From: a virus
DNA: 33,721 bases
Direction: 5' to 3' (one strand)
Virus record (IMG/VR): IMGVR_UViG_3300044949_002466
Span: 1 to 33,721 of that record
Every line of letters starts with the position of its first letter. Position 1 is the first letter of the stretch. This document shows positions 1-33,721 of this stretch, piece after piece. Below the pieces are notes generated by a model. That model was not told the origin of the DNA, ran no database searches, and saw only the letters and a list, made by a program, of their open reading frames with translations. The translations under genes were made by a program, and so were the position numbers.

Positions 1-127
1 CCGTCACCGTCCCCGCAATCGTCTGGGTGGAGGGAAAGTTGGAGATTGTGACGGAGCCGATGCTTAACGCCGGCATGGTGGTCACCGCCACGGATCCGCT
101 CACCACCTGGGTGGCCGGAAAGTTTGA
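1..127. repeat. Left copy of 127-bp exact terminal repeat
   Basis: Bases 1-127 are identical to 33595-33721. The repeat lies wholly inside one reading frame of a tail-fibre gene that becomes complete when the copies are merged. This is the signature of a circular assembly with a k-mer-length overlap, not a functional terminal repeat. The genome is therefore probably closed at about 33,594 bp. Confidence 0.95.
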
Positions 128-310
128 AACGCTGACGGCCGCGCCCACGGTCACGGTCACGTTCTCCAGGGCGGAAAGGCTGTTCGCATCCAAGGCCACG
201 GTGACGGTGTTGCCGACGGTCACGGTGGCGGCCACGGAGTTGGCAATCACCGGCTGGGACAAGGTCACCACGGACGGGGTTTCGGTCAGGCTTAGATAAA
301 TGTCAGACAT
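1..310 (-). CDS. Tail-fibre-like protein, N-terminal part (continues at the right end)
   Basis: ATG at 308-310 opens a frame that runs off the left edge and continues at 33594 down to 32864, giving 346 residues on the closed circle. The N-terminus is MSDIYLSLTE, followed by Val/Thr-rich beta repeats. The unit VSNFPATQ-VSG-V then VTISNFPSTQTIAGTV is a low-complexity beta motif recurrent in phage fibre or appendage proteins (from memory). It lies after the other tail genes, as a receptor-contact component would. No enzyme domain is visible. The start follows a short AT-rich leader with a hexamer microsatellite (320-343). Confidence 0.75.
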   Translation of the reverse strand, partial: MSDIYLSLTETPSVVTLSQPVIANSVAATVTVGNTVTVALDANSLSALENVTVTVGAAVSVSNFPATQVVSGSVAVTTMPALSIGSVTISNFPSTQTIAGTVT

Positions 311-319
311 GTTTTTTTA

Positions 320-343
320 GATTAAAATTAAGATTAAGATTAA
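320..343. repeat. Four-copy hexamer microsatellite before the tail-fibre start
   Basis: GATTAA occurs four times in tandem on the plus strand (second copy AATTAA), that is TTAATC units on the coding strand. It ends ten bases upstream of the fibre ATG at 310. It lies in a 41-bp gap between two tail genes and is strikingly AT-rich against its surroundings. It could be a leader or promoter element, and its length could vary by slippage. Confidence 0.7.
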
Positions 344-351
344 GGGGTGTG

Positions 352-693
352 TCAGCTGACGACGGTGATCCTAGGGGTAAGGGTGACGGAGCCGGCCAAC
401 AGCTTGGTGCTCACCCCGGCGCTGGTGACCATGAAGAGGTCGTACTTCGCCCCGGCCGTCGGCACCACCAGGCTGGCGGCGCTGGTCACGCTCATCCTCA
501 CCTGCCCCCCGGCGGCGGACACCACGCTGCAGCCGATGGCGGTGGCCACGGTGCCGGACGGAAACTGCCGGATCTGGGCGGAAAACGTGCGGCCGGACAG
601 GTCAATCGCCCCCTGGGTGGCGGTGGTCAAAAAGAGGTCGCGGGTCCAATCGGCCCCCTGCTCGATTTCAATGTTGTAGGTGGCAGCACCCAT
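352..693 (-). CDS. Small beta-rich tail/baseplate-associated protein
   Basis: 113 residues beginning MGAATYNIEIEQGADWTRDL, followed by segments with DLSGRTFSAQIRQFPSG. An N-terminal Y-N-x-x-IEQGA then a Thr/Ser-rich beta region is common in small structural proteins beside phage fibres (from memory). No catalytic motif, signal peptide or membrane segment. It sits between a 315-residue structural protein and the fibre gene crossing the genome junction, so a tail-tip role is inferred from position. Confidence 0.75.
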   Translation of the reverse strand: MGAATYNIEIEQGADWTRDLFLTTATQGAIDLSGRTFSAQIRQFPSGTVATAIGCSVVSAAGGQVRMSVTSAASLVVPTAGAKYDLFMVTSAGVSTKLLAGSVTLTPRITVVS

Positions 694-745
694 AAATCAG
701 ATATTCGTGAAGGTGAACGTGAAATTCACTTACGCGCAGGGGATG

Positions 746-1693
746 TCAAAGGGGCCTTTCCTCGCCCTCTTTCCATTCCACGTTTAGGCTGGCGGATCCT
801 CGGCCAAAATAGTCGGGGGAATTGGTCGCAAGATTGAGCTGCACCGGAAAAAAAACCCAGCGGGCTGGGATTTCCTTCCCCAACGCCTTCAGCGAAACGG
901 TGGTGTCGGACCGCCCGGACAGGTCCCCCGGCAGCGGATCCACATCCCCGGCCCATCCCAGGGAAAACGGCCGGAACCCATCCATGGCACCGCTCAAAAA
1001 GTAGTTTGGATACACATCCCGCGCCGGGGTGGACGGGTCAAAAAAAGACGGCTGTATGCCAAAAAACAGGGTCATGGGAAGCAGGACGTCATAGCTGGCA
1101 AAAGTTGCGGCCACGCCCACCCTGCGGAAGGTGGCGGGGCGCTGGGTGGACGGGCCGGGCAAAGAGTAGCCTTCCAGGACAAGCGGAGAAGCGCTGGGTT
1201 CCGCATCATGAAAAAATTCCCCCACAAAAACGTCCACCACGCGCCCCCGCACGTTGCAGTAGGCAACCCACAGCGGTCGGTTCAAAAACGCCGCCCCGTA
1301 CCGGATGGTCCCCTGGCGGGGGTCCGGCGGGGGACCCGGGTTTTGCCAGCCCGTCTCGTACGAAAATTCCGGCACGCGGTCGTCCCGGCCCGCATCGCGC
1401 ACATGGACGACCTCGGCACTGGAAAAGCGCAGCTGCAAATCCACGGGAATCGGCTCACTGGGAAAGCCGTCATTGACTACGTACCGATCGAGCTGATATT
1501 CCCCGCTCATGGACACCTCACAGGTGTGGGTGCGGCGGAAGTAGGTCCGAAACAGCTGGGCGATGGTGGTTTTGACCTGCCGGCGGCTGTTGACCTGCTC
1601 TTGGGTAAAAGAAAATGGCGGCCGGGTAAGCCGGCTCAACCCGGGCCCGCCCAGGACCAGCAGCGGTGCATCCGCGTATCGGGTAAAAAGCAT
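746..1693 (-). CDS. Predicted tail structural protein, 315 aa
   Basis: I do not recognise a family. The protein starts MLFTRYADAPLLVLGGPGLS, has many aromatic and Pro-Gly turns, and no membrane segment or enzyme motif. The C-terminus is charged (WKEGEERPL). It lies in the uninterrupted minus-strand tail block, 14 bp after the stop of the 212-residue gene, so a baseplate or tail-tip role is likely. The long plus-strand frames opposite it look like GC-rich shadows. Confidence 0.7.
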   Translation of the reverse strand: MLFTRYADAPLLVLGGPGLSRLTRPPFSFTQEQVNSRRQVKTTIAQLFRTYFRRTHTCEVSMSGEYQLDRYVVNDGFPSEPIPVDLQLRFSSAEVVHVRDAGRDDRVPEFSYETGWQNPGPPPDPRQGTIRYGAAFLNRPLWVAYCNVRGRVVDVFVGEFFHDAEPSASPLVLEGYSLPGPSTQRPATFRRVGVAATFASYDVLLPMTLFFGIQPSFFDPSTPARDVYPNYFLSGAMDGFRPFSLGWAGDVDPLPGDLSGRSDTTVSLKALGKEIPARWVFFPVQLNLATNSPDYFGRGSASLNVEWKEGEERPL

Positions 1694-1707
1694 GGGGGCA
1701 AAGGAGC

Positions 1708-2346
1708 CTAGAACATGGAACGGGGCGGGATCATCACCGCCACGGGATACCCATCGGCCGGCAACAAAACGGTCACCAGCCCCTGCTTGATGTAGGGCAA
1801 AAGAAAGGAGCCCGTGCTGCCCCCGGGGTTGACCAGGTAGGTGGCCAGCAGCACGCGGCTCTTGGTTTGCCGATCGCCGGTGATTTCATAGCCGGGCAGC
1901 AACGTGGTGGAGGCCGTGTAGGTGTAGTTGGAAAGCGTCAAATCATCGGCCACGGACGCCTCCAGGTAAAAGTAGCCGTCCGGCGTGAATGGCAGCTCCT
2001 GGCCCGCATTGGCGATGGCCGCGTCGCCGGCCGCTCCCTGTCCGCTCCCAATAAACGGCCCCTCCGGCGTGGTGATCTTAAAGAAAAACCTGTTTTCCTT
2101 TTTGGTAATGGTCACCTTGTAGGGGTAATCCTCCTCTGGCGGCACCGCCCCTGCCCCGCCCGGTTTGATGGACAGCACGGTGCCGTTGGTGGAACGGTTG
2201 ACGGTGTAGCCCACCCCGGGCTGGATCCGGCACTGGTCCACGGCCTCGCGCAAGCGGTTCAGCTTATCGACAAAACCGCGGACGTCCGGGTTGCGGGCGA
2301 CCTCAAAGGGGCCGCACTGGAAGCTGTCGGGCTTCTCGTTGGGCAT
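1708..2346 (-). CDS. Predicted tail protein, 212 aa
   Basis: Starts MPNEKPDSFQCGPFEVARNP. A helical, charged N-terminal stretch (about residues 20-42, VDKLNRLREAVDQC) precedes a beta-rich region with GYTVNRSTNGTVLSI and KVTITKKENRFFFKIT. No family recognised. A short helix followed by a beta domain suits a trimerising tail-tip or fibre accessory protein, but that is inference. It starts 8 bp after the stop of the 996-residue fibre-like gene. Confidence 0.7.
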   Translation of the reverse strand: MPNEKPDSFQCGPFEVARNPDVRGFVDKLNRLREAVDQCRIQPGVGYTVNRSTNGTVLSIKPGGAGAVPPEEDYPYKVTITKKENRFFFKITTPEGPFIGSGQGAAGDAAIANAGQELPFTPDGYFYLEASVADDLTLSNYTYTASTTLLPGYEITGDRQTKSRVLLATYLVNPGGSTGSFLLPYIKQGLVTVLLPADGYPVAVMIPPRSMF

Positions 2347-2354
2347 AAAAGCCC

Positions 2355-5345
2355 CTAGCTGACGCGGGCGACGAGGGTGACGGGCACCTGGGCCAGCACA
2401 GTGCTGTCCGCGCCGGCTTTTTCCTCAATCTGCAAAAAGGCGCTGGCGGAGCTGCCGCCACCCAGCAGCGTGGTCACCGCCGCGGTGGAGAGATCGATCT
2501 GCTTGCGGTAAAAAACGGAGGTTTCCGGCGCCTCCACGGCCACGGCGGGGGCGGAGGTGTAGCCCGATCCGGCGGACGTGATGGTCAAACCGGTCACCTC
2601 GCCGTTCAGCAGCACGGGCGTGGCGGCCGCGCCGGTCCCGCCTCCCCCGCTGAAGGTGATCTGCGGCGGGTTGGCCGCATCGTATCCGGCCCCCTGGCAG
2701 GTGACGGTCAGGCCGGAGACCTGGCCGCCGATGTCCGGCGCCGCCACGGTGACGGCCGGGGCGGTGAGATAGCCGCGGCCCGCATTGACCACCACAAAAC
2801 CCTGGCTGGTGCCGCTTTTCACAAAATTGACGACCGCCTGGGCGCCGCCGGCGGGCGGGGCGGAAACGGTGCAGGCAAAGGTGCCGTCGCCGTAGCCCAC
2901 CCCGCGCGTCACCAGGGTGACGACGCGCACGCCATCGCCCTGGTTGGGCGCGGCGATGGTGATGGTGGGGGCGCTGGTGTAGCCGTACCCGGCTGAAACA
3001 ATCGTCAGGCTGATGCTGCCGTTGCCATTGAGGCTGGCGGTGACGACGGCCGGGGTGGCCCCGGGCGCGGTGGCCACGTAGGCCGCGTTGTCGATGGTGA
3101 TGGCCGGCAGCGTGGTCCAGTAGCCCGCGCCGGCGCAGGTGACGGTGATGCCCGTGACCTTGCGGTAGGCGGACAACGTGGCCACGGAAAACGCGGTGGC
3201 GTAGCCGGGCGTGGGGATGGAGGAAAGGGAGAGCTGCCCGCTGTTGAGCACCGTGAAGTTGGCGGTGCCATCGGTGTCTCCGCAGCTGGGGGTGGAAAAG
3301 ATGACCGGCACGGTGGAGCCGGGGGCAAAGGAGGCGTCCGTGCCGCTGATGGTGGCGCCGGTGACCCGCACGTAAGGGATCAGCGGCGTCAGTGTGGCCG
3401 CGCCGGTGGTGGCGATGGTGCCGGTGTTGAACGGAAACTTGAGGGTCGTCTGGCTTCCGGCAGTCAGCACGGAAACCACGTAAGCCAGGCCGGAGGCTTT
3501 GCCCAGGTTTGTCAGCAGGGCCCAGCTGTTTTCGGAAATGGTGGTGCCGCTGCCCAGGTTGAGAACGAGCGTGCGGCTGCCGGAGCTGACCACGGAGGTC
3601 ACCGTGCGGGCGGCGGCGGCCTGCATGTTGGTGGTGGGCGGCAGGACAAAGACATCCGGCAGGGCGTTGTAGCCAGAGCCCGGATTGGTCAGGGTAAGGC
3701 CGGTGAGCTTGCCGGATTGAATTGTGGCGGTGGCCGTGGCGATTTCCCCGTTTTCGTCCTCCGGCTCGGAAATGATGATTTGCGGGGCGGTGGCGTACTG
3801 GGCGCCGCAATCGGTGATGTCGAACCTTTCCACGCGGCGGCCGGGGTAGGCGCGGTCCGGGTACAGGGAGACCAGGCCGGTCTTGGCGGCGGCTTCCAGG
3901 GGCCGGTGGTTATAGTTGTCGATGGAAATTTCTCCGCCGGTGACGCGCTTTTTGCCGTTGGCCAGGGTTTCCGTGGTCAGGGAGACCGTTTCGCCCGTGT
4001 AGGTGGATGCGGAAACGCCGGCAACCCAGGAAGCGTAGTTGTTGCCGATTTTACTAGTGCTGGCATCAGTGTAGTCCGGGCCTGTTAATCCAATGAGGCC
4101 TGCCAGGCTATCCACCTCAAATCTTAATTCTCTGGATCCATTAAAAGAAAATCCGCCTCCATAAGTGGACCAAAACTCATTGCCGATCTGGGGTTGATCC
4201 AGAACATAGTTTTTCGCGTCCTCCTCGCTACCATAAAAAATCGGCAATCCCTTGCCCGAGCCGGTGGACTCCACATAAACCGGGCTGAGAAAACAACCCA
4301 CTGAGGTGATGGTGAAGTTATTGACGATCTTTAATCCAGAGTAAGTGTTGTTCAACCCCTGGCTGATGACACTGCTGGTCAAAATGACGCCTCCGTAAAG
4401 GTAGCCGTTGGGAGCTGACGTGGAGGTGACGGGTTGCGCGTTGGTGTAATAGGCTGCGGAATATCCGGCCGGCCATGAAACAATGGAATGGTAGCTGGAT
4501 TTAAGATTGATCGTGGAAAGCGTGGTGACGCTGGACGGGGGAATCCACGCGCCGTCCGGCGTCAAAAACTGAAAAGATGCACCGCTGGATTGAGAAACAG
4601 AAAGCACGTTGCCGGTCACCGTTGGGCTGCAGACCGTAGAGTTGATGGCATCCCATCCGTTGGATAAAATTCCTGCGTTTTGGTCGGTATAGCCTCCCGT
4701 CACCGCCGGGATCCGGTAGATCATCACGTGGGTGGTGGACGGGCTGGTGACCCACACGCCGTTCACGCCCAGGTTAATCATGTTGCGGAATGTCTGACTG
4801 GTGGAAACAATGGTGGCGGAAAGGCTGGCGTTGGCGTCATACGGCGTGCCGGCGTCGTCCACCGTGAGGTATTTGTCGAAAGCGGGCGTCAGGCTGTATT
4901 TGACCACCGGCGGCACGGCCGTGGGCCCCAGGTAGGCCGTCACGCGGCCGCTGGCAAATGTGGTGACGGATGGCGTGATGGTGATGACGGTGGGGCTGTT
5001 GACCCCGGCCGTGGCCGTGGCCGTGATGGATCCCAGCAGGCTGGCCGTGCCGGTGGCCGTGACGGCCGCGGTGATCCCGGCCGTGGCCGTGGCCTGCGCG
5101 GAAAGGGTGACGGTGGAAAGCGTCAGCGCGGAGGCGACCGCCGTGCCGCCTAGTGTGCCCACCCGCACGTTAATGGCGCTGGCGGTGCTGGTGTAGTGGC
5201 CCAGCACGCCGTCCTCCCGCGTGAGCAGCTCCACCTCGATGACAGGCTTGTCCCCCTGCCACAACCGCGGCGTGGCCGCCAGCTGGGTGGAGGACGGGCC
5301 CGTCAGCAGGCGGTTGTTGTCCAGGTCTACGTAATAGCGCGGCAT
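2355..5345 (-). CDS. Large tail/adhesin protein with GxGY repeats, 996 aa
   Basis: Begins MPRYYVDLDNNRLLTGPSST. A Thr/Ala-rich beta region covers roughly residues 55-130. A unique Ser/Gly/Tyr-rich central part (about 200-460) is followed by a C-terminal array of units centred on G-x-GY, such as NPGSGYNALPDVFV, SAGYGYTSAPTITI, NAGRGYLTAPAVTV and SAGSGYTSAPAVAV. These units recur in phage and environmental adhesin-like proteins (from memory). The coding DNA for the central part is visibly AT-richer than either flank. The long size and position after the tape measure suggest a central tail fibre or host-contact protein. No peptidase or lyase motif was seen. Confidence 0.8.
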   Translation of the reverse strand: MPRYYVDLDNNRLLTGPSSTQLAATPRLWQGDKPVIEVELLTREDGVLGHYTSTASAINVRVGTLGGTAVASALTLSTVTLSAQATATAGITAAVTATGTASLLGSITATATAGVNSPTVITITPSVTTFASGRVTAYLGPTAVPPVVKYSLTPAFDKYLTVDDAGTPYDANASLSATIVSTSQTFRNMINLGVNGVWVTSPSTTHVMIYRIPAVTGGYTDQNAGILSNGWDAINSTVCSPTVTGNVLSVSQSSGASFQFLTPDGAWIPPSSVTTLSTINLKSSYHSIVSWPAGYSAAYYTNAQPVTSTSAPNGYLYGGVILTSSVISQGLNNTYSGLKIVNNFTITSVGCFLSPVYVESTGSGKGLPIFYGSEEDAKNYVLDQPQIGNEFWSTYGGGFSFNGSRELRFEVDSLAGLIGLTGPDYTDASTSKIGNNYASWVAGVSASTYTGETVSLTTETLANGKKRVTGGEISIDNYNHRPLEAAAKTGLVSLYPDRAYPGRRVERFDITDCGAQYATAPQIIISEPEDENGEIATATATIQSGKLTGLTLTNPGSGYNALPDVFVLPPTTNMQAAAARTVTSVVSSGSRTLVLNLGSGTTISENSWALLTNLGKASGLAYVVSVLTAGSQTTLKFPFNTGTIATTGAATLTPLIPYVRVTGATISGTDASFAPGSTVPVIFSTPSCGDTDGTANFTVLNSGQLSLSSIPTPGYATAFSVATLSAYRKVTGITVTCAGAGYWTTLPAITIDNAAYVATAPGATPAVVTASLNGNGSISLTIVSAGYGYTSAPTITIAAPNQGDGVRVVTLVTRGVGYGDGTFACTVSAPPAGGAQAVVNFVKSGTSQGFVVVNAGRGYLTAPAVTVAAPDIGGQVSGLTVTCQGAGYDAANPPQITFSGGGGTGAAATPVLLNGEVTGLTITSAGSGYTSAPAVAVEAPETSVFYRKQIDLSTAAVTTLLGGGSSASAFLQIEEKAGADSTVLAQVPVTLVARVS

Positions 5346-5369
5346 GGGATTACTTTGCCTGCGTCAATG

Positions 5370-6062
5370 TCAAGGACCGTAGAGGAAGGTGTCCCAGCCA
5401 CCCTCTCCGCTCATCTCGTACTCCTCCGTCACCGTGTAGGACCCGGTGGATCCGCGGGCGGAGACGTTGATCAGCAGGAACGTGGCGCCGCGGGGCACCC
5501 CGGGAACGCTGACGCCCGGGCTGGCGATTTTTCCCACCCGCCCGGCGGAGGGCGGGCTGGAGGCCTGATAGGTTTTGCGCACCACCAGGCTGGGCACGTA
5601 GTAGCTGGTCACCCCGTCCATCAGGTATCCGTAGAGGCTGCGGGCGCGGGTCACGTCCGATCCGCTTTCGCGGATTTCTTCCTCAATATCGGAAAACTTT
5701 TTGCCGCTGGTGGCCAGCGCGTCGCGGATGATTTTTTTGCCCTCCGCGGTGACGAAGCTGCCCCGGCCCTCGCCACCGTAGACGGGGTGGGCCTCGATCG
5801 GCACGGTGCGGACCGCTGAGACCACCTCCACGGCGACGGCGCCGGGCTGGATGGGATCGCCAATGGAGCCGGCGTCCTGTTCAATCTGGTAGACGGTGCG
5901 GATCTGACCGGCCACGTCCGTGGTGACGGCCTTGGACTTGACGGTGCCGGTCAGGCCGGTCGGCTGCGGCGCCTCCTCCGTGCCGATAAAGGTGACGGTG
6001 ACAATCTGCTTGCCGTCCTTGTCGATCGTCGTCGTCCGGCCGGGCTGTTCGTAGTAGGGCAT
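5370..6062 (-). CDS. Predicted distal tail protein, 230 aa
   Basis: MPYYEQPGRTTTIDKDGKQI leads into a beta-rich protein (IVTVTFIGTEE, VAVEVVSAVRTVPIEAHPVY), then a helical KKFSDIEEEIRESGSD segment near residues 120-140 and a C-terminal GWDTFLYGP. No family recognised. It follows the tape-measure gene by three bases and precedes the 996-residue fibre-like gene, the place where distal tail or hub proteins usually lie. Confidence 0.75.
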   Translation of the reverse strand: MPYYEQPGRTTTIDKDGKQIVTVTFIGTEEAPQPTGLTGTVKSKAVTTDVAGQIRTVYQIEQDAGSIGDPIQPGAVAVEVVSAVRTVPIEAHPVYGGEGRGSFVTAEGKKIIRDALATSGKKFSDIEEEIRESGSDVTRARSLYGYLMDGVTSYYVPSLVVRKTYQASSPPSAGRVGKIASPGVSVPGVPRGATFLLINVSARGSTGSYTVTEEYEMSGEGGWDTFLYGP

Positions 6063-6065
6063 AAA

Positions 6066-7295
6066 TTACTGCACTCCCTCCGGTGTCACGCCGGCAGCCA
6101 TGCTCTTGCCGGTGTTTTTCTCGATGTTTTTAAGGACGGCAAGCTGATCCCGCTGAATGGCATCTGCGCCGCCAATCTGGGCAAACCGGCCGCCCCCGCC
6201 CACCTGCTGCAGTGAATCAGCCAATACTTGCAGACTCCCACCGGTGGCCAATGCCTTGGCAATGCCACCGGGAATCATCCCGTCTGTAATCTGTTCTTGC
6301 ACCCTTCTGCGGAGAGAGTCGATTTGCCCGGCCAGGGTTATGTTTTCCAAAACAGCTTGGGCGCGCTCCGGACCGTCAGCCATGCGGCTAATTTTTTCAC
6401 GCTGAGCTGCCTCCTCGCGGGAAAGCTCCACCAAGCGATCGGCATCGTTAAGGGAATTAAGAAAATTTTGCCGGGCGGCGCGGTCGGCGCGTTCGTAGAT
6501 CTGCGCTGCTTTTTCCGCGGCATCGGTTCGCGCCACCGCCTCTTGTTGTCTTGGGACAGCGGTGGGCGGCTCTGATGTAAGTATCCCGGCAAGGTTTTCA
6601 AAACCCAGGAACTTGGCCATGGCCGCGGCGGCCGGCACAATGGCCGCAGCAATGCGTCCAAAAACCAAAGTCATGGCGTTGCCAATGGTTTTCATGGCAT
6701 CCGACGCGGCGCTTAGCGCCTTGATCTGGCTGTCCGTGTAAGTGCCCATGGCCGCGCCAAGTTTCATAATCTCATCGGAACCCATGCGCAGGGTGGGAAG
6801 AAGATCCGTTGCCGATCGGCCCATCAATTCCTGGGCAATCCGAAACTCGTCGGCTCCAAGCGCGCCCTGCTGTGCCGCCTGGGCAAAAGCCATCAAAATA
6901 TCCTGCGGGGAGGCGGCTCGCAGTTGTTCCAAAGACAGGCCAATTCTTTCAAAGTTTTCCGCCATGGCTTGGTCGGTTGCGGCGCGGCTGGCATTGATCG
7001 CCGCCTTGTTCATGGCGGCGGCCACCGATTCCAGGCTGGCCCCGGAAAGCTCTGCGGCATTACCCAGCAGCTGGAGCTGACTGGCGGAGATTCCAAATTT
7101 ATTTGCGAGATCTTGTAGTTGATCCCCCTTCTGCACGGCTTGATTCAGTCCACTGAGAAGTTTGTCGAAAACAAAAGCTCCGGCAAAGATTCCCCCAATT
7201 CCCCTGGCAAAAGACGCGGCGGAGCTTTGCAACCTGGCGATGCCGGTCTCAAAGCCGGAGGCATCGAGGCCTGTTTTTACATTCAGCTCGCTCAT
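6066..7295 (-). CDS. Short tail tape-measure-like protein, 409 aa
   Basis: Starts MSELNVKTGLDASGFETGIA, an opening common in tape-measure proteins (target residues then a helical region, from memory). Long alanine-rich helices fill residues 10-210. A hydrophobic stretch near 205-235 (AIVPAAAAMAKFLGF) and a charged coiled region near 250-330 follow. It determines tail length and is later ejected. At about 1.5 angstrom per residue it would give a tail of roughly 60 nm, short for a siphovirus. The start overlaps the upstream stop as ATGA at 7292-7295. Myoviral tape measures look similar, but no sheath gene was seen. Confidence 0.8.
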   Translation of the reverse strand: MSELNVKTGLDASGFETGIARLQSSAASFARGIGGIFAGAFVFDKLLSGLNQAVQKGDQLQDLANKFGISASQLQLLGNAAELSGASLESVAAAMNKAAINASRAATDQAMAENFERIGLSLEQLRAASPQDILMAFAQAAQQGALGADEFRIAQELMGRSATDLLPTLRMGSDEIMKLGAAMGTYTDSQIKALSAASDAMKTIGNAMTLVFGRIAAAIVPAAAAMAKFLGFENLAGILTSEPPTAVPRQQEAVARTDAAEKAAQIYERADRAARQNFLNSLNDADRLVELSREEAAQREKISRMADGPERAQAVLENITLAGQIDSLRRRVQEQITDGMIPGGIAKALATGGSLQVLADSLQQVGGGGRFAQIGGADAIQRDQLAVLKNIEKNTGKSMAAGVTPEGVQ

Positions 7296-8113
7296 AAACC
7301 GTTGGCCTTGGCCCTTTTGGCCGCGGCGATGTTGATCGCCCGGATCATCTTTTGCCTCTGATTGTCAAGGGCGCGCTGGATCTGCGTGGGTGAGATGCAC
7401 TTGCTCACGTACGGCACGTGGTTGGTGATCCGGATGAACGGGCGGGAGGCGCGCTGGCTCTGATCGTCAATGCTGCCCAGCGCCCGGCCAGTGGTGTGGC
7501 GGGTGACCCAGGACGGAATCCCACGCGTTCCGCCCAGATACTTGGCAGGGCTGGCCCAGCCACCCTTGGCCATACCCACCCTGGCCATCACCTGTTTGGC
7601 GTAACGGTTGAGAGCCGGCTGATTTTTTACCACCAGCTCGGCAAATTGATTGCGGCTGACCTTGCGCCGGGCTCCGTACCTCGCCTTTTTGATGGCCGCC
7701 CCGGAATCAAACGGGCCCACGCTGGTTCCGTGGTAAAGTTCCAGATTCAGATCATCCAGCAGCTTTTCCGCCTCGGCAAATTTTCCGCTTCTCATCATCC
7801 TCACAAACGCCGCAGCCGCTTGGCGGCTTCCCTCCATGTGTTTTAGGTCCGATCCTTTTCCGCTGTTCCAGATATTGCGGTGGGTAACCGGAACGCCTTT
7901 GTAGACGCGATTGACGTCTGCCCGGACACTGGTTTCTCCTTTTAGCTTGGCGCCCTTGTCCGTGCCAAACGGGGCGGTTTGAAAGGCCAGATTGACTGCA
8001 ATCAACCTGCCCTGAGCCCTTAAAATATCAGAACGGTCTTTTTGCGTGCCGGAATAAAAATTGCGCAAAGCTCGCTGAAACTTTCTGTCGTCTACTATAA
8101 ATTTTACTGACAT
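7292..8113 (-). CDS. Minor tail protein, 273 aa
   Basis: I chose ATG 8111-8113, sharing one base with the preceding stop (TGATG). The longer frame upstream of it overlaps the previous gene and looks like low-complexity shadow. The protein starts MSVKFIVDDRKFQRALRNFY and is basic throughout (RYGARRKVSRNQFAELVVKN; C-terminal KMIRAINIAAAKRAKANGL). Basic proteins beginning with an F-x-V-D-x-x-x-F motif occur beside phage tape measures (from memory). No enzyme motif. It stops in ATGA overlap with the tape-measure gene. Confidence 0.75.
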   Translation of the reverse strand: MSVKFIVDDRKFQRALRNFYSGTQKDRSDILRAQGRLIAVNLAFQTAPFGTDKGAKLKGETSVRADVNRVYKGVPVTHRNIWNSGKGSDLKHMEGSRQAAAAFVRMMRSGKFAEAEKLLDDLNLELYHGTSVGPFDSGAAIKKARYGARRKVSRNQFAELVVKNQPALNRYAKQVMARVGMAKGGWASPAKYLGGTRGIPSWVTRHTTGRALGSIDDQSQRASRPFIRITNHVPYVSKCISPTQIQRALDNQRQKMIRAINIAAAKRAKANGL

Positions 8114-8688
8114 CACCCCGCCCTCTGCATGGCCCGCCTGGCCTTCACCTGCTCGATGGCCAGCTGCTCGCCGGGGCTCACCAGATCCACGTCCGCCCCG
8201 CGGTGCTTGGCAAAGGCCACGTAGTACCAGTGCGCCAAGCCGATGGGCATCGTCCAGCTTCTCTCCTCGCCCAGCCCGTGCCGGATCAACCACGCCGCCA
8301 CGTCCAGCGGCTGCGGCAACGGGCACAGCTGCGGCCCCTTGGGTTTCTCGCCATCTTTTTCCCACAGCATGGGCGGGGCGTGAAAGTCACGGATGTAGGC
8401 GGAAAACTTGGCGGCCTCCCGGGCCAGGCTGAGCTTCCTTGTCCGCCAACTCCACCACACCAGCCGCCAGCCAGACGGGATCTGGTAGGCCGGCCAGGAT
8501 CCGGTGCAGATGGCCACGGCCAGCCGCAGGTCGGTCATGGTCACGCCACTTTTGCCGTGCCACAGAGGGCTTTCGATCAGCTCCAGCAGTGTGGCGTGCC
8601 AAAGGGAAAGAGGCTGGAGCTTTCGCCCGAGGACGACGTGGTCGTCCCGGTTTACGATGGATTCGGAAAAAAGTTTATCCAGGGCCAT
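8113..8688 (-). CDS. Predicted tail assembly protein, 191 aa
   Basis: Starts MALDKLFSESIVNRDDHVVL and is Trp-rich (LVWWSWRTRK near residues 77-86, also WTMPIGLAHWYY). The helical C-terminus is AIEQVKARRAMQRAG. Its place two genes before the tape measure is where lambda G/GT assembly chaperones lie, so a chaperone role is possible by position only. No convincing slippery heptamer joins it to another frame. I do not recognise the family. Confidence 0.7.
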   Translation of the reverse strand: MALDKLFSESIVNRDDHVVLGRKLQPLSLWHATLLELIESPLWHGKSGVTMTDLRLAVAICTGSWPAYQIPSGWRLVWWSWRTRKLSLAREAAKFSAYIRDFHAPPMLWEKDGEKPKGPQLCPLPQPLDVAAWLIRHGLGEERSWTMPIGLAHWYYVAFAKHRGADVDLVSPGEQLAIEQVKARRAMQRAG

Positions 8689-8709
8689 AAAGCCGCCCTG
8701 TGGGCCGGA

Positions 8710-9009
8710 TCAGCTCAGATCCGGGTAGTGGATGCCGCGCAGCGAGATCTTCGCCACATCGCCCAGGGTACGCTTGCGCTCGACGGAGTTGGTCTGGAAG
8801 GTCAGCCCCTTGGCGGAGAATGTGTTGGCGGCGGTGTAGCCGTCGTCGATGCCCTCGATGGAGGCTTCCACGCGGTCGTTGTAGGCTTCCTTAACGGGCG
8901 GGACGGTGTTGGCCGTGCCGCTTTCCGTGACCAGCTGGTCCACAGTGCCGGTGAGCGTGGCGTTGGTGACGACGAGACCGCTGATCGAGATGGTGGTTCC
9001 TACGGCCAT
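8710..9009 (-). CDS. Small tail protein, 99 aa, possible tail-tube component
   Basis: Begins MAVGTTISISGLVVTNATLT and is beta-rich with Thr/Val repeats and a charged turn (VERKRTLGDVAKISL). The short beta-sandwich-like composition and the place before the assembly protein would suit a tail-tube or tube-like subunit, but it is much shorter than lambda gpV. It is paired with another small protein (9020-9301), and the two might divide tube and decoration roles. Family not recognised. Confidence 0.7.
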   Translation of the reverse strand: MAVGTTISISGLVVTNATLTGTVDQLVTESGTANTVPPVKEAYNDRVEASIEGIDDGYTAANTFSAKGLTFQTNSVERKRTLGDVAKISLRGIHYPDLS

Positions 9010-9019
9010 GGCTTACTCC

Positions 9020-9301
9020 TTACGGGATGGTGGACCAGCTGAGCTGCGTTTCCGTCACGCGGGGCTCGTCGGTGTTGCTTTCGCGGTACTCAAAGCCCAC
9101 CACGGATCCGTTGGTCATCGTGCCGCTGGCCAGCGTGGGCAGCGTGCCGCTGTAGGTTTCCACTTTTCGTTCACCCTGGGCGTATTTTTTGAAGCCCTGT
9201 TTGACCGCGCCGTCCGCGCCTTGAACGAAAAGACGCTCAAACGTGGTGGCGACTGTCTCGGAGAGGGTGGTGCTGGCGGGTGTGCCGTACGTGTAGGGCA
9301 T
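9020..9301 (-). CDS. Small tail protein, 93 aa
   Basis: Begins MPYTYGTPASTTLSETVATT. The middle is basic (VKQGFKKYAQGERKVETY), then beta-rich with GSVVGFEYRESNTDEPRVTE. The stop is ten bases before the next start. It lies between the terminator-position protein (9327-9746) and a 99-residue beta protein. A tail-tube partner or minor structural role is inferred from order. No recognised family. Confidence 0.7.
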   Translation of the reverse strand: MPYTYGTPASTTLSETVATTFERLFVQGADGAVKQGFKKYAQGERKVETYSGTLPTLASGTMTNGSVVGFEYRESNTDEPRVTETQLSWSTIP

Positions 9302-9326
9302 TTGGCTAATTCTCCGCTGTCAACCG

Positions 9327-9746
9327 TTACGCCGGATCCACGTAAAAGACGGCCGTCACGCTGTCGGCCATGGCCCGCTCGTTGGTTTCCGTGCGCTCGC
9401 CGGAGACGTGGGAGCCCAGAAGGGTCACCCCGGCGGTGATGCCGGAAATCAGGGCGGAGCGGTCCTTTAGCCTGGCCTCGGCCCATAAAAAGTTTGCGGT
9501 GTGGCTGGCCACGGTGGCCGTCTCCTGCGCGGGCGTCATCACGGTGGCCTGCACGGTGATCTTGCGGGTGTTGCCCTGCAGGCCTTCCTCAATCGCCTCC
9601 GCGCTCTCGGCATGGATGACCAGGGCGGGCAGCTCCAGGTCGGAAATCTTGTGGGCCGCCTGCACGTTCAGGCCGGCCGGCTTGGACGGGCTGACGGTGG
9701 TCAGGTACGCGGCCAGCTTGTCCTCAAAAGAAAGCCGCAGGCTCAT
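9327..9746 (-). CDS. Predicted tail terminator/completion protein, 139 aa
   Basis: MSLRLSFEDKLAAYLTTVSP is an N-terminal helix of the kind seen in small tail-terminator proteins. Alternating strands and helices follow (LPALVIHAESAEAIEEG, RKITVQATVMTPAQE, TANFLWAEARLKDRSAL). Size and order (after a connector, before tail-tube candidates) match lambda gpU, whose hexamer caps the tail. Sequence support is weak, so the role rests on position. The start overlaps the upstream stop as ATGA. Confidence 0.7.
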   Translation of the reverse strand: MSLRLSFEDKLAAYLTTVSPSKPAGLNVQAAHKISDLELPALVIHAESAEAIEEGLQGNTRKITVQATVMTPAQETATVASHTANFLWAEARLKDRSALISGITAGVTLLGSHVSGERTETNERAMADSVTAVFYVDPA

Positions 9747-10054
9747 CGCACGTCCTCCGGATCGCCTAGGGACAGGGAAATCATCCCCGCATCCTGGGTC
9801 ACGCCCAGCACGCGCTTGCGTTCGCCGGATACGGTGACCGTGGTGAGCAGGGCCGGGGCCGAGGCGGCCGTGGCCAAGTAGACAAACTCCGCCGGGGCGG
9901 GGTTGACCAATCCGCCCATGCCCAGCTCTCCCGTCTTTTCGCCGGGGGCGTAGATGCCGGTGACGGTCTTGCCTCCGATGCCTGCGGTGACGGATCCGGC
10001 GCCTTCAATCATATCGGCGATGCCGGAACGGATCAGGGATTCGAGATCGCTCAC
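9743..10054 (-). CDS. Predicted head-tail connector/completion protein, 103 aa
   Basis: GTG start at 10052-10054, with AAAGGG nine bases upstream. The N-terminus is helical (MSDLESLIRSGIADMIEGAG), then a beta-rich body (AEFVYLATAASAP, TVTVSGERKRVLGVT). Length and position resemble lambda FII, which joins the head to the tail, but I cannot see a diagnostic motif. It is the first structural gene after the sugar cassette and couples by ATGA to the terminator-position gene. Confidence 0.65.
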   Translation of the reverse strand: MSDLESLIRSGIADMIEGAGSVTAGIGGKTVTGIYAPGEKTGELGMGGLVNPAPAEFVYLATAASAPALLTTVTVSGERKRVLGVTQDAGMISLSLGDPEDVR

Positions 10055-10058
10055 GAAA

Positions 10059-11033
10059 TCAACCCTTTATGTCAAAACCCATCTGGCCGGCGATCCATGC
10101 ATAGGTTTTGGCCAGCCCGTCCTTAAGCGGGATAGACGGCTCCCAGCCCAGCACCTCACGGATCAGCGTGTTGTCGCTGCTCCGCCCCCTCACCCCTTTG
10201 GGCGCGTGAATCTTGTAGCGGCGCAACAACCGGACGCCCGCAATCTCCTCGGCCACGTCCACCAGCTGATTGATGGAAACCATTTCCGCGCTGCCCAGAT
10301 TGAGCGGTTCCCGAACGTTGCCTTCCATGATGGCCCGGGTGCCAAAAATGCAGTCGTCGATATACTGGAAGCTGCGGGTCTGGTGACCATCGCCCCAAAC
10401 CTCAATCTCCATGGTGTTGTCCCGCTGGGCCTCAATTACCTTCCGGCAGATGGCCGCCGGCGCTTTCTCGCGCCCTCCGTCGTAGGTGCCGTGCGGTCCG
10501 TAGACGTTGTGATAGCGGGCCACCCGCGTCTCAATGCCGTAGTCCTCAAAGAAGTGCCGGCACATGCGCTCGCTAAAAAGTTTCTCCCAGCCATAGCCGT
10601 CCTCCGGCATGGCGGGATAGGCATCGGACTCCTTTAGCCCAGGATTCTCAGGGGTGGTCTGCTTGTCGGCCGCATAGACGCAAGCCGAGGAGGCGTAGAA
10701 ATAGCGTTGGCAGCCGGCGTCCCTAGTCGCAACGAGCAGGTTGGTGTTGATGAGGACGGACAGCATGCACTCCGCCTTGTGCATTTCGATGAAGCCCATC
10801 CCGCCCATGTCGGCCGCCAGGTTATAAATCCAATCCATGCCGGCCGCGGCTTGCCGGCAGGCGGCCGCATCCCGCAGATCCAGGGCGAGGTTTTCCACAT
10901 CGTCAAACCGCTGGTACCACTCGCCCTCTGGTTTGATGTCCACGGCACGGATCCGGCCGGCACCCTTCTCCCGCAGGCTGGCCACCAGGTGGCCGCCGAT
11001 AAATCCGCCCGCGCCGGTGACCAGCACGTTCAC
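10059..11033 (-). CDS. GDP-mannose 3,5-epimerase-like SDR enzyme
   Basis: 324 residues, full length for an extended SDR. NAD site GAGGFIG at 7-13, then AADMGGMGFI (73-82), a segment typical of GDP-mannose 3,5-epimerase. The catalytic-type residues are present: Cys118 in SSACVY, Tyr147-x3-Lys151, and Lys190 in GGREKAPAA. Downstream are WGDGHQTRSF (213-222) and KGVRGRSSDN (279-288). In plants this family converts GDP-D-mannose to GDP-L-galactose and GDP-L-gulose (family knowledge). The GTG start overlaps the methyltransferase stop (GTGA). It would supply a nucleotide sugar to the neighbouring glycosyltransferases. Another GDP-sugar epimerase activity is possible, but the motif match is close. 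Confidence 0.9.
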   Translation of the reverse strand: MNVLVTGAGGFIGGHLVASLREKGAGRIRAVDIKPEGEWYQRFDDVENLALDLRDAAACRQAAAGMDWIYNLAADMGGMGFIEMHKAECMLSVLINTNLLVATRDAGCQRYFYASSACVYAADKQTTPENPGLKESDAYPAMPEDGYGWEKLFSERMCRHFFEDYGIETRVARYHNVYGPHGTYDGGREKAPAAICRKVIEAQRDNTMEIEVWGDGHQTRSFQYIDDCIFGTRAIMEGNVREPLNLGSAEMVSINQLVDVAEEIAGVRLLRRYKIHAPKGVRGRSSDNTLIREVLGWEPSIPLKDGLAKTYAWIAGQMGFDIKG

Positions 11034-11557
11034 AGAATGGCCTTGTGGACGTAGAAATCGTCCTGTTCGCCAAACATTCCGGGCACGCCGGGCCTGGCCA
11101 GCACGTAGCCTAGGCTGGCCATCAGCTCCCGGCTGGGTTCCCTGCTTTCCTTGTAGCGGTAGTAGTCCGTCTCAAACGTGACGGTGTAGGCCCAGATCTT
11201 TTGCCCCAGAATATGCTGCAGGCATTTCCACGTGAGCTCCGGCGGCTCCAGATCCAGCGAAAGATAGTCCACCGGCTGCGGAATATGCTGGGCGGCCAAC
11301 AGCGCCGGATAGTCCAGCGTGCAGGCGTCGCCTAACACAAAGACGGATCCGGGCCGCTCCCGCGCCCAGCCGTGGGAAAAAGATCCGTCCACGTCGATGG
11401 CGATCCCGCGCCAGCCCAGCTGTTTTTCCAGCGCCCAGGTGTTGGACAAATTGCGGGGCTCATGGCAGCCGACGTCCAAAAACGTGCCGTCGCGCTTGTT
11501 CTTGAAAACCTCGGCCACCCACCTGTCCTGGCCGATCTGGCCGTACCACTCGCTCAT
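11030..11557 (-). CDS. FkbM-like SAM-dependent methyltransferase
   Basis: I chose ATG 11555-11557, which overlaps the preceding stop by one base, giving 175 residues. FLDVGCHEP (about 26-34) is the SAM-binding motif I, followed by GIAIDVDGS and VDYLSLDLEPPE, all typical of FkbM-type O-methyltransferases. These often methylate sugars or glycan ends, so here it could cap a glycan made by the cassette (inference). It lies between a glycosyltransferase and the epimerase with start/stop overlaps on both sides, implying one translational unit. Confidence 0.8.
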   Translation of the reverse strand: MSEWYGQIGQDRWVAEVFKNKRDGTFLDVGCHEPRNLSNTWALEKQLGWRGIAIDVDGSFSHGWARERPGSVFVLGDACTLDYPALLAAQHIPQPVDYLSLDLEPPELTWKCLQHILGQKIWAYTVTFETDYYRYKESREPSRELMASLGYVLARPGVPGMFGEQDDFYVHKAIL

Positions 11558-12207
11558 CAGTGCCAGGCCTCCCCGTACTTGGGCAGATTGGCGTGAAGGG
11601 CACGCAGGCGCATGTCCACCGTGACGGAGCGGCCGATTTTGCGGGCCTCCTGGCAGATGTTCCAGTGGTCCGTGTTGGTGGGGTGATCGGTGTGACGCGC
11701 GCCGGTTAGGTAGACGGGCACGGGCACGCTGTAGAGGCATCCCACGCCGGCCACTTCCACCACTTCCCTGCCGGAAGCGTCCTCGTGGTGCGGGGCAAAG
11801 ACGTTCCAATGTTTGTCATCCAGCCCGACAAATCCGGCCGTGTCGTAGAACTGCTCCTCCCGGTCCTCAATAAAAACCGGGCAGGAGCTGACGCCGTGCG
11901 GGTTGGCGGCCAACAGCCGCGTGGGCAGATCGGCGGGATACTCGACTAGATCGGCATCGATCCACAGGACATGGGTGAACGCGGACAGCTTAAAGCAGTC
12001 CAAAAGCGTGTTGCGCACGCGGGTCACCTTACTCCACGGCGTGCTGTCGCCAGCCTCCTTGGCCAGCACGCGGGAATCAAAAACGATCACCAGATCCATG
12101 GCCGGGTTGGCCGCCGGCATCCGGCCGGCCAGCTCCAAGGCGCGCCGCTTCAGGTCGGCGTGCATGTCCGCCTTGATCGGGATCAGTGCGAGGACGGACG
12201 GCTTCAT
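11557..12207 (-). CDS. GT-A-type glycosyltransferase, 216 aa
   Basis: MKPSVLALIPIKADMHADLK starts a short nucleotide-sugar binding fold. HVLWIDADLVEYPADLP (about residues 80-96) carries a DxD metal/nucleotide-sugar motif. The C-terminal half has VEVAGVGCLYSVPV and HTDHPTNTDHWNICQEA. The pattern suggests an Anp1-like or generic GT-A enzyme. The donor and acceptor are unknown. The start forms ATGA with the stop of the 710-residue glycosyltransferase and the stop joins the methyltransferase, consistent with a coupled glycan pathway. Confidence 0.75.
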   Translation of the reverse strand: MKPSVLALIPIKADMHADLKRRALELAGRMPAANPAMDLVIVFDSRVLAKEAGDSTPWSKVTRVRNTLLDCFKLSAFTHVLWIDADLVEYPADLPTRLLAANPHGVSSCPVFIEDREEQFYDTAGFVGLDDKHWNVFAPHHEDASGREVVEVAGVGCLYSVPVPVYLTGARHTDHPTNTDHWNICQEARKIGRSVTVDMRLRALHANLPKYGEAWH

Positions 12208-14336
12208 CCTTTGAGCAGGGCGTAGGCGGCAAGGTTGCCGCCGGTCTGCTTGTTGTTTTGCAAGGCGTCCTCGCCCAGCCCTTCTGGGCGGATTCGGATG
12301 CCGTTGGAGCGGTTGAAATCAGGCGTGTTGCACACCAGCGTGGCAGTGCCATTTTCCCGCAGGCGTTTGCTCATCATGAAATCGTCAGCCAAAAACTCGG
12401 CCCGCTGCTTGTCGTCCAGCTTGGCAAATTCCTTGGCGGTGTAGGACGGCCAGAACGTTAGGTCTGGCAGGTCTTTCTTGCGGCAGCAGACGGCGCCAAA
12501 GCCTTCCAAAATCTCCGCATGGCCGAGATGATCGGGCGCGATCGCGTAGCCCTTGGGGCCGGTCATAAAGAAGCCGCACAGGCCGATAGCGGATTTTTCC
12601 GGGCACGAATCCACCAGCGTTTCCACCATCTTGGGGCTGTAGAGAATGTCGTCATCACACCAGATGATGAAGTCGTCCGGCTCGGCGTGGTGGGCTCCGC
12701 CCACAAACTTGGTCGCGGGCCCGTGGTCGCGCACGGTGTGGACGGACACCCTGCCCTCCTCCACCAGTTTTTTGAGAAAGGTCGGCAGCTGGGTCATGTC
12801 CGGCATGCGCTCGCCGGTGCGGGCCAGCTTTTCCGGCAGAGACAGGCAGATCTCGTCCGCTGGCCGGCTTTGGTTCAGCAGGCTCTGCAACGTGGGCAGG
12901 ATGGTGTGGATCCGCTTGGGCGTGGTGGTCAGGCAGACGCGCACCTTGCCGTTGCGGTCGATGGGGCTGGGCATTTTTTCCGCACCGGGCGGCACGGTGC
13001 CGTTTTCCAGCAGCTCCGCATCCCAGCGCAGGCCCGGCAAAACCGCGTCCTTGGCCTTGACGGTCAAAATCACATCGCCCAGCGCCGCCTGCAGCGCCTC
13101 CTGGGCGGTCTGCACGATGTGCAGGCGGTCGGCAATCTTGTGGCCTTTTTGGGTTAACAGCAGGTGCTGGATACCGTTTGGCGCGTCCGCGCAGTCCGTG
13201 TAGAGCGCCATGGATTTGAGGCAGTCGTCCGGCTGGCCGGCGTGGATGACGGTGATCCGGCCCCAGGCGCCGCGAAATCCGTCCCGCACCAGCTGGTTCG
13301 CCTGCTCGTGCTGACCCAGCGCCCGGAGGCACTGCGCCATCAGCTGGCGTGGCAGATGCTTGTACCAGCGGTTTTCCTGGTTCCAGTCCTGCGTGGACGG
13401 CATAGCGTCCACCTGTTTCAAAATATGATAAGCGGTGGTGAAATCGCCGTGATCCATCCGGTCGGTCGCCAGCAGGCCGTGCGCCTCCCGGCGCATCGGG
13501 GAAAGCGCGATCGCCTTGCCAATGTGGTCGAGGCGCTTGGCTCGCTCGGCCAGCATCATGAAGGCCTGGCAGTGCAGCTGGTATTTTTCGGTGGCGCCCA
13601 CGTCCGCGTGTTCCAGCGCCAGCAGGCATGGGCCGATCGCCTCCTGGTACTGGTTTTTAAGGAAATGTTCCTGCGCCAGGTAGTACCACTCCATGCCGAT
13701 GCCGTTCAGCCGGCTGGCGATGATCCGCTTATTACGCTCGGCGCTGGAGGTCTTGGGTCCGGTCGGGGCGTGCAGGATTTTTAAGTGCTCGGCCACGGCG
13801 AGCTTGGCGCCATCCCGCGGTTTGACCCGCTCGTGGATCTGCCGTTCCCAATAGGCGGAAAGTTTCCCGTCCGGCATCCTGCGAAAGATCCGCTCGCGCT
13901 TGTTGTTGCGCATGCCGCTGTTTTGGACGTCGTAGAGCGTGACCAGCAGGTCCCAGTTGTCCTTCCCGGCCGCGCAGGCCTCAACCTGGGCGCGATGCAG
14001 GGCCGCCTGGCCTTCCTCAAAGATGTCGTCGCAATCCGCCCAGATAACGAATTTTCCGGTGGCCAGGTCGAAGGCCTTATTGCGGGCGGCCGCAAAGTTA
14101 TCGATGTGCGGCCAATCTGCATTTTCCGGGGCGTTGTGATACTCCGCAAAGATGCTGGCATCGCCAGCCGCCTCCTGCAGTGCTTGGCGCAGATCGTCGC
14201 TGGTGTTGTTTCCCACGGCCGCCACCACGACCACTTGGTCCCATAGGCCGCGGGCGGATTCGATGAGGCGACGCAAAATCGCCCCCTCGCCGTTACCGGC
14301 GATGAGGGCGATTGAAACCAAAGGTGTGGGGGTCAT
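12204..14336 (-). CDS. Two-domain glycosyltransferase with helical linker, 710 aa
   Basis: Residues 1-130 look like a GT2-type domain with DNFAAARNKAF and the acidic DCDD motif at 101-104. The middle (about 200-400) is helical with repeated Ala/Leu and paired-helix patterns (EKYQLHCQAFMMLAERAKRL), TPR-like. The C-terminal half (about 465-640) begins VRVCLTTTPKRIHTILPTLQ and carries CDDD at 560-563, then LADDFMMSKRL, a second GT-A-like catalytic domain. A bifunctional enzyme adding two sugars is plausible. It starts just after the stem-loop downstream of the coat gene and is coupled to the next glycosyltransferase. Confidence 0.85.
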   Translation of the reverse strand: MTPTPLVSIALIAGNGEGAILRRLIESARGLWDQVVVVAAVGNNTSDDLRQALQEAAGDASIFAEYHNAPENADWPHIDNFAAARNKAFDLATGKFVIWADCDDIFEEGQAALHRAQVEACAAGKDNWDLLVTLYDVQNSGMRNNKRERIFRRMPDGKLSAYWERQIHERVKPRDGAKLAVAEHLKILHAPTGPKTSSAERNKRIIASRLNGIGMEWYYLAQEHFLKNQYQEAIGPCLLALEHADVGATEKYQLHCQAFMMLAERAKRLDHIGKAIALSPMRREAHGLLATDRMDHGDFTTAYHILKQVDAMPSTQDWNQENRWYKHLPRQLMAQCLRALGQHEQANQLVRDGFRGAWGRITVIHAGQPDDCLKSMALYTDCADAPNGIQHLLLTQKGHKIADRLHIVQTAQEALQAALGDVILTVKAKDAVLPGLRWDAELLENGTVPPGAEKMPSPIDRNGKVRVCLTTTPKRIHTILPTLQSLLNQSRPADEICLSLPEKLARTGERMPDMTQLPTFLKKLVEEGRVSVHTVRDHGPATKFVGGAHHAEPDDFIIWCDDDILYSPKMVETLVDSCPEKSAIGLCGFFMTGPKGYAIAPDHLGHAEILEGFGAVCCRKKDLPDLTFWPSYTAKEFAKLDDKQRAEFLADDFMMSKRLRENGTATLVCNTPDFNRSNGIRIRPEGLGEDALQNNKQTGGNLAAYALLKG

Positions 14337-14353
14337 GGATTCTTTAGGAGGAA

Positions 14354-14383
14354 GGGCGGGTGCACCCCCCGATGCACCCGCCC
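14354..14383 (-). terminator. Strong stem-loop after the coat gene
   Basis: GGGCGGGTGCA (14354-14364) pairs perfectly with TGCACCCGCCC (14373-14383) around an eight-base loop. It sits between the coat stop (14403) and the glycosyltransferase start (14336). It lacks a long U tract, so it may attenuate downstream transcription or protect the coat mRNA instead of fully terminating. Confidence 0.65.
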
Positions 14384-14402
14384 CACCAGTAGGAGGCTAG
14401 AC

Positions 14403-15281
14403 TTAGACGAGTCTCACGAGGGAGCTGGTCTGGCCGCGTCCGACGCCGTAGAGGATCCGGTAGGACCGCTCGTGGCTGCCGAGGCGGAAGTTATAGTGCT
14501 CCGCCACTTGCAGGCTGAGACCGCTCTTGGGCTCGGTCACCACGTCGATGGAACCCGGGAGGGTCACACCTTCGGGGAGGGCCGGCAGACGGCTGGCCAC
14601 GACGAGCGCTTCCCGCTGGGCGACGAAGCCCTTCGAGATGCCGGCGGCCAGGCTGTTATAGCCAAATACGTTGATGCCAGCCACGGTGCCGATCTGGCCG
14701 GAGGCCACGACATCACCGGAACGCTGGGCGTTGGCAACGATGTTTGAGTCGTTGAGCAGCGAGGCGTAGTTGCCCGGGGACAGAACCGCGAAGCGGCCGC
14801 CCATGGGCACCTTGTTGGTGTCCAGCGAGAGGCCGGCGCTGACGATCGAGCGGAACGTAGCCGCATCGGCCGTCACGGACAGCGTGCTGGTATAGTGGGT
14901 GGTGACGAGGGCGAGGACGGAATCCACCATCGCCTTGCCCAGAGCGTGGGCGGCCTGCTCGGCGAAACGCTCGATCAAGTTGATGTTGGAGCTGGTCCGT
15001 TCGTCGTCGTTGATCGCGTAGGTCGTGTGCTTGAACTGGTTCAAGGTCACGGTCACGTCGGTCTGCGTCACGTCCGCCGGGGCGTAGCCGGTGGTCGCGC
15101 TGTAGTCCGAGGCGGACTGGATGCTGACGATGTGCGTGGTGATGGAGTCGCCCTTTTTGGCGGAGGCGTCGGAGAAGTCAGTGACTCCGCTGCCGATCCA
15201 TTGATAGTTTTCGACCAGCAGCTCGAGAGCGCGCTGGGCGATGACCTTTCCGTTCGAGACGGAACCGAGTGTGTTTCCCAT
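14403..15281 (-). CDS. Major capsid protein, 292 aa
   Basis: Starts MGNTLGSVSNGKVIAQRALE. Beta-rich middle TQTDVTVTLNQFKHTTYAIND and helix IERFAEQAAHALGKAMVDSV (about residues 105-124) resemble coat proteins with the HK97 fold of the P22-like type, in which a family-specific domain is inserted. It ends in a beta segment (SYRILYGVGRGQTSSLVRLV). Position immediately after the protease/scaffold gene is the expected coat position. A low-level Shine-Dalgarno-like AAAAGG precedes the ATG. Confidence 0.8.
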   Translation of the reverse strand: MGNTLGSVSNGKVIAQRALELLVENYQWIGSGVTDFSDASAKKGDSITTHIVSIQSASDYSATTGYAPADVTQTDVTVTLNQFKHTTYAINDDERTSSNINLIERFAEQAAHALGKAMVDSVLALVTTHYTSTLSVTADAATFRSIVSAGLSLDTNKVPMGGRFAVLSPGNYASLLNDSNIVANAQRSGDVVASGQIGTVAGINVFGYNSLAAGISKGFVAQREALVVASRLPALPEGVTLPGSIDVVTEPKSGLSLQVAEHYNFRLGSHERSYRILYGVGRGQTSSLVRLV

Positions 15282-15303
15282 GGTGGTTTGTTATCCTTTT
15301 TGG

Positions 15304-15834
15304 TTATCGCGCCAGCTTTAGTTTTTTGAAGATCTCCGCGGCGCGGCGGCTATCTTTTTCCGCGTTGAACTGCGAGAGCAGGTCGGCACGCGAGAAAGCG
15401 GTTTCCGTGGACACTTCCAGGGGCTGGACGCCACGGCTGGCTTCCAGCTCGATCACCTTGGCGGCGATGACGGAAGGCACGGGTTGGGAAAGTTCTTTGA
15501 CCTCGGCCTTGGCTTCGGCGGCCACGGGCTCGGGCTGCTCATCCTTGGCGGGCTCAACGGCGGCCGGGGCTTCTTCTGCCACGACGGCTTCGAGCTTGGT
15601 TTCCTCGGTCTTGGCGGCCATCGGCTCGTCCTTCGGCTTGTCGCCCATCTCGGGCGCTTCGTCGGACTCTTCCGCGGCCAGCATGGCCAGGATCATGTCC
15701 AGCTTGGCGTTGATGTCTGCCATGGTGGGCTCAGCCAGTTTGGCCGGCTCTGCCACCGGGGCCGCCGGGGCTGCGGGCGCCGCTTCGACGGGCGCCTCCA
15801 ATTTGGCCACGGGGGCCGGTTCTGCTTTGTTCAT
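15304..15834 (-). CDS. Possible nested scaffold protein from an internal start
   Basis: In-frame ATG (MNKAEPAPVAKL) falls at the boundary between the protease domain and the Ala/Pro/Glu-rich tail. It would give about 176 residues consisting only of the scaffold-like region, matching the lambda Nu3 arrangement. The upstream AAGAG is a weak ribosome-binding site, so the product is a hypothesis. Confidence 0.35.
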   Translation of the reverse strand: MNKAEPAPVAKLEAPVEAAPAAPAAPVAEPAKLAEPTMADINAKLDMILAMLAAEESDEAPEMGDKPKDEPMAAKTEETKLEAVVAEEAPAAVEPAKDEQPEPVAAEAKAEVKELSQPVPSVIAAKVIELEASRGVQPLEVSTETAFSRADLLSQFNAEKDSRRAAEIFKKLKLAR

Positions 15835-16278
15835 GCTCACGGCTCTCTTGCTGTCAACTGCACCTTCGTAAATGGATTTATTGGCGGCAGCGCGTGTTAC
15901 CAGGTCAACGGACCAAAGGTCACGAACGTCGGCCAGTTGCACGCCGTTTTCGTCAGAACGAGGGACACCGCTAAAGCTGATTGAAAAGCCCAGCTGATCA
16001 GGGAGCTTGGTCAGAAGCTCAGCAAAGTATTCGCTTTGAGGGTGATTTTCCAAAAGCTCAAAGTCGGCCCGAACTCGCTGTCCGCTAATTCTAAAATTGC
16101 TTAACATTCCAATCACTTCCCCAACGTCATTACTGTGATTTGCGAGCACCTTGACTGGCGAGTTTTGATTGCCCAGCTCCATGACCTGCTCAAGCGTCGT
16201 CTGGTCAATCATCATATCGTGGCCAAGGGCGGGGCCAGCGGTGATGACGGAGATGCCCTTAAATTTTTTATCGGCCAT
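15304..16278 (-). CDS. Prohead protease with scaffold-like C-terminal tail
   Basis: 324 residues. The N-terminal domain (1-150) has KVLANHSNDVGE (His48) and GFSISFSG (Ser99/Ser101), the His and Ser arrangement expected for HK97-type prohead proteases. After residue 148 the chain becomes Ala/Pro/Glu-rich (KLEAPVEAAPAAPAAP, ADINAKLDMILAMLAAEES, AEAKAEVKELSQPVP), ending in a helical KDSRRAAEIFKKLKLAR. This resembles a protease fused to its scaffold, as in lambda C/Nu3. An internal ATG at 15832-15834 could make the scaffold separately. Confidence 0.8.
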   Translation of the reverse strand: MADKKFKGISVITAGPALGHDMMIDQTTLEQVMELGNQNSPVKVLANHSNDVGEVIGMLSNFRISGQRVRADFELLENHPQSEYFAELLTKLPDQLGFSISFSGVPRSDENGVQLADVRDLWSVDLVTRAAANKSIYEGAVDSKRAVSMNKAEPAPVAKLEAPVEAAPAAPAAPVAEPAKLAEPTMADINAKLDMILAMLAAEESDEAPEMGDKPKDEPMAAKTEETKLEAVVAEEAPAAVEPAKDEQPEPVAAEAKAEVKELSQPVPSVIAAKVIELEASRGVQPLEVSTETAFSRADLLSQFNAEKDSRRAAEIFKKLKLAR

Positions 16279-16294
16279 AGCTGGCCAAGGCGTG

Positions 16295-17896
16295 TCAATC
16301 AGACTTCTTTTTCTTGGCGGCCTTCTTGTTTTTTAGGCCGATGGCTTTGACCACCATGTCCAATTCCTTGTCGGAAAGTTCCAGATCCGGATCGTCTTTC
16401 ATGGTGAACGCCTCGGTCACCTGCACCGGAGCAGTCATAGAAACCGATATAGTGGGAGCAGCCAGCTCCGGGGCCGGGGTCTGCGCCGGTGCTTCGTCGG
16501 CCGGAGGCGCGCTGGGCGGCACGGCCGCGGGCGCGGGCTGGTTGGCCCCGGTGATTTGCACCTCGGAGATGTCCACGCCGGCTTCCTGCGCCTTGGCGCG
16601 GATGTAGGCCTGCTCGGCAATCCGCTGGTCAACGATCTCCTGCCAATCGCTGCCGCGCTCGGCGGCGATGTCGGCCAGGGTGCGGATGCCCAGCTTGAAA
16701 TCTTCCCTGTCGGCGGCGCTGTCGCGTCCGGCGTCGATGGTGGTGCGTTGAGGCGTGTGGTAAACAGCCGTCCACCAGCGGTCCATGCCGCGGGGCGGGG
16801 TCAGGTCGCCGCGTTTGATGGCCTTGGCCAGCGCCCACAGGCGCACGCGGGAGACCAGCTGGGTGGTGACGGCTTGGGAAATCTCATCGAACCGGCGCTG
16901 GGCCTGTGCCAGCACAAACCGCTGGGACGGTCCGGACAGGTCGGCTTTCCAAAGGTACTCGTAAGGCAGGCCGAGCCCGGCAGCCACGGCGCGCAGGAAC
17001 TGATCCATGAAGTCAGACAGGTTCGGGCTGGGGCGGTCGTCCTTGATCTCACGGATCTTGCGGCCGGCGGGAACGTTCCAGATGGCGCCGGAGCCGAAGA
17101 TGCGGTCGGTGGTGATGCCGTTATCGGTGGTCGTTTCGGGGCCGAAGAATCCGGCGCTCCCCTCGCCTTCCAGCGCCAGGCCGATGGTGCTGGCGCGTTT
17201 CACGGAGACCATGGTGTTGGTCAAAATCTCCTCGCGGTCTTGGATGAGGTTAAGGCAGGTGACCAGGCGGGACAGGCTGCGCAGCTCATCGGCGCGGTCG
17301 CGCTCAGCCAGCACGATCAGGTCGGGCGATTGCACCTCGCTGAATTTGTCGCCGTCGCCCAGGTTGATGTAGTAGGAGAGCGGCCGGCCCTGGGCGTTGA
17401 CCCGGACGCCGTCGATCACGCGCTTTTCGCCGTTGAGGTAGGGCGGGGTCTCGCAGCGGTGGGCCTCGACCATCTGGAGTTGGGGCCAATCGCCGTTTTC
17501 TCCGGCGGACGTCAGGATGAGGAAAACCTCGTTGTCGCGCAGCATGGTCCTGGTGGCGACCTGTTGCATGGTGTTGAAATCAAGAAGGCCGCGGACGTCG
17601 CAGCTGCCCATCCAAGTGTCGAACCACTCCTCGGTGGCGCGGTTCCAGCCCTCGTCGGAGGTGCGGGCCTGGCATTTGATGCCCGGGCCGATGGAGTTGC
17701 GCACCATGCAGTCGATGGCGCCGCGGACGACGGGTGAGTTGTAAAACCAGTACCGGGCTAGGCCGAGGACCTGCTTGCGCGATTGCGTGGTGACGTCGGT
17801 TCGGGTGTCCTGCGGCTGGACGTAAATGTATTGGCGCTGGGAAAAATCCTGCGTCCCCGCCCGCACAATCCGGCCGATCCACGAACCGAGGCTCAT
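16295..17896 (-). CDS. Portal protein, lambda type
   Basis: 533 residues. Motifs RYWFYNSPVVRGAIDCMVRNSIGPGIK (residues about 49-75), a central VEAHRCETPPYL, YYINLG and LGLPYEYLWKADLSGPSQRFVLAQAQRRF (about 310-340) are typical of lambda-family portals. It forms the dodecameric DNA gate at one capsid vertex. The C-terminal 100 residues are Pro/Ala-rich and end in Lys repeats, probably disordered. It overlaps the joiner gene stop as ATGA. Order terminase-joiner-portal-protease-coat is the lambda order. Confidence 0.9.
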   Translation of the reverse strand: MSLGSWIGRIVRAGTQDFSQRQYIYVQPQDTRTDVTTQSRKQVLGLARYWFYNSPVVRGAIDCMVRNSIGPGIKCQARTSDEGWNRATEEWFDTWMGSCDVRGLLDFNTMQQVATRTMLRDNEVFLILTSAGENGDWPQLQMVEAHRCETPPYLNGEKRVIDGVRVNAQGRPLSYYINLGDGDKFSEVQSPDLIVLAERDRADELRSLSRLVTCLNLIQDREEILTNTMVSVKRASTIGLALEGEGSAGFFGPETTTDNGITTDRIFGSGAIWNVPAGRKIREIKDDRPSPNLSDFMDQFLRAVAAGLGLPYEYLWKADLSGPSQRFVLAQAQRRFDEISQAVTTQLVSRVRLWALAKAIKRGDLTPPRGMDRWWTAVYHTPQRTTIDAGRDSAADREDFKLGIRTLADIAAERGSDWQEIVDQRIAEQAYIRAKAQEAGVDISEVQITGANQPAPAAVPPSAPPADEAPAQTPAPELAAPTISVSMTAPVQVTEAFTMKDDPDLELSDKELDMVVKAIGLKNKKAAKKKKSD

Positions 17897-18222
17897 GGGT
17901 AGATCGGGACCATGCTGCCGAAGTTGGGATAGCTGACCTGGCCGGTGGATTTGGTCAGGTAGTTTTCAAGATCGGCCGAGGTGGTGAAATCCTTGACCCG
18001 CGTCCACAGCTCATAGGCCATGGCGGCGACGCCGGCGGGGTTGACCCCGGGCTGGAGCTGGTAGCTGAAGGACTTGCCGGCCACGGAGGCGGATACCATC
18101 ACCTTGCCGCCGTTGTTGAAGGTGGAGTACTGGTTGGCCGCAATTTGTTCCAAGGCAAGGCGTGTGGCCACCGGATCTTTCGCCGATTGAATCCAGAGGG
18201 AAAAAAGAAGGCCCCGCTCCAC
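17893..18222 (-). CDS. gpW-position head-tail joining protein, 109 aa
   Basis: GTG start at 18222, just after the terminase stop; an out-of-frame ATG overlaps the terminase end. Sequence MERGLLFSLWIQSAKDP, beta GGKVMVSASVAGKSFSYQLQ, and helix AAMAYELWTRVKDFTTSADL. The short protein lies exactly between terminase and portal, where lambda gpW is found. Homology to gpW is not obvious by eye, so the role is mainly positional. It couples to the portal by ATGA. Confidence 0.65.
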   Translation of the reverse strand: MERGLLFSLWIQSAKDPVATRLALEQIAANQYSTFNNGGKVMVSASVAGKSFSYQLQPGVNPAGVAAMAYELWTRVKDFTTSADLENYLTKSTGQVSYPNFGSMVPIYP

Positions 18223-18229
18223 GCGCTTT

Positions 18230-20020
18230 TCATTGTGTCAATTTAGGCTCCGGATCCGGGCGGTTCTGCTCATGTTCCAAAAAAACCAGCACCAGCTTCT
18301 CGCAGTCCCCTAGGTGGTTTGGGCCCACCACCTCCCAGGTCAGCTCCCGCTGGCCGTAACGTAACTTGCGTTCCACCAGCCGTTCGTTGGTCAGCTGGGT
18401 GATGTAGTCGCGGCCCAGATTTCTGGGGAGCCACCAGTCGGCTCCGGTGCGCTCCTTGATTTTGTTGATGTAGAGTGTGTGCTTAAACACGTTGTCGTCG
18501 TACTGGACGAGCGGGAGCGTCCGGCCTAGGTGTTCGACCACCTGCTTGACCACGCTGGCCCGCATCCCGGCACTGGCGGCCCGTCCCTTGCTGGCCCAAA
18601 ATTTACCGGCGGCCCGGATCACAAACTCATACACGCCCCCCGTCCGCCTGGCGGCGTAGCCGGAGTCCACAAATCCGCCGATGCAGCCATGTGCCTGACC
18701 CTCTTGCCCGCGGACCGGATACTTTTGCGCAAACTTTTGGAGCACGGCGTCCCAGCCGATGAGCTGGCCGTAGTCCACCAAGGCGCTCCAAGGCCGCCCG
18801 GCGTTTTTGCCGTAGGCGCGGATGGTGTAGAAAAGCTCAGTTTGTTGGACGTCGACCGCCATCATCAGTCCGTCCGGCGGCAGCGGACATTCCCCCAGCA
18901 GATATTCCGGGCTGGCCTTGATGACGTCCTCGATGGCGCTGGGCTTTACCGTGGCTGCGGCCGGTGACCATGGCTTGGCCAGGTAGCTGTTCACAAAATG
19001 GTGCAGGCCCCGGATGCTTTCCTTGTCTTGGACAAACATCACCGCCAACTCGCCCCACGTCTTGTGCGGGCTGTAGAGGGCATTGAGGTGATAGCTGCGG
19101 CGGCCGGGTTCGCCTTGGGCCGTGGGCTTCCATTTACCGTCACGTAGCATCTGTGTCCGATGATGGTACTGAATCTGGTTCCGGCAACCGGGGCACTCGT
19201 AGTGGGCCGTGGTCTTGAGCTTGTCGAAGTCCCACGCCTCGGCTTCGGCATCGTAACACGTGGTGTCCCACCGGATCCCCTCCCACTCCAGGTTGAACTG
19301 ATGATGGCACTTCGGGCATGCCACCATGTAGTAGCGCTGGTCACCGCGCTGAAACTCCGTCCAGATGTTGACCCCTTGGTCGATCGTCGGCGTGGACGCC
19401 TGCACGTAGAGCCAGTGCGGAAATGATTCCATGCGCGCCCCGATCAGCTGCAGCGGGGCGGCCTCCTTCGTGTTCCAGTCCGGAAACTTGTCGATCTCAT
19501 CCGCGATGCACATCCCGGCGCTGCGGCTGCTGAGATTGCTCTCGCTTCCAGCTCCGGTCCACCAGACCGTGCCAGACTTGAACCTCTGCTCGTCCAGCTT
19601 CATCTCGTCGTCGTTTTCCGGACACAGCCGGCTCAGGCACTCGTTGCTTTCCACCAGCTCCATCCAGCGGTCCGCGCTGATCGACCTGGCCAGCTTAAGC
19701 GAAGGCAAAACCACCATGCAGGGCGTGGCCCGGTTGGTTAGCCGGTGGGCCAGCATGAGCTGCAGCGCTGTGCTTTTCCCGCACTGCACCGCAAAGCACA
19801 GCGTGACCTCGTGGATCCCCGGCGCCGTGGCGCTGTCCAGCACCTCCCGCAGGTATGGCATGTTGTCCAGGCTGACCCTGCCCGGCTTGCTGGGGCTGTA
19901 TCGTTCCGAAAACCATATTGTCTTTTCCGCCCACTCGCTGACGGAGTCCATCCCCGCGGGCCGCAAAAACTTAAACGCCGCCCCCGCCCCCGCGATTGGT
20001 GATGATTGCGTGATTGTCAT
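18230..20020 (-). CDS. Terminase large subunit, GpA family
   Basis: 596 residues. An atypical Walker A, QCGKST (79-84), and Walker B, CIADEIDKF (about 171-179), belong to the packaging ATPase. Two paired-cysteine knuckles, CPKCHHQF and CPGCRNQI (about 235-280), are typical of the GpA family. The nuclease half follows, with MMAVDVQQTELFY (about residues 393-405) and GGFVDSGYAARRTGG. GpA-type enzymes usually cut at a cos site near the terminase genes (family knowledge). It starts in an ATGA overlap with the small subunit. Confidence 0.92.
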   Translation of the reverse strand: MTITQSSPIAGAGAAFKFLRPAGMDSVSEWAEKTIWFSERYSPSKPGRVSLDNMPYLREVLDSATAPGIHEVTLCFAVQCGKSTALQLMLAHRLTNRATPCMVVLPSLKLARSISADRWMELVESNECLSRLCPENDDEMKLDEQRFKSGTVWWTGAGSESNLSSRSAGMCIADEIDKFPDWNTKEAAPLQLIGARMESFPHWLYVQASTPTIDQGVNIWTEFQRGDQRYYMVACPKCHHQFNLEWEGIRWDTTCYDAEAEAWDFDKLKTTAHYECPGCRNQIQYHHRTQMLRDGKWKPTAQGEPGRRSYHLNALYSPHKTWGELAVMFVQDKESIRGLHHFVNSYLAKPWSPAAATVKPSAIEDVIKASPEYLLGECPLPPDGLMMAVDVQQTELFYTIRAYGKNAGRPWSALVDYGQLIGWDAVLQKFAQKYPVRGQEGQAHGCIGGFVDSGYAARRTGGVYEFVIRAAGKFWASKGRAASAGMRASVVKQVVEHLGRTLPLVQYDDNVFKHTLYINKIKERTGADWWLPRNLGRDYITQLTNERLVERKLRYGQRELTWEVVGPNHLGDCEKLVLVFLEHEQNRPDPEPKLTQ

Positions 20021-20619
20021 GCAACCATGCGGGCTTTGATTGATTCATAACAGCGGCCCGTCTCCTCGCGGAGCACCGCGTGGATCTCGTCAGCGGACTT
20101 TCCGGCCAGCTTGCTGCTTTTGTTGACCAAGGCTTCCATCCCTCTTTGAAACTCAGCGGCTAACCGCTCCACTGTTTGATTGTGCTGGGACCTTGTCATC
20201 ATGATTCCAGCAGCGGCTCGGGCCTTGCCCAGCTCCTCGGCCGCATCCCTGGCCCGCTCTTGGGTTGCAATCACCTTGTCTAGAGCCAGCCGGATGGCGT
20301 GTACGTCTTTTGCTTCCCTTGCCGAGTCCAGCAGCTTCATGGCCTCTCGCTCGGCAACCTTTGCCCGGTTGCTACGTTCCCTGACCTCGGCCACTTCTGC
20401 GGTTTCACCAGGTACCGGCGTGTCCAAGCTGACCGGCCCGTCCGGATCCGGGTAAGCCGCAGCCGCCTGGGCCACTTTGCACCTGGGCGCCCGCTGAGAA
20501 TTGGCCGCACGCCAGGCACTGGCCTCCTCCATGCTGGTAAGCGGCATGCCTTTCGCCACCCACTTGGCGATGGCCTGACGGCTGCATCCCCACTCCTTGG
20601 CTAAGTCGCTAGCGGTCAT
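20017..20619 (-). CDS. Terminase small subunit
   Basis: I chose ATG 20617-20619 because the coding signal and HTH begin there: MTASDLAKEWGCSRQAIAKW is a winged-helix DNA-binding start as in Nu1-like proteins. A long, charged helical region follows (REAMKLLDSAREAKDVHAI, VERLAAEFQRGMEAL), for oligomerisation and contact with the large subunit. 200 residues, the usual size. The upstream 320 bp contain the CATGGTC repeat cluster, a candidate recognition region. Confidence 0.85.
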   Translation of the reverse strand: MTASDLAKEWGCSRQAIAKWVAKGMPLTSMEEASAWRAANSQRAPRCKVAQAAAAYPDPDGPVSLDTPVPGETAEVAEVRERSNRAKVAEREAMKLLDSAREAKDVHAIRLALDKVIATQERARDAAEELGKARAAAGIMMTRSQHNQTVERLAAEFQRGMEALVNKSSKLAGKSADEIHAVLREETGRCYESIKARMVA

Positions 20620-20726
20620 GACTAGGCCGGCACCTGTCAACCTAGGGTTGCGTAAGGTTACTCTCGCAAAATACACGCGAGTCGTCGCCACCGCGGGGTG
20701 CGCCTTATTAAAAGATTCCTTACCCC

Positions 20727-20999
20727 CATGGTCCATGACCATGCAGGCACCATGTGCCTGACCATGCTCATCTGTAACTGACTTACATATAAAAACATCA
20801 GCACATGCCAACATGGTCAACATGGTCAGTCCGTACCCAAACGCGCGCGCGCGCCCACGCGCCCGCGCTGGAGACCGGAAGACAAAGCGTAAGGCAGATA
20901 GGCAACTTACCATGATCACCATGACTACTTTAATAGAACCAATTAAAGGGGAGCGGGTTGCGATGCAACATGGTCAGCTGCATGGTCGACCACATGGTG
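20727..20999. repeat. CATGGTC/GACCATG repeat cluster: origin or terminase-site candidate
   Basis: CATGGTC occurs at 20727, 20812, 20821, 20969 and 20981, and GACCATG at 20737 and 20760. Near copies lie at 20911 and 20993. CATGGTC-CAT-GACCATG (20727-20743) and CAGGCAC-CAT-GTGCCTG (20744-20760) are perfect adjacent 7-3-7 inverted repeats. 20812 and 20821 are nine bases apart. An AT-rich stretch (20780-20800) and a GC-alternating block (20842-20866) are inside. It lies between the helicase gene and small terminase, and the last copies are in the helicase 3' end. Iteron origin or cos/terminase-binding site are both possible; no gene is visible in 20620-20942. Confidence 0.7.
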
Positions 21000-22559
21000 C
21001 ACTTGAATCATCCGGGCATGACCCTCGCCCTTAACCTCCAGCCTCTTGCGTCCAAAGGTTCTGCCATCAAACCTAGCCAATATCTTACCAAACGCTGACC
21101 TCTCCCTCCGAATCTGACGATCGTCATCACTTGGCTCCTCGTCCAGCACCCAGGCAAACAGGCCCAGCTCACGTGACTGAGCCATCATTTCCGCAGGCTT
21201 AAACTCTAACACTGGCCTAGCCTCATCGACTTGCACGGCCGTCACCAGCTTCTCCATATCGGCCAAGGTATCGTCAGCTGATACTGCTGGTGCCGTACAC
21301 GGATGCACCCCAGTCACCAGTTCAACAATGCCACCCACTTGGGCAGACCACCTTGGAAAGCTGCTATGGTTTACGGATCCGGGCGTCCGGCCAGCATCAT
21401 CCCAGTGCTTAACAAATGACCACAAAGCACCAAGCAGCTGGGGCCGGGCAGACAAAATATCCTCCTCGCTTATGGCCCGGCTGTATTTCCGCTCCTCAAT
21501 CTTTGCTTCTTGCACGTGCAGACTTAGCTGCAGGCAGCGCCTTCTCATGTCGGCATTGACCCTTGCCGTGTTGGCCGTCACGTAAATGAGGCACGATTTC
21601 TCCACCTCAAAGTTTCTGGACTGACCCAACACCCTGCCACCCCACACGTTAGCCGTGATAAAAGCCTCTAGGCTCGATGACTTAATCTCTCCCCTCCAAT
21701 TATCAAACACCAAGTACGGCTCGCCGCTTATTGCGGCTGCGTTTAGGGCCTTGGTCAATTCCTCGCTGTCGCTTCCCTCTGGTGGTGCCGTGATCCTCAT
21801 CGGGCCAAACACTGGACACACAGCTAAGCGACACAGCAGCGTCTTGCCGGCCCCTTCCGAGTTGGCTGAAAAAATAAAAGCAGGCCTTGGTTCCCGCGGG
21901 GCCAGCATCAGGTCCAAAAACGGAGCAAACATGGCGGCCATGGCCACCGCTTTGCACCTAGCGGACTCGGCCTCGTTTACTGGCCACGGAAAGTCCACCA
22001 TCCATTCCTGAAAAACCTGCCGCGCCTTTTCTAAAGGCATGTCGTCCTCCAGCTCCATCTCGCTACGCGTTAACACCTGGGTCTCCGGGTCATACCCTTC
22101 CGGCAACAGCTCGAGCGTCCCATCCTTACGAATCACCGGTAACCGAACCGTGGCTACCCTCCGGATTGGCCGAAGCTCACGGATAAACTGCTCACTGGCC
22201 AGCACCCCGGCCGCACACTTGTCGCTCATGCTGGCGGCCTCCTCCCCGTGCTCTCCCAGCTTGTATGGGGCCACGTAGTCCTCAATCCAGCTGTGAAACT
22301 TTTCGCTCGTCATAACAGACAAACGTCCACGACGGTTCACCATCAGCACGATGCCGTCCCTTTCAAACAGATCCTGATCTCGCAACGCCTTGCCCAGCTC
22401 CTCAGCCGTCTGACCGATCCTGTGTCCGTTTCCAGGCAGGCGCACTTTGGGCAGGACTGACGTAACTTCCACCACCTGGCTTTCCGCCGGTGCCCCAATA
22501 AAATCTGAAACGTCAGCCGATGCCTCCCATAAGGCATCCAGCACCTGCCCGTCCTTCAT
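20943..22559 (-). CDS. Replicative P-loop helicase
   Basis: I chose ATG 22559: it forms ATGA with the primase stop and has GGAGGAG upstream; an ATG at 22574 is the alternative. 538 residues. Walker A SANSEGAGKT at about 232-240, then Walker B-like PYLVFDNWRGE (about 280-290), an Asn-bearing VTANTARV sensor, and MRRRCLQLSL, an arginine-finger region, resembling phage primase-associated helicases of the D5/SF3-like or DnaB-alternative type. C-terminal His/Val repeats are coded by CATGGTC repeats. It would unwind the phage origin with the upstream TOPRIM primase. Confidence 0.8.
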   Translation of the reverse strand: MKDGQVLDALWEASADVSDFIGAPAESQVVEVTSVLPKVRLPGNGHRIGQTAEELGKALRDQDLFERDGIVLMVNRRGRLSVMTSEKFHSWIEDYVAPYKLGEHGEEAASMSDKCAAGVLASEQFIRELRPIRRVATVRLPVIRKDGTLELLPEGYDPETQVLTRSEMELEDDMPLEKARQVFQEWMVDFPWPVNEAESARCKAVAMAAMFAPFLDLMLAPREPRPAFIFSANSEGAGKTLLCRLAVCPVFGPMRITAPPEGSDSEELTKALNAAAISGEPYLVFDNWRGEIKSSSLEAFITANVWGGRVLGQSRNFEVEKSCLIYVTANTARVNADMRRRCLQLSLHVQEAKIEERKYSRAISEEDILSARPQLLGALWSFVKHWDDAGRTPGSVNHSSFPRWSAQVGGIVELVTGVHPCTAPAVSADDTLADMEKLVTAVQVDEARPVLEFKPAEMMAQSRELGLFAWVLDEEPSDDDRQIRRERSAFGKILARFDGRTFGRKRLEVKGEGHARMIQVHHVVDHAADHVASQPAPL

Positions 22560-23422
22560 GCCGATCTCCTCCATGCGCCTAACCAGTCAGAAAAATCTAC
22601 CTTTCCATCCGCCGGAGCGGATGGCCACAACAGCTCCCACCTCACCACGCGCACTTGGCATTGCCCTCGATCCCGCAACGCCTTGGCCACTGCCAGGCCG
22701 TGATCCTGCCCAGCCTTGTCCCTGTCCGGTACGATTAACACCCTGCGCTTGGCCAACGTTTGCGTGTATTCGTCCCGCCACTTTCCAGCTCCCATTGGGG
22801 CCGTCGTGGGCACGATCTTGCTTTCTGCAGCCGCACACGCGTCCGCGTCCTTTTCACCTTCAAAAATTCCCACCACGCAGTCCTGGCGGGCCAGCAAATC
22901 CGGCAACCGATACAGCACCGGCGTGATTCCGGCCAAGGTCCATAGCCACCAGTTTCCCTCGCGATCCCGGCTGGCCTGCTTGTTGCCCGCCCGCTCTCCC
23001 TCTGCAGCCGGCCGCCGCTGGCGAAACATCTTGGGCTCATAACGCAGGGTCTGGTGCTTTAGCTTTCCATCCGCGTCCAGGTAGTCATACACCCGCACGA
23101 TCCGGGGCGGCGCCTTGCCGTCTTTCTTTACAGGCGGAACGTACACATCCCCCGCCCATTCACGCATCATCCGGATCGCTTCCTTGCTTGATACGTTCCG
23201 CACCTTTTCAATCAGCGTGATCTGGTCACCACTCTCCTTTGTCCCGTGATCTGTCCACACCAAGCCCTTGTCGCCCTGCCAGATTGAAAAGGACGGGTTA
23301 TCATCCCCGCTTCGGATCGGGCTGCACATCTTGCCAGGTCCGTCCGGAAAGCCGGCAATGCCCAGCCTCCTAGCCGTCTCCGGCAGGCTGATTTTGGCCT
23401 TTAAATCATCAATCGTCAGCAT
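22556..23422 (-). CDS. TOPRIM DNA primase-like protein
   Basis: I chose ATG 23422, coupled to the preceding stop; a longer frame is possible. 288 residues beginning MLTIDDLKAKISLPETARRL. CSPIRSGDDNPSFSIW (about 34-49) is the degenerate primase zinc-domain segment. TOPRIM motifs are GIFEGEKDADACAAA (about 182-196) and VLIVPDRDKAGQDHG (about 227-241), with the expected acidic residues. This would synthesise primers for phage replication together with the adjacent helicase. The zinc ligands are not complete, so the first domain may not bind zinc. Confidence 0.85.
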   Translation of the reverse strand: MLTIDDLKAKISLPETARRLGIAGFPDGPGKMCSPIRSGDDNPSFSIWQGDKGLVWTDHGTKESGDQITLIEKVRNVSSKEAIRMMREWAGDVYVPPVKKDGKAPPRIVRVYDYLDADGKLKHQTLRYEPKMFRQRRPAAEGERAGNKQASRDREGNWWLWTLAGITPVLYRLPDLLARQDCVVGIFEGEKDADACAAAESKIVPTTAPMGAGKWRDEYTQTLAKRRVLIVPDRDKAGQDHGLAVAKALRDRGQCQVRVVRWELLWPSAPADGKVDFSDWLGAWRRSA

Positions 23423-23829
23423 GACTTTATCAGGATTCCGCGCCTCTTTTTCCCTATCGACGGCAACCATCCGCATTTTTTTGCCATGATTACGGTCGCG
23501 TGATGGCAATCCCACGCCCTGGCAATCATGGATACCGTCATGCCGGCCTCGTACTGCTTGCGCCAACACTCCCACCTCTGTGCCACCACATGCGCCTGCC
23601 GGTTGCGCACCTTTTTTCCGTTCTGCGGCCGGTAGCTGATTTCCTTTGGCACTTCCATTATAGGCAGCGCCAGCTCCGGCTTTTTAATGGCAGACTTCAT
23701 CAGCGCATCGCTGCTCAGCCGGCCGATTAACTGCCGCAGTTCCGTCAGCTCACGGTCGTGGTATTCAGCCTTTTTCTCCAACACCGTCAGCCGATAATTC
23801 TTTGCCGCTTCCACCAGTTGCCTGTCCAT
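23416..23829 (-). CDS. HTH protein with DnaA-domain-IV-like C-terminus
   Basis: I chose ATG 23829, with GGAGG six bases upstream. 137 residues. The N-terminal half is a charged helix (EKKAEYHDRELTELRQLIGRL) that could oligomerise. The C-terminal MTVSMIARAWDCHHATVIMAKKCG resembles the DnaA domain IV helix-turn-helix with its D-H-(S/T/A)-T-V signature. Such proteins often bind replication origins (family knowledge). It directly precedes the primase and overlaps it by seven bases, so an origin-recognition role is likely. An N-terminal extension in the same frame looks like shadow. Confidence 0.7.
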   Translation of the reverse strand: MDRQLVEAAKNYRLTVLEKKAEYHDRELTELRQLIGRLSSDALMKSAIKKPELALPIMEVPKEISYRPQNGKKVRNRQAHVVAQRWECWRKQYEAGMTVSMIARAWDCHHATVIMAKKCGWLPSIGKKRRGILIKSC

Positions 23830-23983
23830 TGCCTGCCTCCTTTGGTTTTCCGATAATTGCCGCACACGCGTCCACCAGCGCGATGGCCGTGCGCACCTCC
23901 GGGTTGCTGCTGGCTTCCCGTATGCGCACAAGCGTCCCCCGTAGCGTGCCCAGCACGCTCCGCAGCCAGTCCAAGTCGATCAC
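23765..23983 (-). CDS. Small early protein, 72 aa
   Basis: GTG start overlaps the stop of the 211-residue gene (GTGA). MIDLDWLRSVLGTLRGTLVR is helical and amphipathic; the C-terminal 25 residues are Gly/Lys-rich and probably disordered. It overlaps the next gene by 65 bases. It fills what would otherwise be a 150-bp gap in a tightly packed operon, which supports it. Function unknown. Confidence 0.55.
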   Translation of the reverse strand: MIDLDWLRSVLGTLRGTLVRIREASSNPEVRTAIALVDACAAIIGKPKEAGNGQATGGSGKELSADGVGEKG

Positions 23984-24615
23984 TCGCCCTGCGCTTGTAT
24001 CAACTCGACCAGCTTTTTTGCCGTGGGGATCTGCTGGGCCAGCTGCTTCAGAAACTCACGGTCCTGCTCCCAGCCTTCCGGAAACTTGCGCTGCTGGATC
24101 TTTAGCTCGCTGTCCCAACCGACCGGCGTCCACATGCCGCTGTTGCGCTCGTCAGATCCGCGCGTCACTTGGCCAGATGCGATAGAACGCTTAAGGTCGT
24201 TAGGCGTCAGTTTTTCCGCTTCTGCCAGCTTCGCCCACTTGTCCTGCTCTTTCACCGTCCGCAATTTTTGCAGCTCCAGGTAATGCGCCGCCGTCAGGCC
24301 CGGGCGCCGTCTTTCAATCGGCACGGCGCCCAACGCCAGCATCGCGTCTGTTTTGGGGCCAAAGCTAAACTCCAGCTGATCCACCGCTTCGGTCACGTCG
24401 GTCTCGTCAAAGTTTTGCCGCCCGTAATTTAACCAGTCCGCATCCAGCCAGGTCTGTGCCCGCCGTGTGCTTTGCAGCCAGCGGCCCACCTCCTTCCACT
24501 GCTCCACGTTCAGCGCCTTTTCAAACACCAGCCCAGTGGGCGTGATTCGCACTCCGGGCACCTTTTCCACCGCCCGGCCCTCACGGTCCAAGCGTCTTAG
24601 TTCAATGATTTGCAC
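23980..24615 (-). CDS. Early regulatory/replication-associated protein, 211 aa
   Basis: GTG start at 24613-24615 with GGAGG five bases upstream. The N-terminal GLVFEKALNVEQWKEVGRWLQSTRRAQTWLDADWLNYGRQNFDE (about 28-71) matches a pattern of W, DWLNYG and helices that I recall from regulatory or ParB-like proteins of phages and actinobacterial elements. The rest is charged and helical (AAHYLELQKLRTVKEQDKWA). No enzyme motif. It couples to the GTGA start of the next gene. Confident as a gene, uncertain as to role. Confidence 0.6.
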   Translation of the reverse strand: MQIIELRRLDREGRAVEKVPGVRITPTGLVFEKALNVEQWKEVGRWLQSTRRAQTWLDADWLNYGRQNFDETDVTEAVDQLEFSFGPKTDAMLALGAVPIERRRPGLTAAHYLELQKLRTVKEQDKWAKLAEAEKLTPNDLKRSIASGQVTRGSDERNSGMWTPVGWDSELKIQQRKFPEGWEQDREFLKQLAQQIPTAKKLVELIQAQGE

Positions 24616-25114
24616 CTTTGCCTCCTTTTTTTCCTACGATTTGCCGTCGCCAATGCCGCTCTTGCGGCAAATTTTTGTACGACTGCACTGCGTCAGCACT
24701 TTTGGTGTGTGCATTCCGTCGGAAACCCAAGAAATCCAGCCACCACTGCACCTGTTTGCTTACCGCGGCACGGGTCACGCCCATCTCCTTTGCGGCTGAT
24801 GTTTGCGTCCACACCCCGTTCAACGCATCGCTGTTGATGGCAAACATCAGCGCATACACCCGCAGCCGCACGTTCCCGGGCTTCACCAGGATCGGCAGAA
24901 CGCGGGAAAGCGTTTCCACCGTCAGCTGCCTGGCCTCGTCCGCCGTGGTGTCTTTCAGCCAGCGCGTAAAGCCGGGCAGACCCCCACTGGAGTACGATTC
25001 CGTTGCCTCCCTAAAAAGGGCTTCTACGGGGTTGTCGCAAAGGCTGGCCATATCGGGGGTATGGCTCGCCTCCGGCCTGTCGGCCGCATCGCAGTGGGGG
25101 CCTTCCCAGCCCAT
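24602..25114 (-). CDS. HTH DNA-binding early protein, 170 aa
   Basis: I chose ATG 25114, eight bases after GGAAGG; a GTG at 25147 is the alternative. The C-terminal third contains VWTQTSAAKEMGVTRAAVSK (about 119-138), a clear helix-turn-helix, followed by WWLDFLGFRR. The N-terminal part is acidic with ALFREATESYSSGG. It likely regulates early genes or replication. Its start directly follows the stop of a 32-residue membrane peptide, and its end overlaps the next start by 14 bases. Confidence 0.75.
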   Translation of the reverse strand: MGWEGPHCDAADRPEASHTPDMASLCDNPVEALFREATESYSSGGLPGFTRWLKDTTADEARQLTVETLSRVLPILVKPGNVRLRVYALMFAINSDALNGVWTQTSAAKEMGVTRAAVSKQVQWWLDFLGFRRNAHTKSADAVQSYKNLPQERHWRRQIVGKKGGKGANH

Positions 25115-25116
25115 GC

Positions 25117-25215
25117 TTAGGCCTTCCAGCTTTTGACCACCGGCCACGCCATCACGCAGAGCGCGATCACGTACACCGGCAACATCAGCCGCACGATTAG
25201 TTCAATGGTTTGCAT
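25117..25215 (-). CDS. 32-residue membrane peptide
   Basis: ATG 25213-25215 is preceded by AAGGAGG at an ideal five-base spacing, the strongest ribosome-binding site in this stretch. The peptide reads MQTIELIVRLMLPVYVIALC then a short basic end, a single hydrophobic span with few charges. It overlaps the previous gene by 19 bases and stops two bases before the next start. Role unknown; early membrane peptides of phages often modify host physiology. Confidence 0.6.
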   Translation of the reverse strand: MQTIELIVRLMLPVYVIALCVMAWPVVKSWKA

Positions 25216-25415
25216 GCTTGTCCTCCTTGTTTTCTGAGAAGGTCGGCCACGACCTCCTCAAGTCTTTCGATCCGGGCCGTCAGCCCTTGGATTAAAATGT
25301 CCCGCCTAGCATTTAGGAACGCGTCCTGCACACCAGCGCTCCAGCTTTGGGAAAGGTTGATGTTTCCCAGCACCCCTTCCTGTTCCAGGTCCCTGACGTC
25401 AGATGGCTCAATCAT
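25197..25415 (-). CDS. Small coiled-coil early protein, 72 aa
   Basis: MIEPSDVRDLEQEGVLGNIN, then a long helix LIQGLTARIERLEEVVADLL with heptad-like Leu/Val spacing, and a basic Cys-containing tail. ATGA overlap with the preceding gene (25412-25415). It probably dimerises; no known family. Its 3' end overlaps the 32-residue peptide start. Confidence 0.6.
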   Translation of the reverse strand: MIEPSDVRDLEQEGVLGNINLSQSWSAGVQDAFLNARRDILIQGLTARIERLEEVVADLLRKQGGQACKPLN

Positions 25416-25582
25416 CTGCCGGTCTCCACGTGCTTTAGTTTTTTGTAGTACCCGCGGACGCTGTCGTGCGGCTTAAGGCGTTTCTTTTTATCCCGCCGGT
25501 CGATGATCACGTGCACCGCCTTGCCGGTGTCTGCAATTGTCACAAAGCCGGCAAAGGCCAGCAGCTGCTTGGCAAAGCTCAT
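25412..25582 (-). CDS. Small basic early protein, 56 aa
   Basis: ATG 25580-25582 overlaps the upstream stop (ATGA). Sequence MSFAKQLLAFAGFVTIADTG, then VHVIIDRRDKKKRLKPHDSV and a basic C-terminus ending HVETGR. The N-terminus is mildly hydrophobic, the rest is strongly basic, suggestive of nucleic-acid or membrane contact. The ATGA starts on both sides make it a credible gene. Function not recognised. Confidence 0.55.
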   Translation of the reverse strand: MSFAKQLLAFAGFVTIADTGKAVHVIIDRRDKKKRLKPHDSVRGYYKKLKHVETGR

Positions 25583-25782
25583 GCCCCCTCCTCGCGCAGG
25601 TGCTCAAAGTGCTCGTAGCCCACCGGTGCCGGCTCCTCCGGCCGCTTGGCCACCAACTGCCGCAGCTCGTCCGGATCCATGGTTTCCTGTTCATGCCTGG
25701 CCAGATCCGGCGTGGCGTTAAACTTGGCCACCAGGCCGGCAATTAGCTTTTCCACCACCACGTGTTTTTCAGCCTCGCTCAT
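25579..25782 (-). CDS. Small acidic early protein, 67 aa
   Basis: MSEAEKHVVVEKLIAGLVAK starts a helical, then acidic protein (TPDLARHEQETMDPDELRQL, GYEHFEHLREEGA). Both ends overlap neighbours in ATGA form. Function not recognised; high acidity is seen in small phage host-takeover proteins, but this is only a possibility. Confidence 0.6.
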   Translation of the reverse strand: MSEAEKHVVVEKLIAGLVAKFNATPDLARHEQETMDPDELRQLVAKRPEEPAPVGYEHFEHLREEGA

Positions 25783-25931
25783 TTGCGGGCCTCCTCACGG
25801 CAGCGGTTCCAGAACCACACGGCAAAAGACCCCGCAAAAACCAGCAACCCCCAGGCGGCGCCCACCATCAGGGCCCAACCGGTTAGGACCGCCACCATCT
25901 TTGCGACGTCGATGATTACGTCCCAGCTCAT
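25779..25931 (-). CDS. 50-residue membrane protein
   Basis: MSWDVIIDVAKMVAVLTGWA, followed by LMVGAAWGLLVFAGSFAVWFW and a basic RCREEARK tail. Two hydrophobic stretches with an inward positive tail, consistent with a one- or two-pass inner membrane protein. Start overlaps the upstream stop (ATGA), as does the end. It belongs to a chain of five small coupled genes (25117-25931). Confidence 0.6.
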   Translation of the reverse strand: MSWDVIIDVAKMVAVLTGWALMVGAAWGLLVFAGSFAVWFWNRCREEARK

Positions 25932-26188
25932 GCAGCACCTCCTTCTGTTTGATAACCACCCATGGAAATGCTGATTCGGCCCTGGCGGCAGCGTCGTAGG
26001 AGCCAGTCCCCGCTTAAAAAATTAAGGCCAATCGCCTCCCAGAAACGGGGTGCGTCATGCTGAATAAAAGATTCCAGCTCCGGCAACGTCTCCAGCTGGG
26101 CCTTCTCGCAACGGTGCCGGCTGTTGGTTCCGTAGGTAAGCCGATCCAGAAACGCGCGCAGGCAAAGCGCGGCGACAAGGCGGCGCAC
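25928..26188 (-). CDS. First early-operon gene beside attP, 86 aa or longer
   Basis: I place the start at GTG 26188, because upstream codons run through the integrase arm sites and the tRNA fragment. A GTG at 26332 would give a 134-residue protein crossing attP. The sequence contains MRRLVAALCLRAFLDRLTYG, a helical stretch, then FIQHDAPRFWEAIGLNFLSG. No family recognised. If the long version is real, integration would replace its N-terminus. Confidence 0.5.
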   Translation of the reverse strand: MRRLVAALCLRAFLDRLTYGTNSRHRCEKAQLETLPELESFIQHDAPRFWEAIGLNFLSGDWLLRRCRQGRISISMGGYQTEGGAA

Positions 26189-26207
26189 GCCTTTGTCGTG
26201 AAGTTGC

Positions 26208-26375
26208 TTTGCTACGTTTTTGCTACGCTCACCACTTAAGTCGTTGGTGGATAAAGATCGGACGGGGTGGGATTTGAACCCACGGCGACCAGCTACAGTG
26301 TATTTGTTTAAGATTAACTCTGACGGCTTCACTTAATTTCTTGGTGTTTTTGGCCAATTTGCTACGTTTGCTACG
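26208..26375. other. Candidate attP: tRNA 3' end flanked by arm-type repeats
   Basis: TTTGCTACG occurs at 26208-26216, 26219-26227, 26358-26366 and 26367-26375 in the same orientation. These paired repeats flank the tRNA-like core at 26259-26283, as expected for integrase arm sites around a core. An inverted copy lies at 26543-26551 inside int. The right pair also lies just upstream of the int ATG, so it may overlap the int promoter and couple integration to int control. Confidence 0.75.
26259..26283 (-). other. tRNA 3'-end fragment, likely integration core
   Basis: On the minus strand, GTGGG-TTCAAAT-CCCAC forms a perfect T arm with a seven-base loop, followed by CCCGTCC-G, an acceptor 3' strand plus discriminator base. 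There is no D arm, no anticodon arm and no 5' acceptor strand, so it is not a working tRNA. Tyrosine-recombinase phages often insert at tRNA 3' ends and restore them. The tRNA identity cannot be read from this part. Confidence 0.8.
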
Positions 26376-26383
26376 GACTCAAA

Positions 26384-27532
26384 ATGGCCACGATTTACAA
26401 AAGAAAAGACAGCGAATGGTACTGGCTGCGGTACAAAACCCCCGAGGGAAAATGGGCCTGCAAAGCGACGCGCTACCGGACGGACAACACGCTGCACCGG
26501 GCCAAGGCCCTGGAGGAGGCCAGCCGGCTTTCTGTTACGGAACGTAGCAAAAAAAGCACGGACACCTCTTGGGTCGATGAACTCTTGGTTCAACACCAGG
26601 TCGCCGACAACACCCGCATCTACTACCGAAACAGCTGGCGCAACCTCTCCCGATTCATGGCGGAGCGCCGGATCCTGCTGGAGGACTTCACCCCGGCCCG
26701 AGCCCTGGACTACATCGCTTGGCGCACCCGCCTGCCCCGCACCAACGGATCCTTCATCGGCCGTAACCAAGCCCTGCAGGACATCAAGCTGCTTAAATGG
26801 ATCCACCGCCAAGGCCGGCTGCTGGGCCACCTCAGCACCATGGCCATGATCGACTTCCGGTCCCGCAAAAGCCCGGTGCAACGCAAGCCGGTCTTCACAG
26901 AGGAGGAGATCGCCCGCGTCCGCCACGCCCTCTCCATCCCGCATGTGCCGGACTGGATGCGCACCAGCTTCGAAATCGCCCTGCACACGGGTTGCCGGCT
27001 GAAAGAAACCCGCATCCCGCTTTCCTGCATCGACCTTAAAACCGGCACGGTCACCTTTCCCGCCCCTAAGGGAGGCACAGGCCGCAGCTACACGATTCCG
27101 ATCCCCGACGGCCTTGTGCCCATGTTCCGCAAGATGAAAGCCACGCCACGCAGCCACACCTTGGAATGGCCGGGCTGCGGAACCAAGGTTTCCAGCTACT
27201 GGCGCCGTTTTTTTAATCTGCTGGGAATGAGAAAGCACAGTTTCCATGGCCTTAGAGCGACGAGGGTAACAAACCTGCGTAAAGCAGGGATTGTTCAAGC
27301 TGTTGCCATGCGACTCGTGAACCATTCTTCGACGCTGGTGCACGACCTGTATCAGCGCCATTCAGTGGAAGATCTGCGGCCCTACGTGAACGCGGGCCTT
27401 CCTGCATCCACGCCTCAAACGCCGCCGGAAACACCAGCCCCCGCACCATGGGAAAGCCCGGCTGGAAAGACAGCTGACGGGCCCGATTGTACGCGATTCC
27501 GTACGCAGCCGACAGCTCGCGCAGGTTCATAA
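26384..27532 (+). CDS. Tyrosine recombinase integrase
   Basis: 382 residues. All catalytic positions are visible: Arg205 (HTGCRLKET), Lys229 (APKGG), His288-x2-Arg291 (HGLRAT), His314 (VNHSS) and Tyr323 (HDLYQRH). An N-terminal AP2-like start (MATIYKRKDSEWYWLRYKTP) and a SAM-like core-binding domain (about 60-155) precede it. It would integrate and, with a partner factor, excise the phage at attP. The tail beyond 340 is Pro/Thr-rich and disordered. It starts eight bases after the right arm repeat with no Shine-Dalgarno. The 3' end overlaps the minus-strand HTH gene. Confidence 0.93.
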   Translation: MATIYKRKDSEWYWLRYKTPEGKWACKATRYRTDNTLHRAKALEEASRLSVTERSKKSTDTSWVDELLVQHQVADNTRIYYRNSWRNLSRFMAERRILLEDFTPARALDYIAWRTRLPRTNGSFIGRNQALQDIKLLKWIHRQGRLLGHLSTMAMIDFRSRKSPVQRKPVFTEEEIARVRHALSIPHVPDWMRTSFEIALHTGCRLKETRIPLSCIDLKTGTVTFPAPKGGTGRSYTIPIPDGLVPMFRKMKATPRSHTLEWPGCGTKVSSYWRRFFNLLGMRKHSFHGLRATRVTNLRKAGIVQAVAMRLVNHSSTLVHDLYQRHSVEDLRPYVNAGLPASTPQTPPETPAPAPWESPAGKTADGPDCTRFRTQPTARAGS

Positions 27533-27587
27533 GCTCGTTCAACCCGCGCTTGGCGCGAGCGGCCTCCACGTACCTCTCGGGAGTCAT
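27252..27587 (-). CDS. Excisionase-like HTH protein overlapping int in antisense
   Basis: 111 residues. MNLRELSAAYGIAYNRARQL, FPMVRGLVFPAAFEAWMQEG (about residues 20-64) form a MerR/excisionase-type helix-turn-helix. The remainder is low-complexity and basic. ATGA overlap with the small RHH gene. The HTH part lies opposite the disordered tail of integrase, and the disordered tail lies opposite the integrase end containing catalytic Tyr323. It could be the Xis or a regulator of excision. Not certain that the whole frame is translated. Confidence 0.65.
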   Translation of the reverse strand: MTPERYVEAARAKRGLNELMNLRELSAAYGIAYNRARQLSFQPGFPMVRGLVFPAAFEAWMQEGPRSRRAADLPLNGADTGRAPASKNGSRVAWQQLEQSLLYAGLLPSSL

Positions 27588-27745
27588 GGCGCGTCGTCAG
27601 CCTCCTGAATCAGCTTCGCAACCAGCTGCGACAAGCTCAGGTTTTTTTTCTCCGCCAGCTCCCGGCCCAGCTTTTTAATGTGGACGGGCAGATACAAATT
27701 CGTCACCTCCGCGCCGCTGTTCTTCGAGGAGGATTTGACCGGCAT
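27584..27745 (-). CDS. Leftward ribbon-helix-helix regulator, 53 aa
   Basis: ATG at 27743-27745. After a Ser-rich start, VTNLYLPVHIKKLGRELAEK, NLSLSQLVAKLIQEADD match a ribbon-helix-helix (CopG/Arc-type) with strand then two helices. It is a close paralogue of the plus-strand RHH (27857-28066). Lacks a Shine-Dalgarno and would be leaderless if the promoter at 27752-27780 is used. Coupled to the HTH gene by ATGA. I infer the Cro-like partner of a two-RHH switch. Confidence 0.8.
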   Translation of the reverse strand: MPVKSSSKNSGAEVTNLYLPVHIKKLGRELAEKKNLSLSQLVAKLIQEADDAP

Positions 27746-27746
27746 G

Positions 27747-27774
27747 TGCGTGTTCTATGCGCATGAAACACGCA
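27747..27774. promoter_or_regulatory. Near-perfect 28-bp operator palindrome
   Basis: TGCGTGTT (27747-27754), ATGCGCAT (27757-27764) and AACACGCA (27767-27774) form a dyad with only the two-base spacers mismatched. Hexamers at 27747 (TGCGTG), 27758 (TGCGCA) and 27769 (CACGCA) are 11 bp apart, one helical turn, as is usual for RHH dimers binding cooperatively. Confidence 0.75.
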
Positions 27775-27780
27775 TGGCAA
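27752..27780 (-). promoter_or_regulatory. Leftward switch promoter, leaderless
   Basis: -35 TTGCCA (27780-27775) and -10 TAGAAC (27757-27752), with a 17-bp spacer TGCGTGTTTCATGCGCA. Six bases separate the -10 from the ATG, so transcription would start at or near the A of the start codon. Two operator hexamers fill the spacer ends. Confidence 0.6.
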
Positions 27781-27821
27781 GAAAAAAATTCTTTGGGCTG
27801 AACTTTTTTTCCGGCGCGAAT

Positions 27822-27850
27822 TTGACCTGCGCACCTTTTGCGCATAAAAG
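27822..27850 (+). promoter_or_regulatory. Rightward switch promoter with operator in spacer
   Basis: -35 TTGACC (27822-27827), 17-bp spacer TGCGCACCTTTTGCGCA, and -10 TAAAAG (27845-27850). Six bases separate the -10 from ATG 27857, so the mRNA would be leaderless. TGCGCA at 27828 and 27839 are 11 bp apart. An AAAGG at 27847-27851 could serve as a weak ribosome-binding site if the start lies further upstream. Confidence 0.6.
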
Positions 27851-27856
27851 GCTTTG

Positions 27857-28066
27857 ATGGCCAAGCAAGCCACCAACCTGACCCTGCCCGCCGAGGTCAA
27901 AAAGAAAGGCATGGCCCTAGCCAAAAAGGCCGGCATGTCCCTCTCCACCTATGTCGCCCAGCTGCTGATTAAGGAGGCGGCCCGAGAACAGGGTTTTATT
28001 ACCGAGAGCCCTGCATTGTATGCGGCAGGACGGTCACAGGCAAAAACTAGGACAAAGAGGACATGA
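27857..28066 (+). CDS. Rightward ribbon-helix-helix regulator, 69 aa
   Basis: ATG 27857 fits the promoter better than an in-frame TTG three bases earlier. Residues about 5-45 (ATNLTLPAEVKKKGMALAKK, MSLSTYVAQLLIKEAA) form the same RHH fold as the leftward paralogue, with about 17 of 38 aligned positions identical by eye. The C-terminal 25 residues are basic and probably flexible. It starts the only plus-strand operon next to int. I infer the prophage-maintaining repressor. Coupled to the exported protein by ATGA at 28063-28066. Confidence 0.8.
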   Translation: MAKQATNLTLPAEVKKKGMALAKKAGMSLSTYVAQLLIKEAAREQGFITESPALYAAGRSQAKTRTKRT

Positions 28067-28506
28067 AATTTGCGACTGTTTTTACCTTATCTGCCCTAGT
28101 GACCTGTCTTTCCTACGGCCAGACCGTGGCCGATCCCAAGCAAAACGTAGGCGGGGGCGGGTCCTACGCCCGCATCGGCGGCGCAGCCAAAAAAAACCCT
28201 TACAACCTGCTACCTAATATGCTGGCCCTGACCAACGCCCGGGTCGTCAGCATTGCCAAAGACACCGCCGGCCAGCCTTACCTGCAGCTGGAAGAAGCGG
28301 GCCAGACCTACCAGATCCGCAATTTTCCGGAGGGCAAATATCAGGCCGGCCATGCCCTTGGGCCTGTTATTTTGGTCAAAGGAATCAGCCAGACGCGCAC
28401 GGACGGGCGGCGCTCCTACCTGTGGTTTGGAACCAACGCCGTGACCCAAGCGCAGGTTACCCGCCACGAATCCTCAGCCCTTGCCCTTCTTTACCCCTTG
28501 AACTAG
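28063..28506 (+). CDS. Exported protein, lysogenic-conversion candidate, 147 aa
   Basis: MKFATVFTLSALVTCLSYGQ is a signal peptide with a likely cut after the Ala/Gly region near residue 20. The mature part is Gly-rich then beta-like (NARVVSIAKDTAGQPYLQLE, GPVILVKGISQTRTDGRRSYLW), and has no recognised family. It is translated from the same start/stop overlap as the RHH repressor, so it would be made in lysogens. It might alter the envelope, for example by superinfection exclusion, but no motif shows this. Confidence 0.75.
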   Translation: MKFATVFTLSALVTCLSYGQTVADPKQNVGGGGSYARIGGAAKKNPYNLLPNMLALTNARVVSIAKDTAGQPYLQLEEAGQTYQIRNFPEGKYQAGHALGPVILVKGISQTRTDGRRSYLWFGTNAVTQAQVTRHESSALALLYPLN

Positions 28507-28761
28507 CCGGTAGTACGGCCGCGCCCGGATTCCCCGCCCCCACTGCACCCGGAAATCTTTCCGCTCCACCAGCCCCGCCTGCGCCAGCTGCCGGCACTTC
28601 TGCATCCCCACCTCCCGGCACAGGCCCAGCTTTTCCGCAATTTCCTCCGGCGAGTGCCACCCCTTGGGCACACTCTCCGCGCCCACCAGGTTCACCTTTT
28701 CAAAGGCCGCCCGCCAGGCGGCTGCCTCCAGATCCTCCTTACGAAACGCTGACGATTTCAT
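28474..28761 (-). CDS. Small winged-HTH protein at the end of the late block
   Basis: I chose ATG 28761, giving 95 residues. GWHSPEEIAEKLGLCREVGM, KCRQLAQAGLVERKDFRVQW (about 33-73) form a winged helix-turn-helix with wing residues Gly/Arg after it. It overlaps the metallophosphoesterase 3' end by 23 bases and the exported-protein gene tail by 33 bases, convergently. Its position last in the late transcript suggests late control, but no role is proven. Confidence 0.7.
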   Translation of the reverse strand: MKSSAFRKEDLEAAAWRAAFEKVNLVGAESVPKGWHSPEEIAEKLGLCREVGMQKCRQLAQAGLVERKDFRVQWGRGIRARPYYRLVQGVKKGKG

Positions 28762-29539
28762 CCTGCTCCGGCGTCCACACCAGCTCATGCACCTCCGGCA
28801 GCTCCCCGTTGCGACGCCGGCGCCAATCCAGCACCAACGCCGAGGGCCGCGGGATCGCATCCGGCACCACCTTGCGGCCGTACCGGGTCAAAAACTGCCA
28901 CCCGCCCGTCACCCCGATCATCCCCTGCCCGTCCGAAAACCAGCCTCCCGTGTGCCGGTGCCCCCGCAGATACACCCGGGCCGGCTCCTGCCCGCAGCGC
29001 ATGCTGTTGAGCCGCGCGTTCCCCATGGTGATGGAAAGGCTGGTGGCCTCCAGGTAGGCCCGGCTGGTCACCCCGATGTGATGCGTGGCATCCACCAGGC
29101 AGCCTGCCATCCGAAACAGCCACTTGCCCCGCGCCCCGTTGCCCTCCGCCCCCAGCTTTTTGGCGATATAGTGCTCGATCAACCCTGTATGGGCCTCCGT
29201 GCCCAGCGTGACAAAAGTCTTATCCGCCCGCTTGGCCAGCCCGCCCACCGCCTCGATCGCCATGTTGGCGTGGTCCTCGATCGATTGCGTCAGCGATTCG
29301 ATCGACTTGTGGTGGATGCCCTCCGTCAGATCCCCGTTAAGGCACAGGACGTACTTGTCCTTGCCCCGGATCGCCGCAAAGCGGGCCTGCAGATCCGTCC
29401 AACACGCCCAGAGCCACTCCTGGTGCACGTTCCCGCCAAAGGAGATTTTGTTGCCCGTGCGAGTCGTCTGATCGGGTGGCATTAAGCCCACCTCAGATCC
29501 GCAGTGGATGTCGCTCACCACCAATAATAAGCGGGACAT
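28739..29539 (-). CDS. Calcineurin-like metallophosphoesterase, 266 aa
   Basis: Motifs in order: VVSDIHCGS (about 7-15), LNGDLTEG (about 67-74), VTLGTEAHTG (about 108-117, where most family members have GNHE), VDATHHIG, and YLRGHRHTGG (about 201-210), the metal-binding set. It should hydrolyse phosphate esters, perhaps of nucleic acid or nucleotides; the substrate is unknown. The Asn of GNH(D/E) is replaced by Thr. It starts with ATG 29537-29539 downstream of the small 113-residue gene. Confidence 0.85.
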   Translation of the reverse strand: MSRLLLVVSDIHCGSEVGLMPPDQTTRTGNKISFGGNVHQEWLWACWTDLQARFAAIRGKDKYVLCLNGDLTEGIHHKSIESLTQSIEDHANMAIEAVGGLAKRADKTFVTLGTEAHTGLIEHYIAKKLGAEGNGARGKWLFRMAGCLVDATHHIGVTSRAYLEATSLSITMGNARLNSMRCGQEPARVYLRGHRHTGGWFSDGQGMIGVTGGWQFLTRYGRKVVPDAIPRPSALVLDWRRRRNGELPEVHELVWTPEQDEIVSVS

Positions 29540-29564
29540 TTACACGGTCCTGTGTGTCAAAAGG

Positions 29565-29906
29565 TTAGAGGCTGTCGGAAATCTTTGGCAGCCCTTGCAG
29601 AATGGATAAAATTTTCCGGCAGTTTTCCCGGGCCAGACTGGCGCAAAGCGACTCATCCTCGCATCCGGCCAAAGCCAGATCCGCCACGGCAGATAGTTGG
29701 ATTTTTAGGGTGTAGGCATAAGCCACCATGTCCTGAATTTCCGACAAAATCTCAACCCAACACGGCTGCTGATAAAGCAACGTCTGCCCGTGCTCCCAGT
29801 ATCCCTTGCGAAATTTGGCGTCAAAATCTTTCACGAAAGCCTCCTTGATGGCCGCCAAGTGGAGCTCTGCCTCTTTGCGCATCGGAGGTGTAACGCCGGG
29901 CGTCAT
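29565..29906 (-). CDS. Small helical protein, possible MazG-like, 113 aa
   Basis: ATG 29906 forms ATGA with the endolysin stop. KFRKGYWEHGQTLL and WVEILSEIQDMVAYAYTLKI (about residues 30-70) give an E-x-x-D-x-x-x-Y pattern I associate with MazG-like nucleotide pyrophosphatase relatives in phages (from memory, weak). The rest is helical. Without the full E-E-x-x-D metal set, a nucleotide-cleaving activity is unproven. It follows the lysis genes in the late operon. Confidence 0.55.
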   Translation of the reverse strand: MTPGVTPPMRKEAELHLAAIKEAFVKDFDAKFRKGYWEHGQTLLYQQPCWVEILSEIQDMVAYAYTLKIQLSAVADLALAGCEDESLCASLARENCRKILSILQGLPKISDSL

Positions 29907-30487
29907 GGCTTGCGCAGCCCTACCCTACGAACCGGCTTCGTAGCACTTTTGGACACGCGGGTGTTTTGGGGCCAAGGAATTCCGCCAGGGGTGGACTCCA
30001 CCTCCTGCATATACCGGCGGTTGGCCTCCGCCACGCGGGTGCCGATGGATTCACTGGCGGCCAGCTCCCGCCAGTCCTTAAACTCCCCGTCCTCAAAATG
30101 GGGCGTTTCCCAGGATAGCCAGCGCAGGTCGTACTTTTCCGCGCAGTTGCGCATCAGCTGGTAGCCCTTCTCATCCGTCCAGCTGGTCACGTATCCCTGC
30201 CCCGTGCTGGACAGGCCGCACGGCACCGCGTCGATCGCACGGCCGTAGCAGTGAAAACTTTGCGGCACGGGCGTGCCCCGGGCGTTGGTCACCTTGGTGC
30301 CCTTCTTGCTGCGGCCGATCGCATACAGCTCGTCCTGCTCTTTCGGCGTACGGACGCTGCAGTACACCAGCACGGGGATCCGCTTGGCCAGCAGCTCCGC
30401 GTACCACTTGCCCACCCGGTCCCGGAACGTGGGGGCCAGCTTTTCGATGTGGCCGTGGCTGCGGTCAACGATCTGACGCCAGGTCAT
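29903..30487 (-). CDS. M15-type L,D-peptidase endolysin, 194 aa
   Basis: SVRTPKEQDELYAIGRSKKG (about 44-63) then SFHCYGRAIDAV with His79 and Asp86, and ETPHFED with His130: the zinc-binding His/Asp/His set of peptidase M15 (VanY/L-alanyl-D-glutamate type). It would cut peptidoglycan stem peptides at lysis. There is no export signal, so a holin is expected to release it. ATGA overlap with the lipoprotein gene. The C-terminal 40 residues are extra and basic, of unknown use. Confidence 0.88.
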   Translation of the reverse strand: MTWRQIVDRSHGHIEKLAPTFRDRVGKWYAELLAKRIPVLVYCSVRTPKEQDELYAIGRSKKGTKVTNARGTPVPQSFHCYGRAIDAVPCGLSSTGQGYVTSWTDEKGYQLMRNCAEKYDLRWLSWETPHFEDGEFKDWRELAASESIGTRVAEANRRYMQEVESTPGGIPWPQNTRVSKSATKPVRRVGLRKP

Positions 30488-30786
30488 TTGCTTTCTGCCC
30501 GCATCCGCCAGCGGTCTGTTTCAGCCAGGCTTGCAGATAGCGCCTTAAGCGCGGCGACGTAGGCGTCGCGGTAAGCGGCCGGAGCTGGGCCTTCTTTTCT
30601 TTCCGCCTGGTCCCACTGGTAGATGAGCGCCTCGATCGTTTCCGGGCGCGGCGGCGGGCCATCAGTTTGCGGGGCTACCGTGGCGCAGCCGCTAAGAATC
30701 AGCAGGAGGGCGCTTAGTCCACCAAGAATCAATCCGCTGATCCCGCTTTTTGCGCTCCGCCTCGATAATGTGATCCTTGTACTCAA
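30484..30786 (-). CDS. Lipoprotein, outer-membrane spanin candidate
   Basis: No ATG fits; TTG 30786 gives MSTRITLSRRSAKSGISG then a hydrophobic stretch and lipobox LSGC (Cys34), with a positive n-region. TTG 30732 is the alternative. After the Cys comes a Pro-rich stretch (PPPRPETIEALIYQWDQ) and a helix, as in Rz1-like o-spanins. The first part overlaps the i-spanin candidate (30692-30868) in another frame, the usual Rz/Rz1 geometry. Implies an outer membrane in the host. Confidence 0.65.
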   Translation of the reverse strand: MSTRITLSRRSAKSGISGLILGGLSALLLILSGCATVAPQTDGPPPRPETIEALIYQWDQAERKEGPAPAAYRDAYVAALKALSASLAETDRWRMRAESK

Positions 30787-30868
30787 AGCGGGTTTTTCCC
30801 CGGTTCTGCAGCCACCAAAGGACCAAGGCCGCCAGCGTGCCGAGGAGCGTGAGGGCACCGGCAATCAC
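30692..30868 (-). CDS. Inner-membrane spanin-like protein, 58 aa
   Basis: GTG 30868 with GGAGGGGAA just upstream, the best ribosome-binding site here. MIAGALTLLGTLAALVLWWL is a single N-terminal membrane span; QNRGKTRFEYKDHIIEAERK then a charged helix and WWTKRPPADS. The span-plus-charged-helix form and the overlapping lipoprotein point to an Rz-like spanin, although 58 residues is shorter than usual for Rz. A long upstream extension in frame looks like shadow. Confidence 0.6.
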   Translation of the reverse strand: MIAGALTLLGTLAALVLWWLQNRGKTRFEYKDHIIEAERKKRDQRIDSWWTKRPPADS

Positions 30869-30878
30869 TTCCCCTCCC

Positions 30879-31043
30879 CTATTTGCGGGAGATGTTGCTG
30901 ATGAAATCGACGATCTTCTGCAGGGTCCGCTCCGGCTCGTCCCCGGGAATGACTGACGCCACGGCAATGGCGGCCGCCAGGACGGCCGTGAGGACGCCTA
31001 GGTAGCTTTGCCAATTAGTTAATAGGTGGGTGATTGGGTCCAT
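30879..31043 (-). CDS. Holin-like small membrane protein, 54 aa
   Basis: ATG 31043. MDPITHLLTNWQSYLGVLTA then AAAIAVASVIPG makes one hydrophobic span (about residues 14-32), followed by an amphipathic helix ERTLQKIVDFISNI and a basic end. It starts the block leading to spanins and endolysin, where a holin is expected. TGACAC-TTT-GTGTCA lies at its 5' side. A two-gene holin pair with the XhlA-like protein (31147-31377) is possible. Confidence 0.65.
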   Translation of the reverse strand: MDPITHLLTNWQSYLGVLTAVLAAAIAVASVIPGDEPERTLQKIVDFISNISRK

Positions 31044-31047
31044 ACGC

Positions 31048-31062
31048 TGACACTTTGTGTCA
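31048..31062. promoter_or_regulatory. TGACAC-TTT-GTGTCA palindrome before the holin-like gene
   Basis: A perfect 6-3-6 dyad lies five bases upstream of the ATG of the 54-residue gene. On the minus strand it also contains TTGACA. It could be an operator or an RNA hairpin masking translation. Confidence 0.55.
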
Positions 31063-31064
31063 AA

Positions 31065-31127
31065 GGCTACGGGCTATAGGCTACAGACTACAGGGATCCT
31101 GCAGCCTGTAGCCTATAGCCTGTAGTC
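31065..31127. repeat. Long imperfect inverted repeat with CTATAGGCTACAG arms
   Basis: GGCTATAGGCTACAG (31072-31086) pairs exactly with CTGTAGCCTATAGCC (31106-31120), and the arms extend to 20 of 23 positions. The inner loop also has CAGG-GAT-CCTG. It lies between the XhlA-like and holin-like genes. Terminator or mobile short-repeat origins are possible. The surrounding 103 bp hold no gene. Confidence 0.75.
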
Positions 31128-31146
31128 TTGCCGGCGTCGGCCGGCC

Positions 31147-31377
31147 CTAATGTCCCAGCAGGCGGTTGCGGACGATCTCCCAGGCGGCGGCCAGCACCCC
31201 AAAAACGATGGTGGAGACGAGCCAGACGCGGCCCTTGAGGCCGTGCGCTTCCTGCTCAATCCGGTCCATCTTGGTCTTGTGGTCGGTCAGGAGCTCTAGG
31301 ATGTAGGCTTGGCGGGTCTCCATGCGGGCCACCTTTTCGCGGATGTCGATGAGGACGGAATGGTCGTCAGCGCTCAC
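31147..31377 (-). CDS. XhlA-like membrane accessory protein, 76 aa
   Basis: GTG 31377 overlaps the upstream stop (GTGA). MSADDHSVLIDIREKVARME and EQEAHGLKGRVWLVSTIVFG: a charged coiled-coil (about 8-40) and a C-terminal membrane span (about 50-68), like XhlA/hemolysin-type accessory proteins encoded near phage lysis genes (family pattern from memory). It could help hold the holin or endolysin at the membrane. Not a confident family match. Confidence 0.7.
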   Translation of the reverse strand: MSADDHSVLIDIREKVARMETRQAYILELLTDHKTKMDRIEQEAHGLKGRVWLVSTIVFGVLAAAWEIVRNRLLGH

Positions 31378-31514
31378 ACTTCGCAGCTTTCTGCACCTTC
31401 ACAGATTCTAACGCATTCCGATCCGTCAGAATCGTAGAAGCGTTCGATATAGCCCTCCGCCTCCAGATATTCTAGGGCGGAGATAAAATCGCTGTATGTG
31501 TAGGCCGCGCTCAC
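31374..31514 (-). CDS. 46-residue acidic protein
   Basis: GTG 31514 overlaps the preceding stop (GTGA) and the stop overlaps the next start the same way. MSAAYTYSDFISALEYLEAE then GYIERFYDSDGSECVRICEG: a helix and short acidic strands with two Cys. The paired overlaps are the main support. No family recognised. Confidence 0.55.
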   Translation of the reverse strand: MSAAYTYSDFISALEYLEAEGYIERFYDSDGSECVRICEGAESCEV

Positions 31515-31588
31515 AAGCCGGAAGGCACACTCGGCGCGGAAAACACCACGCTATCGGCCTCATCGTTGGAAGTGGCGGAAAGGATCAT
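31511..31588 (-). CDS. Possible 25-residue peptide
   Basis: ATG 31588 overlaps the stop of the 78-residue gene as ATGA, and the stop overlaps the next GTG start. Its sequence MILSATSNDEADSVVFSAPS carries no clear feature. The four-base overlaps fit the local coupling pattern, but it may be only a translational linker. Confidence 0.4.
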   Translation of the reverse strand: MILSATSNDEADSVVFSAPSVPSGL

Positions 31589-31821
31589 GGCTGAACCCAT
31601 TGCCTCTCCACCCTGTCCTCAAACCAGACCAGCGTGTCCGTCCAGTTGCCTTCTGCTGGCTTCTCAATCTTGACCAGCGGAACGATCTGCGGGGCGACCC
31701 AATCGTCCCTATGCGGATAAGGACGAATGGAATCTTCCACCCGCAGGTTGCCTTCCTCATCCAAAAGAATAGAGCGAAGTTCCTTGGTTCCGTCAGCCCA
31801 GATAAGTCCAAAAGTCTTCAT
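31585..31821 (-). CDS. Small fibre-associated protein, 78 aa
   Basis: I chose ATG 31821, which overlaps the fibre stop as ATGA; a longer frame extends upstream. MKTFGLIWADGTKELRSILL, LRVEDSIRPYPHRDDW and IVPLVKIEKPAEGNWTDTLV: compact, with aromatic residues. Position straight after a tail fibre suggests a fibre chaperone or attachment partner. No family recognised. Confidence 0.65.
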   Translation of the reverse strand: MKTFGLIWADGTKELRSILLDEEGNLRVEDSIRPYPHRDDWVAPQIVPLVKIEKPAEGNWTDTLVWFEDRVERQWVQP

Positions 31822-32861
31822 GTTCCGTAATTCACCTCCACGGCATCCACGGACGCAACCCATCGCCATGTTTCGGAGGCGATGCCAGTTGGCTTGATGG
31901 AAATATAGTCCCCTGCATCCACGGTCGCCACGGCGAGGGTGGTGTTGGAAGCATTGTCAGTTCCGATGGTGACGGGCGCAAATACTTCCGAGCTAGTGCC
32001 ACCGACATTTTTGGCGGCGTATTGGCGTTCGTAGGTGGCAACTGCGGAGCCGTCTGATTTTACGCCAACCACTTTGATGTTACAGAAAATGACCCTGCCA
32101 CTTGGTATGGTAAGATAGGTGGCGCCTCCATCTAGCCCCATTTCCACGGCGGAGTTTGTGGTGGTTTTACAACGAAGAACAAATCTTGATCTTTGTGCAT
32201 CGCCAGCACTTGCGAAACTTCCAGCCGCATGGGCCTGCATCCCATATCTGTTTGCCGTTGCGCCCTCTCCTCCAAGGATTGAAGTATTCTTTGCGCTAAC
32301 CGTATTCGATCTTCCGCCAGATATTGCGGCCTGATCTGAACTCGCCGTGTTAAATATTCCTCCACAAATAGAACTATCTGCAAAACCTGATGTTATCTGA
32401 TTGCCATACCCGCCACCAATAAAGTGCCTTTGGCCTGTTGTAATCGCGTTCCCATTTCCTCCGACAACGCACCCCTGAGTGCAGTTTGCTCGATTACCAG
32501 CCCCTCCAACAATTACTGCCTCTTGCCCGCTTGCAACTTGATTAGCACTGCTTCTGATTGTTTGAAAATCAGTAGAGTTTGTCCCCCTTGCGTTTCCGCC
32601 AGAGCTTGTTGCGTCTGGCTTTTGAGCAAGAATTGATCCAGTTCCCTTTGGGCTTAATACAAGAGAAGAGTTTGTTTGGCTGTGATTATTGCGAATTGTT
32701 ACATTATTTTGAGTTGTAGTAGTTGCATCATCAATAAGTATGTCGGAATTTTGTAGCGTGGCCGCTCCCGTTCCGTCCGCACGGAGGATGGCGTTGTCGG
32801 TTGCCCCTGTGGAGCCTCCGATGCCTGCGCTCGCCCCGCCGCCGCCGAAGAAGCCGCCCAT
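31818..32861 (-). CDS. Tail fibre with YadA-head-like beta-roll repeats, 347 aa
   Basis: I chose ATG 32861, three bases after the preceding stop. GSTGATDNAILRADGTGAAT near residue 16 is a motif frequent in phage fibres. From about 110 to 215 runs a series of ~15-residue units with I/V-x-GG-x-x-N, such as VIVGGAGNRANCTQG and HFIGGGYGNQITSG, as in trimeric autotransporter heads (beta-roll). The end is beta-rich. It likely forms a trimer that binds host surface. Its DNA at 32380-32760 is AT-richer than neighbours. Confidence 0.8.
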   Translation of the reverse strand: MGGFFGGGGASAGIGGSTGATDNAILRADGTGAATLQNSDILIDDATTTTQNNVTIRNNHSQTNSSLVLSPKGTGSILAQKPDATSSGGNARGTNSTDFQTIRSSANQVASGQEAVIVGGAGNRANCTQGCVVGGNGNAITTGQRHFIGGGYGNQITSGFADSSICGGIFNTASSDQAAISGGRSNTVSAKNTSILGGEGATANRYGMQAHAAGSFASAGDAQRSRFVLRCKTTTNSAVEMGLDGGATYLTIPSGRVIFCNIKVVGVKSDGSAVATYERQYAAKNVGGTSSEVFAPVTIGTDNASNTTLAVATVDAGDYISIKPTGIASETWRWVASVDAVEVNYGT

Positions 32862-32863
32862 GG

Positions 32864-33721
32864 TTAGCCTTCCAAAATGGTGAAGGCCGCACCTGTCACG
32901 GCCCCTAGCCAATAAACTGCGCCCGTGGGACAGAAGGCATCGAAGGTCAGTCCGCCGCCAGCGGTTAGCTGGATGCCTTGCGTGGTGGTGGGGGAAAAGC
33001 CGATCCCGATGGTGACGGTTCCGGCCGAGATGTTTTGAGCCAGCAGATACTTGCGGGAAGTATTGGTCACGCATGAGGTCAACTGCGCCACCGATGCAGT
33101 CGTCACAGAGCCAAAGCGGGTGGTGAGTGCGCCGGAGGGGTTGTCTGCCGTCACCGTCCCGCTGATGGCGGGAAGCGAGCCGATGGTGACGGAGTTGGAG
33201 ACCGTAACGCTTGAAGCAATAAGCTGTGCTTTCCATGCTGGCCCGCCTTGCCCAACAAGCTCAGCAACACAAGTATTTCTATAATTTACATATTGGCCAT
33301 CAACATAGGAAATCCCCTTTATATCAACATTTATGGGACTTAGTGTGTAGCCTTGGGCAACATCAGTCGCGTTATATGCTCCCGCAAGTGCCGTAAATTT
33401 TACATTTGCCTTGGTGACGGTTGAGGAATTTACAATGGTAAGTGCGCCAGAATCATTCGCCGTCACCGTGCCGGAGATGGGGAGAGGATCTTCTTCCGTA
33501 ACTGGTTCAAATACAGATCCCTTATAATAGCCTATTTGAATGGCGTTGTTTGGCTGGCCGGGGCCGCCAGCCTCAAATTCATAATTTGCATTCGCCGTCA
33601 CCGTCCCCGCAATCGTCTGGGTGGAGGGAAAGTTGGAGATTGTGACGGAGCCGATGCTTAACGCCGGCATGGTGGTCACCGCCACGGATCCGCTCACCAC
33701 CTGGGTGGCCGGAAAGTTTGA
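32864..33721 (-). CDS. Tail-fibre-like protein, C-terminal part (starts at 310)
   Basis: Continuation of the gene whose N-terminus is at 1-310. The right end (33595-33721) repeats 1-127, and the frame is unbroken across the join, giving a 346-residue protein. Includes VSGSVAVTTMPALSIGS, FEAGGPGQPNNAIQIGYYKG, and SGTVTADNPSGALTTRFGSV, all beta-rich. The last part (TVTIGIGFSPTTTQGIQLTA) may be a fibre tip. 33220-33560 is AT-richer than flanks. Confidence 0.85.
   Translation of the reverse strand, partial: SNFPATQVVSGSVAVTTMPALSIGSVTISNFPSTQTIAGTVTANANYEFEAGGPGQPNNAIQIGYYKGSVFEPVTEEDPLPISGTVTANDSGALTIVNSSTVTKANVKFTALAGAYNATDVAQGYTLSPINVDIKGISYVDGQYVNYRNTCVAELVGQGGPAWKAQLIASSVTVSNSVTIGSLPAISGTVTADNPSGALTTRFGSVTTASVAQLTSCVTNTSRKYLLAQNISAGTVTIGIGFSPTTTQGIQLTAGGGLTFDAFCPTGAVYWLGAVTGAAFTILEG
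33595..33721. repeat. Right copy of 127-bp exact terminal repeat
   Basis: Exact copy of bases 1-127. Merging the two copies joins the minus-strand fibre fragment at 32864-33721 with the fragment at 1-310 in the same frame. Confidence 0.95.

Follow-up and report, generated by a model that had tools for sequence, protein, structure and literature searches.

In lambdoid phages, the CI/Cro region comprises divergent promoters and two regulators, and regulators and operators are exchanged together as a heteroimmunity cassette; such mosaic replacement of a regulator plus its operator classically marks an immunity region. The immI region of P22 (mnt / arc-ant) has two divergent genes for ribbon-helix-helix (RHH) regulators and an operator placed inside a promoter spacer: the 17-bp spacer of Pant is filled by Oarc, with half-sites one turn apart (TTGACA-TGATAGAAGCACTCTAC-TATATT). 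It also has the antirepressor ant and the sar RNA, and is a secondary immunity region beside c2. Type II RHH antitoxins (CcdA, RelB, and VapB) combine an RHH domain with an autoregulated operon and an overlapping next gene. In cluster A mycobacteriophages, where a single repressor acts on many dispersed sites, immune specificity is defined by joint divergence of the repressor and its DNA sites (PMC6550527).

The stretch of DNA analyzed here (the window) is a 33.7-kb virus record. It contains genes for TerL, portal, capsid, endolysin, and integrase, a set that marks it as a temperate tailed phage. The host is predicted from TerL and integrase relatives, which point to Verrucomicrobiota: the TerL is nearest to that of Akkermansia phage Moulinsart (31% identity), and of 20 relatives of the integrase in sequenced genomes, 18 carry a Verrucomicrobiota label, the other two coming from a Schlesneria and an Armatimonadetes bin. 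Positions 10059-14336, which lie between the genes for the major capsid and head-tail proteins, are occupied by genes on that same strand that by eye resemble a sugar-nucleotide epimerase, an FkbM-type methyltransferase, and glycosyltransferases.

Two divergent genes, rhhL (27584-27745, minus strand, 53 aa) and rhhR (27857-28066, plus strand, 69 aa), are separated by an intergenic gap of 111 bp. The original prediction that they encode paralogous RHH proteins holds, and BLASTP aligns them with 20 of 38 residues identical instead of the 17 first counted. Members of the RHH (MetJ/Arc) superfamily have one beta-strand followed by two helices within ~45 residues and, as dimers, place an antiparallel sheet into the operator's major groove. 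In agreement with this fold, the AlphaFold monomer model has helices at 12-25 and 29-45, with the strand not assigned in the monomer. The best Foldseek matches are to P22 Arc (probability 1.00 but E = 0.08), the best PDB sequence for the R/L profile is also Arc (E = 0.007), and the Pfam RHH_5 match (E = 1.4e-4) lies under Pfam's curated cut-off. Both proteins are predicted to have an RHH fold, with P22 Arc as the nearest solved relative. By alignment, V14-N16-Y18 of RhhL and A5-N7-T9 of RhhR occupy the strand positions equivalent to Arc Q9/N11/R13.

Each gene of the pair is joined to a second gene. The stop of rhhL is overlapped by 4 bp (ATGA) by a putative excisionase gene (xis, 27252-27587, minus strand, 111 aa) with an HTH-like N-terminal 65 aa, and rhhL overlaps or closely precedes an xis-like ORF in the contigs examined. 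The window's xis-like protein has no Pfam or PHROG match and no significant match in a fold search, and its counterpart in a Verrucomicrobiota prophage, L138, weakly matches the excisionase family phrog_66; the xis assignment is a weak one. The tyrosine integrase gene int (26384-27532, plus strand) is convergent with rhhL-xis. The xis-like ORF and the 3' end of int overlap in antisense over ~280 bp (27252-27532), also in relatives, and the codon of the catalytic tyrosine (27350-27352) lies inside this overlap. Just left of int is a putative attP (26208-26376), in which TTGCTACG-type direct repeats flank a tRNA 3'-end core (~26260-26286, minus strand); this region could be aligned in 15 phages. 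On the other side, a variable cargo gene (28063-28506, plus strand) is ATGA-coupled to rhhR and encodes a protein with a signal-peptide-like N-terminus. In relatives, its place is taken by unrelated small secreted or membrane proteins, mostly ATGA-joined to rhhR, for which we found no family match and no toxin match in Pfam or PADLOC. The cargo differs among phages including L009-L013, L080, L088, and L091. The position is possibly a slot for lysogenic conversion or exclusion genes.

The predicted promoter geometry, in which a 17-bp spacer between -35 and -10 contains hexamers at a distance of 11 bp and six bases separate the -10 from each ATG, is confirmed on both sides. The left promoter, of rhhL, reads TTGCCA-17-TAGAAC-6-ATG (-35 at 27775-27780, -10 at 27752-27757, minus strand) with the spacer TGCGTGTTTCATGCGCA, and the right promoter, of rhhR, reads TTGACC-17-TAAAAG-6-ATG (-35 at 27822-27827, -10 at 27845-27850, plus strand) with the spacer TGCGCACCTTTTGCGCA. 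Each spacer holds two YRCGYR hexamers. The candidate operator hexamers on the left are A (TGCGTG, 27747-27752), which overlaps the final base of the -10, B (TGCGCA, 27758-27763), and C (CACGCA, 27769-27774); A and B are invariant in type I, the group to which the window belongs (see below). The 28-bp dyad described earlier at 27747-27774 is there, although imperfect (12 of 14 pairs), and is really a run of three hexamers with an 11-bp period. On the right, the window has two hexamers, D (TGCGCA, 27828-27833) and E (TGCGCA, 27839-27844; TACGCA in most relatives), and several relatives have a third: position F (27850-27855) is degenerate in the window (GGCTTT) and hexamer-like in four of eight tabulated type I loci (TGCGCA, TGCGTA, TACGCA, and TGCGCT). 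The hexamer-N5-hexamer motif occurs three times in the window, always within the intergenic gap, against expectations of 0.27 for the whole window and 0.006 for the gap.

In a blind best-promoter scan, the gap between -10 and start codon was 6-7 nt in all 16 tabulated type I promoters, and 12% of shuffled sequences gave a gap of 5-8 nt. The ATG is the sole in-frame start in several type I relatives, and the weak AAGG upstream of the window's rhhR is absent from most relatives. The conserved gap therefore predicts that the regulator mRNAs may be leaderless or nearly so, as first suggested; this fits type I, but the spacing is less regular in the other two types, where most right promoters of type II have a gap of 7 nt and the other promoters no regular one. 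The further suggestion that the two promoters arose by duplication finds no support: function accounts for the retention of the hexamers, symmetry is lacking in types II and III, and hexamer C is inverted in three relatives (TGCGTG for CACGCA at the same position).

A further 17 IMG/VR contigs have the divergent pair beside int and the putative xis, and every one of the 14 contigs recovered via integrase similarity carries it. The pairs fall into three specificity types. Type I includes eight further contigs (3300046003_007653, 3300046000_009963, 3300042879_005474, 3300042453_004790, 3300023179_005649, 3300051212_001202, 3300042866_001908, and 3300023174_000710), type II five (3300022752_000254, 3300022752_000220, 3300022752_003509, 3300042338_000941, and 3300046009_011724), and type III four (3300042516_005084, 3300035187_003564, 3300042477_000469, and 3300042504_002975). 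Promoter geometry and hexamers are kept in all eight further type I contigs. Beyond these contigs, a tblastn search of RhhL or RhhR against 50,697 phage records, a DNA-level search for relatives, and a pattern search for RHH relatives in sequenced genomes returned no match. Profile searches detected no RHH pair at distant integrase loci in Verrucomicrobiota genomes, and one divergent RHH pair was found among 388 sampled genomes. A scan of the collection with the operator pattern returned the eight known type I contigs and seven others without a flanking RHH pair, which are chance matches or unrelated promoters. Two unrelated viral contigs (L046, 5460-5484; L044, 3631-3655) have TACGCATA-containing repeats in promoter-like sequence, adjoining genes for small basic proteins.

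Pairwise identity along int-xis-rhhL-rhhR-cargo revealed that the rhhL-operator-rhhR block is replaced between otherwise near-identical phages. Between L088 (type III) and L090 (type I), int and xis are 91-98% identical and the downstream region 88-97%, whereas the cassette is 26-61% identical; between L091 (type II) and L087 (type I), identity drops from 95-100% to 16-71%. Conversely, L080 and L091, both of type II, share 79-88% identity in the cassette, whereas int is only 49-72% identical. The TerL proteins of two type III phages and one type II phage are 89-90% identical to that of the window. Our best reading of these comparisons is that the cassette behaves like an exchangeable immunity cassette, which is not proof of immunity; the chances that it sets immunity or the lysis-lysogeny state appear about even.

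We consider it reasonably probable that the locus is a local switch in which two RHH proteins repress each other, rhhL-xis against rhhR-cargo, in the manner of an exchangeable immunity cassette. RhhL and xis would be transcribed leftward and RhhR and the variable cargo rightward from the back-to-back promoters. We infer that dimers of RhhL and RhhR bind the YRCGYR hexamers, one helical turn apart, in both spacers, that each protein shuts off its own promoter and the other, and that their affinities differ for the slightly different left and right sites. In the RhhR state, xis would be off and the cargo on, corresponding to lysogeny; in the RhhL state, the right promoter would be off and xis allowed, corresponding to excision and lytic entry.

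The operator pair was found in six type I contigs (~186 kb) in the RHH gap and nowhere else, and a repressor acting only at this gap would not silence separate early promoters, which argues against the cassette being a lambda-style global repressor. The Cro/CI-like decision foreseen in the original prediction is plausible in that the cassette is swapped and adjoins int and the putative xis, but it would have to work without remote operators. The confinement of the operators would also suit a narrower role, in which the pair regulates xis and cargo locally and another, undetected regulator sets lysogeny and immunity. The two operons hold just rhhL-xis and rhhR-cargo, and a weak winged-helix candidate at 28474-28860 could be such a regulator. 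Control of excision only is a possibility that we take seriously but consider rather doubtful: Pfam and PHROGs revealed no CI/LexA-type repressor among the scanned ORFs, and en-bloc exchange of proteins and operators is what superinfection immunity would select for, whereas excision alone does not require such exchange. Moreover, early genes start within ~340 bp beyond the putative attP and so would be within reach of the left promoter once the genome is circular.

From the left promoter, the direction of transcription runs through xis, along int in antisense, and across the putative attP to the early genes, which makes an excision-gated early operon possible. If the mutually repressing switch worked in this way, it would be the primary immunity and lysis-lysogeny switch of an entire phage group, built of two RHH paralogues only, with one site cluster and with early genes gated by excision across attP, which seems unlikely. 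Such a switch would need no remote operators because of the position of the early genes just beyond attP. Integration would separate them from the left promoter, and only excision, which this promoter would drive through xis, would reunite it with the early operon in the circular form of the genome.

Whether the two proteins share their sites is addressed by co-variation, which had been put forward as a check. At the Arc-equivalent strand positions, type I proteins have V-N-Y (L) and A-N-T (R), type II proteins P/Q-N-Y (L) and R-N-Y (R), and type III proteins K-T-T in both. The corresponding operators are TGCGYR/YRCGCA on both sides in type I and TACGTA/TACGTG in type III; type II has TGCGCC/GACGCA in the left promoter and AGCGCA in the right one. 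Types I and II combine TN[LV].L strands with operators that have a GC core, and in type III both paralogues read EKTTLTI and the operators are TACGTA-N5-TACGTR. The type motifs are exclusive: none of the scanned type II and III loci has the type I motif, and none of the scanned type I and II loci has that of type III. The right operator of type III contig 42516 is degenerate, and the left -10s of types II and III are weak.

In trees of the 17 L and 17 R proteins (40 columns; few independent events), all L proteins are split from all R proteins when the eight strand columns are left out (88/96 support), and this split is one old duplication. With the strand columns included, L and R proteins of type III group together (67/93, weak support) because both read EKTTLTI. 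Therefore, the DNA-reading strands of the two paralogues changed together with the operators, as would be expected of two proteins that share their sites. This co-variation of both strands with the operators across the three types indirectly supports the claim that each protein could silence both promoters, and it is very probable that RhhL and RhhR both act on operators shared by the two promoters.

A more distant case is L138, in which a divergent RHH pair lies with RecT and integrase genes nearby and the RHH-L gene overlaps the excisionase-like gene. The palindrome TTGCGCAA occurs exactly twice in 14 kb, once per promoter region; these putative operators are one 8-mer per promoter, not hexamer pairs, and the promoters score poorly. 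L138 therefore supports the architecture more than the geometry. Further RHH-like small proteins, identified by eye, surround its divergent pair (5673-5882 and 6665-7147, within 5673-7147), and a metalloprotease-like gene (phrog_87) is also near the pair, which suggests a larger RHH-based control region.

Alternatively, each protein could merely be autoregulated and the resemblance of the operators incidental. Of the three presumed base-contact positions, two are occupied by different residues in RhhL and RhhR of type I, and left and right hexamers are slightly different, TGCGTG/CACGCA being specific to the left side and TACGCA/TGCGTA to the right. Against such separate sites, both type III proteins read K-T-T and both type III promoters carry TACGTA, the reading strands move together in both paralogues, and L138 has the same 8-mer in both promoters; we judge this alternative to be improbable. 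A type II toxin-antitoxin system, with RhhR as a CcdA/RelB-like antitoxin and the overlapping downstream gene as toxin, is highly improbable and was rejected, despite the weak score of RhhR to CcdA (E = 4e-4, below the cut-off) and the ATGA overlap typical of such operons, as no conserved coupled toxin gene was found, Pfam and PADLOC gave no toxin match for any downstream gene, the genes downstream encode various unrelated secreted or membrane proteins while the RhhR C-terminus stays conserved, and such loci do not include a second divergent RHH gene with xis.

If true, the mutually repressing RHH pair would be a compact two-protein phage switch whose regulators are sister copies of one small fold, and its at least three natural specificities would allow reading residues and DNA sites to be compared side by side. 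It would make testable how two paralogues can shift DNA specificity in step yet remain a switch and how one operator cluster can suffice for a phage to control lysogeny, and it would provide a first regulatory handle on temperate Verrucomicrobiota phages.

Our literature search, which had most subscription journals outside its scope, found no description of an RHH-only two-paralogue phage switch, nor of a switch of this type in temperate phages of Verrucomicrobiota. Among the known systems, the type II RHH antitoxins differ in that the window family lacks a toxin, has a divergent paralogue, and does not conserve the next gene. As in cluster A mycobacteriophages, proteins and sites diverge together, but in the window family there are two RHH paralogues and one site cluster. 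Like the lambdoid CI/Cro region, the window family has divergent promoters and two regulators that would share operators, and regulators and operators are exchanged together en bloc between related phages. In contrast to CI and Cro, two HTH regulators of opposite effect, both regulators are RHH proteins and paralogous, and no second operator region was found in six type I contigs (~186 kb). The claim that no switch of this geometry had been described overlooked P22 immI, with its divergent mnt and arc genes and Oarc in the Pant spacer. The P22 promoters overlap and each P22 repressor has its own distinct operator, whereas the window has back-to-back promoters and one operator class on both sides. 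Its neighbours are xis/int and a variable cargo gene, with no ant-like antirepressor match among the downstream genes and no CI-type repressor found. P22 immI is hence the precedent, and the window cassette, which unlike immI belongs to a family of three exchangeable types, is a variant of that kind, not a new one.
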